64,000 bases of DNA from Planctomycetia bacterium (GCA_014192425.1 BJHK01000002.1:1-64000); one strand, 5' to 3'. Shown: positions 1 to 64,000, counted from the stretch's first letter. Notes: generated by a model from the letters alone, not told the origin. Numbers and translations are program-made.

Positions 1-40
1 ATTCCTGAGAGCCGCCGAAACCAAACCTCACATCGAAGGC

Positions 41-129
41 CGCTAACAAAGCGATGCAGCGGACTCGCGATAAAGTCCGGCGGTGTGGATAATCCCGTGG
101 TCGCGAGCCGCTGATCGCAATCGTTCGGC
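41..129 (+). repeat. attC-like site 1 (end of a cassette that begins left of the window)
   Basis: The outer cores are CGCTAAC (41-47) and GTTCGGC (123-129). The inner arm GCGATGCAGCGGACTCGCGA (51-70) pairs with TCGCGAGCCGCTGATCGC (101-118), leaving two unpaired bases on the left arm, as in integron attC sites with their extrahelical bases. The variable loop lies at 71-100. The next cassette would begin inside the right core near 124. No cassette gene can be seen to its left because the window starts there. Confidence 0.83.
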
Positions 130-275
130 GGAAAAAGTCTTGGAACCTTTTTCGGCTAGCGGTCTCTAAAAAGGACGACGCGGTTCGGCTAATCGAGAGA
201 CCCGTTCATTGAGAAGGGGCGAGAACTTTTTTACGCCGCCATACGTCCAAGCCATGTGTCGCAACCGGAGCTTCA

Positions 276-1037
276 ATGAAACCCATACTTGCGGCCTGTT
301 GTTTGGCTCTGCTGACGTCATCTCCTGTGCTTGCGAAACCGTGGTTCCAAACACTCGAAATAGAAGAAAAGCCTGAGAGAGTCGGCTACACGATCGAGCG
401 ACGCCATCAGGGCGACGCGGTGTGTATTGAAATCACGCTGAAACCCCAGGCCGCAAAGGTGTTTCAGGAGGCAACGCTAATTGTGTTTAGCCGAGACTCG
501 CAACTGCTCTACACCGATGTCGCCGCAAAAGATCGTGACGATGGCGGGAAGCAGATCAGCCTCACGGTTGCCAAAGCTAATTTGCCGAAGAGTAAAATCA
601 TGGTCCGAAGTGATATGCCCCAAGGGGCGGGGCCGGCTGTGCCCAACTTCGCGGGCTTTCGATTGATGCTACTGGAGCCTCCTGCCGCCGAAAGAAGACT
701 TCTGGACTTCAAAGGCCTGACCACGCTCGACGCCGAAATCGCCAAAGAACTCGCGGCAGCCGAAAAGTGGAATGGTGACCTCTCCGGTGTAACCGCCCTC
801 GATTCGCCCGACTCAGTTTCCATCGCCAAAGCGCTCGCCACCCGCGAAGGTCCGCTCCACCTCCCCAACCTCAAGAAAATCTCCCCCAAGACGCTCACGG
901 CTTTGATCCAGAAGGAAGACGTCGAGATTCCCTTGATCGAGACGCTGGAGTTGATTCAGGAGCCTGATGGGAGCGTCACTGAGGACTTCGTAATCCCGGA
1001 TGGGATTGGGGATCGCCAAAAGAGACAGAGGCGGTAG
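276..1037 (+). CDS. Secreted protein with the C-terminal module of the LRR-like tandem proteins (cassette gene)
   Basis: The 253-residue product has a signal peptide (MKPILAACCLALLTSSPVLA). A probably beta-rich domain of unknown family follows to about residue 145. The last ~105 residues read like one or two leucine-rich-type repeats and a conserved tail (WNGDLSGVTALDSPDSV, LPNLKKISPKTLTALI, LELIQEPDGS). The tail closely matches the C-terminus of the protein at 37040-39370: I counted about 50 identical residues of 77 by eye, and the protein at 35425-36879 has it too. GGAG lies 7 bases before the ATG. The gene sits between attC-like sites 1 and 2, so it is the payload of one cassette. Export is inferred from the signal peptide; no enzymatic motif is visible. 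Confidence 0.85.
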   Translation: MKPILAACCLALLTSSPVLAKPWFQTLEIEEKPERVGYTIERRHQGDAVCIEITLKPQAAKVFQEATLIVFSRDSQLLYTDVAAKDRDDGGKQISLTVAKANLPKSKIMVRSDMPQGAGPAVPNFAGFRLMLLEPPAAERRLLDFKGLTTLDAEIAKELAAAEKWNGDLSGVTALDSPDSVSIAKALATREGPLHLPNLKKISPKTLTALIQKEDVEIPLIETLELIQEPDGSVTEDFVIPDGIGDRQKRQRR

Positions 1038-1064
1038 TATCTGTTGATGAGATCACCGCGCAAG

Positions 1065-1152
1065 GCCGAACGAAGCGATGCAGCGGACTCGCGATAAAAT
1101 CGGTCCTGATGGAAAGTCCAAGGTCGCGAGCCGCTGATCGCGGGCGTTCGGC
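1065..1152 (+). repeat. attC-like site 2
   Basis: The cores GCCGAAC (1065-1071) and GTTCGGC (1146-1152) are perfect inverted repeats. The inner arms are GCGATGCAGCGGACTCGCGA (1075-1094) and TCGCGAGCCGCTGATCGC (1124-1141), with the same two extra bases as site 1. The arms are identical to site 1 while the loop between them differs, as expected for sites of one integron. The cassette it closes spans about 124-1146. Confidence 0.87.
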
Positions 1153-1168
1153 GAAGGAGGGCAACCGG

Positions 1169-1651
1169 ATGGTGATCAGCGAACTGCATGCATCGCACAT
1201 CCGCAAGGTTGAGGTCTCCTTCTGCCTGCTGGTCCCGGACCTCGACCCAGACGCAGTGACAGCGCGAATCGGTTTGTCGCCCGACGAAGCCCATCGGCGC
1301 GGCGACGAGCGTCGGCACAAGCGTTCGGGCGAGGTCCTTGGCTTGTACCGCGAGGGGCTCTGGGCGGTGGGCAGCCTCCCGCATGTGGACTCGAAGGACA
1401 TCAACGACCACTTCAGGTGGGTACTAAGACAGATGCTCCCTCACCGAGAGGCAGTCCTGGAGTTCGCTCGTGGCGGCGAGACGTACTTCGACGTGCTCTG
1501 GACGTCCACGTATCTCTATGCTGGCACCGGGCCGCTGATCGACGCTGAGTGCCTGGCGGGAGTGGCGGCACTGGGCGGCGGTATGGGCTTCGACATCTAT
1601 CATGTGGACGAGCCTGACGCCGAACCAACCGATGCAGCGGACTCGCGATAA
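1169..1651 (+). CDS. DUF4279-like cytoplasmic protein (cassette gene)
   Basis: This 160-residue protein has no signal peptide or membrane segment. It resembles DUF4279 proteins: an N-terminal strand (VEVSFCLLVPDLDPDAVTARI), a 'GLSPDEAHRRGD' motif, 'GLWAVGS', then a C-terminal 'LAGVAALGGGMGFDIYHVDE'. The biochemical role of the family is unknown. The ATG at 1169 is chosen because AAGGAGG lies just before it; upstream in-frame codons fall inside attC-like site 2. The last residues (EPTDAADSR) and the stop are encoded by the left half of attC-like site 3, so the attachment site supplies the C-terminus. Confidence 0.8.
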   Translation: MVISELHASHIRKVEVSFCLLVPDLDPDAVTARIGLSPDEAHRRGDERRHKRSGEVLGLYREGLWAVGSLPHVDSKDINDHFRWVLRQMLPHREAVLEFARGGETYFDVLWTSTYLYAGTGPLIDAECLAGVAALGGGMGFDIYHVDEPDAEPTDAADSR

Positions 1652-1707
1652 GATCCAGCGGAGTGGCTAGTCCTGCGGTCGCGAGCCGCTGATCGGAATC
1701 GTTCGCC
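1619..1707 (+). repeat. attC-like site 3 (overlaps the end of the upstream gene)
   Basis: The cores are GCCGAAC (1619-1625) and GTTCGCC (1701-1707). The inner arms GATGCAGCGGACTCGCGA (1631-1648) and TCGCGAGCCGCTGATC (1679-1694) match the other sites. The left core and arm are translated as the tail of the DUF4279-like gene. The cassette it closes spans about 1147-1701. Confidence 0.85.
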
Positions 1708-1726
1708 AACATTTACCGGAGTGCAC

Positions 1727-2023
1727 ATGGATTCCATCAAGGCCCATCTCGACAAGATTCCCACAAACGTGTTCTGGATCGCAGGGGCTTGTATCGCTGG
1801 TCTCGGCGCATTTCTGGAAAATCAGATTGCACCTGCCGCCCTTGGCAGGGCCGTCGTTGGTGCCGGCTTCATGCTTTGCCTCATGCCAGCCTTTTTGCGA
1901 GTCAGCGGCCAGGCGTCCGCGCGAGTGATCTCGTCAACGCAACTGTGGACGGTGGTCTCTCTTGGTCTGATTGCCGCAATTGTTGCTGGCATGCTCCTTG
2001 CCGCGACTACGTCTATCGGTTGA
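1727..2023 (+). CDS. Small integral membrane protein (cassette gene)
   Basis: This 98-residue protein has about three hydrophobic segments: roughly residues 15-30 (VFWIAGACIAGLGAFL), 38-58 (ALGRAVVGAGFMLCLMPAFL) and 72-95 (LWTVVSLGLIAAIVAGMLLA). I do not recognise a family. The ATG at 1727 is preferred over the GTG at 1721 because GGAG ends only five bases upstream of it. A 17-codon ORF (2023-2076) starts at ATG within the stop region and ends in attC-like site 4; I treat it as noncoding. Being a cassette gene, it is probably transcribed from a promoter further left or from its own. Confidence 0.7.
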   Translation: MDSIKAHLDKIPTNVFWIAGACIAGLGAFLENQIAPAALGRAVVGAGFMLCLMPAFLRVSGQASARVISSTQLWTVVSLGLIAAIVAGMLLAATTSIG

Positions 2024-2066
2024 TGAGGCGACTTGTTGAATTGCCTGAAGACCTAGAGTCCGCATT

Positions 2067-2154
2067 GGCGAACTAAGCAATGCAGCGGACTCGCAATAAA
2101 ATCGGGCGGTGTGGGCCGTCCAAGGTCACGAGCCGCTGATTGCCGTCGTTCGCC
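2067..2154 (+). repeat. attC-like site 4
   Basis: The cores GGCGAAC (2067-2073) and GTTCGCC (2148-2154) are perfect inverted repeats. The left arm GCAATGCAGCGGACTCGCAA pairs with TCACGAGCCGCTGATTGC (2126-2143). Compared with sites 1 and 2, GCGAT has become GCAAT on the left and ATCGC has become ATTGC on the right. That compensatory change keeps the stem paired and supports a selected hairpin. The closed cassette is about 1702-2148. Confidence 0.85.
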
Positions 2155-2156
2155 AA

Positions 2157-2492
2157 CTACCAGTTGTCCCCAAACGCTGCCGCGAATGCGTTGACGGCCG
2201 CCTGCGGGCTGCATTCCTGCATGAAATCAGGCCGCACGGTTTCGTATCTCTCCAGCAACGACGCCCGCTTCGCCCTGAGATACGGCACATAAACCACCCT
2301 GCCAGCGTGCTTGAAGTCCGAACAGCCGAGACGCCAGCGGTCGATGCCGATCACATCGGCCTTGATGTCTGTGGCGTCAAAGTCCATGCTTGGCATCGTC
2401 CGAGTTTCGCACGACGTTACGCCGCGCGGCCCGTAGGTGATCTTCACGATGCGGCAAGTCGTGTCGTCCATGTCGATCCCGGCAGCAATCAT
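2157..2492 (-). CDS. Unknown cassette protein encoded against the array direction
   Basis: This 111-residue protein begins MIAAGIDMDDTTCRIVKI, has a central ADVIGIDRWRLGCSDFKHAG and ends AVNAFAAAFGDNW. A GGAGG lies a few bases before the ATG at 2492, which supports this strand over the overlapping plus-strand frame. The spaced 'GID' strands recall RNase H-like or RuvC-like folds, but this is only a resemblance; no complete active site can be named. The gene lies wholly between attC-like sites 4 and 5 and runs opposite to all other cassette genes, so it needs its own promoter, probably in the neighbouring attC region. Confidence 0.62.
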   Translation of the reverse strand: MIAAGIDMDDTTCRIVKITYGPRGVTSCETRTMPSMDFDATDIKADVIGIDRWRLGCSDFKHAGRVVYVPYLRAKRASLLERYETVRPDFMQECSPQAAVNAFAAAFGDNW

Positions 2493-2507
2493 CGTATCCT
2501 CCTGCGT

Positions 2508-2596
2508 GGCGAACCAACGGATGCAGCGGACTCGCGATTCCGCCGCGTGGTGTAGTTTCGTCAGCGGTCGCGAGCCGCTGATCGCAATCGTTAGGC
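2508..2596 (+). repeat. attC-like site 5
   Basis: The cores are GGCGAAC (2508-2514) and GTTAGGC (2590-2596). The right core is a textbook attC right-hand core. The arms are ATGCAGCGGACTCGCGA (2521-2537) and TCGCGAGCCGCTGATCGC (2568-2585). The closed cassette is about 2149-2590. Confidence 0.87.
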
Positions 2597-2645
2597 CAAA
2601 GAAGAACAGTTGGCGGTGATTGCCCAGGCTTGTATACTGACGTCC

Positions 2646-2846
2646 ATGAGCACCGTCGAAGAAATCGAAGCCGCGATCCAGCAACTGTCGCCTGATCAGA
2701 TGGCGGCATTTCGCGCGTGGTACGCCGAGTTTGATGCCAACGCCTGGGATCGTCAGATCGCCGAAGACGACGCTGCGGGGCGACTCGACTGGCTGATCCA
2801 AGAGGCCCTCGATGACTTGGACGCTGGCCGCTTCACGGATCGATGA
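2646..2846 (+). CDS. Antitoxin-like small acidic protein of a RelE/ParE-type pair
   Basis: The 66-residue protein (STVEEIEAAIQQLSPDQM..., WDRQIAEDDAAGRLDWLIQEA) is acidic and helical. It resembles the short antitoxins that precede RelE/ParE-type toxins in planctomycetes and cyanobacteria; the C-terminal half would wrap the toxin. The ATG at 2646 is chosen over an upstream in-frame codon near 2610 because the family begins with this short 'MSTVEEIEAAI' helix. Its stop overlaps the next start by four bases (ATGA), so the two are translationally coupled. Pairs of this kind normally repress their own promoter. As a cassette-borne module it would stabilise the array against loss. Confidence 0.75.
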   Translation: MSTVEEIEAAIQQLSPDQMAAFRAWYAEFDANAWDRQIAEDDAAGRLDWLIQEALDDLDAGRFTDR

Positions 2847-3106
2847 AACACCGCGCAAGCCCCCGATTCTGGCGGCTTTACAGGGCCTTGCCGCAAGAGA
2901 TTCAGCAACTGGCCGATCGCGGCTACCACATGCTTTTGCAGGACCCGCGCCACCCGTCCTTGCACTTCAAGCGGATCGGAAGGGTTTGGTCCGCCCGCGT
3001 GGGCATGCACCATCGCGCTCTCGCAGCCAATCGCAACGAAGAGATTGTTTGGATCTGGATTGGGACCCATGGGGAGTACGACCTGCTACTCCGACGCAAG
3101 GGCTAA
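2843..3106 (+). CDS. RelE/ParE-family toxin-like protein
   Basis: The 87-residue basic protein (ASPRFWRLYRALPQEIQQLA, DPRHPSLHFKRIG, WSARVGMHHRAL, IVWIWIGTHGEYDLLL) has the RelE/ParE layout: an N-terminal helical hairpin, a strand with 'LHFKRI', a conserved arginine strand and the final 'WIGTHGEYDLL' strand with histidine. Related toxins cleave mRNA at the ribosome or poison gyrase; the sequence does not tell which. It overlaps the antitoxin by four bases and ends inside attC-like site 6. Confidence 0.8.
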   Translation: MKHRASPRFWRLYRALPQEIQQLADRGYHMLLQDPRHPSLHFKRIGRVWSARVGMHHRALAANRNEEIVWIWIGTHGEYDLLLRRKG

Positions 3107-3189
3107 CCGGACGCTGGATCAGACGGCGGCCATCGTCCAGCGGCATGGAGAATCAACTAGTCCGCCGCTGATCAGCTTTGCCGTTCTGC
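3101..3189 (+). repeat. attC-like site 6 (divergent)
   Basis: The cores are GGCTAAC (3101-3107) and GTTCTGC (3183-3189). The inner arms GCTGGATCAGACGGCGG (from about 3113) and CCGCCGCTGATCAGC (about 3162-3176) pair after skipping two bases in the left arm. The arm sequence differs from the other sites while the fold is kept, so this cassette probably came from another array. The closed cassette, about 2591-3183, carries the toxin-antitoxin pair. Confidence 0.72.
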
Positions 3190-3299
3190 GAAAATACGGC
3201 GTGCCGTGAGACGCCGCTGGTTTCGCTGGCTGGTCAGGGTGCTATCAAGGTAGAAATGAATCACTCCTGCCGTCATCAGGATGCCTAACGGAGTGCCCC

Positions 3300-3540
3300 A
3301 TGCACACGACCAAATACGTTCATTGGCAGGAAGGCGAGTCCTGGCTCGGCTACCTCGAGGAATACCCTGACTACTGGACTCAGGGCGAGACGGAGGCAAG
3401 CACGACTGGTATCGCAACCCGCTACCGGCGTGTCCCAACCTGTGCCTCGGCATCGCGAGATCAAGGCGCCACTCGCCCGCCGCATCATTCGGCTGCTAAC
3501 GGAAAGCCCGAAAGACCATTCCGTCGATGACGACGGCTGA
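3300..3540 (+). pseudogene. Decayed hicB-hicA toxin-antitoxin relic (cassette gene)
   Basis: The ATG frame starting at 3300 reads MHTTKYVHWQEGESWLGYLE then EYPDYWTQGETE, a clear HicB-type antitoxin N-terminus, then turns into nonsense and stops near 3530. In another frame the same DNA reads HDWYRNPLPAC, and after one more shift RHREIKAPLARRIIRLLTES to the TGA at 3540. These look like the C-terminal part of a HicA toxin (the 'PRHREI..LARKI' region). The middle, meaning the rest of hicB and the first half of hicA, is missing, and at least two frame changes are needed, so the pair is dead. Stretch 3190-3299 holds no gene I can support. Confidence 0.68.
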
Positions 3541-3546
3541 GAGTGC

Positions 3547-3634
3547 CCAGAACCACACACTGCACCGGACTCGCGATAAAATCTAACGGTGTGGTTCGCG
3601 TAGGGTCGCGATCTGCTGATTGCTATCGTTCGAG
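3547..3634 (+). repeat. attC-like site 7
   Basis: The cores are CCAGAAC (3547-3553) and GTTCGAG (3628-3634). The arms TGCACCGGACTCGCGA (3561-3576) and TCGCGATCTGCTGATTGC (3606-3623) are clearly related to sites 1-5 but carry mismatches, so the site looks eroded. It closes the cassette with the hicBA relic (about 3184-3628). Confidence 0.75.
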
Positions 3635-3656
3635 CAATGAACGGACTGCGCCCAAG

Positions 3657-4001
3657 ATGATGCTGTTGCCGAGTTGCGGAGCCGTTGTGACCGCGATGCT
3701 CGGCTGCCTTGGTCTGCTATTCCCAAAAGCCGTGGGCCGTGTTCTTGGTATCGAGCCCAATAAGCCGTTGGGCGTCTCCGAGTTCCGTGCGACCTACGGC
3801 GGATTTTTTCTGTGCCTTGGACTCGGATGCCTGGTCGCCCAGTCCGCGCAAGTCTTTGCCGTTGTTGGAGCAGCGTGGTGTGCGGCCGCTTTTGCCCGCG
3901 TAATGTCTTATGCCGTTGATGGCAGCCGGACGGGGCATAACCTTGCCGGAGTGGGAGTCGAAGCAGGCATTGGCCTGGCCATGTTGGCGGCGCAGCTCTA
4001 A
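3657..4001 (+). CDS. DUF4345-like small membrane protein (cassette gene)
   Basis: The 114-residue protein has four probable membrane segments: about residues 5-22 (PSCGAVVTAMLGCLGLLF), 48-62 (YGGFFLCLGLGCLVA), 67-85 (VFAVVGAAWCAAAFARVM) and 99-113. The motif 'LLFPKAVGRVLGI' followed by 'FRATYGGFFLCLGLG' is typical of DUF4345 proteins, whose function is unknown. The ATG at 3657 is preferred; the frame is open further left but only through attC-like site 7. A tandem ATG follows at 3660. Confidence 0.72.
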   Translation: MMLLPSCGAVVTAMLGCLGLLFPKAVGRVLGIEPNKPLGVSEFRATYGGFFLCLGLGCLVAQSAQVFAVVGAAWCAAAFARVMSYAVDGSRTGHNLAGVGVEAGIGLAMLAAQL

Positions 4002-4014
4002 CAACGCGTTATGC
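3996..4014 (+). repeat. Collapsed attC-like junction
   Basis: The DUF4345-like gene ends in CTCTAAC (3996-4002), a plausible left core. GTTATGC (4008-4014), a plausible right core, follows after only five bases. No inner stem exists, so the site appears deleted down to its cores, or was formed by an abnormal recombination. It is the last attC-like trace in the array. Confidence 0.45.
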
Positions 4015-4027
4015 AGTGAGGTGTTGC

Positions 4028-4189
4028 ATGCTGAAGTGGCCCGACAGTGGTAACCCGGTCCTCCTGCGGACCGACTTCGCCGACGACGCGGCGTGGGCCG
4101 CTCTCTGCAAGGCAGCCCAAGCCCCCAGCGACGAGGACTTTCAGGCGAACATCGATTGCGTCAGTAACCGATCTTTCGATACGCCATGA
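4028..4189 (+). pseudogene. Truncated DUF6924-like fragment at the array end
   Basis: The ATG at 4028 with GAGGTG before it opens a 53-codon frame (MLKWPDSGNPVLLRTDFADD ... ending DCVSNRSFDTP). It resembles the N-terminus of DUF6924 proteins ('LLRTDFSDD..W'), which are normally more than twice this length. The frame stops at 4189 without an attC site after it. The rest of 4190-4368 holds no gene I can support and marks the return to very GC-rich chromosomal sequence. Confidence 0.5.
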
Positions 4190-4368
4190 AAACGATCAAT
4201 AGAATTGGCTCTCTGCCGTGCGGTGTCAGCACTGTCGTGATGACGGGCCTCGTTGGCCCGATAGCACCTCAACGCCCCGGTGTCTTCCGGTACTTTTATG
4301 AATCGTCTCCTGCGATCAATCGTTTTCTGATATGCAGGCCTTTCCTGACCCTGTTGCGAGGCACTGCC

Positions 4369-4704
4369 ATGGCTTCACTCGTCCGCGCTCTGCTGCCCGC
4401 GGTCGCCTTGTCCGCCGCGCTCACGGCGGCTCCCGTCGCCGCGGTCTCTCCACAAAACCCCTACCGGACGTTCAACCTCTCCGGCATCAACTACGGCTCG
4501 ATGCAGTGGGAGCGTGCTCAGCGTGAAGGCCGGCGCGTCTGGCCCTACTACAACGCGCCGTCGCGGACAGTCACACCGCGATCGGGCGCATGGGTCGGCG
4601 CAGTCGCCGGAGGAGGTGGCGGCGTGGGTACGGTCGTCGAGGCAGGGGGATCGCGTTCGGTGCCGCGTTCGACCCCGCGCACGTTCCGCCGTTGGAGACG
4701 CTGA
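4369..4704 (+). CDS. Small secreted planctomycete protein of unknown function
   Basis: The 111-residue protein has a signal peptide (about residues 1-26, ending APVAAVS) followed by NPYRTFNLSGINYGSMQWER and RRVWPYYNAPSRT, then a glycine-rich and Ser/Arg-rich tail. The 'FNLSG.NYGS.QWE' core recurs in small secreted planctomycete proteins of unknown role, from memory of the group. The ATG at 4369 is chosen because the signal peptide begins there; the frame is open further upstream but noncoding in look. It faces the DUF808 gene convergently across 48 bases. Confidence 0.7.
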   Translation: MASLVRALLPAVALSAALTAAPVAAVSPQNPYRTFNLSGINYGSMQWERAQREGRRVWPYYNAPSRTVTPRSGAWVGAVAGGGGGVGTVVEAGGSRSVPRSTPRTFRRWRR

Positions 4705-4752
4705 GACACGGTTCCAGCCGAGATCGGCAGGTTCAACCGCGGCAGCAGCCCC

Positions 4753-5670
4753 TCACCAACGATGCGCCGCTCCTGACCGCCGGCGCCATGCCGCGACGCC
4801 ACGACTCCACAGGGCCACCGCCGCCACGGCGAGCAGGCCCACGGCTATCCCGACCAACAGGTCGAGAAGCAGGGCAACGATCAGCCGCCACCAGGATGCG
4901 GCGAAGGCCGCTGAGCCATGCGGTGCGAGACCCTCCACGAGCTGGTGAAGCACGGGCAGGGCGTGAGTCACGATCCCACCCCCGACGAGGAACATCGCCA
5001 CCGTTCCCGCAATCGACAGTGTCCGCATCAGCAGCGGCGCCCCTGCGAGCAGGATCTGCCCACAGGCCCGACGCAAGCCCTGGCCGCGGGCGAGAACCGC
5101 GGCGATGTCATCCAACTTGATGATCGCCGCCACGAGACCGTACACACCCACGGTCATGCCGACCGCGATCGCCGTCAGGACGCCCAACTGCACGATGAGC
5201 GACCGGTCGGCAACCACACCGAGCGCGATGACGATGATCTCCGCCGAGAGGATGAAGTCCGTTCTGATGGCACCGCCAATCCGGGCTCGTTCATCCGTGG
5301 GACACGCCGCTCCCCCATCCGCTCCGCGATGATCGTGCCGGTGGAGCGCGTGAAGAATCTTCTCCATGCCCTCGAAGCAGAGATACACCCCTCCGCAGAC
5401 GAGAAGCGGCGCGATCGCCCACGGGGCGAACATGCTGATGCCGATCGCGGCGGGCACGAGCAGCAGTTTGTTGCGTGCCGAACCAAGGGCTACGGCGGCC
5501 ACGACGGGCAATTCCCGGTCTGCCCGCACCCCGGCGATCTGCCGGGCGTTGAGCGCCAGATCGTCTCCCACGACGCCGGCAGTCTTGGCTGCCGCCGCCT
5601 TCGTCATCGTGGCGACGTCGTCGAGTACTGACGCGACGTCGTCGAGGAGGAGCAGAAGACTTCCGGCCAT
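4753..5670 (-). CDS. DUF808 family inner-membrane protein
   Basis: The 305-residue protein begins MAGSLLLLLDDVASVLDDVA and continues with KTAGVVGDDLALNA, the hallmark N-terminus of DUF808 (YedI-like) proteins. About six hydrophobic segments follow, including a long one near KLLLVPAAIGISMFAPWAIA and several in the C-terminal half. The family's function is unknown. The start at 5670 matches the family start; an upstream in-frame codon at 5718 would add sixteen non-conserved residues. The 136-base gap to the next gene is a divergent promoter region with no motif I would name. Confidence 0.87.
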   Translation of the reverse strand: MAGSLLLLLDDVASVLDDVATMTKAAAAKTAGVVGDDLALNARQIAGVRADRELPVVAAVALGSARNKLLLVPAAIGISMFAPWAIAPLLVCGGVYLCFEGMEKILHALHRHDHRGADGGAACPTDERARIGGAIRTDFILSAEIIVIALGVVADRSLIVQLGVLTAIAVGMTVGVYGLVAAIIKLDDIAAVLARGQGLRRACGQILLAGAPLLMRTLSIAGTVAMFLVGGGIVTHALPVLHQLVEGLAPHGSAAFAASWWRLIVALLLDLLVGIAVGLLAVAAVALWSRGVAAWRRRSGAAHRW

Positions 5671-5806
5671 GAAGGCATCGTAGCAGACGATGCGGTCAGG
5701 CGGGACATGCCCCGGCAACCGTACGCCTCAAGCCGTGTGCCGGCGGAGTACCGGTCTGCTATCCTGACGCGTTCGTTTCAGAAAAAGGCTCTCGGAGGCG
5801 ATCGCC

Positions 5807-7528
5807 ATGAAGCTTCGCTCGATCGTCGTCCTGCTGCTCGGCGGCATCCTCGCCGCCCATGCTTCGGCGGAGGCCGACGACACACCCGCGGCGCCGGCGG
5901 GTGAACTGCTCCGCTGCACGTTCGCCGCGAGCAACGTCTATCCGGGCACGACCCGCGACTACACCGTGTACGTTCCCGCGCAATACGACGGCCGCACGCC
6001 CGCCTGCGTCCACGTCCACCAGGACGGCATGCAGTATGGCGGTCCGACAGTCTTCGATCGCCTGATCCACCAGGGCCGGATGCCGGTCACGATCGGCGTG
6101 TTCGTGAATCCCGGCCGCGTCCCCGCCGCGCGGGACGGAGCCGTCGACCGGGTCAACCGAAGCTACGAATACGACACGCTGACGGGTGACTACGCCCGGT
6201 TCCTCCTCGACGAACTGCTGCCCGACGTGGAGCGGCAAAAGGCGACGGATGGCCGTCCCCTGCGGCTTTCCAAGAGCGGCAACGATCGGGCCATCGCCGG
6301 CCATTCGAGCGGCGGCATCTGCAGTTTCACCGCCGCCTGGGAACGCCCCGATGGATTCAGCCGCGTGTTCAGCAGCATCGGCAGCTTCACCGGACTGCGC
6401 GGCGGCCATGCCTATGCCACGCTCGTCCGCAAGACGGAACCAAAACCGGTCCGTGTCTTCCTTCAGGAGGGACGCAACGACCTCTCGAACTACGCGGGCG
6501 ACTGGTGGCTGGCGAACGAGATGCTGGAGCGGTCGCTCACATTCGCCGGCTACGAGGTGCGGCATGCGTGGGGTGATGGCGGGCACGATGCGAAGCAGGC
6601 GATTGAAGTGTTTCCGGATGCCGTGGCCTGGCTCTGGGAAGGCTGGCCGAAGCCCGTTGGCCGCGGTGCCGGCAGCCCGCAACTTCGGGAGATCCTCCAC
6701 CCCGACGAACCGTGGCGACTGGTCGGCGAAGGCTACCGGTTCACCGAGGGGCCCGCGGTCAACCGGACCGGAGACGTGTTCTTCAACGACGTCGGCGCCG
6801 GCCGGACCTACAGGATCACGCCCGACCGCAAGGCGGAGGTCTGGCTCGAGGATTCCCGCCGTGGCGACGGCCAGGCATTCGCCCCGGACGGCCGCCTCGT
6901 CGCCGCCAGCGCCGCCGACGAGGCGCTGCTGGCCTGGGGCGACGACCGACGGTCCGCCACGATTGTCCAGGGCTGGCGCGGCAACGATCTCGTGGTCTCG
7001 GTCACGGGCGACATCTACGTGACCGAGCCGGGCTGGGACGGCACGAAGCCGAGCCGGATCCATCACGTCAGCCCCGCCGGCGTCGATACGGTGGTGGACA
7101 CCGGGCTGCGGTTCGCCAATGGACTGTGCCTGTCTCCCGACCAGACGACGCTGTTCGTCGCCGACAGCCGATCGCGCTGGGTGTGGAGCTACACCCTGCG
7201 CGGCGACGGCGGGCTGACGAACAAACAGCGATTCATCCAGTTGCACGTCCCCGATAACGCCGATGACAGCGGCGCCGACGGCATGCGGTGCGATCGCGAC
7301 GGCAGGCTCTGGGTGGCGACGCGGATGGGGATCCAGGTCTGCGACCAGCAGGGCCGCGTCACGTGCATCATCCCCACACCCAACGGCCGCGTGTCGAACC
7401 TCTGCTTCGGCGGCGCGGAGTTCGACACGCTCATCGCGACCTGCGGCGACAAGGTGTATGCCCGTCGGGTGCTGGCCAGGGGAGCACCGAGCTTCCTGCC
7501 GCCGGTCACGCCGCACACGCCACGCTGA
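5807..7528 (+). CDS. Secreted esterase fused to an SMP-30/gluconolactonase-like domain
   Basis: The 573-residue protein has a signal peptide (about 1-21). Residues ~35-280 form an alpha/beta-hydrolase of the enterochelin-esterase type: VYPGTTRDYTVYVPAQYDG, nucleophile motif GHSSGG (165-170, Ser167), and later a WGDGGHDA histidine loop. Residues ~295-560 form a six-bladed propeller of the SMP-30 family: EGYRFTEGPAVNRTGDVFFND, PDGRLVAAS, GLRFANGLCLSPDQTTLFVAD. The two units probably act on linked steps, ester cleavage and lactone hydrolysis of a sugar substrate, in the periplasm; the substrate is not evident. CTCGGAGG lies before the ATG. It ends only six bases from the convergent DUF2237 gene. 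Confidence 0.87.
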   Translation: MKLRSIVVLLLGGILAAHASAEADDTPAAPAGELLRCTFAASNVYPGTTRDYTVYVPAQYDGRTPACVHVHQDGMQYGGPTVFDRLIHQGRMPVTIGVFVNPGRVPAARDGAVDRVNRSYEYDTLTGDYARFLLDELLPDVERQKATDGRPLRLSKSGNDRAIAGHSSGGICSFTAAWERPDGFSRVFSSIGSFTGLRGGHAYATLVRKTEPKPVRVFLQEGRNDLSNYAGDWWLANEMLERSLTFAGYEVRHAWGDGGHDAKQAIEVFPDAVAWLWEGWPKPVGRGAGSPQLREILHPDEPWRLVGEGYRFTEGPAVNRTGDVFFNDVGAGRTYRITPDRKAEVWLEDSRRGDGQAFAPDGRLVAASAADEALLAWGDDRRSATIVQGWRGNDLVVSVTGDIYVTEPGWDGTKPSRIHHVSPAGVDTVVDTGLRFANGLCLSPDQTTLFVADSRSRWVWSYTLRGDGGLTNKQRFIQLHVPDNADDSGADGMRCDRDGRLWVATRMGIQVCDQQGRVTCIIPTPNGRVSNLCFGGAEFDTLIATCGDKVYARRVLARGAPSFLPPVTPHTPR

Positions 7529-7534
7529 CGCCGG

Positions 7535-7936
7535 TCAGCTGACAGCATGCCGCTGCAGCACGTCCAGCGGCACGATCTCCAGCGTCTTCTCGTGTGTCGC
7601 CGTGAGCACGACCGGCGGAGCCCGGCCGGCGTTGGCGGCCTCCAGCCAGCGGCCCGCGCACAGACACCACCGGTCGCCCGCCACGAGCCCGGGAAATCCC
7701 CACTGCGGCTGCGGCGTCACGAGGTCGTTGCCCGCCATGACCGTGAACTCCAAGAAATCGCGGGTCATCACCGCGCACACGGTGTGCACACCGGCATCGT
7801 CAGGGCCGGTGCGGCAGCAGCCGTCGCGAAAGAAACCGGTCAGCGGCTGCCGTGAGCAGGCGTTCAGTTCCCCGCCAAGCACGTTGCGGTCCGGGGGGCG
7901 GCCGGAAGACCCTGCAGGACGGTCGAACGCGATCAT
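7535..7936 (-). CDS. DUF2237 family protein
   Basis: The 133-residue cytoplasmic protein carries the conserved DUF2237 signature: NVLGGELNACS, PLTGFFRDGCCRTGPDDAG, HTVCAVMTRDFLEF, GNDLVTP, GFPGLVAGDRWCLCAGRW, PPVVLTATHEKTLEIV. The paired cysteines suggest a metal or redox role, but the function is unknown. The start at 7936 has AGGAG upstream at a good distance; the frame continues open further left without conserved sequence. It is the only gene of its transcription unit here. Confidence 0.9.
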   Translation of the reverse strand: MIAFDRPAGSSGRPPDRNVLGGELNACSRQPLTGFFRDGCCRTGPDDAGVHTVCAVMTRDFLEFTVMAGNDLVTPQPQWGFPGLVAGDRWCLCAGRWLEAANAGRAPPVVLTATHEKTLEIVPLDVLQRHAVS

Positions 7937-8072
7937 GGCGAAGGCTCCTGCGACGCGGGTCAACCGCTCCCCGGACGGGGCCGGCCTGATGCTCATCATG
8001 TGCGGCGGAGGCCCGCCGGGCAACGCCCCCGTCGCGGGGCCGGATGGCGACGGACCCCGGTGAAGATGCGAC

Positions 8073-8100
8073 TGGACAGGTGCGAAAAGGGAGGGATAAT
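8073..8100 (+). promoter_or_regulatory. Candidate sigma-70-type promoter for the metal efflux genes
   Basis: TGGACA (8073-8078) and GATAAT (8095-8100) are separated by 16 bases, about 135 bases before the efflux adaptor start. The 7937-8236 gap otherwise holds no gene. The match is by eye and the spacing is one base short of the optimum. Confidence 0.35.
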
Positions 8101-8144
8101 GAAGGAGCCTTGGAGTTGGCCGTGAATTCTGGAACACGGTCGGG

Positions 8145-8161
8145 CCGCTTCGCCGAAGCGG
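8145..8161. promoter_or_regulatory. Perfect palindrome upstream of the efflux genes (possible operator)
   Basis: CCGCTTCG (8145-8152), one spacer base, then CGAAGCGG (8154-8161) form a perfect 8-bp inverted repeat. It lies downstream of the candidate promoter and upstream of the adaptor gene, a place where a metal-responsive repressor could bind. No regulator gene is adjacent, so this is only positional inference; it could also be an mRNA hairpin. Confidence 0.35.
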
Positions 8162-8236
8162 TCGGCTCCACCGCTGCCATGTTCCATCCGCCGCTGCCCC
8201 CGGGCCGCGGTGCGTCAACCAGAGGAGAACGTCCAT

Positions 8237-9628
8237 ATGGCATCCGGGAGGAAAAACCTCGCATCGGGTGGACTGCTCGCCGGCCTGATGGGCTGGGCAA
8301 CGTCGCTGGCGACGGTGGCCGGGCTGGCCACGGTGGGCTGGTTCGGACATGCGACCCATTGGTCGTTCGGTTTCGGGGGGCACGACGATGCCGAGCACGC
8401 GTCCCCCGACGCCGCGCCGGGACGCGGGCCGGCGACTGCCGGTCATGCCGGCGAGTCGCCGGCAACGGCCGCCGCGACGACGACGGCCGACGACGTCATC
8501 CGCTTCGCGTCGCCCGCCGCCGTGGAACAGTCGGGCATCGAGGTGGTGCCCGTCGAGGCCCGGCCCATGGTGAGAGAACTCTCCGTCAACGGGGTCGTCC
8601 GCTACGACGAGCGGCGGGTGGCCCAACTCTCATCTCGTGTGCCGGGAAGCGTGTGGCGGATTGAGAAGCACCTCGGCGACACCGTGCGTCGCGGCGACGT
8701 GCTCGTGATCGTCGAGAGCAGCGATGTCGGCAGGCTGAAGGCGGAATTTCTCAACGCGCTCGTCGCCTTCGAGACGAAACGCGAACAGCTGGCGATCCTC
8801 GAGGAGGTCAAGGGTGCAGTCCTCGGCCGGCAGATCCGCGAGACGAAGTCGGCGCTTCGCGAGGCACGAATTCATCTGACCAACGCCGAGCAGTCCCTCG
8901 TCAACATCGGTTTCGAACTCTCGGTGGCCGACTTCGAAAAACTGGACGACGACCAGCGGGCCAGCCGGATTCGCACCCTGGGCCTCGGGCCGGAGGTGCT
9001 CGAAGGGAGCGACCGGACGCGGATCACGTCCAACCTCCTGCCGCTGCGGGCCCCGTTCGGCGGCACGATCATCGGCCGCGAGGCGGCGCTCGGGGAAATC
9101 GTCGAGGCCAGCCGGCCGATCTTCGAGGTCGCCGATGTCTCGAACATGTGGGTCCTGCTCTCGGTGAACAAGGAGGACGCCGGCAAGGTGGCGCTCGGGC
9201 AGCCGGTGCGGTTCCGCCCCGACGGCGCGGCGGGGGACGTGGCCAGCCGCATCGCCTGGATCAGCACCGAGGTCAACGACGCCTCCCGGACGCTGGAAGT
9301 CCGGGTGGAGGTGGCGGCCGGCGGGAGCGTGCCGCTGCGGGCGAACACGTTCGGCAGCGGCCGGATCGAGATCTCGCGAGTCGGCAACGCGCTCGTCGTG
9401 CCGCAGCAGAGCGTGCAGTGGGACGGCAGCCGCTGGGTGATCTTCGAGCCGGCCGGCGACGCGGCGTTCCGGCCGCGGCCCGTGCAGCCGGGACTTCGTG
9501 AGGGGGAGCTCGTGCAGGTGGCAGGGGATGATTTCGCGGCCAGTCCGCCGACCCGCGTCGTCGCCGCCGGCAGCCACGTCCTCAAGAGCCGGATCCTTCT
9601 CGACCGCATGGAGTCGGGCGAACTCTAG
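8237..9628 (+). CDS. RND efflux periplasmic adaptor subunit (CzcB/CusB type)
   Basis: The 463-residue protein has one N-terminal membrane anchor (about residues 10-34). A histidine/aspartate-rich stretch follows (GHATHWSFGFGGHDDAEHAS), a likely metal-binding tail. Then come the membrane-fusion modules: a beta-barrel strand (LSVNGVVRYDERRVAQLSSR), lipoyl halves (GSVWRIEKHLGDTVRRGDVL and LRAPFGGTIIGREAALGEIV) flanking a helical hairpin (~residues 165-240), then VADVSNMWVLLSVNKEDAG and the membrane-proximal domain. It links the inner-membrane pump encoded 14 bases downstream to an outer-membrane channel, which is not encoded nearby. The ATG at 8237 has AGAGGAG before it; an in-frame GTG at 8210 lacks one. 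Confidence 0.9.
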   Translation: MASGRKNLASGGLLAGLMGWATSLATVAGLATVGWFGHATHWSFGFGGHDDAEHASPDAAPGRGPATAGHAGESPATAAATTTADDVIRFASPAAVEQSGIEVVPVEARPMVRELSVNGVVRYDERRVAQLSSRVPGSVWRIEKHLGDTVRRGDVLVIVESSDVGRLKAEFLNALVAFETKREQLAILEEVKGAVLGRQIRETKSALREARIHLTNAEQSLVNIGFELSVADFEKLDDDQRASRIRTLGLGPEVLEGSDRTRITSNLLPLRAPFGGTIIGREAALGEIVEASRPIFEVADVSNMWVLLSVNKEDAGKVALGQPVRFRPDGAAGDVASRIAWISTEVNDASRTLEVRVEVAAGGSVPLRANTFGSGRIEISRVGNALVVPQQSVQWDGSRWVIFEPAGDAAFRPRPVQPGLREGELVQVAGDDFAASPPTRVVAAGSHVLKSRILLDRMESGEL

Positions 9629-9642
9629 TCGCCGCCCCCCCG

Positions 9643-12735
<3,093 letters not shown>

Positions 12736-12816
12736 TCTCCGCCGCCCAATATCGACGACATCCGCGCCCGCCGGCCGCCGGCAGCGTGCCACTCATGGTC
12801 GGCGCAGGGACTGACG

Positions 12817-14142
12817 ATGCAACGCTCCACACCGAACGATGCGGCCCAAGGGGGGTGCCACCGCAGCGGCGTTGTCCTCGTGGCCGTGCTTGTCGGAGTG
12901 CTGGCGGCGCCATCCCCGGCAGCCGAGGCGGTCCGGCTGTCGTCGGCCCGGGGGAGCATCCGGGCCGACGACGCCCGGCGGCACGTCGCCACACTCGCCG
13001 ACGACGCCTTCGAGGGACGCGAGGGGGGGAGCCGGGGCGGCCGGGCTGCGGCCGCCTACATCGTCGACGAGATCGGCCGGCTCGGCCTCCAGCCGGCGGG
13101 GGACGATGGCGGATACTTGCAGCCGTTCGGCGGCCTGCGCAACATCCTCGCCCTGGCGCCGGGAAGTGATCCCGCAATGGCCGACGAACTGATCGTCGTC
13201 GGGGCCCACTACGACCACGTCGGCTATGGCACCGGGGAGAACAGCTTCGGCCCCTTCGGTCGGGTGCACAACGGGGCCGACGACAACGCCTCGGGCGTGG
13301 CCGGACTGATCGAGCTCATGGAGGCCGTGCAACGCCTGCCGACAGCGCCGCGCCGGCCGATCCTGTTCGCCTTCTGGGATGGCGAGGAGAAAGGCCTGCT
13401 CGGCTCGCGACACTTTCTGCGCGTCCGGCCGGCGGCCGTGCGCGGCAAGCGGATCATGTTCGCCGTCAATCTCGACATGATCGGCCGTCTCCGCGGGGAA
13501 CGGGTGGAAATCTACGGGGCGCGGACGGCCCGCGGTCTGCGTTCCGCGGTCGTGCGGGCCAACGTCGACCCGCGAAATGCAGCCGGACTGGAGCTCGTCT
13601 TCGACTGGGACATCACCGACGATTCGGACCACTACCCGTTCATCGCGGCCGGCGTGCCCACGATCATGCTGCACACCGGTCTCCACGACGAATACCACCG
13701 GCCTAGCGATGACGTGCATACCGTGAACTTCGCCGGCATCGAACCGGTCACCGGGCTGACGCTCGGCCTGATGTTGGCGATCGCCGACGAGCCGCAGCCG
13801 CCGGCCTTCCGCCCCGAATGCCGCGGCGAGACGAATGCCGGCCGCCGCCAACTTGAGGCCCCGATCCCGAACGCGGTCGCCACCCACCGCGGCCGCTGGG
13901 GCATCTCGACGCGAGAGGATGCGGCCGATCCGGCCGCGCCGCTGATCGTCCGCGTCGTTCCCGAAACGCCGGCAGCGGCCGGGGGCCTCCTGCCCGGTGA
14001 CCGGATCGTGGCGATCGACGGCAAGGCCGTCGCGAGCCAGGCGGAGATGATGGCACGGCTGGCGACTGCCGGACCTCGCGTGCTCCTCGACATCGAGCGA
14101 CGCGGGAGGCTGACATCCGCAACGCTCGAGGCCCGCGACTGA
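12817..14142 (+). CDS. Secreted M28-family metallopeptidase with C-terminal PDZ domain
   Basis: The 441-residue protein has a signal-like N-terminal hydrophobic segment (GVVLVAVLVGVLAAPSPAAEA). The M28 catalytic core shows the zinc and catalytic residues in order: VGAHYDHVGYG (His), NGADDNASGVAGL (Asp), FWDGEEKGLLGS (Glu pair), NLDMIGR (Asp) and MLHTGLHDEYH (His). A C-terminal PDZ domain (about residues 355-440) has ETPAAAGGLLPGDRIVAIDG. It should be an exported zinc aminopeptidase or carboxypeptidase. It lies 81 bases after the efflux pump and could be co-transcribed. A terminator hairpin follows at 14178. Confidence 0.9.
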   Translation: MQRSTPNDAAQGGCHRSGVVLVAVLVGVLAAPSPAAEAVRLSSARGSIRADDARRHVATLADDAFEGREGGSRGGRAAAAYIVDEIGRLGLQPAGDDGGYLQPFGGLRNILALAPGSDPAMADELIVVGAHYDHVGYGTGENSFGPFGRVHNGADDNASGVAGLIELMEAVQRLPTAPRRPILFAFWDGEEKGLLGSRHFLRVRPAAVRGKRIMFAVNLDMIGRLRGERVEIYGARTARGLRSAVVRANVDPRNAAGLELVFDWDITDDSDHYPFIAAGVPTIMLHTGLHDEYHRPSDDVHTVNFAGIEPVTGLTLGLMLAIADEPQPPAFRPECRGETNAGRRQLEAPIPNAVATHRGRWGISTREDAADPAAPLIVRVVPETPAAAGGLLPGDRIVAIDGKAVASQAEMMARLATAGPRVLLDIERRGRLTSATLEARD

Positions 14143-14177
14143 CCTGCTCGCGTTCGTGCCCCGGCATGCGCAAGGCA

Positions 14178-14205
14178 GAAGGCACGGGAACATTCCCGTG
14201 CCTTC
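14178..14205. terminator. Perfect hairpin between convergent genes
   Basis: GAAGGCACGGGAA (14178-14190), a two-base loop and TTCCCGTGCCTTC (14193-14205) form a perfect 13-bp stem between the peptidase gene and the convergent acidic-protein gene. No strong T-tract follows immediately, so it may act as a bidirectional terminator or an mRNA 3' stabiliser. Confidence 0.7.
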
Positions 14206-14271
14206 GCTACCGACTCATTTTGCAGGGCATCAGTCGACGCTGGACCGCCGCGGACCTGCCATCAGCCCTGA

Positions 14272-14721
14272 TCAGTCTTCGTCGTCCTCTTTCTCGTCTT
14301 CTTTCTCGTCCTCATCGTCCTCATCGTCCTCGTCGTCCTCCCAGTCATCGTCGTCATCTTCCCAATCCTCGTCCTCGTCGTCCTCGTCTTCCTCTTCGTC
14401 GTCCTCTTCGCCGTCGTCCTCTTCGTCGTCCTCTTCATCCTCATCCTCGTCCTCGTCCTCCTCGTCGTCGACCTCTTCCCACTCCTCGTCCTCGACGTCG
14501 TCCTCGTCCTCTTCTTCGTCGTCCTCTTCGTCGTCGTCGAGCTCCTCGTCGTCCTCTTCCTCTTCCGCATCCCGAGCCACGGGATCACGAAGGCTGACCG
14601 GCCCGGCACGTTCACCTGCAAACAGATCCTCGGCGGCGAGGAGTTCCGGCAACTCGCTCCACGAGAACACATCCGCTGTCGCCACGTCCTCATGTCTTCC
14701 ACCACTGGCAACGATCGTCAC
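14272..14721 (-). CDS. Extremely acidic Asp/Glu-tail protein
   Basis: The 149-residue protein has an ordinary N-terminal half (TIVASGGRHEDVATADVFSW, SELPELLAAEDLFAGERAGP, VSLRDPVARDAE). The second half, about 95 residues, is almost only Asp and Glu with occasional Trp, Val, Gly or Lys. The start is GTG at 14721, backed by CAGGAGG eight bases upstream. The opposite-strand frames read as Ser- or Arg-rich runs and are shadows. The tail resembles histone-chaperone-like or Ca/metal-binding polyanions, but the role is unknown. The well-kept N-terminus makes it a real gene and not merely a GAC/GAG microsatellite. Confidence 0.72.
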   Translation of the reverse strand: MTIVASGGRHEDVATADVFSWSELPELLAAEDLFAGERAGPVSLRDPVARDAEEEEDDEELDDDEEDDEEEDEDDVEDEEWEEVDDEEDEDEDEDEEDDEEDDGEEDDEEEDEDDEDEDWEDDDDDWEDDEDDEDDEDEKEDEKEDDED

Positions 14722-14926
14722 GGCGAAAACCTCCTGGGAGACGGTCTACTCTCGAAGAACCAAGCCCGATTCTGTACCCGATCGGGGGATCATCGTCCAA
14801 TCGGCCGACGGAAAAAAATTTTTCGCCCCCGCCGGGCCAAAAATGCCGACCGAAGACGGGTCCGTCGAGAAGTGTGGCGGCAGGCGGGCCGTGGTGCAAG
14901 AAACGGGCGCCGATTTTTACGGCCGA

Positions 14927-15676
14927 TCAACCGGCCTCTGCGGGCGGCGGACCACCCGCCGGCCCTCCGGCCGCGTCCGCAGCGGCCCCCGGGAACGGGT
15001 CGATGGGAGGCAGATCCTCGAGGCTCGCCAGGCCGAAGGCGGCGAGAAAATGCCGCGTCGTCACGTAGACGTTGGGACGACCGAGGTCCTCGGCCCGGCC
15101 GCCGATCGCGACGTAGTCGCGGTCGAGGAGTTGGCGGAGCATCTCGTCGCTGCCGACGCCGCGGATGGCCTCGATGTCGGCCTTCGTCACCGGCTGACGG
15201 TAGGCGACGACGGCCAGGGTCTCGAGGGCCGGCAGCGACAGCCGGCTGCCGCCCGACGGCTCCACGATCCGGCGGATCCACGGGCCGAAGGGGGCCCTGG
15301 TGAGGAGCTGAAAGCCGCCGGCGATCGGCTCGACGCGAATCGGCGAGCCGGCGTCCTCCTGCAGCCGCCGGAGTTCCTTGAGCAGCGTCCGGGCTCGGGT
15401 GCCATCGCTGAGTCCGGCGAGCTTGGCCAGCCGGCGCGTCGAGAGCGGCTCGCGGGCGAGAAACAGCGCCGCCTCGAGTCGCGCCAGCTCGTCCGAGCGG
15501 ACGTGCCGGCCCGCCCGGGCCGGGTCGGTGAAAGCCGGTCGCGGCCCGTCGGGCGCGGGACGCCGTCGGGGCCGCTGCCGCCAGCAGCGGGCGGCGATCG
15601 CATGCGGAGGTCGATGACCGTGCACGGCGGCCATGCAGGCTGCGAGGCTGTGCGGCGTGGCAACGCAGCGCTGCAT
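14927..15676 (-). CDS. scpB: Segregation and condensation protein B
   Basis: The 249-residue protein contains the two winged helices of ScpB: LARLEAALFLAREPLSTRRL then GGFQLLTRAPFGPWI, LSLPALETLAVVAYRQPVTK, ADIEAIRGVGSDEMLRQLLD, then GRPNVYVTTRHFLAAFGLAS. It joins ScpA and SMC in the condensin-like complex that compacts the chromosome. An N-terminal ~55 residues and a Pro/Ala/Gly-rich tail lie outside the conserved core. The ATG at 15676 is used (GAGGA upstream); a TTG at 15685 is the alternative. scpA is not next to it. It lies 28 bases downstream of the secreted unknown at 15705-16232, probably in one operon. Confidence 0.9.
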   Translation of the reverse strand: MQRCVATPHSLAACMAAVHGHRPPHAIAARCWRQRPRRRPAPDGPRPAFTDPARAGRHVRSDELARLEAALFLAREPLSTRRLAKLAGLSDGTRARTLLKELRRLQEDAGSPIRVEPIAGGFQLLTRAPFGPWIRRIVEPSGGSRLSLPALETLAVVAYRQPVTKADIEAIRGVGSDEMLRQLLDRDYVAIGGRAEDLGRPNVYVTTRHFLAAFGLASLEDLPPIDPFPGAAADAAGGPAGGPPPAEAG

Positions 15677-15704
15677 GACGGTCAATCCTCACTCAGGCGA
15701 CGGA

Positions 15705-16232
15705 TCAGGGCATGCCAGTCCGCTGTCGCCAGGCGGTCACGTCTTCGGCAAGCGCGTCCAGCGCGGTGGCCGCGTCGGCGGCCGCAGCCTGGAAGAGCCG
15801 CTGCAATTGACCGGTCGCATCCACCGCGACGCGGCCGGAACAGAGCACCATGCCCCCCGCCGCCGGCGCCGGCTGGCACTCGATCCCCGTCATGCCGAGG
15901 GCCACGAGCCGGCCATGGGCGGCGCGGATCGCGTCGTCGCTCTCCGGGCCCGGCGCGCGCGACGGGGCCTGCCGCGTTGTGCCGGTCGAAGCAGGGCCGA
16001 CGTCAGCCGCGCCGGCGGGAATGGCCGAGGTTCGGCCGCTGCCACCGCCGACTTCCGGAACGGCCGCCGTCGTGGCCTCATGTCCGGCCGCGTTGGGGGA
16101 ATCGTTCGCCCAGCCGACGGTCCGCCCCCATGCGTTCTGCGGCCGGGGCAGCGTCGGCATGTGATGCAGGAACATCGCCAGTGCCGGCACGACCACCATG
16201 CAGCAGACGAGGATGAACGACCGGAATCTCAT
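15705..16232 (-). CDS. Secreted or membrane-anchored protein of unknown function
   Basis: The 175-residue protein has an N-terminal hydrophobic segment (SFILVCCMVVVPALAMFLHH), a low-complexity Ala/Gly/Ser/Pro linker (about residues 45-95) and a C-terminal globular part (DDAIRAAHGRLVALGMTGIE, GGMVLCSGRVAVDATGQLQR). I do not recognise the family. The gene precedes scpB and follows the PpiC-type isomerase gene on the same strand, with a 68-base gap on that side. Confidence 0.7.
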   Translation of the reverse strand: MRFRSFILVCCMVVVPALAMFLHHMPTLPRPQNAWGRTVGWANDSPNAAGHEATTAAVPEVGGGSGRTSAIPAGAADVGPASTGTTRQAPSRAPGPESDDAIRAAHGRLVALGMTGIECQPAPAAGGMVLCSGRVAVDATGQLQRLFQAAAADAATALDALAEDVTAWRQRTGMP

Positions 16233-16300
16233 GGCGGGGGAGGGTAGCCGGCGCCGGGGGTTCGGGCAACGCGAAAAAAGGGCCCGCCAGCCCGGCCGCT

Positions 16301-17308
16301 CTACGGCGTTTGGGCCGCGCCGACGATGATCCGCCGCGGTACCGCCCCCCCTTCCGGCGTCGCCGGATCGAAGTGCGGCACCCCGGCGGCGTACTCGACC
16401 GGCCGCAGCCCGCGCTGCTCGGCGACGACGTCCCGGATCAGCTTGGCGATGAACTGGGGCCGCAGCCGTTCGGCAAGGTCGTGGGTCGGCTCGCGGCCCG
16501 GCTCGATGGCCGTCACGGTGGCGATGTGGACGCCGAACGGCGTCGCGAACGGCTGCGACACCTCCCCCTTGGCAAGCGCGAACGCCTTCCGGGTGAACTC
16601 CTCGTTCACCGAGCTGCGCCGCGGCAGGTAACCGATGTCGCCGCCCCGGTGCCGGCTGGGCGCCGCGGAGTGGCGCTCGGCAGCGTCGCTGAACGAGACA
16701 TCGCCGGCGAGGATCTGGCGCCGGATGCGTTCCGCCCTGAGGAGACAGGCCGCGACCGCCTCGTTCGCCGCGCCGACGTCGGGCCGGAGGACGATGTGAC
16801 TGACGCGCAACAGCGTGCCGTCGTGCTCCCGTCGCCGCGGCTCGACGAAGGACGCCAGCGCCTCATTCGTGCCGCGCGGCTCGACCAGTTTCTTCACCGC
16901 GACCTCGAACTCTACCCGGCGGCGCAACCCTGCCTCGTCGAGGCCGGACTGGGCGAGGAAGTCGGCGAGCTGCTGCCCCTGCGCGGCGGCCTGGTCGCGG
17001 ACATTCACCAGGGCGGCATCCACGTCGGCCGGAGCGGCGCTGATCCCGGCCCGTTCGATCGCCAGCCGCAGGAGCCGCTCGTCGACCAGCCGCTCGATCA
17101 CCGTGGCCTGTGCCTGCACGAGCCGGTCCGGGCTCGCCACGACGTCGACCCGCGCCGCCCGCAGCGCCGCATCGACGTCGCGGCGCACGATCGGCACGCC
17201 ATCGACCGTGACCACGATCGCCGCCCCGTCGTCCTCGAGGGGGGCGGCGGAAGCGACGAACGTCGCCACGAGGACCAGGCTGGCCGGAAAACACTGACCG
17301 CGACGCAT
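16301..17308 (-). CDS. Secreted peptidylprolyl isomerase (SurA/PpiC type)
   Basis: The 335-residue protein has a signal peptide (about 1-23). A SurA-like N-terminal helical region follows (VVTVDGVPIVRRDVDAALRA, VIERLVDERLLRLAIERAGI). A parvulin domain lies at about residues 190-290: VSHIVLRPDVG, AERIRRQILAGDVSFSDAAE, RGGDIGYLPRRS, SQPFATPFGVHIATVTAIEP. It should be a periplasmic foldase or chaperone for exported proteins. The ATG at 17308 is chosen because GGGAGG lies seven bases upstream; an ATG two codons earlier would be too close to it. The 228 bases to the divergent glycosyltransferase gene hold the promoters for both. Confidence 0.87.
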   Translation of the reverse strand: MRRGQCFPASLVLVATFVASAAPLEDDGAAIVVTVDGVPIVRRDVDAALRAARVDVVASPDRLVQAQATVIERLVDERLLRLAIERAGISAAPADVDAALVNVRDQAAAQGQQLADFLAQSGLDEAGLRRRVEFEVAVKKLVEPRGTNEALASFVEPRRREHDGTLLRVSHIVLRPDVGAANEAVAACLLRAERIRRQILAGDVSFSDAAERHSAAPSRHRGGDIGYLPRRSSVNEEFTRKAFALAKGEVSQPFATPFGVHIATVTAIEPGREPTHDLAERLRPQFIAKLIRDVVAEQRGLRPVEYAAGVPHFDPATPEGGAVPRRIIVGAAQTP

Positions 17309-17536
17309 CGGCATCCTCCCGCAACACACCCTGCGCGACCGACGGGCCGCCATCCATCGCTCTCCCGCCACCAAAAAAATACCCGATCGGCCTCCCCTCC
17401 GCCTCCCGCATCGAGCCGGCCCGGGCGCCGGCCGGCCCGGCGCCGCCGGAACGGGTACAACACGGTTCCTGGATCGAACCGGTCCGCCGTGGGGCGGACC
17501 GGCATTCGCCTCCCGCCGGTACCGGTTCCTCCACCC

Positions 17537-18664
17537 GTGTCGAAGATCGCCATCAGCCTGTGCGGTGAGGGCCGCGGCCACGCCACGCGGATCGGCACGC
17601 TCGTGGAGCGTCTCGATGGCCACGAGATCCTGATCTTCACCTCCGCCGATGCCTTCCACCTGCTCGCCGCACGCCATGCCGGCAGTGACCGGGTGCGCGT
17701 CGTCGAGATTCCGGGCATCGTCTTCCAGTACACGGGGGGCCACCTCGACGTGATGCGGTCGATCGCCGCCGGGCTCGAGTATCAGGTCCGGCTGCTCGGC
17801 CCGCTCGTCGATCGCCTGATCAGTGAACTGGAGGCGTTCGGCGCGGAGATCGCCGTCGCCGACTTCGAGCCGGCCTTGCCGAGGGCGGCAGGCCGCCTCG
17901 GCATCCCGCTGCTGAGCGTCGATCACCAGCACTTCCTCCTCGCCTACGATCTCGATGCCCTGCCGGCCGCCCTGCGCTGGCATGCCTGGCTGATGGGGCA
18001 CGCAGTTCGGCTGTATGTGACCGAGGCCGCAGACACCGTGGTCTCGGCCTTCTTCCGTCCGCCGCTGCGGCGCGGCTGGGAGCACGTCGTGCAGGTCGGC
18101 CCGCTGCTGCGCCGGGCCGTGCTCGCAGAGACGCCCGGCGACGGCGGCTTCGTCCTCAGCTACCTGCGCCGGCACACGTCCTTTTCCGCCGTCGAGGCAG
18201 TCGCCGACTGCGGACTGCCGGTGCGGATCTACGGCCTCGGCAGCCGTGCGCCGCTGGGCAATGCGTCGTTCCACGACATCGACGAGGGCCGCTTCGTCGC
18301 CGACCTCGCCGCCTGCACGGCACTCGTCTCGGCCGCCGGCAACCAGCTCATCGGCGAGGCCCTTCACTTCGGCAAGCCGCTGCTCGTGCTTCCGGAGCGG
18401 GCCCACGCCGAGCAGATGATGAACGCCCACTTTCTCCGGGCGATGGGCTGCGGCGACTTCGCGACGCTGGAGGAGGTGGATCGCGAGCGGATCCGGGCCT
18501 TCGTGGCTGGCCGGGAGCGGTTCGCGGACGGGCTGGCGGGGGTCGCCGGCCGCATGGACGGCACGCCGGAGGTGCTGCAGGTCATCGAGCGGCGGCTGCA
18601 ACGCGGAGCGGAGCCGGCGACCGCGGCAGCCCTCACGACAGGGCCCGCACGATCGCCGGGATGA
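17537..18664 (+). CDS. MurG-like glycosyltransferase (MJ1255-type)
   Basis: The 375-residue protein starts at GTG 17537 with SKIAISLCGEGRGHATRIGT, the GxGHxxR nucleotide-sugar transferase N-terminus. Further motifs are EIPGIVFQYTGGHLDVM, VADFEPALPRAAGRLGIPLL, SVDHQHF and a C-terminal donor site: TALVSAAGNQLIGEALHFGK, PLLVLPERAHAEQMMNAHFL. These fit the MJ1255/MurG-like GT-B group. Donor and acceptor are unknown. Its last 32 bases overlap the convergent rdgB gene. Confidence 0.85.
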   Translation: MSKIAISLCGEGRGHATRIGTLVERLDGHEILIFTSADAFHLLAARHAGSDRVRVVEIPGIVFQYTGGHLDVMRSIAAGLEYQVRLLGPLVDRLISELEAFGAEIAVADFEPALPRAAGRLGIPLLSVDHQHFLLAYDLDALPAALRWHAWLMGHAVRLYVTEAADTVVSAFFRPPLRRGWEHVVQVGPLLRRAVLAETPGDGGFVLSYLRRHTSFSAVEAVADCGLPVRIYGLGSRAPLGNASFHDIDEGRFVADLAACTALVSAAGNQLIGEALHFGKPLLVLPERAHAEQMMNAHFLRAMGCGDFATLEEVDRERIRAFVAGRERFADGLAGVAGRMDGTPEVLQVIERRLQRGAEPATAAALTTGPARSPG

Positions 18665-19277
18665 TCGCCCGCAGGGCGCGGCCGCGGTGACTGATCACGG
18701 CCTTCACGGCCGGAGGTATCTCGCCGAACGTGCGATGGTATTCCGGCACGATGAACAGCGGGTCGTAGCCGAAGCCGCCGGCGCCGCGCGGCGCCGGCGC
18801 GATCATTCCGCCGCACGTGCCCTGCGAGGTGGCCACGATGGTGCCCGTGGGATCGGACAGGGCTGCGTGGCAGGCGTAGTGGGCGGCGCGGTCGCGGCCG
18901 CTCCGGCCCGCGAGCCGCTCCAGCAGCAGGGCGTTGTTGCGGTCGTCGACCGTGGCGGTCGAGCCGGGAGGCAGCGGGCCGGAGAACCGGGCGGAACGGA
19001 CGCCGGGGGCGCCGCCGAGCGCCGGCAGGACGAGGCCGCTGTCCTCCGCCAGCACCCACGCGCCGAGGGCCCGAGCCTGCGCGACGGCCTTGAGCGCGGC
19101 GTTCTCCGCGAACGTCTCCCCGGTCTCCTCGACCTCCACCGCGGCGGGCAGCCCCGCCAGCGAGCGGCATTCGATGCCCAGCGGCGCCAGCAGGGCGACC
19201 AGTTCGCGGAGCTTGCCGGGGTTGGTGGTGCCGAGGACGAGGCTGGACGCGAGCCGCGACATGTCCGCCCGGCTCAC
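18633..19277 (-). CDS. rdgB: XTP/dITP diphosphatase (RdgB/HAM1)
   Basis: The 214-residue protein shows the HAM1 signature: LVLGTTNPGKLRELVALLAP, ETFAENAALKAVAQARALGA, WVLAEDSGLVLPALGGAPGV, RSARFSG, GGFGYDPLFIVPEYHRTFGE and ISHRGRAL. It hydrolyses non-canonical purine triphosphates such as dITP and XTP to keep them out of DNA. The start is a GTG whose bases overlap the TGA of the upstream gene (GTGA), which argues for translational coupling and for this start over an internal ATG five codons later. Its end overlaps the glycosyltransferase gene by 32 bases. Confidence 0.93.
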   Translation of the reverse strand: MSRADMSRLASSLVLGTTNPGKLRELVALLAPLGIECRSLAGLPAAVEVEETGETFAENAALKAVAQARALGAWVLAEDSGLVLPALGGAPGVRSARFSGPLPPGSTATVDDRNNALLLERLAGRSGRDRAAHYACHAALSDPTGTIVATSQGTCGGMIAPAPRGAGGFGYDPLFIVPEYHRTFGEIPPAVKAVISHRGRALRAIIPAIVRALS

Positions 19278-20452
19278 TTGCGGCGCCGCGTCGGCACCCG
19301 CGGCACGTCGATCGGCTTCGGATCGACGTCGAGGAGGATGCCGTCGATGATCCGCGGCTCGATCACGCCCGCGGCCAACTTGGCCGGATCGGGGCCGAAC
19401 TGGGCCACGATCCGGGCGATCTCCGGGTGCACCATGGTCGTCCCGTCCGCCTGCTGCACGGCGAGCTGGCCGATGCTCCCGACGCAGACGATGCTCGAGT
19501 CGCGGTCGTGGAACTCCCAGGCCTGCAGGCCCTGCCTGCGGAGCGCATCGGTGAGCCGGTGACTCTTGTCGAACGCCTCCACGAGGGCGTGGTCGCCGTC
19601 CGTCTTCGGCCGCAGCGACGGCGCCTTCCAGCCGAGGCTGCGCATCGCGCCGCTGAGTTCCTCGAGGTTCACCAGACCGCCCGACGACGGTGCCTGGCCG
19701 TCGCCCACGGACCGCCCGATGACGCCCGAGCCGGTGAAGGTGGCGATGCGGACGGAGTAGCGGGCCGGGCAGTCGAGCAGGCTGTGGGTGACGTCGGCAT
19801 TCATGCGCTGCACGAACTCATCGACCTCTTGACGGCGAAAGTATTCCTCCTTGAGGAGCGGATTGCGGATCATCATCGCGGCCCGCAGCGGCGCCCGCGT
19901 CGCCGGGGCGTTCTTGGCGAGGTGCGGGTTGGCGCCGAGAAACTCCGACACCATGCCCGACTTCGCTCCCTTGCCGCCGAGCGCCTCGGGCTGCAGGGAC
20001 TTGATCCGCTGCAGCATCTTCTGGGCCCGGTCCTCCTCGGGGGAGGCGAAGTCGCCGACCAGCACGGCGACCTCGACCACCTGCTCCGCATGCTGGTGCC
20101 GCATCTTCTTCGGCGTGCCGTCGGGATTGAAGCCGATGCCCTGCTGCTTGCCGGAGTAGTCGAACTCCTTCTCGTGCGTGTAGGCAGTCAGTTTGTTGGT
20201 ACGTCGTAGTTCCTGCACCAGCCGGCGGGCGTCCTCGCGGGCGGTCTCGCCGCGAAAGGTCGCCGCCAGGACGAGCCACGGGCCGTCCTTCTCCGCCAAC
20301 GGATGCATCGCCTTGGCGTCGACGTCGGCCGGCGCGAACCAGGAGGTGGGCAGCCAGCCGCTCTGGGCCCGCGCCGAACCCGTGCCGGCCATGGCCACCG
20401 CGGCGAGAAGCAACAGACGCAGGCAGGGTCGGAATCGTGATTGAACACGCAC
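19274..20452 (-). CDS. Secreted protein of unknown function
   Basis: The 392-residue protein has a signal peptide (LRLLLLAAVAMAGTGSARAQ, about residues 9-28). The mature protein is soluble, with WLVLAATFRGETAREDARRL near its start (a SPOR-like start is possible), then VVEVAVLVGDFASPEEDRAQ, ARYSVRIATFTGSGVIG and a C-terminal AFDKSHRLTDALRRQGLQAW. Repeated phrases about sliding over a 'DARRLVQELR' unit suggest two related halves. I cannot name a family. The start is GTG at 20452 with AAGGAG eight bases upstream. Its stop overlaps rdgB. Confidence 0.72.
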   Translation of the reverse strand: MRVQSRFRPCLRLLLLAAVAMAGTGSARAQSGWLPTSWFAPADVDAKAMHPLAEKDGPWLVLAATFRGETAREDARRLVQELRRTNKLTAYTHEKEFDYSGKQQGIGFNPDGTPKKMRHQHAEQVVEVAVLVGDFASPEEDRAQKMLQRIKSLQPEALGGKGAKSGMVSEFLGANPHLAKNAPATRAPLRAAMMIRNPLLKEEYFRRQEVDEFVQRMNADVTHSLLDCPARYSVRIATFTGSGVIGRSVGDGQAPSSGGLVNLEELSGAMRSLGWKAPSLRPKTDGDHALVEAFDKSHRLTDALRRQGLQAWEFHDRDSSIVCVGSIGQLAVQQADGTTMVHPEIARIVAQFGPDPAKLAAGVIEPRIIDGILLDVDPKPIDVPRVPTRRRK

Positions 20453-20696
20453 GGGGCCGGCTCCTTGGGGGTCCGACGGAGGCACTGGGCAGACTGGGTG
20501 GGCCGGGACGTTAGCAGCCCCGTCACGGCGTCGCCAGACGGAATCCATCGGTTGAAAACGGCGTTTCACAGGGGCCGGGACGGGCTGGCACGGGCCCTGC
20601 TCCGGGAACCCCCCCTTGCGACTGACTGCACTCCGCCGCAGAATCTCATGCTCGTTGGTCATCAACCCTTCCCCGCCGCTCCGGGAGCCACCGATC

Positions 20697-21275
20697 GTGG
20701 ACCAAAATCCCTACCTCTCCCCGTCCGCGCCCCCCGCGGTGCCCGACGCCGCGTCGGCGGGGCGGCCGGCGTCGCTGACCGTCTTCGGGATCCTCAACAT
20801 CCTGTTCGGCGTCCTCGGCATCTGCGGCACTGCCGGCGGGGTGCTGCCGTTCGTCATGGAAATCCCCAGCGATCCGGCGATCCCCAATCCGATGCTCGAC
20901 CTGATCAAGTCCAACGCCACCTATCGGACGTTTCTCATCGTGTCGCTGGTGCTCGGTGCCATCGTCGCGGCGCTGGTGCTCGCCGGCGGCATCGGCCTGC
21001 TCCTTTCCAAGGCCTGGGGCCGCACCCTGTCAATCGTCTACGGCTGGTACTCGATCGTGGCCGCGATCGTGGGCATGGGGGTGAACTGGTACGTGATGCA
21101 ACCGCTGCTGGCCAAGATGCAGGAGGGCGGCGGACCGGGGCAGGTCGCGGTCACCGCGGGCATCGTCGGCGGACTGATCGGCGGCTGCGTCGGCATGATC
21201 TACCCGATCGTGCTCCTCGTGTTCATGAACCGGCCGGCGATCCGTCACGCAGTCGGGGCGTCCCGCGGTCGGTGA
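20697..21275 (+). CDS. Four-helix membrane protein with planctomycete NPY N-terminus
   Basis: The 192-residue protein starts at GTG 20697 (GGAG ten bases upstream) and reads MDQNPYLSPSAPP, a proline-rich cytoplasmic start common in planctomycete membrane proteins. About four hydrophobic segments follow (LTVFGILNILFGVLGICG, TFLIVSLVLGAIVAALVLAG, TLSIVYGWYSIVAAIVGMGV, VTAGIVGGLIGGCVGMIYPI). The function is unknown. It shares its layout with the next gene, 38 bases on, so the two are likely paralogous and co-transcribed. The 244-base gap to the divergent gene on the left is the promoter region. Confidence 0.75.
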   Translation: MDQNPYLSPSAPPAVPDAASAGRPASLTVFGILNILFGVLGICGTAGGVLPFVMEIPSDPAIPNPMLDLIKSNATYRTFLIVSLVLGAIVAALVLAGGIGLLLSKAWGRTLSIVYGWYSIVAAIVGMGVNWYVMQPLLAKMQEGGGPGQVAVTAGIVGGLIGGCVGMIYPIVLLVFMNRPAIRHAVGASRGR

Positions 21276-21313
21276 AGGGGCCGGGGCCTGCACGGCCGGC
21301 GAGCGACGACCCG

Positions 21314-21892
21314 ATGGCCGAGCCATTCGACCTGCCGCCGGCCGCCGACGAGGGCAATCCCTTCGCCCCGCCCCGGTCCACGCGCACGATGCCGGCACGG
21401 GGTGGCGTGACGGACGTGACGCTGCCGGGTCCGATGGCAGGCAGCCTCGTCGGCCACGTCGTGCCGGTCGCGATCCTTATGATCATCCAGGGGGCGCTCG
21501 AGCTCGTCATGGGCATCGTCTGGCTCAGCCTCGTCGTGGTCGTGCCGGCGCTGATCGCCGACATGCCGGGCGGCAAGGGCGTGCCGCCGCCGGCGACGTT
21601 GCAGACGATGCTTGCCGTCGTCTACGGCGTGATGGCGGCCGGAGGCGTGATCGCCGGCCCGCTGCACGTGGCCGCCGGCATCTCCGGCCTCCGCTATCGA
21701 CGCCGGAAGCTGGGAATGGTCGCGCTGATCGCGGGCCTGGCGAGCGCATCGACGATCTACTGCGCACCGACCGCGATCGGCCTGGCGATCTACGGCATGA
21801 TCACCTACTGCAATCCCACCGTCGTGGCCGCCTTCGCCCTCGGTGACGCGGGCGTGCCTCCGGCCGACATCCGGGCCCGCTTCCGCGCCTGA
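21314..21892 (+). CDS. Four-helix membrane protein, partner of the preceding gene
   Basis: The 192-residue protein begins MAEPFDLPPAADEGNPFAPP, an acidic and proline-rich soluble start, then has about four hydrophobic segments (VVPVAILMIIQGALELVMGI, IVWLSLVVVVPALIA, LQTMLAVVYGVMAAGGVIAG, KLGMVALIAGLASASTIYCA). No known family is recognised. It is the same length as the gene before it and has a similar topology. A REP-like double palindrome begins 12 bases after its stop and may end its transcript. Confidence 0.72.
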   Translation: MAEPFDLPPAADEGNPFAPPRSTRTMPARGGVTDVTLPGPMAGSLVGHVVPVAILMIIQGALELVMGIVWLSLVVVVPALIADMPGGKGVPPPATLQTMLAVVYGVMAAGGVIAGPLHVAAGISGLRYRRRKLGMVALIAGLASASTIYCAPTAIGLAIYGMITYCNPTVVAAFALGDAGVPPADIRARFRA

Positions 21893-21904
21893 CTCGGGAG
21901 AGGC

Positions 21905-21997
21905 AAAAGGTGTCAGCCACCTTTTGCCGGTCGCCGAAGGCGACACGGCCCCGGCCAGAGGCCGGGGTCTGCAGACAAAAGGTGGCTGACACCTTTT
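21905..21997. repeat. REPIN-like double palindrome
   Basis: AAAAGGTGTCAGCCACCTTTT (21905-21925, written here as one 21-base palindromic unit: AAAAGGTG, five-base loop, CACCTTTT) recurs in inverted form at 21977-21997. Each copy is itself a hairpin, and the two together are perfect inverted repeats. Between them lie two more hairpins: GTCGCC/GGCGAC, and CCCCGGCC (21949-21956) with GGCCGGGG (21960-21967). Such pairs of inverted REPs are the mobile form spread by RAYT transposases. A T-run after the second copy could make it double as a terminator. Confidence 0.78.
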
Positions 21998-22084
21998 TCG
22001 TTGTGCGGCGTTCGATCACGACACCGGCCCGGGGGGTTACAATCCGCCCGCACCCCTCCCCGGCGAATCGACACCGGTCAGCGC

Positions 22085-22834
22085 ATGCCCTCCCCCGCGT
22101 TCACGCCGCTCGACACGACGCTCCGGCTCGTGAGCCCCGAGAACATCGCCTTCGAGTTCCGGCTGGCGGGACCGGCCTTGCGGTGCGCCGCGTTCGTCAT
22201 CGACGTCCTCGTGATCGTCGCCGTCGGCATCGCGCTCTTCATTCCATTCATGCTGGCGGGCTTCATCGGGCAACTGTTCCTGGGCTTCTATCTCGTCGCC
22301 CTGTTCTTCCTCTGGTGGGGCTACGGCGCCGCCATGGAGACGTTCAACAACGGCCAGACGCTCGGCAAGCTCGCCCTCGGCCTGCGGACGGTGTCGCAGA
22401 CCGGGCTGTCGATCAACATCGCGCAGGCGATCCTGCGCAATCTCATCCGGGTGATCGACGTCGCTCCGCCGTTCTATCCGGGCATCGTGGCCATGGCCTG
22501 CACCCGGCGGCTGCAGCGGCTCGGCGATCTGGCCGCGGGAACCGTGGTGGTGATCGACAGGCGCTGGCGGCCGCCGCCGCCAGCGCTGACCGACGGGGGG
22601 ATCAACTTCATGGCCGATGTCGTGCCCCCCGGCTTTCACCCCGATCCCGTGCTCGCCGCGGCGCTGGCCGACTACGTCGCCCGCCGGCCGATGCTCTCCC
22701 CGGCCCGGCGCCACGAGCTGGCGGCCATTCCCGCCGCCCGGCTCTGCGCCGCCTGGGAGATCCCGCCGGTGGCCGACGCCGACTCCCTGCTCTCGGCCGT
22801 CTACGACCGGACGCTGAGCGGAGACGAGGCATGA
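22085..22834 (+). CDS. RDD family membrane protein
   Basis: The 249-residue protein carries the RDD hallmark pattern: LAGPALRCAAFVIDVLVIVA (first helix with Arg and Asp), then FYLVALFFLWWGYGAAMETF, NNGQTLGKLALGLRTVSQTG and LRNLIRVIDVAPPFYPGIVA with RLGDLAAGTVVV. The family is inner-membrane with unclear transport roles. A C-terminal soluble part of ~80 residues (ALADYVARRPMLSPARRHEL) follows. It is the first gene of the coupled cluster that runs to the DUF58 gene, its stop overlapping the next start (ATGA). The ATG at 22085 fits the conserved start best. Confidence 0.87.
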   Translation: MPSPAFTPLDTTLRLVSPENIAFEFRLAGPALRCAAFVIDVLVIVAVGIALFIPFMLAGFIGQLFLGFYLVALFFLWWGYGAAMETFNNGQTLGKLALGLRTVSQTGLSINIAQAILRNLIRVIDVAPPFYPGIVAMACTRRLQRLGDLAAGTVVVIDRRWRPPPPALTDGGINFMADVVPPGFHPDPVLAAALADYVARRPMLSPARRHELAAIPAARLCAAWEIPPVADADSLLSAVYDRTLSGDEA

Positions 22835-23868
22835 GCGTCGCGCGGCTGATCGCCGAGCGGTCCCCCGACTGGGCGGCACTGGCCGACGACGTCGCCTGGC
22901 TGCGCGGCCGCGTGGGCCGGCGGATCGACGCCGCGCGGGCGGCCGCCTTCGCCCGGCGTTACCGGGCCGCCTGCAGCGACCTCGCGCTGGCCGAGGCGCT
23001 GCGGTTTCCGCCGGCGACCCGCGAGCACCTCCAGCAGCTCGTCGCCGACGCCCACACGCAGCTCTACCGCATCGAGTCGTTCAGCCTCCTCGGCTGGCTG
23101 CGATCGCTCGTCGTGGACGTGCCGCGTCGGGTGGTCACCGACCCCTGCTTCTGGATCGCGCTGGCGACGTTCTGGGCGATCTTCCTCGGCTCCCTCGGTG
23201 CCGCCGCGACCCGGCCCGGCTTCGCCGCGCAGGTGGCGGGGGAAGATCAGCTCGACAAGGTCGAGGAGATGTACTCACAGAAGCTCGACGACGAGAAATT
23301 CGCCGCCGACCGGTCGATCATGGCCGGGTTCTACGTGTTCAACAACGCCGGCATCGGCCTGCGCTGCTTTGCCGGCGGCGTCCTCTGCGGCGTCGGCAGC
23401 CTCGTCGTGCTCGCCTTCAACGCCCTGTTCCTCGGGACGATCTTCGGCCACATGCTCGTCGCGCCGCAGGCCGGCAACTTCACGGATTTCGTCACCGCCC
23501 ACGCCCCCTTCGAGCTCAGCGCCGTCGTGATCTCGGCCGCGGCCGGGCTTCGGCTCGGCTGGTCGATCCTTGACACCCAGGGACGGAGCCGGATGGCCGC
23601 CCTGCGGCACTCGGCCGCCGAGGCGCTGGAGGTGGCCGGGCTGGCGACCGTCCTGTTCATCCTCGCCGCCTTCATCGAGGGCTTCGTCTCCCCGTCCGCG
23701 CTCCCCTACGAGGTCAAGGCGACGGTCGCCCTGTTCACGGCCGCGCTGCTGGTCGGCTACTTCGCCCTGCCGTTTCTCCCCTCCTGGCAGGCCGCCGCGA
23801 CCCAATCAGCCCGGCCGGGCGGCGGGGACCATGGCGCCGCCCGGCAGGCCGCGGAGGCCCGCGCATGA
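22831..23868 (+). CDS. SpoIIM-like (stage II sporulation protein M family) membrane protein
   Basis: The 345-residue protein has a soluble helical N-terminal region (about 1-90: DWAALADDVAWLRGRVGRRI) and then the SpoIIM-like membrane core: DPCFWIALATFWAIFLGSLG, NNAGIGLRCFAGGVLCGVGS, NALFLGTIFGHMLVAP, AHAPFELSAVVISAAAGLRL and LATVLFILAAFIEGFVSP. In this gene cluster the family is found far outside spore formers; its role is unknown but is likely in the envelope, together with MoxR/DUF58. It overlaps both neighbours by four bases. Confidence 0.87.
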   Translation: MSVARLIAERSPDWAALADDVAWLRGRVGRRIDAARAAAFARRYRAACSDLALAEALRFPPATREHLQQLVADAHTQLYRIESFSLLGWLRSLVVDVPRRVVTDPCFWIALATFWAIFLGSLGAAATRPGFAAQVAGEDQLDKVEEMYSQKLDDEKFAADRSIMAGFYVFNNAGIGLRCFAGGVLCGVGSLVVLAFNALFLGTIFGHMLVAPQAGNFTDFVTAHAPFELSAVVISAAAGLRLGWSILDTQGRSRMAALRHSAAEALEVAGLATVLFILAAFIEGFVSPSALPYEVKATVALFTAALLVGYFALPFLPSWQAAATQSARPGGGDHGAARQAAEARA

Positions 23869-25451
23869 GGCTCGACCGGGTGCAGGTGGCCGTGCGGCCG
23901 CGCGGGATCCTCGAGTGCCTCGACCTCGCCCTGCTCGTCTGCGGACGGCGGCCGCTCGGCCTGCTCGTGGCCGCGGCTGCCGGCGCAGTGCCGATGATCC
24001 TCCTCAATCGCCTGATCTTCGCCGGCACGGAGTCGGATGGCGCACTGCCGCTGCTCGGCATCGTGACGGCCCTGGAGATGCCCTGGGCGGCGGCGCCGCT
24101 GACCTTGTATCTCGGCCAGGTGATGTTCGCCGAGCGATTCACCGTCTCCTCGCTGCGGCACTGCCTGCGGGCCTTCGGCGGGGCGCTGTGGCCGCAGTTC
24201 CTCTTCCAGACGGTGTTTCGCGGTCTTGCGTTCCTGACCTGCCTCGGCGGGCCGGTCTGGCTGGCGCTCGCCTTCTTCATGGGCCCCGTCATCTTTCTGG
24301 AACGGGGCCGCTGGACCGCCACCTCGAGCCGCTGCATGGCCCTCAGCCAGTCCGAGATGGACAGGATCCCGCTCCTGTTGGTCCTCGACGCCCTGCTGCT
24401 CGGCATCGGCTGGTTCGTGGTCGCCCAGATGCTCGGGGCGTTCACGTCGCTGTGGCAGGGGGCGGCGCTTGGCAAGGTGCTCGAAGCCGCCATCGATCCC
24501 TTCGCCGAGGATGGCGAGGCGGCGCTGGCCGCCGTCGCGGTCTTCGTCTCCTGGCAGAGCCAGATCGCCTTCTGGATGGCCGCCTCGGCCGTGACGATCG
24601 TCCGCTTCTTCACGTATCTCGATGCCCGAATCCGCCACGAGGGCTGGGACGTGGAACTCAAGTTTCGCTCGCCGCGAACCTACGCCGGCCTGCAGCCGGC
24701 GGCCCGCGCGGCTGCGGGCGCGGTGTTCGTGGGGCTGGCCCTCGCCGGCGGGGCCAGTGCCGCGCCGGCCGCGGCCAAGGCTGCCCCGGCCGAACCGACC
24801 GCCTCCGCGCCCGAGGACCTTGCCCGCGAGGCCCTCGTGAAACAGAAGCCACCCTGGTACGACGCCGACAAGGACGCCTTCCGGCCGATGGTGCGCGTCG
24901 AGCCTTCCGTGCCGAGACAGAGGGTCGATACCTCCGCGCTCGCCGGCATCGGCGCGATCGCGAAGTGGACGATGATCACGATCCTCGCGCTCCTCCTCGC
25001 CGGAGCGATCTGGCTCGTGGTGCGGCATGGCCTCGACTGGCGGAACGATGCCGGAGGGGAGCGCGCGCCGACGGCGACCGTCCTCGGTGCCGAGGCGCTG
25101 GAGGCGCTGCCCGAGGCCGCCCGGCGGCACGACGGCGACCTGCTCGCGGAGGCGGCCCGACTGGCCGCCGCGGGGGACCATGCGACGGCGATGGTGTTCT
25201 TCCACGGCTGGCAGCTCGTGCAGCTCCACGGCCGTGGCGTGATCGAGCTTGCCCGCGGCAAGACCAACCGGCGCTATGCCGCGGAGGTCGCGGCCGCGGC
25301 GCCCGCGATCTCCGCTCTCTTCCGGCGCTCGAACCGGCTCTTCGAGGATGCCCTCTTCGGCCGCCTGCCGGTGGCCGCCGCGGACTTTGCCCAGGTCTGG
25401 GAGCGGCGCGAGGAGTTTCGGCAGCCCGCGATCACGGAGGCCGCGGCATGA
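23865..25451 (+). CDS. Multi-pass membrane protein with C-terminal DUF4129 domain
   Basis: The 528-residue protein has an N-terminal membrane half with about six helices (for example LGLLVAAAAGAVPMILLNRL and FLTCLGGPVWLALAFFMGPV), a periplasmic Ala/Pro-rich linker near residue 290-330, one more helix (WTMITILALLLAGAIWLVVR) and a C-terminal DUF4129 domain (DHATAMVFFHGWQLVQLHGR, GVIELARGKTNRRYAAEV, RSNRLFEDALFGR). DUF4129 proteins sit with transglutaminase, MoxR and DUF58 proteins in many bacteria. It overlaps both neighbours (ATGA). Confidence 0.82.
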   Translation: MRLDRVQVAVRPRGILECLDLALLVCGRRPLGLLVAAAAGAVPMILLNRLIFAGTESDGALPLLGIVTALEMPWAAAPLTLYLGQVMFAERFTVSSLRHCLRAFGGALWPQFLFQTVFRGLAFLTCLGGPVWLALAFFMGPVIFLERGRWTATSSRCMALSQSEMDRIPLLLVLDALLLGIGWFVVAQMLGAFTSLWQGAALGKVLEAAIDPFAEDGEAALAAVAVFVSWQSQIAFWMAASAVTIVRFFTYLDARIRHEGWDVELKFRSPRTYAGLQPAARAAAGAVFVGLALAGGASAAPAAAKAAPAEPTASAPEDLAREALVKQKPPWYDADKDAFRPMVRVEPSVPRQRVDTSALAGIGAIAKWTMITILALLLAGAIWLVVRHGLDWRNDAGGERAPTATVLGAEALEALPEAARRHDGDLLAEAARLAAAGDHATAMVFFHGWQLVQLHGRGVIELARGKTNRRYAAEVAAAAPAISALFRRSNRLFEDALFGRLPVAAADFAQVWERREEFRQPAITEAAA

Positions 25452-26734
25452 CCGCCAGGCCGCCACATCCGGCGACGATCACGGTGCCGATCCGCTCGGC
25501 CGTGACGGCGATCCTGCTCGCCGCCTGCGCCGCGGGCTGCGACCGGGATCCCGAGACGCGCTACGGCACGCTGCGCGGTGACAGCCTCAACGGCGTGTCG
25601 GCGTTCGCGCAGATGCTCCGCGATTCCGGCCGGACGACGAGCACCCGCCGCGCCCTCGGCGAGCGGATGGTCGGCAGGCACGACGTGGCCATCGTGTTCG
25701 GCACCGGGAGCGCGGCGCCCCCCGCCGACGCCCGGGACCTGCTCGACCGATTTCTCGACCGTCCCGGCGGCCAGACGGTCGTGTTCGTGATCCGCGACAG
25801 CGACGCGGCGATCGACTACTGGCTGGCCGTCGTGGCCACGCAGGGCCTGACGCCGGACAAGGCGACGGCGGCGCACCGCAAGCTGGCAGAGGCGCAGGAT
25901 GAGCTCGCGAGCAGAGCCGGAGCGTCGTTTCCGGCGGGTACGAGGACGCTGGGCTACGGGCTGTCCGCCCGCAAGAAGCCGGTGACCGCGCCGGGGGAGG
26001 TGCGGCTGGCCGACTCGACCGCGGCGCCGCTGTCGGCCCGCTGGCCACGCGCCCGGCGGCTCGAACCACCGGCGGGAGCACGACCGCTGTGGACGCAGGA
26101 CGGCGAACCGCTGCTCGTCGAGCGCCGCGGCGCCGCCGTGCACGCCATCGCTGACGACGTGTTCGAGCCGGCGGCGGAAGAAGAGGGAGCGACGGACGAC
26201 GAAGCGCAGGCGGAGCACGCAGCGGAGAGCGACGAGGAGCCACACGGTGCGGCGACCGCCGGCGCATCGCCCGCAGGCTGCGACCGGACGCTGATCCTCG
26301 CCTCGGCCGCCCCGCTCCTCAACGGCGGACTCGTCGATCGGGGCAATCGGCGGCTTGCCCGAGAACTCATCGCGCTTCTGCCCGAGGGCTGCCGCGTGGT
26401 TGTGGTCGGATCGGAACAGGTCCGCGACAACGACGCGGAGAGCGACCGGCAGCCGTCGATGTGGCGGCTGCTGATGGTCCCGCCGAATCCGTGGATCGCC
26501 GCGCAGGCGCTGCTCGCCATGATCCTGTTCTGCTGGTGGAAGGCGCCGATCTTCGGCCGGCCGCGGCGCGAGACCGCGGGCAGGCCGGAGGACTTCGGCC
26601 ACCACGTGGCCGCCCTGGCGGCGCTGTTGCGCCGCTCGCAGGACGACGACTTTGCCCAGCGCCGGCTGGAGGCCTGGCACCGGCCGGGCGAGCGGACGGA
26701 AGCGAAGCCGCCGGGGGGAGCGAACGGCGCGTGA
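25448..26734 (+). CDS. DUF4350 protein, lipoprotein-like start
   Basis: The 428-residue protein has a hydrophobic N-terminus with a lipobox-like AACAAGC (about residues 19-25). A DUF4350 domain follows (YGTLRGDSLNGVSAFAQMLR, TSTRRALGERMVGRHDVAIV) with LIVISDPL-type parts less clear. An acidic Glu/Ala linker lies near residue 240-265. One C-terminal helix is anchored by NPWIAAQALLAMILFCWWKA, after which comes a soluble tail (HHVAALAALLRRSQDDDFAQ). The partners around it are MoxR and DUF58. Its start overlaps the previous stop, and the MoxR gene follows after 43 bases. Confidence 0.8.
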   Translation: MTARPPHPATITVPIRSAVTAILLAACAAGCDRDPETRYGTLRGDSLNGVSAFAQMLRDSGRTTSTRRALGERMVGRHDVAIVFGTGSAAPPADARDLLDRFLDRPGGQTVVFVIRDSDAAIDYWLAVVATQGLTPDKATAAHRKLAEAQDELASRAGASFPAGTRTLGYGLSARKKPVTAPGEVRLADSTAAPLSARWPRARRLEPPAGARPLWTQDGEPLLVERRGAAVHAIADDVFEPAAEEEGATDDEAQAEHAAESDEEPHGAATAGASPAGCDRTLILASAAPLLNGGLVDRGNRRLARELIALLPEGCRVVVVGSEQVRDNDAESDRQPSMWRLLMVPPNPWIAAQALLAMILFCWWKAPIFGRPRRETAGRPEDFGHHVAALAALLRRSQDDDFAQRRLEAWHRPGERTEAKPPGGANGA

Positions 26735-26777
26735 GGCGGGGAACGAACGAGGACGAGACACCGAGGAGGCAGAGACG

Positions 26778-27790
<1,013 letters not shown>

Positions 27791-27794
<4 letters not shown>

Positions 27795-29152
27795 TCGCCC
27801 CCACCCCGCGGCTCTGCCGGCTGGCGCTGGCCCCGCTGATCCTGGCGCTGTCGCTGTACGTCGCCCCGGCGGCCTGGCCGGCGGTGCTCGCCTTCGACAT
27901 TGCGATCCTCGCGGTCGCCCTCGGCGACGCCACGACACTGCCGCGCCGGTCGGCCTTCCGGGCCCGGCGCGAGCTGGGCGGGATCGCCACGCGCGGCATC
28001 CGCCACCCGATCGAGATCGTGATCGAGAACGGCTCGCGCCGGGCCCATGACCTGGAGATCCGCGACGACGTCGGCGGCCTGCTCGAGGAACTCGAGCCCC
28101 CCCCGCCGCTGCGGATCCTGGGCCGGTCGCGCGGCCGCGTCCGCCATGCGGTGCTGCCGCGCGAGCGGGGCGCGTTCTCGCTCGCGCGGGTGTTCATCCG
28201 GTCGCCGAGCCGGCTCGGTCTGTGGCAGGTGCAGCATGCCCTGCCGGCCCGCGACGAGCTCGCCGTCTACCCGGCGCTCGCGCAGATCAGCCGCTATGCG
28301 CTTTACGCCCGGCTCAACCGGATGGCGCTGCTCGGCGTGCGCCGGACGCGCCGGGTCGGCACCGACAACGAGTTCGAGCGGCTCCGCGACTACACGCCCG
28401 ACGACCAGTACAAGGCGATCGACTGGCGGGCCACCTCGCGCCGGCTCCGGCTCACCGTCCGCGACCACCAGACGAACCAGAGCCAGCGGGTCGTGTTCGC
28501 CGTCGACTGCGGGCGGATGATGGTCAACCGCACGGACGGCACCTCGATGCTCGATGCGGCCCTCGACGCGGCGCTGACGCTGTCCTACGTCGCGCTCTCC
28601 CATCGCGACGAGGCGGGGCTGGTCTGCTTCGCGGACCGGATCCTGCGTTGGGTGCCGCCGCGTGGCGGCCGGCGCCAGCTCGACCGGATGATCGCGGCCT
28701 GCCACGACGTGGAGGCCGACCTCGTGGAGAGCCGGTTCGACGAGGCCCTTCTTTACCTGCAGCGGCAGTGCCGGAAGCGAACGCTGATGATCGTGATCAC
28801 GAACCTCATCGACGACCGGAACGCGACGAGCCTGCGCCGGCACCTGGCGACGACCGTGGGGCGGCACCTGCCGCTGGTGGCCCTGCTCCGCGACCCGGCG
28901 CTTTTCGATCCCGTCGTGTTTGATCCGGTGGTGGCGGATTCGGGTGCGGCAAGCCGGCCGGCCGCGTCAGAGGACGGCGCGACCCATGACCGCTACCGGG
29001 CCGCGGCCGCCGCCGACATCCTCCTCTGGCGCCGGCAGGTGCTCACCGACCTCCGGCACGACGGCGTCCTCACGCTCGACGTCCACCCCGCGGATCTCAC
29101 CGCCGCGGCCGTCAACGAATACCTGGCGATCAAGGCCCGGCACCTGCTCTGA
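27791..29152 (+). CDS. DUF58 membrane-anchored protein
   Basis: The 453-residue protein has two N-terminal hydrophobic stretches (LALAPLILALSLYVAPAAW and AVLAFDIAILAVALG). The DUF58 hallmark RVGTDNEFERLRDYTPDDQY then KAIDWRATSRR starts about residue 190. A vWA-like part follows with VVFAVDCGRMM and LTLSYVALSHRDEAGLVCFA. DUF58 proteins are MoxR clients in envelope-related gene clusters. It begins at GTG overlapping the MoxR stop. The final domain ends LTAAAVNEYLAIKARHLL. Confidence 0.9.
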
Positions 29153-29290
29153 TCGGGGTTTCGGCTTGGCGCAGGGCCGGCGGATGGCCACGGGCCCGCT
29201 GCAAGACAGGGCGAAAAAAATGCCGCCGCGGTGGCGGGCCGCACGAACGGGCGTCAGACTATTTCTCCCTCGCTCCGGCATCGCCTCACC

Positions 29291-29791
29291 ATGATCGCGG
29301 CCCACCCCACGACCGATCGTCCGGTTCCCCCGCCGCTGCGGCAGGTCGGCGACGCCCGGCGCGAGCGTCGGCTGGCAATGGGGTTTGCGCTCCTCAGCCT
29401 CGGCGTGTTCGCCGTGGCCGTCGTCCTCGATCCCTACGACGATGCCGGCCGGCCCCGCAGCCACGGCACGCACCGCCAGCTCGGTCTGCCCGCCTGCGGC
29501 CTGAAGACGCTGACCGGTATCGGCTGCCCGGCCTGCGGCATGACGACCTCGTTCTCGCTGCTCCTCCACGGCGACCCGGCCGCGGCCTGGCAGGCGAACT
29601 GGGCCGGCTGCCTCGTGGCCCTGCTCGCGGTCCTGACGACGACCTGGTTGCTGCTCGTGGCCGCGGGCCTGCCGCCGGGCCGGTTCACGACCGACGAGGT
29701 GGTCAAGGCGGCGGCCCTGACCGGCACGGCGTTGGCGGCGACGCGCTGGCTGGGGACGCTGATCGCGGCCGGCCTGGCTGCGTTCGGGTGA
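29291..29791 (+). CDS. DUF2752 membrane protein
   Basis: The 166-residue protein contains the DUF2752 signature [20 protein letters not shown] followed by [20 protein letters not shown]. Hydrophobic segments lie before ([18 protein letters not shown]) and after it ([20 protein letters not shown]). The four conserved cysteines (C..., CPAC) suggest a metal or redox role; the function is unknown. The ATG at 29291 is used; the frame is open upstream. The following gene's longest frame would overlap its stop. Confidence 0.85.
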
Positions 29792-29859
29792 CCAGCCTCG
29801 TCTGGTACACTTCCGCTGAATTGGTCCCACCGATCGGCACCGCACCGGAGGGCTGGCCG

Positions 29860-30801
29860 ATGCCCGCGCCCCTTCCCGCCGACGATTCCCGGCCGGGCTG
29901 GTTCTTCCGGCTCGACGGGTTCGTGCTCGACATCCACCGCTCGGGCTTCCTTTCCAGCCTGATCGTCCACATCGTCGCCCTGATGGCGCTGGCGACGTTC
30001 TGCCTCGGCACCGATCCGGCGGCGCGGCGGGTGGCCTGCGTGGTCGCGTTCGAGGGAAGCGGAGCAGACGCCCTCGACGAGGGAACCTTTGAACTCGCGG
30101 CTGACGCGGCCGGCGAACCGGACACCGCCGCGGCCCCGTCCCCCGTCGCGGAGATCGTCGACGCGACGCCGCTCGCCGCCGACATCGCCTTCGACGGCAG
30201 CCCCGAATCGCGGGAAGACATCGCCGTCGCATCGGGCAGCACGCTGGCCACGGAACTGGCTTCCGGCGCGGGCAGCGGCAAGGGAGCGGGGAAGGAGCTG
30301 GGGGCGGGGACCGCCACGTTCTTCGGCGTCGAGGCCAGGGGAGACGAGTTCGTCTACGTCGTCGACTTCTCCGGCAGCATGGAGGGGCCGCGGATCGCTC
30401 AGGCCCGCTACGAACTGCGCACGAGCATCGAGTCGCTCGCCGCGGACGCGTCGTTTTTCGTCGTCCTGTTCAATCACGGCAGCCTGGCGATGCCCGCGCA
30501 CGGGCTGGTGCGGGCGACGCGGGACAATAAGCAGCGGTACCTCGAGTGGGTCGATCGGCAGCCCGTCGGCGGCGGCACCAATCCGGTCGATGCCCTCGTC
30601 GCGGCGGCGCGGCTCAAGCCCGACGCGGTGTTTCTGCTCACTGACGGCGGCTTTGCCGACCCGCGGGCCGCCTTCAGCGTGGTGGCCCGATCGAAGGGGC
30701 CGCGGTTCCACACCGTCGCCTTTCACGACAACGTGGGAGAGCAGGTGCTGCGTCGGATCGCCCGCGTGGGACGCGGCACGTACCGCTTTCACGCCCCCTG
30801 A
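29860..30801 (+). CDS. Membrane-anchored von Willebrand factor A domain protein
   Basis: The 313-residue protein has one N-terminal membrane helix (FLSSLIVHIVALMALATFCL, about residues 28-47), a low-complexity periplasmic linker (Ala/Glu/Asp/Gly) to about residue 150 and a vWA domain with the MIDAS motif FVYVVDFSGSMEG, the threonine loop GGGTNPVDALVAA and AVFLLTDGGFADP. It binds a divalent cation and a protein partner, and fits the envelope theme of the MoxR/DUF58 cluster just upstream. ATG 29860 is chosen because GGAGGG precedes it; a GTG at 29788 is the alternative. Confidence 0.82.
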   Translation: MPAPLPADDSRPGWFFRLDGFVLDIHRSGFLSSLIVHIVALMALATFCLGTDPAARRVACVVAFEGSGADALDEGTFELAADAAGEPDTAAAPSPVAEIVDATPLAADIAFDGSPESREDIAVASGSTLATELASGAGSGKGAGKELGAGTATFFGVEARGDEFVYVVDFSGSMEGPRIAQARYELRTSIESLAADASFFVVLFNHGSLAMPAHGLVRATRDNKQRYLEWVDRQPVGGGTNPVDALVAAARLKPDAVFLLTDGGFADPRAAFSVVARSKGPRFHTVAFHDNVGEQVLRRIARVGRGTYRFHAP

Positions 30802-30886
30802 CCAATTGCAGCAGGCGGTGATCGCGGGCCGCGGTACAGTGATGAAGCTGCGGCGCCGACCGGCGCGGCGGCGGGAATAAGACTGC

Positions 30887-32368
30887 ATGGAGCGGGACAC
30901 GGCCGACGCGGGCTGGCGATTCGACAACTCCTACGCCCGGCTGCCCGCAGACCTGTTCATGCGGACCGAGCCGGTGCCGGTGCCGGCGCCGGCCCTCGCG
31001 ATCCTCAACGAGCCGCTGGCTGCGGACCTCGGGCTCGACGCGGCGGTCCTACACGACTCGGGGGCCGCGGCATTCGCGGGCAACGCCCTGCCGCCGGGGG
31101 CCGAGCCGATCGCGCAGGCCTATGCCGGTCACCAGTTCGGTCACTTCACGAACCTTGGCGACGGCCGGGCGATCCTCCTCGGCGAGCAGGTCACGGCCGC
31201 CGGCCGGCGGCACGACGTCCAGCTCAAGGGGGCGGGCCGCACGCCCTACTCCCGCGGCGGTGACGGCCGGGCGGCGCTGGGGCCGATGCTGCGCGAGTTC
31301 ATCATCAGCGAGGGGATGCATGCCCTCGGCATCCCCACGACCCGCAGCCTCGCCGTCGCCACCACGGGCGCGGCCGTGCTCCGCGAGGCGCCGCTCGCGG
31401 GCGCGGTCCTGACGCGCACCGCCGCCAGCCACATCCGCGTCGGCACGTTCCAGTTCGCGGCGGCCTGCGGCGTGCCCGGCCTGCCGGCGGCGCTCCTCGA
31501 CCATGCCATCGCCCGCCACGATCTGGAACTCACCACGGCCACGGCCGCCGAACGGCCGCTGGCGTTCCTCGACGCCGTCGTCGGCCGGCAGGCAGCCCTC
31601 GTCGCGCAGTGGATGCTCGTCGGCTTCGTGCATGGCGTGATGAACACCGACAACATGGCCGTGTCAGGGGAGACGATCGATTACGGGCCGTGCGCCTTCC
31701 TCGACACCTACGACCCGGCGACGGTGTTCTCATCGATCGACCGCCAGGGCCGCTATGCGTATGCCAACCAGCCGGCGATCGCTCACTGGAACCTCGCCCG
31801 GCTCGCGGAGAGCCTCCTGCCACTCCTGCCCGGACCCGAGGAGGCCGCGGTGGAGCGGCTCCGGGCCGTGCTGGAGACGTTCCCAGCGCGGTACGAGCGG
31901 CATCTGCACGCCGGGGGACGGGCCAAGCTCGGTCTCGCGACGGAGGAACCGGGCGACGCCGCGCTGTTCACCACGCTCCTCGATCGCATGCAGGCAGCCC
32001 GGGCCGACTTCACGGCGACGTTCGCGAGCCTCGCCGGGCTCGCTGCCATACCAGTTGCCAGCGGGGCGATGCCGGCGGCTGACGACTGGCTGGCGGCGTG
32101 GCTGCCGCAGTGGCGGGCCCGGCTGGCCCGTGAGCCGGGGCCGCCGGAGGCGATCACGGCGCGGCTGCGCCGGGCGAACCCGGTCGTGATCCCGCGCAAC
32201 CAGCACGTCGAGGCGGCGCTCGCTGCAGCCGAGGAGGGAGACATGACTCCGTTCCTGCGGCTGCTCGCCGCGGTCCGTGCGCCGGACGCGGAAACGTCGG
32301 CGAACGAGCCCTACCGCTCCGGCCCGCCCCCGGGCTGCGGCCCCTACCGGACGTTCTGCGGCACGTAA
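30887..32368 (+). CDS. selO: Protein adenylyltransferase SelO family (YdiU/UPF0061)
   Basis: The 493-residue protein carries SelO pseudokinase motifs: RFDNSYARLPADLFMRTEPV, YAGHQFGHFTNLGDGRAILL, GEQ, VQLKGAGRTPYSRGGDGRAA, LREFIISEGMHALGIPTTRS, GFVHGVMNTDNMAVSGETID, YGPCAFLDTYDP, and the end YRSGPPPGCGPYRTFCGT. SelO transfers AMP to protein hydroxyls and takes part in redox stress responses in other organisms. The C-terminal Cys-X-X motif of selenoprotein forms is here CGT with ordinary codons. Its length is typical. The gene starts 85 bases after the vWA gene. Confidence 0.95.
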   Translation: MERDTADAGWRFDNSYARLPADLFMRTEPVPVPAPALAILNEPLAADLGLDAAVLHDSGAAAFAGNALPPGAEPIAQAYAGHQFGHFTNLGDGRAILLGEQVTAAGRRHDVQLKGAGRTPYSRGGDGRAALGPMLREFIISEGMHALGIPTTRSLAVATTGAAVLREAPLAGAVLTRTAASHIRVGTFQFAAACGVPGLPAALLDHAIARHDLELTTATAAERPLAFLDAVVGRQAALVAQWMLVGFVHGVMNTDNMAVSGETIDYGPCAFLDTYDPATVFSSIDRQGRYAYANQPAIAHWNLARLAESLLPLLPGPEEAAVERLRAVLETFPARYERHLHAGGRAKLGLATEEPGDAALFTTLLDRMQAARADFTATFASLAGLAAIPVASGAMPAADDWLAAWLPQWRARLAREPGPPEAITARLRRANPVVIPRNQHVEAALAAAEEGDMTPFLRLLAAVRAPDAETSANEPYRSGPPPGCGPYRTFCGT

Positions 32369-32440
32369 CGGTGCCAGCGCCGATGGCTGCCGCGCGGCCC
32401 GACCAACTCCTGCCGCTGCCGGACTTCTCCCTCCCGCCGC

Positions 32441-32557
32441 ATGCCGCTGGCTGCCGAGCCGCTCGAGTCCCGCTGCATGCTCTGCAGGCTCATCGGGTCC
32501 GATCCCTCCGGCCCCGCCCCAGTCATGGACGAAGTGACTCCCGGAGCACGAGAGTGA
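32441..32557 (+). pseudogene. Relic of a planctomycete surface-protein N-terminus (copy 1)
   Basis: The frame starting at ATG 32441 reads MPLAAEPLESRCMLCRLIGS and stops after 38 codons. The phrase AAEPLESRCML is the conserved start of many very long secreted planctomycete proteins. The same DNA phrase, nearly identical, recurs at 35144-35190. Neither copy has a protein behind it, so these look like broken leftovers. Confidence 0.5.
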
Positions 32558-32566
32558 GGACCACAC

Positions 32567-32680
32567 ATGCGACGAATGCTGATGATGCTGTTGGCGTTGC
32601 TCACAGCAATAGGTGAACTCGCGGCCGACGACGAAGCGGCCCGGAAAAAGAGACTTCCCGAGTTATTGAGGCATGAATAA
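32567..32680 (+). CDS. 37-residue signal-peptide-like ORF
   Basis: The frame MRRMLMMLLALLTAIGELAA then DDEAARKKRLPELLRHE has a clear signal peptide and a GAGG nine bases before the ATG at 32567. It ends almost at once after the cleavage site. It may be the start of a secreted protein broken by a frameshift, because a different open frame follows at 32677. A true micropeptide cannot be excluded. Confidence 0.35.
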   Translation: MRRMLMMLLALLTAIGELAADDEAARKKRLPELLRHE

Positions 32681-33000
32681 ACCATTCATCGTCTGCCGTC
32701 GCATCGCGACGGGGATTTGTCGCCGCTGCTCATGAATCTGCTTTTCATCGGTCACTCGTTCTGCGCGCCGACCGTTCGGGCATCACGCTCGCCGAAACCG
32801 TTCTGCTGACGTCCGTGATTCCGGCCCACTACCCCATCCCGGACATTCTTCGCTACAGAGTGAAAGACGTGTGGATGGCCGCGACATACGATCCCGACCA
32901 GGAGCGGATCGTGTGCGACAAACAGCCGTTTCGGTCCGTGGCCACTTTTTTGATTGAACCCGGCAAGAGTACATTCGCCGAGCTGGTTATTGATTCGCCG
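32677..33000 (+). pseudogene. Coding-looking fragment without a start
   Basis: From the stop at 32674 the frame is open and reads sensibly: RSGITLAETVLLTSVIPAHY, PIPDILRYRVKDVWMAATYD, then FRSVATFLIEPGKSTFAELV. Around 33000 the sequence turns into the GC-rich antisense of the ecotin gene, where the open frame is meaningless. I do not recognise a family. Its less GC-biased codons and lack of start suggest a fragment of a disrupted gene, possibly the body belonging to the ORF at 32567. Confidence 0.35.
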
Positions 33001-33069
33001 CGTGGCAGCGCAGCGGGACGGCGCCGACCACGCCGGAGGGGGCGCGGAGGCGTTCGCCCGCGGCGGCGG

Positions 33070-33624
33070 CTACTTGGCCGACCGCAACTCCGGGTCGGCC
33101 CGCCATACCCGCCACTTCAACTCGCAGCCCGCGGGGACCATGACCACGATCGGCAGCCGGCTGTTGTAGCGCACGAGCGTCCGCGGGCCGGCGACGAACC
33201 GCGGCGCCGGGTTCGTCGGGCCGCCGATGAGTGTATTGGCTGCGTCCTTCAGATCGCCCTCGACGTCGTGGTACGAGAAGCCCCAGCCCTCGATCGTGCG
33301 CTCCACGATCCGGCCGCCGAGCCGGTAGGAGTTGATGCCGTCGGTGACCATGGTCCGGCCGACCACGAGTTCCACCTGGAAGTCGTCCTCCGCGCCGCGG
33401 TCCTTGTGGGGCAGGAGGATCACCTTCCGCTCCTTCCCGGCGGGGGCCTTGGGGTAGGCGGCCTCGAGGTTCTTGACGGCTCCGTCGTCGATCGCGGCGT
33501 CCGCGGACGACGTCGTGTCACCATCGGCCCCGCGCACGCCGGGCGGGGCGAACGCCGACAGGCACAGGCAGAAGACCAGGTGCGAGGCGGGCAGGCGGCA
33601 GACGGCGGCCATGGTCGGACTCAT
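33070..33624 (-). CDS. eco: Ecotin-type periplasmic serine protease inhibitor
   Basis: The 184-residue protein has a signal peptide (HLVFCLCLSAFAPPGVRGAD, about residues 15-34). It then follows ecotin in order: LEAAYPKAPAGKERKVILLP, DDFQVELVVGRTMVTDGINS, YRLGGRIVERTIEGWGFSYH, FVAGPRTLVRYNSRLPIVVM, ELKWRVWRAD. Ecotin homodimers block trypsin-fold proteases; E. coli ecotin has Met at P1, and here the reactive loop region (NTLIGGPTNPAPRF) differs. The start is uncertain: ATG 33624 or 33612, neither with a good ribosome site. Confidence 0.85.
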   Translation of the reverse strand: MSPTMAAVCRLPASHLVFCLCLSAFAPPGVRGADGDTTSSADAAIDDGAVKNLEAAYPKAPAGKERKVILLPHKDRGAEDDFQVELVVGRTMVTDGINSYRLGGRIVERTIEGWGFSYHDVEGDLKDAANTLIGGPTNPAPRFVAGPRTLVRYNSRLPIVVMVPAGCELKWRVWRADPELRSAK

Positions 33625-33686
33625 GGGGGGCGGGGGGGCGGTTCCGAGATCATACCGCTGCGGGCAATCGCGTCCGCAGCGTCCGG

Positions 33687-34979
33687 TCAACGTGCGGCGG
33701 CGCGGTCCAGTTTCACGCCGATCGCCGTCAGCGAGACCTCGGCCGGAAGCACGCCGGTGTCCAGGTACACGATGGTCAGCCTGGCGTCTCCCTTGGTGAA
33801 TGACAGCGTGCCGGCCATCGCTTCAGCGACGTGCTCGCCCGCCTTCCACCCGGCGTCTGTGAGGGCGGTTCCCAGCGGCTTGGCCTGCCCGGCGGCGACG
33901 GTCATGGTGATCTCGCCTTCCCGCATGGTCACATCCTTGGCCGTTGGGGGAATGGCGATCGCCTCCGTCGGCAGCGTGGTTGGCTTAGACGCGAGCAGTT
34001 TCTGGGCGGCCGCTTTTTCCCGCTGCGTCTTCGCCTCGAGTTCCGGTGCCGTGGCGAGCGCGAGTTCCCCCCGCGTCTGCCCTTCGAACTCGTGCATGGT
34101 CAAGGTGAGCATGTCATTGGCCGAATTGCGGAAGATCATCACCGAGTTGTTGTCTTCCTTGACCGGTTCCTTGAGCGTCGCTTTCCAGCCGAGGGGTTGC
34201 AGGGCTTTCTGATAGGCCGCCACGGTGTCGGTGATCGAAACGGGCGTGTCGAAGGACAACGTCCTGGTGACATCCGCGTATTGCAGTCGGCTCGCCTGGG
34301 GCGGTGCGGGCAGATCGACGGACATCATCTGCGTGCTGTAGCTGATGGACGTCTTCTCATCCGGCGGCGCCGTCCTCGCGACATACGCCGTCAGGAGCAC
34401 CGCGTTGTGCTTGTAGTTCCGCGCGGCGCCTGCGGAACCGTGCGGTTGCCAGCCGAGCTTGGACAGCAGTCCCGCAATCGCCTCCGTGGTCTTGTCCGGT
34501 GCGGCAGGAGTGAAGTACATCACGCTGGCCGGGCCGGCGAAGGAGACTTTCGCACCCGCCGGGACCGGAAGCTTTCCCAGGTCGACGTTGCCGTGTGCGA
34601 TCAGGGACACGTTGGCCGTTCCCGGCTGGGCGTTGAACGTCGACAATGACAACAAAAAAGTTCCCTTGCGATACGTGCCGCTGCTCGATTCCTTGCCGAG
34701 ATACCCGCCCGGCAGCTCTTTCCATTGAGCCGCCGCAAGGGCTTTCTGCTGGAATGCGAACGCGGTCTGCGCGTCGCCGCCGACTTCGTACGACAACCCG
34801 GCGCGCTGCCGCTGCGGATCTTTCACGCCGGGCGGGACTGGCCACGTCGTGCCGTTCCACACCGCCGCCGCCTGCTCCACTGTCGCCGGCGCTTCCGCGG
34901 CCGCCCCGACGTTTGCCGCCGCGGTCCAGGCGACGATTCCAAGCAGCCCCCACTTCGTCCACGATCCGGTCTTTACCAT
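33687..34979 (-). CDS. Secreted protein of unknown function
   Basis: The 430-residue protein has a signal peptide (LGIVAWTAAANVGAAAE, about residues 12-29). The mature part has no cysteine cluster and shows about four spaced 'ALQPLGWK', 'LLSKLGWQP', 'ALTDAGWKAG' phrases, each next to a strand such as FLLSLSTF or MIFRNSANDMLTLTM. This suggests a repeated alpha/beta unit of ~100 residues. I do not recognise a family. The ATG at 34979 starts the signal peptide. It is the upstream gene of ecotin with 62 bases between them. Confidence 0.72.
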   Translation of the reverse strand: MVKTGSWTKWGLLGIVAWTAAANVGAAAEAPATVEQAAAVWNGTTWPVPPGVKDPQRQRAGLSYEVGGDAQTAFAFQQKALAAAQWKELPGGYLGKESSSGTYRKGTFLLSLSTFNAQPGTANVSLIAHGNVDLGKLPVPAGAKVSFAGPASVMYFTPAAPDKTTEAIAGLLSKLGWQPHGSAGAARNYKHNAVLLTAYVARTAPPDEKTSISYSTQMMSVDLPAPPQASRLQYADVTRTLSFDTPVSITDTVAAYQKALQPLGWKATLKEPVKEDNNSVMIFRNSANDMLTLTMHEFEGQTRGELALATAPELEAKTQREKAAAQKLLASKPTTLPTEAIAIPPTAKDVTMREGEITMTVAAGQAKPLGTALTDAGWKAGEHVAEAMAGTLSFTKGDARLTIVYLDTGVLPAEVSLTAIGVKLDRAAAR

Positions 34980-35121
34980 GCTGCGCTCCTTCGCCTGCCG
35001 AGCCGTTTGCCGAGAACGAACAATCCGTGCGATCCCGCACAGTCGCCCCAGTCTGAAGCGGCGCAGAGGATAGCCCGGTCAGTGGCGGTCCTGCAATCAT
35101 GCACCGGCCGACGAGCGGTGC

Positions 35122-35349
35122 GTGATCCGCCGGCCCGCGGCGCCGATGGCTGCCGAGCCGCTCGAGTCCCGCTGCATGCTCGCCAGGCTCACGGACTCGG
35201 CGCCGGTAACGTTTCCCGAATCGCCCCTGCTCACGCAGTACCGGATCATGTTCACGGCCCTCCGCGGGTGCGTATGGCTCAGACCCAGCAAAACTGGGCA
35301 AACTGCCACATTCTCCAGATTTGGTGGCTGGCACCTTTTTACCGGATGA
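35122..35349 (+). pseudogene. Relic of a planctomycete surface-protein N-terminus (copy 2)
   Basis: The frame reads MIRRPAAPMAAEPLESRCML then ARLTDSAPVTFPES before losing sense; it ends in a REP-like half-element. The DNA around 35144-35190 is nearly identical to 32441-32480. The 34980-35121 stretch before it holds no gene I can support. It is probably a leftover of a large surface protein gene. Confidence 0.45.
35323..35340. repeat. Half REP-like element
   Basis: GGTGGCTGGCACCTTTTT (35323-35340) differs by one base from the inner part of the REP unit at 21977-21997, but lacks the left A-run and the inverted partner. It ends exactly where the duplicated block at 35341 begins. Confidence 0.5.
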
Positions 35350-36131
35350 CGCCGGGAGTATGATCTTGGCTTTGTTGCAGCCGCAGCTCGAGGTTGCGGC
35401 ACCGTTGCCTCACGGTCTGTCGTCATGCGCTGTCATCTGGTCGTCGCACTGCTCCTGGTGGGTGGCATCCTCGCCGCCGGCAGTGCGGCGGAGCCGGTGC
35501 GGCATCAGGAACTCCGCGAACTCTCCGTCGCGCAGGCGAAAAAAATCGTCGACGACTGTCGCGGCAAGGGCTACATCTACCTCTATGCGCTGGAATCGCT
35601 GTCACCCGGTGCGGCCGCCGAGCTCGCCCGGCACCGCGAGTTCCTCACCATCGGCACCCTGCGCACCCTGTCCCCCGAGACGGCGGAAGCCCTTGCCCCA
35701 TTCGCCGGCCGGCTGAACCTCGACGGCATCGAGGAGCTTTCCGACGCGGCGGCTGCCGGCCTCGGCCGCTGCCGCGCCGTGTCGCTCTCGCTGCCGCGGC
35801 TGGCCACGGTGTCGACCCGCGGTCAGGACAGCCTCGCCACGGCTTTCGCAGCGCTCGGCCTGCCGGCGCTGCGCACGCTCACCAGCGGCCCGCTCGCGGA
35901 GCGGCTCGTCGCCGCCAAACAGGTCCCGGCGGGACTGGTCGAGGTGTCGGCCGACGCCGCCTCCGCGCTCGCCAAGCTGCCGGGAAACATCCAGCTCGAC
36001 ACCCTGCAGGCCCTCACCCCTGAGGTCGCGGCGATTCTGGCCGACAGGCCGAGCGGCGGCCTTTCCCTCCGCGGCCTGCGGACGCTCGCGCCCGACGTCG
36101 CCACGGCCCTCGTACGCACACCCGGCCCGCT
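35341..36131 (+). repeat. Duplicated block, copy A (upstream region plus 5' part of the first LRR-like gene)
   Basis: This block is repeated at 36956-37746 with an offset of 1615 bases. I found about six single-base differences over roughly 790 bases by eye. It includes 84 bases before the start codon, the signal peptide and the first ~235 codons. The identity ends abruptly near 36131. Confidence 0.88.
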
Positions 36132-36879
36132 CGGCATCGACGGGCTGGAGTCGGTCTCGGCGGAGGTCGCGGAGATTCTCGCCCCCCGGGCCGGCGGGCT
36201 TTCGTTGGCCGGGCTGCGCGAGGTGCAGCACCCAGCGCTCATGGACCGGCTCCTGAAGCGGGACGGCCTGCGCGGCGTGCGCATGTTGCCGGACGAGGTC
36301 TTCGCGGCCATTGCCGCCATGCAAGGCGACCGCACCCTCGACGGCCTGACGACTCTCAGCGACGCCCAGGCCGAACTCCTCGGCCGCCACGAGGGCAAGT
36401 TGTCGCTCAACGGTGTCACCGCCCTCTCCGACGAGGCGGCCCGTTCCCTGCTCCGCCACAGTGGCCCACTGCAGCTGACGGGGCTCCGCGACGTGTCCGC
36501 CGAGACGCTCGACCTGATCCTGCGGCACGAGCATCTCGGCCCCTCCTGGACGGCCAGCCTGCGATCACTGTCGCCGAAACTGGCCCGTGCACTCGTGGCA
36601 AGCCAGCACTGGGACGGCAACCTTTTCGGCGTCACCGCGTTCGAGTCCCGGGACTCCGTCGAGATCGCGGAGATCCTCTCCAGGCGACAGGGACCGCTCC
36701 GACTGCCGCGCCTGAAACGGGTGTCGCCGCGGACCCTGTCCGCGCTCCTCGACGCGCACGACGTGGAAGTCCCGCTCTTCCAGTCGCTCGACCTGATCCC
36801 GGAACCCGACGGCGGCCCGAACGACGACTTCGTCGTGCCGAAGTCGGTCGAAGAGCGGCAGAACCGGGGCGAACCGTAG
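35425..36879 (+). CDS. Secreted LRR-like repeat protein 1
   Basis: The 484-residue protein has a signal peptide (MRCHLVVALLLVGGILAAGS, cleavage near SAAEP). About 17 imperfect repeats of 20-25 residues follow, of the pattern 'LxxLSPETAEALAxxxGxLxLxGL' (for example LRTLSPETAEALAPFAGRLN and LTTLSDAQAELLGRHEGKLS), and then the conserved tail WDGNLFGVTAFESRDSVEIA, LPRLKRVSPRTLSALLDAHD, LDLIPEPDGG. This is a leucine-rich-repeat variant, probably a curved protein-binding surface outside the inner membrane. The same tail is in the gene at 276-1037. The first half is almost identical to its neighbour. Confidence 0.85.
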   Translation: MRCHLVVALLLVGGILAAGSAAEPVRHQELRELSVAQAKKIVDDCRGKGYIYLYALESLSPGAAAELARHREFLTIGTLRTLSPETAEALAPFAGRLNLDGIEELSDAAAAGLGRCRAVSLSLPRLATVSTRGQDSLATAFAALGLPALRTLTSGPLAERLVAAKQVPAGLVEVSADAASALAKLPGNIQLDTLQALTPEVAAILADRPSGGLSLRGLRTLAPDVATALVRTPGPLGIDGLESVSAEVAEILAPRAGGLSLAGLREVQHPALMDRLLKRDGLRGVRMLPDEVFAAIAAMQGDRTLDGLTTLSDAQAELLGRHEGKLSLNGVTALSDEAARSLLRHSGPLQLTGLRDVSAETLDLILRHEHLGPSWTASLRSLSPKLARALVASQHWDGNLFGVTAFESRDSVEIAEILSRRQGPLRLPRLKRVSPRTLSALLDAHDVEVPLFQSLDLIPEPDGGPNDDFVVPKSVEERQNRGEP

Positions 36880-36955
36880 CGGCCGATATCGGCCGCAGAG
36901 AACGTCCGGCGATCGGGGCACTGCGAACCCCGAACCGTCGGTGGCGATGTCGACT

Positions 36956-37746
36956 ACCGGATGACGCCGGGAGTATGATCTTGGCTTTGTTGCAGCCGCA
37001 GCTCGACGTTGCGGCACCGTTGCCTCACGGTCTGTCGTCATGCGCTGTCATCTGGTCGTCGCACTGCTCCTGGTGGGTGGCATCCTCGCCGCCGGCAGTG
37101 CGGCGGAGCCGGTGCGGCATCAGGAACTCCGCGAACTCTCCGTCGCGCAGGCGAAAAAAATCGTCGACGACTGTCGCGGCAAGGGCTACATCTACCTCTA
37201 TGCGCTGGAATCGCTGTCACCCGGTGCGGCCGCCGAGCTCGCCCGGCACCGCGAGTTCCTCACCATCGGCACCCTGCGCACCCTGTCCCCCGAGACGGCG
37301 GAAGCCCTTGCCCCATTCGCCGGCCGGCTGAACCTCGACGGCATCGAGGAGCTTTCCGACGCGGCGGCTGCCGGCCTCGGCCGCTGCCGCGCCGTGTCGC
37401 TCTCGCTGCCGCGGCTGGCCACGGTGTCGACCCGCGGTCAGGACAGCCTCGCCACGGCTTTCGCAGCGCTCGGCCTGCCGGCGCTGCGCACGCTCACCAG
37501 CGCCCCGCTCGCGGAGCGGCTCGTCGCCGCCAAACAGGTCCCGGCGGGACTGGTCGAGGTGTCGGCCGACGCCGCCCGCGCGCTCGCCAAGCTGCCGGGA
37601 AACATCCAGCTCGACACCCTGCAGGCCCTGCCCCCTGAGGTCGCGGCGATTCTGGCCGACAGGCCGAGCGGCGGCCTTTCCCTCCGCGGCCTGCGGACGC
37701 TCGCGCCCGACGTCGCCACGGCCCTCGTACGCACACCCGGCCCGCT
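36956..37746 (+). repeat. Duplicated block, copy B
   Basis: This is the counterpart of 35341-36131. The left end lies 76 bases after the stop of the first gene, so the whole unit (upstream region plus gene start) was copied. The high identity of this half against the strong divergence of the rest suggests a recent duplication or gene conversion. Confidence 0.88.
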
Positions 37747-39370
37747 GGTGCTCGACGGCGTGGAGACGGTCTCGGACGACGTCGCCGAGATCCTCGCCGC
37801 CCGGGCCGTTGCCGAGATCCTCGCCGCACGGGCCGGCGGCCTCTCCCTGGCCGGGCTTCGCGACGTGCCGCATCCCGCCCTGCTGAAGCAGCTCCTGCAA
37901 ACCAACGGCCTGCGGGCGGCCCGGTCCCTCCCGGACGCGGCGTTCGCGGCGATCGCTGCCAGCAGCGGCGACCGCACCCTCGACGGCCTGACGGCGCTCA
38001 CGGCGGCGCAGGCGGAAATGCTCGGCCGCCACGAGGGGCCGCTGTCGCTGGCGGGCATCACCGCGCTCTCCGACGAGGCCGCCCGCGGCCTGCTGCGGCA
38101 TCGCGGCCCGTTGCACCTTCCCAACCTGACCGATTTCTCGGCCGCGACGCTGGCTGCGATCATGCAGCACGACCAGATGGGGCAGCGCTGGATTCACGAA
38201 CTGCAGTCCCTTGGCGGGCCGAGCGCCCGACTGATCGCGACCACGACCCATGCCGGGCTGGCGTTCAACTCACTCAAGACGCTGTCGCCGGAGGCCGCGC
38301 GAGGACTGGCGGCATACCGCGGGCAAATGCTCGGCCTCGATGGCCTGACCACGCTCGACGGCGACACCGCTGCCGCCCTGGCGGAGTTCGCGGGGCAGAC
38401 GCTCGCCCTCAACAACGTCGAGCAGGTGCCACCCGCCGTCGCCGCCGCCCTGGCAAAGAGCCGGGCGAACCAACTGCAGGTCAACGCCTGGTACACCTCC
38501 CTCGACCGCAACGCCTTTCTGACTCCCGAATTCGCCAGCCTCGTCCGCAAGTGTGTCGCCTCCGGCCAGCCCCTCCAGTTGAAGGACCTGGCCACGCTCG
38601 ACGGACCCGACGGCATCGCGGTCGCCCGCGTCCTCGCCACGATGCCGGGGCCATTGGCCCTGCACGGGCTGACGACGGTGTCCACCGAGGTGGCCGCCGC
38701 CTTGGCGGAGTACAAGGGGCCGGCCCTGTCGCTCGCCGGCCTGACCTCGCTACCGGCAGAGACGGCGGCGGCCCTGGCAAGGTGCCGAACGTGGGATGGA
38801 AATCTCGCCACCCTGCGCACCCTTCCCGTCGAGACGGCACGGGCGCTGGCAGGGCACCGCGGTCAACAGCTCGTGCTCGCCGGCCTGACGACGATCACGC
38901 CGGAGGCGATCGAGGCCTTGGCGGCATACGACGGGGGGCGACTGTACCTCCGGATCCAGCCGCTCACGCCCGACCTGGTCCGGACACTGGCGGCCTGCAA
39001 GGCGTGGCAGCCGACGACCGAAACGCTCGCGACGCTGACGACCGACGCCGCGCGGGTGCTCAGCGACATGCCGCAGTGGAACGGCAACCTGCAAGGCATC
39101 ACCGCCATCGATACGCCCGACGCGGTCGAGATCGCCAGGATCCTCGCCCGCCGCCGGGGGCCGGTGTCCCTGCCCGGCCTGAAGCGGATCTCACCCCGGA
39201 CGCTCCTCGCCCTGATCGAAAAGGAAGACGTGTTCGTGCCGCTGGTCGAGTCGCTCGAACTGATCCCGGAACCCGACGGTAGCCCGACCGACGACATCGT
39301 GCTGCCGGAGAGGTTCCTGGAGCGGCAGGAGCAGCAGCGGCAGCAGCAGCAGGGCACAACAAGAAGATGA
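37040..39370 (+). CDS. Secreted LRR-like repeat protein 2 (longer)
   Basis: The 776-residue protein begins identically to its neighbour (same signal peptide), then has about 28 repeats of the same 20-25-residue type, for example LTTITPEAIEALAAYDGGRL and LTSLPAETAAALARCR. It ends with the shared tail WNGNLQGITAIDTPDAVEIA, LPGLKRISPRTLLALIEKED, LELIPEPDGS and a Gln-rich end. A 27-base in-frame tandem duplication (37781-37807 and 37808-37834, VAEILAARA twice) shows recent repeat slippage. Its stop overlaps the next start by four bases. It is probably an exported binding protein. Confidence 0.85.
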   Translation: MRCHLVVALLLVGGILAAGSAAEPVRHQELRELSVAQAKKIVDDCRGKGYIYLYALESLSPGAAAELARHREFLTIGTLRTLSPETAEALAPFAGRLNLDGIEELSDAAAAGLGRCRAVSLSLPRLATVSTRGQDSLATAFAALGLPALRTLTSAPLAERLVAAKQVPAGLVEVSADAARALAKLPGNIQLDTLQALPPEVAAILADRPSGGLSLRGLRTLAPDVATALVRTPGPLVLDGVETVSDDVAEILAARAVAEILAARAGGLSLAGLRDVPHPALLKQLLQTNGLRAARSLPDAAFAAIAASSGDRTLDGLTALTAAQAEMLGRHEGPLSLAGITALSDEAARGLLRHRGPLHLPNLTDFSAATLAAIMQHDQMGQRWIHELQSLGGPSARLIATTTHAGLAFNSLKTLSPEAARGLAAYRGQMLGLDGLTTLDGDTAAALAEFAGQTLALNNVEQVPPAVAAALAKSRANQLQVNAWYTSLDRNAFLTPEFASLVRKCVASGQPLQLKDLATLDGPDGIAVARVLATMPGPLALHGLTTVSTEVAAALAEYKGPALSLAGLTSLPAETAAALARCRTWDGNLATLRTLPVETARALAGHRGQQLVLAGLTTITPEAIEALAAYDGGRLYLRIQPLTPDLVRTLAACKAWQPTTETLATLTTDAARVLSDMPQWNGNLQGITAIDTPDAVEIARILARRRGPVSLPGLKRISPRTLLALIEKEDVFVPLVESLELIPEPDGSPTDDIVLPERFLERQEQQRQQQQGTTRR

Positions 39371-39822
39371 GTACGACCTCGCGACGACCGACGCCGAAGG
39401 GCGGGCCCGGCTGGCCCGTGGTGCTGGCCGCGTCGCTTGCAGCCGCGGTCGTCGCCGGGCCACCGCTCCTCCTGCTTCGCTATCGGGAGACGCGCCTGGC
39501 CGCCGTCTCGACACCCGAGGCGCGGGCGGTGTGGGATGCGTTTCGCGAGGAGATGCGTCGGCAGTCGGGGGAGGCCGGGCCCGTCAAGCACAAGGTGCCG
39601 AAGAGCGTGGAGCCGCCCGAACTCGTCTGGCTGCGCGACTACACGCCACTGGCGATCACGGCCTGGCTGCTGCTCAGCGGCTGTCTCGCCACGGCCGTGG
39701 TGTGGTTCGTGTGGGGGGCGAGCCGCGGTGCCCGACGCTGGGGAGACGGTGCCGCGGATGCCACCGCGCCGGCCAGGCCGGCACAGGCCGCCGGATCGTC
39801 TACCGTCAGCGGCCGAGAATAG
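39367..39822 (+). CDS. Two-helix membrane protein of unknown function
   Basis: The 151-residue protein has an N-terminal helix (VVLAASLAAAVVAGPPLLLL, about residues 19-38), a polar periplasmic loop (WDAFREEMRRQSGEAGPVKH) and a second helix (PLAITAWLLLSGCLATAVVW), then a cytoplasmic Ala-rich tail. Its start overlaps the stop of the long LRR-like gene (ATGA), so it is translated from that mRNA and may help to export or anchor that protein. No family is recognised. Confidence 0.7.
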   Translation: MSTTSRRPTPKGGPGWPVVLAASLAAAVVAGPPLLLLRYRETRLAAVSTPEARAVWDAFREEMRRQSGEAGPVKHKVPKSVEPPELVWLRDYTPLAITAWLLLSGCLATAVVWFVWGASRGARRWGDGAADATAPARPAQAAGSSTVSGRE

Positions 39823-39925
39823 CCCGGCCCGTGACGGCCACGACGACGAAGAGAATCAGCGAAATTGCCAGGACGCCGACGAAGGAAAACACGCTCGCTA
39901 CCCGCTGTGCTACGAAAGGTGACAT
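39806..39925 (-). CDS. 39-residue single-helix membrane peptide
   Basis: The frame MSPFVAQRVASVFSFVGVLA then ISLILFVVVAVTGRAILGR is a single hydrophobic segment with a charged end, typical of small membrane proteins. It overlaps the end of the opposite gene by 17 bases. There is no strong ribosome site, so it could be chance, but the composition is far from random for this GC-rich DNA. Confidence 0.4.
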   Translation of the reverse strand: MSPFVAQRVASVFSFVGVLAISLILFVVVAVTGRAILGR

Positions 39926-40009
39926 GCCGGACGGTCCGGCCCGGTGAAATGGTAGCAGGCGAACCGCACCCGGTCGGAGAGGACTTTTTTCGGGCCGGGC
40001 CGCGCCGGT

Positions 40010-40615
40010 TCAGGAGCCGGAACGCCCGAACAAGTCCTCGGACACCGCCATCCGGGCGGCCCGCCCCAGGTCGTCCAGCGGCCGGCGCTGGCCGACGGAG
40101 TGCCACGGGCCGACGTCCGTCAGCTCCGGCATGATCTCCAGGATCTGCTCGATCAGCATCGTCACCATCCGGCCGACGGGCGTGCCCTCGGTCCGCTCGC
40201 GGATCGCGGCCGCGGTCTTCATGAGCTTCACCATCCGTGACCGCTCGAGGACCGGGCCGGAGAGCTGCCCCTCGCCTTCGACGAGCAGTTCCGCGATCGG
40301 CACCTCCAGCACTTCCTGCCAGCACTGCAGGTCGGAGAGCCGGAGGTCGCAGTCGGCGCACTCCTGCCGCCGGACCACCGGCAACGACAGGCCGAGCCGG
40401 CGGGCGACGTTGCGCAGCGTGACCCCCTGGCTGCGCCGGACCTCCGCGATCCGGTGGTAGGCCGCCCGGCGCTGCGTCCTGTCGCCCGCCATGCCCCCCG
40501 CATCGTGGGCGGCGCGGGACACGTCGGAGTGCTCGACATCCGCGACGGCGAGCGGGTCGCCGAAATCGTCCTCGTCGTCCTCGCGGCAGTCGCGGTCGCA
40601 GTGTACGGTCGCCAT
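40010..40615 (-). CDS. Helix-turn-helix regulator
   Basis: The 201-residue protein has an acidic N-terminus (ATVHCDRDCREDDEDDFGDP). An HTH of the Cro/CI type lies near residues 80-110 (RIAEVRRSQGVTLRNVARRL then GLSLPVVRRQE), followed by a C-terminal helical part (PVLERSRMVKLMKTAAAIRE). The cysteine pairs near ECADCDLR may be structural. It is probably a DNA-binding regulator of unknown targets. The start at 40615 has GAGGAG before it; the longer frame to 40690 lacks support. Confidence 0.75.
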   Translation of the reverse strand: MATVHCDRDCREDDEDDFGDPLAVADVEHSDVSRAAHDAGGMAGDRTQRRAAYHRIAEVRRSQGVTLRNVARRLGLSLPVVRRQECADCDLRLSDLQCWQEVLEVPIAELLVEGEGQLSGPVLERSRMVKLMKTAAAIRERTEGTPVGRMVTMLIEQILEIMPELTDVGPWHSVGQRRPLDDLGRAARMAVSEDLFGRSGS

Positions 40616-40977
40616 CGTCAACTCCTCGCTCTCGAAGCTGTGGAAGGAACGGTCCGAAACCCGATCAGCCCGCGCCGGCGCGGCGCGCACGGGGAGCGCG
40701 GCGAACCGAAGGGAAAACGCGAACCAGGAAACATCCCCGCGCGTGTCGCGCCCGGCGCCGGCCGGTCTCCTCTGCCGCCCGTCCGCCGGATCGCCCCGTG
40801 CCGGTTCCGGCCAGCCGCCTCGGGCGGCGGCCGGTTCGTGTCACGGTGCATGCATTACGCAACCGGTTCGTGGATCGTTCGCCCGGGAGAGAAAATTTTT
40901 CGCCAGCCCCCGTTCCCCGGTAGCCTCTCCATCCATGCGGCCCACGGTGGCCGGCTTCGCGACGCGGGAGGTTCACC
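40616..40977. other. Divergent intergenic region
   Basis: This 362-base gap lies between the HTH regulator gene and the YgfZ-NUDIX gene and must hold both promoters. I see no RNA gene or terminator in it. GAAAATTTTTCGCC (40893-40906) is a short A/T tract standing out in GC-rich DNA, 75 bases before the right-hand gene. A good GGGAGG precedes the ATG at 40978. Confidence 0.45.
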
Positions 40978-42510
40978 ATGGCGAGCGGCTCCGACCCCGG
41001 GCCCGCCCCGGTTCCCCAGGGCTACGACGATCTCCGCCTGCGCGTGGCCTGGGTGTCGCTCCCCGGCAGGGGACGCGTGCTCGTGCGCGGCCGCGACGCG
41101 GTCACCTTCGTCGATCATTTTACGACGGCCGCCGTCACCAGGCTGGCGGCGGGGGAGGGCTGCGAGGGTTTCTTCGCAGATGCACGAGGACAGGTCATCG
41201 CCCTGGCGAACATCCTGCGCACCGCGGACGGCGTCGTCATCGACGTCGGCGCGGGCCTCGGCCCGCTGCTCACCGCGCACCTCGAGCATTACCACATCCG
41301 CGAGGCGGTCGAGATCGAGGACGAGTCGGCGGACCGGGCCACGGTCTGCATCACGGGCCCGGTGGCCGCCGGCTGGCTCGCCGCCCACGGCGCCGTGCTG
41401 CCGGCAACGCCGCTCGGCCACGTGGCCACGAGCCTCGGCGCGGTGCCGGCGCTCGTGGTGCGCTGCGACCCCTGCGGTCCCGAGGGCTATCTCGCGCAGG
41501 TCGCCACAGCGGAGGTGCCGGCGCTGGCCGCGTGGTTCGCGGCGCAGGGTCTGGCCAGGGCATCGCTCGAGGCCTTCGAGGCGGCGCGGATCGAGGAGGG
41601 AACGCCGGCACCCGCGGACCTGCCGGAGAAGACGCTGCCGCAGGAGGTGGGGCGTGATGACCGCGCGATCTGCTTCACCAAGGGCTGCTACCTCGGCCAG
41701 GAGACCGTCGCCAGGATCGACGCGCTGGGCCACGTCAACCGCCGGCTCGTCGCCCTCGCCACGGATCCGGCGGCCGCCGGCGCCGTTCCGACCGTCGGTG
41801 CCGAGATCCGCTCCGGCGGCGACGTCGTCGGCCGCGTCGGGTCGGCCGCCTACTCTCCCCTGCTCGGCACGGGGCTGGCCCTGGCGCTGGTGCGCGACCG
41901 CGGGACAGCGGGACCGCTCACGATCGACGGCGCGCCGGCCCGGATCGTGCCGCTCCCCGTCCGCGGCGCTGCCGGGACGATCGCCGCAGCGACCGCCGGG
42001 GAAACGCTCCTCGAGACGCGCCGGTTCCGCGTCGTCCGCGTCGTGGAGGACTGCGGCGACGGCACGCGCCGGGATCGTGAGCTGGTGCTGCATCCGGGCA
42101 GCGTCGTGGTGCTGCCCTTCGTCACGCCCGAGAGCGTCTGCCTCGTCGAGGTGGTGCGCACGGCGGTCGGCGCCGCGCTCCTGGAACTTCCCGCCGGCAC
42201 GCTCGACCGGGTCGAGTCGCTCGCCGATGCCGCCGCCCGCGAGCTCGCCGAGGAGACCGGCTACCGGGCCGGCCGGCTCCATGCCGCCGGGGCGTTCTGG
42301 ATGTCGCCGGGAATCCTCCGCGAACGGATGCATCTGTTCGTGGCGGAAGACCTGACGCCCGGACCGCAGGCGCTCGAGCCGGGGGAGCGGATCCGCACGC
42401 GACTCGTCGCCTGGGACGACGCCGTGGCCATGTGCCTGGATGGGCGGATCGAGGACGCCAAGACGATCGCCGGCATCCTCCTGGTCGCCGCCCGGCGCGG
42501 CCGGGCCTGA
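40978..42510 (+). CDS. YgfZ/GcvT-like folate-binding domain fused to a NUDIX hydrolase
   Basis: The 510-residue protein has a folate-binding YgfZ-type domain (about residues 15-330). It shows the signature KGCYLGQETVARIDALGHVN preceded by LPQEVGRDDRAICF; in E. coli YgfZ this segment aids iron-sulfur cluster repair. A NUDIX domain follows (about residues 350-505) with the box GTLDRVESLADAAARELAEE then TGY, matching Gx5Ex7RExxEExGx. NUDIX enzymes with this order are often ADP-ribose or nucleotide-sugar pyrophosphatases. The domain order suggests a two-step or moonlighting function. It ends 12 bases before the convergent flippase-like gene. Confidence 0.9.
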   Translation: MASGSDPGPAPVPQGYDDLRLRVAWVSLPGRGRVLVRGRDAVTFVDHFTTAAVTRLAAGEGCEGFFADARGQVIALANILRTADGVVIDVGAGLGPLLTAHLEHYHIREAVEIEDESADRATVCITGPVAAGWLAAHGAVLPATPLGHVATSLGAVPALVVRCDPCGPEGYLAQVATAEVPALAAWFAAQGLARASLEAFEAARIEEGTPAPADLPEKTLPQEVGRDDRAICFTKGCYLGQETVARIDALGHVNRRLVALATDPAAAGAVPTVGAEIRSGGDVVGRVGSAAYSPLLGTGLALALVRDRGTAGPLTIDGAPARIVPLPVRGAAGTIAAATAGETLLETRRFRVVRVVEDCGDGTRRDRELVLHPGSVVVLPFVTPESVCLVEVVRTAVGAALLELPAGTLDRVESLADAAARELAEETGYRAGRLHAAGAFWMSPGILRERMHLFVAEDLTPGPQALEPGERIRTRLVAWDDAVAMCLDGRIEDAKTIAGILLVAARRGRA

Positions 42511-42522
42511 TCGCCGCCCTGA

Positions 42523-43521
42523 TCAGGAAGGTTCCGCCGCGCGACCGGCGGGCTTGCGATCGACCACGAAGAGGATTCCCCCGAGCAGGCCGATGACGAC
42601 GGTGCTCAGGCTCCACAGCAGGCCAACCGCAAAGCCCTTGTCGGGCGACACGCCATAATATTGGGCGAGCAGCGACTGCACGACGGTCTCCCTCACCCCC
42701 ATCCCGCCGATGCTCACGGGAAGCACCGTCAGCAGGGCGACGAGCGGCACGACCGTGAACCAGACCACGGGGCCGAGTTCGACGCCCACCGTCCGGGCCA
42801 TCAGACCCACGACGAGTGACCCACCCATCTGCACGACGAAGCTCCAGCCGATCGCGTTGACGAGAAGCATGGGCCGTTCCTGATACGGCAACAGCCGGGC
42901 GATGAACTGCCGGGCCGCATGCTCCGCCGGGAGCAGGCCGAGGATCCGATCGAGGCACCGGGTCCCGACCCAGAATCCGGCCAGCACCGCGGCCAGCACG
43001 GCCGTCCCGACCGCCGCCACCGACAGCGGCGAAAGCGACGTGCGGCTGGCAGCGAGCGCCGTCACGGTGAGCACGCCGAGTGCCGCCAGTCCCGTGAGCC
43101 GATCGGCGAGGATCGAGCAGCCGGCCAGCAGCCGGCGCGACGTCGAGTCGCCGACGCGATAGGCCTTGACGACGTCGCCGCCGATCGCCGACGGAAGACA
43201 GAGGTTGAAGAACATTCCCTCGAAAAACCGCCAGATGAAGAACCGGCGCGGCCGGTCGAAACCCAGCGGCCGAGCCAGCGCCGCCCAGCGCATGCCGGCG
43301 ACGGCCTGCACGGCCGCACTGCCGACGATCCCGGCGATCCACCAGCCCCACTGACCGGAGGCGAACTGCTGACCGACCTTGGTCCATTCCACACCGCGCA
43401 CGGCGTAGGCCATGAGGCCGGCCGTGACGGCGGTCCGGACGAACGGCGACACCCAGGAGGGAATCCGTCTACGGGCGGAGTCGCCGTCCGGGGTGGCGGA
43501 AAGTGGATCGTTGCCCGTCAT
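42523..43521 (-). CDS. Flippase-like membrane protein (UPF0104 / LPG synthase TM domain family)
   Basis: The 332-residue protein has about eight hydrophobic segments and family motifs: RWAALARPLGFDRPRRFFIW, RFFEGMFFNLCLPSAIGGDV, VKAYRVG, LADRLTGLAALGVL and VSIGGMGVRETVVQSLL. Members of this family move lipids or glycolipids. The start is uncertain; ATG 43521 is used, and a GTG at 43563 would add 14 residues. It is convergent with the YgfZ-NUDIX gene and diverges from the prepilin peptidase-like gene with a 136-base gap. Confidence 0.87.
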   Translation of the reverse strand: MTGNDPLSATPDGDSARRRIPSWVSPFVRTAVTAGLMAYAVRGVEWTKVGQQFASGQWGWWIAGIVGSAAVQAVAGMRWAALARPLGFDRPRRFFIWRFFEGMFFNLCLPSAIGGDVVKAYRVGDSTSRRLLAGCSILADRLTGLAALGVLTVTALAASRTSLSPLSVAAVGTAVLAAVLAGFWVGTRCLDRILGLLPAEHAARQFIARLLPYQERPMLLVNAIGWSFVVQMGGSLVVGLMARTVGVELGPVVWFTVVPLVALLTVLPVSIGGMGVRETVVQSLLAQYYGVSPDKGFAVGLLWSLSTVVIGLLGGILFVVDRKPAGRAAEPS

Positions 43522-43657
43522 GCGTTTCTGCGCGTCTGATCCGCCCGATGCCGTTGCCGACACGTCGATGGAGCCCGCCTGGTGGAGTGGAAATCAAAAC
43601 AGGGTACCCTACACGAAAACACCTCGTCACTCCCAGCCGACGTGGTGCCGGCCCCGG

Positions 43658-44575
43658 ATGCCCGCGTTGATGTGGTTCACCGACTTTCCCTGGGCCGACG
43701 CCGGCGCCGTGGCCTTCGCGTTCGTCGTCGGGGCGATGCTCGGCAGTTTCCTCAACGTCGTCGCCCACCGCGTCCCGGTCGGCGAATCGGTCGTCTTCGG
43801 CCGCAGCCGCTGCCCGCACTGCCGGGCACCGGTCCGGCCGCGGGACAACGTGCCGATCCTGTCCTGGCTCCTGCTGCGCGGCCGATGCCGCGACTGCGGC
43901 GGCCCGATCGCGCCGCGGTACGCCATCGTCGAGGCGGCCTGCGGGGGGCTCGTGGCGCTGATCGTGGCGGCCGATCTTGCCGCCGGCACCGGCCTCGAAG
44001 GGATCCTCGAAGGGAATCTCGAAGGGGGTGATCATCGGACCGCGGTCCGCGTCGTCCTCCACGTGTGGCTCGTGACCACGCTCCTTTCCTGGGGGTTGCT
44101 GGCGGCCACCGGCCGGCCGGTCGGCACGCGGACCTGGCTGTGCGCGATGCTCATCGCGGCCTGCGGCGCGCTGGTGGCGGCGCTGCCCGATGCGAACCTG
44201 TGGCGGGCCCTGTCCGATCGCCGGGAGCTGCTGTCTCGAATCGCAGTTCCCGGACCGGCCGTGGCCAGACTGGTCGGTAGCGGGGTGGGATGGCTGATCG
44301 GCAGCCGTCTCGGCGTCCCTGGCACGGAGCGGGCCATGGCGCTGGCGGCGTTCGCGTGCGGCTGGCAGGCGGTGCCGATCCTGACGGTCGTGACGCTGCT
44401 CCTCCAACGGGGATGCAGCTGGGCCACGGGGTGCCGGTGGCCCGGACAGTCGCGACGCCCGGCCGACGTGGCCGGCGAGAATGACGCGGATGTCGTGCGG
44501 TCGTTGTCCGTGCCTGTGGCTGTCGTCGTGGCGGTCGTTGTGGCGGTCGCCTGCGGCACGGCGACGTCCGACTAA
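43658..44575 (+). CDS. Prepilin peptidase-like membrane protein lacking the aspartic protease motif
   Basis: The 305-residue protein has the N-terminal PF06750-type domain with helix AVAFAFVVGAMLGSFLNVVA then HRVPVGESVVFGRSRCPHCR, and the two CxxC pairs (CPHC, CRDC) with SWLLLRGRCRDCGGPIAPRY. The usual second half with a 'DxxxxxIPD' aspartate and a 'GxGDxK' aspartate is not seen; the corresponding helix reads VWLVTTLLSWGLLAATGRPV. It may be only a methylase-like or structural relative, or an inactive enzyme. The ATG at 43658 fits the conserved start; other ATGs lie upstream. Confidence 0.78.
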   Translation: MPALMWFTDFPWADAGAVAFAFVVGAMLGSFLNVVAHRVPVGESVVFGRSRCPHCRAPVRPRDNVPILSWLLLRGRCRDCGGPIAPRYAIVEAACGGLVALIVAADLAAGTGLEGILEGNLEGGDHRTAVRVVLHVWLVTTLLSWGLLAATGRPVGTRTWLCAMLIAACGALVAALPDANLWRALSDRRELLSRIAVPGPAVARLVGSGVGWLIGSRLGVPGTERAMALAAFACGWQAVPILTVVTLLLQRGCSWATGCRWPGQSRRPADVAGENDADVVRSLSVPVAVVVAVVVAVACGTATSD

Positions 44576-44686
44576 TCGGCGATTTTCGACCACGACCCGG
44601 CATCCCCTTGCCACGAGCGTTATATTGGAGGTGAGGTGGTTCGAATCGCCTGAGCGGACTTCGCTGGCCCATCCCGGAAGCGCGTC

Positions 44687-45805
44687 GTGAGTGTTCCTGT
44701 TCTCAATCCGTCGGGAATGCCGCCCGCCGCAGTGTCCGGCCCGGGCAAGGCGGTTCGTGCGCCCCTGGCCGACGACGACGAGGGGCTGATCGAGGGCATA
44801 CAGCGCCGCTGTCGGGAGTGGATCGCCGACCTGAGACGGCCCGACGGACGGCTGGCGTGGTCGATTATCGGCGGCATGACGGCGCTGCTCGTCTACAGCT
44901 ACTGGCCCGGCCTGCTCAACGCCCAATCGAGCTGGAGCGATCCCCAGTACTCCCACGGCTGGCTCGTGCCGGTATTCGCCGTGGCGCTCCTTTTCTGGTG
45001 GCGTGAGCCGGTGGAGCCGGTCACGGCTTCGGCCCGGCTCGCCGGGCTCGGCATGCTCCTCGCCACGTTCGCCCTCCGGCTGGCCGTCGCCCGCTACAAG
45101 ATCGTGACGATCGACATGTACACGTTCGTGCCCGCGCTGGCGGCGGTGTTCCTGCTGGCTGGCGGCTGGCGCACGTTTCGCTGGTCGTGGGCGCCGATCG
45201 CGTTCCTGATCTTCATGTTCCCGCTCCCCGACGAGGCGACCCGCTACCTGCTCAGTCCGCTGCAGACGCTGGCCACGATGGTCAGCACCACCACCCTGCA
45301 GACGCTCGGCCTGGACGCCTGGCGGTCGGGCAACATCATCGATGTCGGCGGGCACCGCCTCAACGTGGTGGATGCCTGTGCCGGGCTCCGTATGCTCACG
45401 ATTTTCGTCGCGCTCTCCGTGGCGCTGGTCCTCGTCGGCGGACGCGAGTGGTGGGAGAACGCGGTCGTGATGGCCAGCGCCGTGCCGATCGCCTTGTTGG
45501 TCAATGCCATCCGGATCACGACGGCCGGCATCCTCCACGTCTACGCCACCGAGGACTTCGCCGCGTCGTTCCACGACAGCGCGATCGCCGGGGCCATCAT
45601 GATGGTGCTCGCGCTGGCGATGCTGTTCGGCCTGCAGCAACTGCTGGCCAGCCTATTCGTGACCGAGGACGCGACGCCGGCCCTGCTCCCGGCGGCCCCC
45701 CGCGGCACCGGTGCCGCCCCGGACCGGCGGATTTCCCGGGCAAACAACGGGGGTTTTCCCGCGTTGACGCCTCCGGGAAATGCCGGGAAATATGGGCTAG
45801 ACTAA
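44687..45805 (+). CDS. Exosortase
   Basis: The 372-residue protein has an N-terminal ~60-residue soluble extension and about eight helices. The exosortase catalytic triad is visible: Cys in NVVDACAGLRMLTIF (about residue 231), Arg in LVNAIRITTAGILHVY (about 275) and His in AASFHDSAIAG (about 294). The N-terminal motif WSDPQYSHGWLVPVFAVALL is also typical. It would cleave proteins with a C-terminal sorting signal and release or attach them at the outer envelope, in step with the polysaccharide genes that follow. The C-terminal 40 residues are low-complexity. The start is GTG 44687. The 111-base gap before it holds no clear promoter. Confidence 0.93.
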   Translation: MSVPVLNPSGMPPAAVSGPGKAVRAPLADDDEGLIEGIQRRCREWIADLRRPDGRLAWSIIGGMTALLVYSYWPGLLNAQSSWSDPQYSHGWLVPVFAVALLFWWREPVEPVTASARLAGLGMLLATFALRLAVARYKIVTIDMYTFVPALAAVFLLAGGWRTFRWSWAPIAFLIFMFPLPDEATRYLLSPLQTLATMVSTTTLQTLGLDAWRSGNIIDVGGHRLNVVDACAGLRMLTIFVALSVALVLVGGREWWENAVVMASAVPIALLVNAIRITTAGILHVYATEDFAASFHDSAIAGAIMMVLALAMLFGLQQLLASLFVTEDATPALLPAAPRGTGAAPDRRISRANNGGFPALTPPGNAGKYGLD

Positions 45806-45897
45806 TGACAGGTGCCGTGGTGACGCGATTTCGCGGGCGATGTCTGGGCACGGGCTGATCGAGTGACGTTCGGCGGAGAGAAGGACAGGACGGGGTT

Positions 45898-48132
45898 ATG
45901 AGCGATGGAGTGACCGGTGCCGAGACGCCTTCGGCGGCCGCACTGCAGCCGAGTTCTTCCGGCGGCATGCTCGCGCCGATTCGCGAATCGACCGGCCTGG
46001 GGCCGGTCGTCGCCGGCCCCGTCGCGCCCTTCGGGGCAAACGACCCGCTCGCCGGGGGCATCGATTACCGCCGGGCCTGGCACGCCTTCCGCAGGAGCTG
46101 GCTGCCGGCGACCACGCTCGGCCTGCTGCTGGCCGGATCGGCGGCGGCCGCCGTCTGGCTGCTCATGCCCGAGGGGCACGAGGCGGTGGCCTGGCTCCGC
46201 GTCCGCGACAAGTCGGGCGTGCTCAGCGCTTCCAGCCGCGACAACGCCGAATACGAGTCGTACCGCAAGACGCAGGTGCAGCTGATCAGGAGCCCGCTGG
46301 TGCTGATGTCGGCCCTGCGGCAGAGCGGGATCAACTCCCTGAGAACGATCCAGGCCGAGAAGGAGGATCCCGTCGGCTGGTTGCAGGACAATATCCAGGT
46401 GACGGCGCCGATGGAGACGGAGGTCGTCCAGGTGCGGCTGCGCGGCAGGCGGGCCGACGAGGTGGCCACGATCGTCAACGCCGTGACGAAGGCCTACCTG
46501 ACCGACATCGTCAACAAGGAGAAGGCCGCGAGACTCAGCGAGCGTGACATGCTGCAGCGCCAGTACAAGGACCGCCTGGCCGAGCTGCGCAAGGCCCAGC
46601 AGGAGTACGACAACCTGGCGCGGACGGTCGGCGCGAGCGACAGTTCCGAGGCGGCCACGCAGAAGGCGCTGCTCCTCGACCACCTCGGCACCCTGCGGCT
46701 GCAGGTCACGTCCAGGCAGGCGGATCTTTCCGCCATCGATGCCGAACTGTCGCTGATCGACGCCCGCGAGAAGGGGGAGATCACCGATGCCGATGCCATC
46801 CCCGACGAGGTCCTCGACGCCATGCTGGCCCGCGATCCATTGATCGCCGAACTCCGCGACCGTCTCGCGGCCATCGACGAGGCGATGGCCACCCAGGCAC
46901 AGCGGAGTGCCCGTGGCCGAAACGATCCTGCCGTCCGGCGGCTCGAATCGCAGCGGGCCGGGCTGTCCGAGAAGATCCGGGAGCGAAGCGTCGAACTACG
47001 GCCCCAGGTGGCGGCCCAGCTCGCCCTCGACGCGGCGAACCGGCGGCCGGGAGGGGGAAACGACAGCCCCGTGGTGCTGCGCAAGCGGCGCGACATCCTC
47101 GCGAACGAGCTGACGGCCGCCAAGAAGGACTTCGAGCAGACGGCGGACGAGGTGCGGCAGCTCGGCCAGGCCAACGCCGACCTGAAGATCCGCGGGCATG
47201 AGATCGATCAGCTCGCGGTGGTCACGAAGCAGATGGGCATCGAGCTTGAGTCGTCGGAGCGGGAGATCGCCCAGCCACCACGGGTCGAGCTGCTCGAGGA
47301 GGCGAGCACGCCGGAGGGGAACGACCGCACGCTGCGGGCGCTGCTGGCGGCGCTCGCCGGGCTGGCCGGGCTGACGGCCGGCGCCGGCCTCGTCATCGGC
47401 ATCGACTATCTCCGCGACCGGATCGGCACTGCCGAGGAGGTCGCGCAGCGGGTCGGCGTCCGCGTGGTCGGCACGCTTCCCAGCGTGCGCCGGAAGCGGC
47501 CCGATCACGCCGCCGTCGCCGAGAGCGTCGACGGTGTGCGCACGCTCCTTTCCCAGGGCCGCGACCACCCCAAGGTGATCCTCGTCACCAGTGCGGTCGA
47601 GCACGAGGGAAAGACCACGTTCGCCTCCCAGCTCGCCGCCAGTCTGGCCCGTTCCGACAAGCGGACGCTCCTCCTCGACGGCGACCTGCGGCACCCCAAC
47701 GTCCATCTGGCGTTGCAACTCGACCTGCGCAGCGGCCTCCCGGAACTGCTCCGCGGGGAGATCGGCACCGACGAGGCGGTGCAGCCGACGGGCGTCGATG
47801 GGCTATTCGCCGTGACCGGTGGGAACTGCGACTACGCGGCGATCATGGCCCTCTCCCGGCCCGACCTGGCGCGGGTCATGAAGGGCTTGAGGGAGTCGTT
47901 CGACCACGTGGTCATCGACGCCGGGCCGGTGCTCGCCTTCGCCGACGCCCTGCTGCTCGGGCAGCAGAGCGACGTCGCGATCGTCGCCACCATGCGGGAC
48001 GTCAGCCGCGTGCCGCACATCGCGGCGGCCATCGATCGGCTGCGTTCGGCCGGCGTGCGGGTTCTGGGCACGGTCGTCAACGGCGTTCAGGGGACCGGCT
48101 CGCAGCGCCGGTACGCGGCGGCCTCGGCCTGA
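45898..48132 (+). CDS. Wzz-domain tyrosine autokinase (BY-kinase)
   Basis: The 744-residue protein has a cytoplasmic N-terminus, TM1 (about residues 80-100, LLLAGSAAAAVWLLM), a long periplasmic coiled coil (residues ~190-460), TM2 (LLAALAGLAGLTAGAGLVIG, near 480-500), then a C-terminal kinase: Walker A TSAVEHEGKTTFASQLA (about 563), A' LLLDGDLRHPNVH (about 591), and Walker B DHVVIDAGP (about 671). Such proteins control the length and export of polysaccharides. The usual Tyr cluster at the end is weak here (SQRRYAAASA). It sits between exosortase and the EpsI-like gene. Confidence 0.93.
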   Translation: MSDGVTGAETPSAAALQPSSSGGMLAPIRESTGLGPVVAGPVAPFGANDPLAGGIDYRRAWHAFRRSWLPATTLGLLLAGSAAAAVWLLMPEGHEAVAWLRVRDKSGVLSASSRDNAEYESYRKTQVQLIRSPLVLMSALRQSGINSLRTIQAEKEDPVGWLQDNIQVTAPMETEVVQVRLRGRRADEVATIVNAVTKAYLTDIVNKEKAARLSERDMLQRQYKDRLAELRKAQQEYDNLARTVGASDSSEAATQKALLLDHLGTLRLQVTSRQADLSAIDAELSLIDAREKGEITDADAIPDEVLDAMLARDPLIAELRDRLAAIDEAMATQAQRSARGRNDPAVRRLESQRAGLSEKIRERSVELRPQVAAQLALDAANRRPGGGNDSPVVLRKRRDILANELTAAKKDFEQTADEVRQLGQANADLKIRGHEIDQLAVVTKQMGIELESSEREIAQPPRVELLEEASTPEGNDRTLRALLAALAGLAGLTAGAGLVIGIDYLRDRIGTAEEVAQRVGVRVVGTLPSVRRKRPDHAAVAESVDGVRTLLSQGRDHPKVILVTSAVEHEGKTTFASQLAASLARSDKRTLLLDGDLRHPNVHLALQLDLRSGLPELLRGEIGTDEAVQPTGVDGLFAVTGGNCDYAAIMALSRPDLARVMKGLRESFDHVVIDAGPVLAFADALLLGQQSDVAIVATMRDVSRVPHIAAAIDRLRSAGVRVLGTVVNGVQGTGSQRRYAAASA

Positions 48133-48185
48133 GCGAGCCGGTCACGACCGGCCGGCGGAATGACGCGGCCAGGGGGAAGTCGATC

Positions 48186-50172
<1,987 letters not shown>

Positions 50173-50186
50173 ACTGAACATCCGCC

Positions 50187-51137
50187 ATGAGCACCGACCT
50201 GGGAACGAAGCGGATCACGGTCACGGGGGGAGCGGGGTTCCTCGGCGGCGCCGTCTGCGCGGCCCTGCGCCGCCGCGGCGTGCCCCCCGATCGGCTCTTC
50301 GTGCCGCGGCGCCGCGACTTCGACCTGACCCGCGAGGCCGACGTCGAACGGCTGTACGACGTCGCCCGCCCCGACGTCGTGATCCACCTCGCTGCCGAGG
50401 TTGGCGGGATCGGCGCCAACATGGCCCATCCCGGCCGGTTCTTCTACGCCAACATGGCGATGGGCCTGCACCTCGTCGAGCACGCCCGGCGCCGTGGGAT
50501 CGAAAAGTTCGTCCACACGGGCACTGTCTGCGCCTACCCCAAGCACTGCCCGATCCCGTTCCGCGAGGAAGACATCTGGAACGGCTACCCGGAGGAGACG
50601 AACGCCCCCTACGGCGTCGCCAAGAAGGCGATTTTCGTGATGCTCGACGGCTATCGGCGCGAGTACGGCCTCCAGAGCGCGGTGCTGCTGCCGGTGAACC
50701 TGTACGGCCCCGGCGACAACTTCGACCCGGCCTCGAGCCACGTCATCCCGGCGCTGATCCGCAAGTGCGAAGAGGCCCGGCTGACGAACGCCCCGGAGAT
50801 GGTCTGCTGGGGGACCGGCGTCGCCACCCGCGAGTTCCTCCACGTCGAGGACGCGGCCGAGGGCGTGATCCGGGCCGCCGAGATCATGGATGAACCGCTG
50901 CCGATCAACCTCGGCGGGGGCATGGAGATCGCGATTCGCGACCTGGTGGTGAAGATCGCGGCTGCCTGCGACTACCGCGGCCGCATCGCCTGGGACGCAT
51001 CGAAGCCGGACGGCCAGCCACGCCGCGGCCTCGACATCTCGCGGGCCCGGTCGCTGCTCGGCTGGGAGCCGCGGCAGGATTTCGACGCCGGCCTGGCCGC
51101 GACCGTCCGCTGGTGGCGCGAGCACGGCGCCGGTTGA
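50187..51137 (+). CDS. fcl: GDP-L-fucose synthase
   Basis: The 316-residue protein has [40 protein letters not shown], and the catalytic Tyr/Lys motif [19 protein letters not shown]. It performs the 3,5-epimerisation and 4-reduction of GDP-4-keto-6-deoxymannose with NADPH to make GDP-fucose for surface polysaccharide. It follows gmd after 14 bases. A terminator hairpin begins right at its stop. Confidence 0.95.
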
Positions 51138-51173
51138 AAGCCGGCGACGCGGGCTGCACAATGCCGGCTTTTT
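51137..51173 (+). terminator. Rho-independent terminator after the fucose genes
   Basis: AAAGCCGGC (51137-51145) pairs with GCCGGCTTT (51163-51171), a 9-bp stem with a 17-base loop followed by T residues. It closes the exosortase/polysaccharide unit. The stem starts at the last base of the GDP-fucose synthase stop codon. Confidence 0.75.
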
Positions 51174-51198
51174 CCCGCCCACTGTCACGAGGCTCTTC

Positions 51199-52614
51199 AT
51201 GACCGCCGCCGCGTCCCCGCTCCGCATCGAGACCGACAGCATGGGTGAGGTACGGGTGCCGGCCGACCGCTACTGGGGCGCCCAGACCGAGCGGTCGCGG
51301 GACAACTTCAAGATCGGGGTTGACCGCTTCCAGTGGGGCCGGGCCGTGAAGAAGGCGCTCGGCATCCTCAAGAAGGCGGCGGCCCTCGCCAACGGTGATC
51401 TCGGCCAGCTGCCCGCCGACCGGGTGAAGCTCATCGTCCAGGCCGCCGACGAGGTGATCGCCGGAAAGCTCGACGACCACTTCCCGCTCGTCGTCTTCCA
51501 GACCGGCAGCGGCACGCAGTCGAACATGAACGCCAACGAGGTGATCTCGAATCGGGCGATCGAGATCGCCGGCGGGGTGCTGGGCTCGAAGAAGCCGGTC
51601 CATCCCAACGACGACGTCAACCGTGGCCAGTCATCGAACGACACCTTCCCGACGGCGATGCACATCGCCGCCGTGGAGGTGATCCACGACCGGCTCCTGC
51701 CGGCGGTTCGCCAGCTCCGCGACGTGTTCGCGGACCTGGAGAAGCGGCACGCCGACCTCGTCAAGATCGGCCGCACCCACCTCCAGGACGCCACGCCGAT
51801 CACGCTCGGTCAGGAGATCTCCAGCTGGCGGGCCCAGCTCGACGATCGGATCGCGGGCATCGACCGCGCCCTCCCCGGCCTGTACCAACTGGCGATCGGG
51901 GGCACCGCCGTGGGCACGGGACTCAACGCCCATCCGCGGTTCGGCGACGTCGCCGCCTCCCACATCGCCCGGGAGACGGGGCATCCCTTCGTCTCCGCCC
52001 CCAACAAGTTCGCGGCCCTGGCGGCCCACGACGCCCTCGTCGAGGTCAGTGCCGCCGAACGCGGCCTGGCGATGGCCCTCCTCAAAATCGCCAACGACAT
52101 CCGCTGGCTGGCCTCGGGGCCGCGGTGCGGCATCGGCGAGATCACGATCCCGGAGAACGAGCCGGGGAGCTCGATCATGCCGGGCAAGGTCAACCCGACG
52201 CAGTGCGAGGCGATGACGATGGTCTGCGCCCAGGTCTTCGGCAACGACGCCGCCGTCGCCTTCTCGGGCTCCCAGGGCAACTTCCAGCTCAACGTCTACA
52301 AGCCGGTGATGATCCACAACGTCCTCGAGTCGGCCGACCTGATTGCCGACGCCTGCGACTCGATGCGGATCCACTGCGCCTCTGGCATCGAGCCGAACAT
52401 CGCCCGCATCCGTCACCACCTCGACGACTCGCTGATGCTGGTCACCGCGCTCAACACGCACATCGGCTACGAGCAGGCGGCGAAGATCGCCAAGAAGGCC
52501 CACCAGGAGGGGACGAGCCTGAAGGCGGCGGCCGTGGCCCTCGGCCTCGTGACGCCCGAGCAATACGACGCCTGGGTGGTGCCCGTGGAGATGACGCGGC
52601 CGCTGGCCAAGTGA
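51199..52614 (+). CDS. fumC: Class II fumarate hydratase
   Basis: The 471-residue protein has all fumarase motifs: [57 protein letters not shown], and the catalytic [20 protein letters not shown]. It interconverts fumarate and malate in the TCA cycle and is oxygen-stable. The length is typical and it is complete. It is a separate unit after the terminator. Confidence 0.96.
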
Positions 52615-52725
52615 ACGAGGCGGCCCGGCGGCCCGGGGCCCGGCCGGCTGCATCCGGCTGGGCGGTCGCCGCGAAGACGACTATCGTCTTTCACCGCAAG
52701 CAACGGATCACCGGAGAGTCACCCG

Positions 52726-53814
52726 ATGCGCAGGCTGCTGACCGCTCTCGCGACCACGATCGCCGTGGCCGCGACGGCACCAGTCGGGGCGGAGGGGCCG
52801 CTGGTGAAACTCGGCGACCCGGTCCCGCGCGACGTCCGCGACATCTACGACGCCGGCCTGCGGCACCTGCTCAAGAAGCAGGATGCCTCGGGCGCCTGGC
52901 AGAGCCAGCATGGCGCGCCCGCCCCGACGGCCATGGCCCTGATGGTGCTCCTCGCCAGCGGGGAGGACCCGAACTTCGGTCCTTATCGCGGGCCGATCCG
53001 CCGGGCGATCCGCTCCCTGATCAACGTCCAGGACGGCACCGTCGGGTACATCGGCGGCGAGGGGGGCCGCCCCAGCATGTACCATCACGGCTTCGCCATG
53101 CTCGGCCTCGCCGAGGCGTACGGCGTCGTCGACGACCGTGGCCTGTGGACCGAGCCGGGAGCACAGGGAGGCAAGGGGCAGGGACGGACGATCGGCCAGG
53201 CCCTGGAACTCGCCGTCCGCGCCGCCGTCACGGCCAACAAGCAGAACCCCACGGGCGGCTGGCATTACGGCCCGGAGATGCCCTCCGCCGACACCTCAGT
53301 CAGCGGCGCGGTGCTCATGGGACTCCTTGCGGCCCGCAACTCTGGGATCGAGGTGCCCGACGAGACCATCGACCGGGCGATCAGGTACTACGTCGGCATG
53401 ACAGGCGGCAACGGCAACGTCGGCTACTCGGGCGGGCCCGGAAGCGGCACCGACGCGACGACATCGATCGGCGTGCTCGTGTTCTCGATCGCCCGCCGGC
53501 AGTCTCTCCCCCAGTACAAGCAGGCCGTCACGTATCTGCAGCAGACGAGCGTTGGCACGGCGGCTGCGGTCAATCCGATGATGCGCGGCCGGGGCAACGG
53601 CTCCTCGTACGAGCACTACTACCGGGCCCAGGCCCTCTTCCAGTGCAACGTGCAGGCGTGGGAGAAGTGGAACAACGGCTTCGTGAAGACGCTCAAGGCG
53701 GTGCAGGCCAAGGACGGCAGTTTCAGCATGTCATACGGCCCGGAGGTGGACACGCCGCTGACGCTGCTGGCGTTGGCGGTGAATTTCAAGTTCCTGCCGG
53801 TCTACGAGCGCTGA
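52726..53814 (+). CDS. Secreted prenyltransferase/squalene-cyclase-repeat protein
   Basis: The 362-residue protein has a signal peptide (about residues 1-22). It then carries QW-type repeats: GLRHLLKKQDASGAWQSQHG, RSLINVQDGTVGYIGG, AVTANKQNPTGGWHYGPEMP, and TLKAVQAKDGSFSMSYGPEV. These alpha/alpha-toroid repeats are shared by terpene cyclases and alpha-2-macroglobulin-like proteins. The catalytic aspartate motif of squalene-hopene cyclase is not evident, so it is more likely a binding protein. Planctomycetes have many of these exported proteins. Its ATG has GGAG upstream. Confidence 0.83.
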   Translation: MRRLLTALATTIAVAATAPVGAEGPLVKLGDPVPRDVRDIYDAGLRHLLKKQDASGAWQSQHGAPAPTAMALMVLLASGEDPNFGPYRGPIRRAIRSLINVQDGTVGYIGGEGGRPSMYHHGFAMLGLAEAYGVVDDRGLWTEPGAQGGKGQGRTIGQALELAVRAAVTANKQNPTGGWHYGPEMPSADTSVSGAVLMGLLAARNSGIEVPDETIDRAIRYYVGMTGGNGNVGYSGGPGSGTDATTSIGVLVFSIARRQSLPQYKQAVTYLQQTSVGTAAAVNPMMRGRGNGSSYEHYYRAQALFQCNVQAWEKWNNGFVKTLKAVQAKDGSFSMSYGPEVDTPLTLLALAVNFKFLPVYER

Positions 53815-53985
53815 CGGCCGCCGCGTCGGTTCGGCCCACGGCAACGAGCCGGCCGGAAACATGCTCGTCACCGGCGGACTTTGCCGGCACATGCTCCAGC
53901 GGCGTGGTGCGTCCTACGGTGCAGGCAAAGTGCACCGGCTCCTGCGCGTGTCTCCGACCGGCTCGGTCACCACCACCGCCGGGCC

Positions 53986-54209
53986 AAGGCTGTCGGGGCC
54001 AACGCCGTGAGCGCTGACCGAAAGCGGCAACGCCCGGCCGGAAGCCGGGCGCCGCCCGCCCGGGGAACCCTCGGCGTTCCCCGCGGCGGGCAAGGCTGTC
54101 GGGGCCAGCGCCGTGAGCGCTGACCGAAAGCGGCAACGCCCGGCCGGAAGCCGGGCGCCGCCCGCCCGGGGAACCCTTGGCGTTCCCCGCGGCGGGCAAG
54201 GCTGTCGGG
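53986..54209. repeat. Tandem 105/106-bp palindrome-rich repeat
   Basis: Two nearly identical units begin at CAAGGCTGTC in 53986 and 54091, with a third partial start at 54197; one inserted base makes the period 105 or 106. Each has two hairpins: CCCGGCC/GCCGGG around GGAA, and GGGGAAC...GTTCCCC. The rest of the 53815-53985 interval holds no gene I can support. It looks like a short noncoding interspersed element. Confidence 0.75.
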
Positions 54210-54230
54210 GCCATGGATGGCCCGACAGCC
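54200..54230 (-). terminator. Hairpin downstream of the PII gene
   Basis: GGCTGTCGGG (54200-54209) and CCCGACAGCC (54221-54230) form a 10-bp stem just after the stop of the PII gene read from the right. The right arm seems derived from the neighbouring tandem repeat. No strong T-run, so it may be a stabilising hairpin or a terminator. Confidence 0.5.
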
Positions 54231-54236
54231 GTAAAA

Positions 54237-56218
<1,982 letters not shown>

Positions 56219-56472
56219 CGGACGCCCCGAGGCTCGCCGATCGTCAGCGGCACGGGGTACTGTCGGGACACGCGCGTCCCGCAACCCCGAAATCGCCGCG
56301 CTCCTGCGTCGGCCGCCTACCCACGCCTGTCACATCGAGTATGCAGGTGCGGGGCGGCGGGGGCAAGCGGCCGCCGTGCTACCGCCGGCAGGAGCCTCTG
56401 GTACATTTTCCGTCGTCCGCCGACACGCGTGCCGGCGAACCACGATCCGCACCGACCCTGCGAGCGCCCTCC

Positions 56473-58671
56473 ATGGCCATCGACACGTACGCCCTGTGCC
56501 CCGGCGGCACCGGCAAGAAGATCAAGTTCTGCTGCGCGGATCTCGTCGGTGATCTCGACCGGATCGACCGGCTCATCGACGGGGACCAGATCTCCGCCGC
56601 GCTCGCCGAGGTGACGAAGCTGGAGGAGAAGCACCCGCGCCGCGCCTGCCTGATGGCGGTGCGGACGAAGCTCGAACTCGGCTCCAAGCGGCTGGCGGAA
56701 GCTGCCGCGGCGAGCCGGCGGTTCGTCGAGGCTTTCCCCGACAATCCACTGGCCCTCGGGCAGTCGGCGGTGACCGAGGCCGTGGCCGGCAGGCTGCACG
56801 AGGCGGCGGCCCTGTTCGACGGTGCGCGGGAACGGATGTGCGCGGTCGCGGCAGGGGAGGGGGGCGCCGTGGAAATGTCCCCGGAGTTCCTCCGCATCGC
56901 AGCCACGCTCGTTCAGGCGGCGGCCCAGGCGGGCCACGTCGGCTTCGCGCAGGGGATCGTCGAGTGGCTGCAGGAAGAAAATCTCGGCAGCGTCGAGGAA
57001 CGGCGGATGCTCGCCGCGATCGTCGGCTCGTCGGGCGTGCCGGCGGCGCTGCGGCCCCGGGTGCGGCTCATGGATGCCCCGGCGGACTTCGGCGCACGCC
57101 AGTCGTTCGAGGTCGCGGTCGGCGACGCGCGGCAGTGGCGGCTGGAGCGGGCGCTGGCCGGCTTCCGGGCCCTGGAAAAAGCGGCCGCCTCGAACCGCGC
57201 CCTGCAGACGAACATCGCGCTCGTGTGCGAGATGCTGGCCCGGCCCATCGCCGCCTCGGAGGCCTGGCTGGCGGTCGCGCGACTGTCCGACGTCTCCCGC
57301 GACGACGCGATCGAGGCGACGGCCCGGGCGATCGCGCTGGAGTCGGAGGCCGATCCGGACCGCTCGCCGCGGGTGCTCTTCAGGACGAGCGTCGGGACGC
57401 TCGCTGTTCCGCCGGGGGAGGAGGGGGCCGCGGCGATCGACCTGCTCGAGGACCGCATCCGCCACGACCCGCGGTGCGAGCCGACGGGCTTCGATCGAAC
57501 GGCCTGGGTGTCGCGCGGGGCGGTGCCGCCACGGTCGGTGTGGCGGATCTACGACGGCCCGGTGACGGGCACGGGCGGACCGGTCCGCGTGCTCGCGTCG
57601 CTCTTGATCTTCGGCCGGCAGACGGACCGGGAACCGGAGGCGATCCTGCAGGGCTTCGCCCCCGACGTGGCCGCCGCCGAGGGGACGGCCGCCGGCATGC
57701 TCGGCTGCGCGTTCGTGGCCGAGGCGACCGGCGACGACGCCGACCTGCCGGCGACGACGCCGACCAACTGGCTGCTTGGCTCGCAGTTCCGCCCGCCGGC
57801 GGTCGATCCGGCGGCGGATGCCTCCGCCTTCGACACGGCGATGGAGGTGGTCCGGCGGGCCGTGGCGGAGCGACTCGTCGCCGCCTGGCCCGATGCGGCG
57901 CTGCCGGAGCTGCTCGGCAAGACGCCGCGCGAGGCGGTCAAGGATCCGGAAGGCGCCCGCCGGGTCGAGGCGATCATCAGCGTCGGCGAGGCCACGGCCG
58001 GCAGGCAGGCCATCGCCGAGGCATGGACGGCCATCCGCGGCCGCGTCGGGCTCGCCATCCCGGCCACGATCGTCTCAACGCGGCCGCTGCAGGAGGTGCC
58101 GCCGCTCCGCTGGCAGCGGCTCGACATGCAGGCCCTCGGCCACGACGAGCTGCGCGACCTGTTCATCGTCGCGGTCGATGCCGGATTCGTCCGCGCGGCG
58201 GAGCTCGGCGCCGAGGCGCTGCTGGCCCGGCCCGACGCGGTCCCAGAGGAACGATGGGAGGCGCTGAGCGTCCTCGAGGAGCGGGCCGAGAACACCGTGC
58301 GCAAGCTCGAGCTCCTCGAGAAGCTCCGCGCGGTGGGGCGGATGCTCAAGGTCAACGGCGGCATGCTCGACGTGGCGGAGCTCCGCATCCGGCTGCAACG
58401 CGGCGAGCAGCCCGATGTGATTCGCCTTCTCGACCGGCTGCGGCGCGAGCACGGTCGCGACCCGCAGGTGATGCAGGCCCTCGCCGAGGCCTTGATGGAG
58501 GCGGGCATCGATCTCGGCGCCCTGTCGACGCAGGTCGGCGCGGGGATGCCACCGGCCGCGGCGGTCATGCCGGGAGCCCCTGCCGCGGCGGCGTCCGGAA
58601 AGATCTGGACGCCGGGGGGCGAGCAGCCCGGATCGGGGGGCGAGAAGAAGGCCATCTGGACGCCGGGCTGA
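56473..58671 (+). CDS. Large helical-repeat protein with SEC-C-like N-terminus
   Basis: The 732-residue protein starts IDTYALCPGGTGKKIKFCCA, which is a SEC-C-type zinc motif with the second cysteine replaced by Gly (normally CPCGSGKKxKxCC). Helical TPR-like repeats (EKHPRRACLMAVRTKLELGS, AFPDNPLALGQSAVTEAVAG) follow over the first 250 residues. The middle is a novel alpha/beta region, and the end is a Gly-rich tail with two copies of KIWTPGG / AIWTPG. The function is unknown; SEC-C normally sits on SecA or proteins of the translation machinery. ATG 56473 is used. It is divergent from the sigma-54 activator gene. Confidence 0.75.
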   Translation: MAIDTYALCPGGTGKKIKFCCADLVGDLDRIDRLIDGDQISAALAEVTKLEEKHPRRACLMAVRTKLELGSKRLAEAAAASRRFVEAFPDNPLALGQSAVTEAVAGRLHEAAALFDGARERMCAVAAGEGGAVEMSPEFLRIAATLVQAAAQAGHVGFAQGIVEWLQEENLGSVEERRMLAAIVGSSGVPAALRPRVRLMDAPADFGARQSFEVAVGDARQWRLERALAGFRALEKAAASNRALQTNIALVCEMLARPIAASEAWLAVARLSDVSRDDAIEATARAIALESEADPDRSPRVLFRTSVGTLAVPPGEEGAAAIDLLEDRIRHDPRCEPTGFDRTAWVSRGAVPPRSVWRIYDGPVTGTGGPVRVLASLLIFGRQTDREPEAILQGFAPDVAAAEGTAAGMLGCAFVAEATGDDADLPATTPTNWLLGSQFRPPAVDPAADASAFDTAMEVVRRAVAERLVAAWPDAALPELLGKTPREAVKDPEGARRVEAIISVGEATAGRQAIAEAWTAIRGRVGLAIPATIVSTRPLQEVPPLRWQRLDMQALGHDELRDLFIVAVDAGFVRAAELGAEALLARPDAVPEERWEALSVLEERAENTVRKLELLEKLRAVGRMLKVNGGMLDVAELRIRLQRGEQPDVIRLLDRLRREHGRDPQVMQALAEALMEAGIDLGALSTQVGAGMPPAAAVMPGAPAAAASGKIWTPGGEQPGSGGEKKAIWTPG

Positions 58672-58703
58672 GCCACGGCGTTCATTCCGGGAGACGTGGC
58701 CGC

Positions 58704-59876
58704 ATGTCCGGGGCATCCGCGTTCGACCTGCAGGCGATGCGCCGGGCCCTCGAACTGGCCGAACGCGGCGCGGGATACGTCGAGCCGAACCCGATGGTGG
58801 GTGCGGTCGTCGCCCGCGACGGCACGATCATCGGCGCGGGCTGGCACGAGCGGTTCGGCGGTCCGCATGCCGAGGTCGCCGCGCTCGCCGCCGCCGGCGC
58901 GGCCGCCCGTGGCGCCACGCTCTACGTGACCCTCGAGCCCTGCTGCCACCAGGGCAAGACGCCCCCCTGCACGACGGCGATCATCGCCGCCGGCATCGCC
59001 CGCGTCGTGGTGGCGGCGGCGGATCCGTTTCCGGCGGTCGCCGGCGGCGGGCTGGCGGCATTGCGCGGGGCGGGCATCACGGTGGAGACCGGCCTGCTCG
59101 GCGCGGAGGCCCGCCGCCTCACCGCTCCCTACCGGACGCTCGTCGAGCAGGGCCGGCCGTGGGTCATCGCCAAGTGGGCGATGAGCCTCGACGGCCGGCT
59201 CGCCGGCGCCGATCCGGCCGACCGCTGGATCTCGTCGCCGGCCTCGCGGGGCATCGTCCATGCCCTGCGCGGCCGCGTCGATGCGATCGCCGTCGGCATC
59301 GGGACGGCGCTCGCCGATGATCCGCTGCTGACGCCGCGTCCCGCCGGACCGCGGCAGCCGCTGCGGATCGTGCTCGACAGCCAGTGCCGCCTGCCGCTCG
59401 CCTCGCGCCTCGTGCGCACGAGCCACGAGTCGCCGGTCCTCGTGGCCGCCGCTCCCAGCGCGCCGCCGGAGCGGATCGCGGCCCTGCGGGCAGCCGGCTG
59501 CGAGGTCTGGCAGGCCGGCGGCCTGCCGTCCGGGGGGGATCCGCACCAGGACGCGCTGGAGCGGCTCCGGGAACTGCTCCAGGAACTCGGCCGCCGCCGG
59601 CTCACGAACCTGCTCGTCGAGGGGGGCGCGGGGGTGTTTCGCAGCCTGTTCGCCAGCGGCATGACCGACGAGGTGCTGGCCTTCGTGGCCCCGCGGATCC
59701 TCGGTGACGCTGCAGCCGCCGGCGTCGTCATGCCCCCGGTTCCGGAGATCGAGATCGAGGAGGTGGCGCATCCCGGGGGGGACATCCTCCTGCGCGGCCT
59801 CCTGCGGGGCCTCCTGCGGGGCGTTGTCCGGCGGGTCGGCCCCGGCGCCGCCCACACTTTGGATTCCGGCCCGTGA
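58704..59876 (+). CDS. ribD: Bifunctional riboflavin biosynthesis protein RibD
   Basis: The 390-residue protein has the deaminase domain with GYVEPNPMVGAVVARDGTII, GPHAEVAALA (zinc His and Glu) and LEPCCHQGKTPPCTTAIIAA (two zinc Cys), then the reductase domain: WVIAKWAMSLDGRLAGADP, GRVDAIAVGIGTALADDPLL, and NLLVEGGAGVFRSLFAS. It carries out the second and third steps of riboflavin synthesis. The C-terminus ends in a short repeat (LLRGLLRGLLRG) produced by a tandem DNA repeat. It lies 32 bases after the SEC-C gene and before rplT. Confidence 0.95.
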   Translation: MSGASAFDLQAMRRALELAERGAGYVEPNPMVGAVVARDGTIIGAGWHERFGGPHAEVAALAAAGAAARGATLYVTLEPCCHQGKTPPCTTAIIAAGIARVVVAAADPFPAVAGGGLAALRGAGITVETGLLGAEARRLTAPYRTLVEQGRPWVIAKWAMSLDGRLAGADPADRWISSPASRGIVHALRGRVDAIAVGIGTALADDPLLTPRPAGPRQPLRIVLDSQCRLPLASRLVRTSHESPVLVAAAPSAPPERIAALRAAGCEVWQAGGLPSGGDPHQDALERLRELLQELGRRRLTNLLVEGGAGVFRSLFASGMTDEVLAFVAPRILGDAAAAGVVMPPVPEIEIEEVAHPGGDILLRGLLRGLLRGVVRRVGPGAAHTLDSGP

Positions 59877-60048
59877 GCCGGACCGCCGGCGGTCTTCAGA
59901 CCGGGGTAGCGAACCGGGCCTGTTTCGCGGAAATCCATCCTCCTCTTGCATTTCGGCCGGCTGGAAACGACATTCAAGGGCTTCCGGTTTCGGGCCCCGA
60001 CCTGACGATCCGGTCGGCCCGGCCGCGTCGATTGCAAGGAATTTTGCC

Positions 60049-60426
60049 ATGCGCACGAAGAGTGTCGTCCCCCGGCTGCGAGCCAAGAAGCGTCTGTTCA
60101 AGCGGGTGAAGGGGTCCGTCGGCGGCCGCCGCCGGCTGCTGCGCACGGCCAAGGAATCGATCATCCGCGCGGGCGTCTACGCCCGGCGCGACCGGCGCCG
60201 CAAGAAGCGCGACTTCCGACGCCTGTGGATCGTGCGGATCAACGCCGCCGTCCGCGAGCGCGGCATGCGATACAGCCAATTGATCGCCGGCCTGGAGAAG
60301 ATTGGCTGCGAGCTCGACCGGCGGACGCTGGCCGAGATGGCGGTGGTCGATCCGACCGGGTTCGACACGGTCGTCGCGGCCGTACGCCAGGCGCTCGGCC
60401 TGCCGGAGCCGGCCGCGGTCGCATGA
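60049..60426 (+). CDS. rplT: 50S ribosomal protein L20
   Basis: The 125-residue protein is typical L20: [60 protein letters not shown], and [20 protein letters not shown]. It binds 23S rRNA early in 50S assembly. AAGGA lies eight bases before the ATG. The gene has no rpmI (L35) or infC partner here, although these normally precede it. pheS follows at once. Confidence 0.96.
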
Positions 60427-60430
60427 CGCC

Positions 60431-61447
60431 GTGACAGCCGTGTCGCTCGACTCGTTCCGGGAAGAGCTGGAGCGGTTCCACGCCGCCGCCGTGGAGGCGC
60501 TCGCAGCGGCCGCCAGCGCGGATGCGGTCGAGGCGGCACGCGTCGAGTTCGTCGGCGCTCGCAGCGGCCGCCTCAAGGCGATCCAAAAGCTGCTCGGCGG
60601 CATCGCCGGACCCGACAAGCCCGCCGCCGGTCGGCTGTTCAACGACGCCAAGACGGCGGTCACCGACCTGCTCGCCGCCGCGCAGGCGCGACGGGCCGGC
60701 GCGGCCGCCGACTCCCGGCCCGCGATCGACGTCACACTGCCGGGCGACCCGCTGCCGCTCGGCCACCTGCATCCGATCACGCAGACCATCCGCCGCGTCC
60801 AGGAGATCATGGGCCGGCTCGGCTTCGAGAGCGTGGATGGCCCCGAGGTCGAGGACCAGTGGCACAACTTCGAGGCCCTGGCGATCGGCGCCGCGCATCC
60901 GGCCCGCGACCCGCTCGACAACTTCTACCTCGCCGTCGCCCGGGCCGCGGACCCGCTCCTGCTGCGCTCGCAGACGAGCACCGTGCAGATCCGGACGATG
61001 GAGTCGCGTGAGCCGCCGCTGCGGATCGTGTCGCTGGGCCGCGTCTACCGCCCCGACACCGCCGACGCCACGCACTACCCGATGTTCCACCAGGTCGAGG
61101 GCCTGCTCATCGAGCCCGGCACGACGATGGCCCACCTCAAGAGCGTGCTCCGGCTCTTCGCCTCGAGCTTTCTCGGCGGCGACGTCCACGTCCGCTTCCG
61201 CCCCTCGTTCTTCCCCTTCACCGAGCCCAGCGTGGAGGTGGACATGGAGTGGGGCGGCCGCTGGATCGAGATGGGAGGCGCCGGCATGGTCGATCCGGCC
61301 GTGCTGGAGGCGGTCGGCTACGACCCCGACACGGTCTCGGGCTTCGCCTTCGGCCTCGGCGTCGAGCGGATCGCGGCCCGGCGCTACGGCGTCGCCGACA
61401 TCCGCGACTTCTACCGCAACGACGTCCGCTTCCTGCGCCAGTTCTGA
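60431..61447 (+). CDS. pheS: Phenylalanyl-tRNA synthetase alpha subunit
   Basis: The 338-residue protein has a helical N-terminus ([20 protein letters not shown]), then the class II catalytic core: [60 protein letters not shown], and [20 protein letters not shown]. It activates Phe together with PheT. GTG 60431 is used, four bases after the rplT stop; a GTG three codons later is the alternative. Full length. Confidence 0.95.
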
Positions 61448-61471
61448 CCTGCGCCCCACCCGCCGCGTCCC

Positions 61472-63532
61472 ATGATCATCTCCACCTCCTGGCTCGCCGA
61501 TTACGTCCAGCTCTCGGCGTCGACCGACGACCTCGTCGAGCGGCTGCTGATGGCGGGGCTGAACCACGAGTCGACCCGTCCGGTCGGTGACGACACGGCC
61601 GTCGAGATCGAGGTCACGAGCAACCGGCCCGACTGCCTCGGCCACATCGGCGTGGCCCGCGAGGCGGCGCTGCTCTTCGGCCGGCCGCTGCACATCCCCG
61701 ACCCGCGGCCGCTGGAGGGGACGGCGCCGGCAGCGGGGACCCTGGCCGTGGAGATCGAGGCCGGCGACATCTGCCCGTTCTATTCGGCCCGCGTGCTGCG
61801 CGGCGTGCGGATCGGGCCCAGCCCGCGCTGGCTCGTGGAGCGGCTGCAGACGGTCGGCGTGGCAAGCGTCAACAACGTCGTCGACGTCACCAACTACGTC
61901 ATGCTGGAGACGGGCCAGCCGCTCCACGCCTTCGACCTGGCGAAGATCCGCGGCGGGCGGATCGTCGTCCGCCGGGCCGTCGAGGGGGAGCCGTTCACGG
62001 CCATCAACCACAAGACTTACGCACTCGACGCGCGGATGTGCGTGATCGCCGACGCCGAGCGGCCGGTAGCCCTGGCGGGCGTGATGGGTGGGGCCGACAC
62101 CGAGATCGGCGCCGACACGACCGACATTCTGCTCGAGTCGGCCCAGTTCGCGCCGCTGCCGGTGCGGGCGGCGGCCCGCGGCCTCGTGCTCGCCAGCGGC
62201 TCGTCCTATCGCTTCGAGCGCGGGCCCGATCCGGCGATGGTGGAGTGGGCGAGCCGGCGGGCGGCGGCGCTGATCCTCGATCTCGCCGGCGGCACGCTCG
62301 AACGGGCCGCAGTGACGGCGGGCCGGCTGGCCTGCACGCCCGCCGCGGTGCCCTTCGAGCCCGACCGCGTCCAACGCGTGCTCGGGGTCGACGTGCCGGT
62401 GGAGCGGCAGCGGGCGATCCTCACCGGCCTCGGGTTCGTCGAGGAGCCGGCCGCGGGGCGGTCGGCGTGGCGGGCTCCCACGTGGCGGCGCGACGTGTGG
62501 CGCGAGATCGACCTCGTCGAGGAGATCGCCCGCATCGAGGGCTACGACCGCGTGCCGGAGGACGTCGCAATCGCGGCCCGGCCGGTGGAGTGGTCGGATC
62601 GCGAGCTGACGATCCGGCGCGCGGGAGAGGTGCTCGTCGCCGCCGGGTTCTGCGAGGCGATGACGCGGAGCGTGGTGCCTTCGATCTGCGAGCGGTTTGC
62701 GGGCCCGTGGACGGCGGAGCCGCCGCTGGTGGTGGTGCCAGCGCTGGTCCGCGGCGCCGACCGACTGCGGCGCACGCTCCTGCCGAGCCTGCTCGAGGCC
62801 CGGGCCGGCAACGCCGCCGTCGGGACGGCCGACGCCAACCTGTTCGAGATCGCCCGCTGCTACCTGCCGCGGCCGGCAGGACCGGCCGCGCCGCCGACGC
62901 CGCTGGAGGAGCCGCTTCTCGTGTCGTTCGTGACCGGCGGCGAGTTCCCGCGGGCCAAGGGGATCGTCATGGCGGTCCTCGCCCGGCTCGGGGTCGGTGC
63001 CGGTGAGAGTGGCGCGCGGCTCGAATACCGACCGCTTACCAACGACCTGCTGGCGGCCGGCCGCGGGGCCGAGATCCTCCTGCAGCGAGGCGCCGGCGAG
63101 CCCTGCCGGGTCGGTATCATCGGCGCGGCGGCGGCGGATCTGCTCGGCATGTTCGGCCTCGAGGGGCCGGTGGCGGTCGCGGAGTTGCGGCTCGACCTTC
63201 TCGAGTTCGCGGCCCGGCATGACCGGCGGCTCGAACGGCCGAGCGACTTTCCCGCCGTGCAGCGGGACATCAACCTGGTCGTCGCCGAGAGCGTGCCCTG
63301 GGGCACCGTCGAGGAGGCGATTCATTCCGCCGCGGGCAGGCTGCTCGACGACTGCCGGCTCGTGCAAGTCTGGCAGGATGCCGAGCGGCTCGGCCCGGGC
63401 CGCAAGAGCCTGGTCGTGGCCCTGCGGCTGCGGAGCGATTCGGGCACGCTCTCCGGCGACGAGGCCGCGCGGGTGGTCGAGTCGATCGTGGCGGAGTGCG
63501 GCCGCCGGGTCGGGGCCACGCTCCGCGGCTGA
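61472..63532 (+). CDS. pheT: Phenylalanyl-tRNA synthetase beta subunit (short form)
   Basis: The 686-residue protein has B3/B4 (SVNNVVDVTNYVMLETGQPL and HAFDLAKIRGG), B5 (EIDLVEEIARIEGYDRVPED) and C-terminal FDX-ACB (LERPSDFPAVQRDINLVVAE) domains. The N-terminal EMAP-like tRNA-binding domain of the long bacterial form (about 790 residues) is absent: the sequence runs from LLMAGLNHESTRPVGDDTAV directly to the EVTSNRPDCLGHIGVAREAA core. It forms the heterotetramer with PheS. Its ATG lies 24 bases after the pheS stop. Confidence 0.94.
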   Translation: MIISTSWLADYVQLSASTDDLVERLLMAGLNHESTRPVGDDTAVEIEVTSNRPDCLGHIGVAREAALLFGRPLHIPDPRPLEGTAPAAGTLAVEIEAGDICPFYSARVLRGVRIGPSPRWLVERLQTVGVASVNNVVDVTNYVMLETGQPLHAFDLAKIRGGRIVVRRAVEGEPFTAINHKTYALDARMCVIADAERPVALAGVMGGADTEIGADTTDILLESAQFAPLPVRAAARGLVLASGSSYRFERGPDPAMVEWASRRAAALILDLAGGTLERAAVTAGRLACTPAAVPFEPDRVQRVLGVDVPVERQRAILTGLGFVEEPAAGRSAWRAPTWRRDVWREIDLVEEIARIEGYDRVPEDVAIAARPVEWSDRELTIRRAGEVLVAAGFCEAMTRSVVPSICERFAGPWTAEPPLVVVPALVRGADRLRRTLLPSLLEARAGNAAVGTADANLFEIARCYLPRPAGPAAPPTPLEEPLLVSFVTGGEFPRAKGIVMAVLARLGVGAGESGARLEYRPLTNDLLAAGRGAEILLQRGAGEPCRVGIIGAAAADLLGMFGLEGPVAVAELRLDLLEFAARHDRRLERPSDFPAVQRDINLVVAESVPWGTVEEAIHSAAGRLLDDCRLVQVWQDAERLGPGRKSLVVALRLRSDSGTLSGDEAARVVESIVAECGRRVGATLRG

Positions 63533-63562
63533 GGATCCGAAACGCAGTTCGAGCCGTCCCGT

Positions 63563-64000
63563 TCAGGAGTCGAGCAGGGCGAGCCGTACCGCGCGGAGCC
63601 GCGTGAGAATCTCCGCGGAGCCGAGGTGCGGATGTTCTTCCAACAGGGCCACGACGTCGGCGACGTCGTGCTGCCGCTTGCTCGGCCGGCGTTGCGGTTC
63701 CGCGGCGGCCGCGAGCTTGAGCTGGATCAGGTCGGCGGCCGTCGCCACGCGCAGCCGCAGCCCGTCGGCGACTTCAGTCATCTCCGCCGCTGCAACGGCA
63801 GCCGCGATGCCGACATCCTCGGCGGAAAACTGCACGGCGACCCGCGATCCGACCCCGTCGCCTGCCGGCGCCAGCCAGTTGTCGCTGTGTGCGTGCCGGC
63901 CCGTATGCTCGAACCCGGCCGCCAGCAGCGCAGCACACGGCACCTGATCGAAACTGGCAACGGCAACGTGGATGTCGAGCGTGGTGCGCGGCTCGGCAGT
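63563..64000 (-). CDS. Nucleotidyltransferase-like protein, 5' end beyond the window
   Basis: The frame is open from the TGA at 63563 to the right edge (at least 145 residues of the C-terminal part). It reads EPRTTLDIHVAVASFDQVPC, VAVQFSAEDVGIAAAVAAAE, RVATAADLIQLKLAAAAEPQ and KRQHDVADVVALLEEHP. The 'DLIQLKL......R..HDVADV' region matches the C-terminal half of nucleotidyltransferase-fold proteins, including AbiEii-type antitoxin/toxin relatives. The start lies to the right of 64000, so the complete domain cannot be judged. The pair is convergent with pheT. Confidence 0.7.
   Translation of the reverse strand, partial: TAEPRTTLDIHVAVASFDQVPCAALLAAGFEHTGRHAHSDNWLAPAGDGVGSRVAVQFSAEDVGIAAAVAAAEMTEVADGLRLRVATAADLIQLKLAAAAEPQRRPSKRQHDVADVVALLEEHPHLGSAEILTRLRAVRLALLDS

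Follow-up and report, generated by a model that had tools for sequence, protein, structure and literature searches.

Distal part of a predicted array of integron cassettes on a planctomycete chromosome

The window analysed here, 64,000 nucleotides long, comprises the start of contig C2 in a draft genome of 3.98 Mb with a completeness of 95.9% and a contamination of 0.51%. Small genes alternate at its left end with repeats of about 90 bp, which raises the question of whether these repeats are integron recombination sites and, if so, from where the array is served by an integrase. Judged from the sequence, positions 1-4016 are almost certainly the distal portion of a planctomycete chromosomal array of integron cassettes. 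The initial annotation had proposed such an array, and the proposal is borne out by covariation in the attC sites, cassette-wise matching of their cores, two intI genes in the genome, a cassette shared with the complete integron of a relative, and eleven copies of PF07596. This family was absent from 14 control genomes, which fits a planctomycete host. The lower GC content ascribed to the region was also found, with 56-61% in 1-4000 versus 71% from position 5001 onward. Contamination is an unlikely source of the array, given the low value for the genome and a gene family of the first whole cassette that is common to many other contigs.

Recombination sites and cassettes

The seven repeats of about 88-90 bp described in the initial annotation were all found at their positions as significant matches to an attC covariance model, the search that the annotation had proposed. 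They scored 67-107 bits, with E-values of about 2e-16 to 2e-28 when the whole genome was searched, under a model built from 30 attC sites of the same genome, the seven of the window among them. The sites, all on the + strand, are attC 1 at 40-130 (41-129; 106.8 bits), with 1L CGCTAAC at 41-47 and 1R GTTCGGC at 123-129, attC 2 at 1064-1153 (1065-1152; 93.6 bits), attC 3 at 1618-1708 (1619-1707; 98 bits), attC 4 at 2066-2155 (2067-2154; 86 bits), attC 5 at 2507-2597 (2508-2596; 82 bits), attC 6 at 3100-3190 (3101-3189; 74 bits) and attC 7 at 3546-3635 (3547-3634). Lying in 41-3635 at cassette-sized intervals of about 440-1020 bp, and all in one orientation, they delimit six complete cassettes as well as parts of two others.

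Copies scattered outside any gene array, which had been named beforehand as an outcome against this interpretation, were also looked for. The genome contains about 36 model matches, nearly all within arrays on contigs C2, C23, C25, C4, C11 and C1. Sites of relatives, which were outside the training set, scored up to 104 bits, and 57 of 98 genomes, the present one counted, gave matches; integron loci of other phyla reached at most 48 bits with the same model. Isolated attC-like matches, either apart from any clear array or located where a contig stops, were L025:1566-1656 (contig C28), C1:103911-104001 and C6:233716-233761. Contig C23 possesses two short attC sites of ~53 bp each (L018:418-470 and L018:687-737), in which the cassette-end match is still 7/7.

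The consensus attC is an imperfect palindrome with unpaired spacers and a conserved stem of 15 pairs, 12 of which show compensatory changes, a number not attained in any of 500 shuffles. In the alignment 96.7% of the cells pair, compared to 85% after shuffling and 23-44% when the alignment is slid. The two extra bases noticed earlier on the left arm of the inner stem are real; they are extrahelical bases at alignment columns 18 and 25 with six paired columns between them, and excision was highest at a six-pair spacing in one study (PMC3053210). Folding of the bottom strand of each site, which had also been suggested, gave a divided result. For attC 1-5 the bottom strands are much more stable when folded than their shuffles (z -3.2 to -6.4), and for attC 6 and 7 they are little more so (z -1.7 and -0.7). 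As the top strands of attC 1-4 fold about as well as the bottom strands, folding energy is uninformative on strand preference.

Cores of the AAC...GTT form are present as the initial annotation stated, but its consensus RYYYAAC/GTTRRRY does not hold strictly. The core in the window is mostly GCCGAAC/GTTCGGC, and position 4 is a C in six of the seven sites instead of the purine of the literature consensus GTTRRRY (PMC3053210); GTT alone was treated as required. Among 95 sites of the family, position 4 was C in 66, A in 25, G in 2 and T in 2, whereas 58 sites of other phyla had 50 A, 6 G and 2 C, although the model was trained on the family sites. These cores, the weak folds of attC 6 and 7 and an intI and attI that are out of sight beside the array are among the points that speak against the integron reading.

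By precedent, an integron integrase would bind the folded single-stranded bottom strand of attC and cut the GTT core just after its G. The unit would be a cassette that carries one or two small genes and, at the 3' end, an attC, and that is inserted and excised as a circle whose two ends match. A crossover at G^TT predicts that the 1L core of a site agrees with the start of the cassette to which the site belongs. The GTTNNNN before each cassette was therefore compared with the NNNNAAC of its own attC, and this match with that between the two cores of one attC. Over 79 cases 1L matched the start of its own cassette better than the 1R of its own site in 55 versus 3 (p=2e-13), the match was perfect in 56/79 with the cassette start versus 13/79 with the own site, and 3.59 of the 4 variable core bases agreed, compared to 2.03 (sd 0.09) under shuffled pairing. 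In the window the agreement was 7/7 in four of six cassettes and 6/7 in the other two. This cassette-wise matching supports circular cassettes as the inserted unit.

The array opens, at the first base of the contig, with the tail of a preceding cassette (1-123, +) that ends in attC 1. Cassette 1 (124-1146, +) carries an ORF at 276-1037 for a secreted protein of 253 aa and ends in attC 2, whose 1L GCCGAAC is the reverse complement of the cassette start GTTCGGC (7/7). The last ~100 codons of this gene have 82% DNA identity to a resident multicopy family present on contigs C6, C7, C35, C42 and others, and the cassette gene may derive from a resident gene or be a mixture with one. Within its C-terminal part, positions 714-1003 share 75-82% DNA identity with a repeat-protein family on C6, C7, C18, C35, C42, C27 and C3.

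Cassette 2 (1147-1701, +; attC 3) encodes a DUF4279 protein (ORF from about 1169; PF14106, E 5e-14), for which no relative was found in 95 related genomes. Cassette 3 (1702-2148, +; attC 4) encodes a small hydrophobic protein (1727-2023) that matched no Pfam family and is probably a membrane protein, and cassette 4 (2149-2590, +; attC 5) contains a reverse ORF on the - strand, from 2157 to about 2492. The 1L core matches the cassette start in 7/7 positions in each of these three. Cassette 5 (2591-3183, +; attC 6) possesses a toxin-antitoxin pair, with the antitoxin at 2646-2846 and a ParE-like toxin at 2843-3106 whose match to PF24732 (E 8e-5) lies just under the cut-off. The initial annotation had named such payloads, including secreted, reverse-oriented and DUF4345 products; one of its "unknown" payloads lies at 3300-3530. 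This ORF belongs to cassette 6 (3184-3628, +; attC 7), and alignment to an intact HicBA cassette (C23:2059-2571, HicA PF07927 E 2.5e-10) identifies it as part of a broken HicBA toxin-antitoxin cassette with an internal deletion of ~156 bp and loss of frame. The search with PADLOC gave no match for the cassette proteins.

Cassette 7 (3629-4016, +) encodes a DUF4345 protein at 3657-4001 (PF14248, E 3e-11), for which NCBIfam gives a match below the cut-off, and retains the left half of an attC at 3996-4016, where the array decays. This half site reads CTCTAAC (3996-4002) and then GCGTTATGCAG; it agrees with the expected CTCGAAC in 6/7 positions, and the attC covariance model found no match here. 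Beyond it a fragment of a DUF6924 gene (4028-4189, +; PF21962, E 6.5e-11, positions 2-43) covers in 4028-4186 roughly the initial 43 positions out of 129, lacks an attC and is debris at the junction of array and chromosome. The first chromosomal gene to the right encodes a DUF808 membrane protein (4753-5718, -; PF05661, E 5e-97). No attC was found beside the homologues of this gene at 19 loci in relatives. With its last site decayed, its HicBA cassette broken and attC 6 and 7 folding weakly, the far end of the array seems to be old and partly inert.

Integrases, attI sites and contig ends

Since the window begins at base 1 of contig C2, an intI or attI belonging to this array is out of view. 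The genome harbours two intI genes, at C22:354-1388 and C10:365-1426, which are intact and belong to separate lineages; their products score 460 and 420 bits on TIGR02249 (cut-off 265). The C22 protein, the one covered by the residue-level comparison, can be aligned almost from end to end with 2A3V, an integron integrase of solved structure, and keeps the catalytic R, K, HxxR, H and Y. In a tree of 51 integrases, the nine loci whose array lies downstream of intI all fall on the branch that holds C10, in which some forks are below strong support. The C22 integrase is placed near planctomycete integrases of divergent layout, and a third, distant lineage of divergent layout occurs in the relatives G018, G008, G011 and G038. 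Elsewhere in the genome, positions 1501-1761 of L160 (C47:4949-5209) are a 97% copy of C22 142-402, the upstream region of intI with its first codons, and diverge on both sides.

The attI junction was predicted from the 1L of the first attC of each array. At loci linked to intI the predicted junction was present in 7/7 positions in 14 of 15 cases, most of them with a common A+T-rich motif before GTT. The contigs of both intI genes, C10 and C22, stop at GTTCTG after such a motif. Cassette 5 of the window has 80% identity over 551 bp to a cassette of the congener G013, where it comes first in a complete integron with an integrase of the C10 type. The alignment begins at C|GTT, the boundary expected from a G^TT crossover, and the left neighbour is an attC in the window and the attI in G013. 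The array of the window presumably began at an attI that now lies beyond the contig end, and one of the two integrases may act on it, in trans or in cis.

Contigs C23, C4 and C11 have exactly 127-134 starting bases in common, which points to overlaps of 127 bases. Under this assumption the break would fall 4 nt after the G of GTT in C2, 2 nt after it in C25 and 5 nt after it in the intI contigs. Contigs C23 and C11 are identical over 134 nt and separate right after GTT, and C4 separates a few bases before GTT. We infer that breaks at the crossover fit variable neighbouring cassettes, either in the population or, as repeated cassettes, within the genome.

Arrays without an integrase and the origin of the array

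Three other arrays of the genome, on C4, C1 and C33, possess an attI and no full intI. On C33 (L023:9476-9715) a copy of the C22 attI leader, with 82% identity over 262 bp, ends at the crossover. This copy lies next to trkH/trkA-like genes and is followed by one cassette (269 aa, weak DUF3738) with a partial attC at the contig end. Arrays C4 (L020 about 10137) and C1 (L024 6919) share a leader of 317 bp with 91% identity that ends at GTTC, where the array starts; this leader was not found in 59 relatives. On C4, 53 N-terminal IntI residues are left, and they resemble the third integrase lineage.

Counting arrays without intI in this genome and its relatives, an attI-like start was found in 8 of the 12 that could be tested, where the predicted heptamer beats all 255 decoys by motif score; in L188, L196, C4 and C1 the motif scores are modest, yet they rank first. 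The other four gave no attI. Integrase remnants adjoin L196, L199, L190 and C4. In the relative G022, contig C18 (L187, L188) carries about 20 attC sites within a stretch of some 23 kb and has a plausible attI at the array start, and no full IntI was found in that genome.

Loss of intI, its separation from the array and off-target insertion are listed as alternatives for arrays without intI (PMC8618304). The attI-like starts favour loss or separation over off-target insertion as the way in which such arrays of the family may have arisen. In the literature on attI sites without intI one precedent was found, in a Shewanella prophage, and CALINs had earlier been proposed to be degraded integrons (PMC9024848, PMC8618304), so the present result supports a known idea.

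The array of the window is an integron array or a CALIN, both of which are known kinds. It has seven attC sites, more than the two that a CALIN requires, and no intI on the visible side; the left side lies beyond the contig end. There is an even chance that it is a CALIN whose own intI beside attI has decayed, and whose cassettes are moved, if at all, by integrases on other contigs. The arrays on C4, C1 and C33, with the integrase remnant on C4, agree with this, as do the attI-like starts of most testable arrays without intI and the visible decay of the distal end. However, the left end is missing, and an adjacent intact intI on the C10 or C22 contig would also be possible. Somewhat less probably, the array belongs to a complete integron with the C10 or C22 integrase, of which it would be the distal part, split off by the assembly alone. 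Both intI contigs stop at attI without their arrays, five array contigs lack their starts, and the counterpart of cassette 5 in G013 comes first in an integron whose integrase is of the C10 type. Against such a split, the genome has more array ends than integrase starts, which leaves just some arrays joinable, and no common k-mers link the end of C2 to those of C10 or C22.

It is unlikely that the array arose from cassettes inserted off target, into a chromosomal position other than an attI. Such insertion is a described route to CALINs (PMC8618304), the DUF808 locus of relatives has no array, and a third of the testable arrays gave no attI, but most arrays of the family without intI start at an attI-like site. 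A dispersed hairpin family of another kind, REP-like or MITE, would likewise be palindromic, about 90 bp long and present on several contigs. The arrangement in arrays, the single orientation, the GTT cores and the copies linked to intI in relatives do not fit such elements, and the cassette-wise complementarity led us to drop them as an explanation; we give it next to no probability.

Comparison with known integrons

The initial annotation regarded planctomycete arrays as little described and the locus as possibly new. This claim is weakened, as integrons were already on record for Planctomycetes by 2008 (PMC2426708; see also PMC8618304), and the phylum has an attC covariance model of its own (PMC8352920), which likewise describes a taxon-specific attC family. 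The array of the window is ordinary integron biology in a phylum with known integrons, within a genome that has a scattered integron system with several platforms. Similar to the sedentary chromosomal integrons of Vibrio, Xanthomonas and Treponema, it shows the attC layout, G^TT boundaries and small accessory genes including toxin-antitoxin pairs, with a TIGR02249 integrase in the genome. It differs from them in its planctomycete host, the C at core position 4, arrays in many places and two intI lineages in one genome. Compared with a plain CALIN, its left end is missing and its sister arrays keep attI and sometimes a fragment of intI. The C10 integrase, similar to those of the same-direction integrons of Treponema (PMC3607928), groups with integrases read towards attI with the array downstream; here the branch is planctomycete, and for the second integrase of the genome, C22, the layout is divergent as usual. 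The CALIN of Shewanella prophage M16-3 (PMC9892861) starts at an attI of the type found in an intact integron on the same replicon, whereas here several arrays occur per genome, in a planctomycete family, some of them with intI remnants.

Less ordinary are the C usually found at core position 4, the attI-like starts of arrays without intI, and attC sites that are alike across integrase lineages. The prediction of the attI heptamer from the first attC provides a sequence test for the origin of arrays without intI that needs no integrase and is usable at scale. The family is also a natural case in which a single attC family with a core outside the consensus is apparently common to integrases of just about 50% identity. 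A tentative extension would be a distributed integron, in which one cassette pool with GTTC cores may be common to three integrase lineages and to several attI platforms per genome, many without intI yet open in trans, and in which the attC type would follow the host lineage and not the integrase. As far as sequence comparison goes, attC sites resemble each other across the lineages. Between genomes of the family attC identity was 0.66 within the third lineage (a small sample), 0.59 within the clade of downstream layout and 0.63 between the two, compared to 0.52-0.53 with other families.
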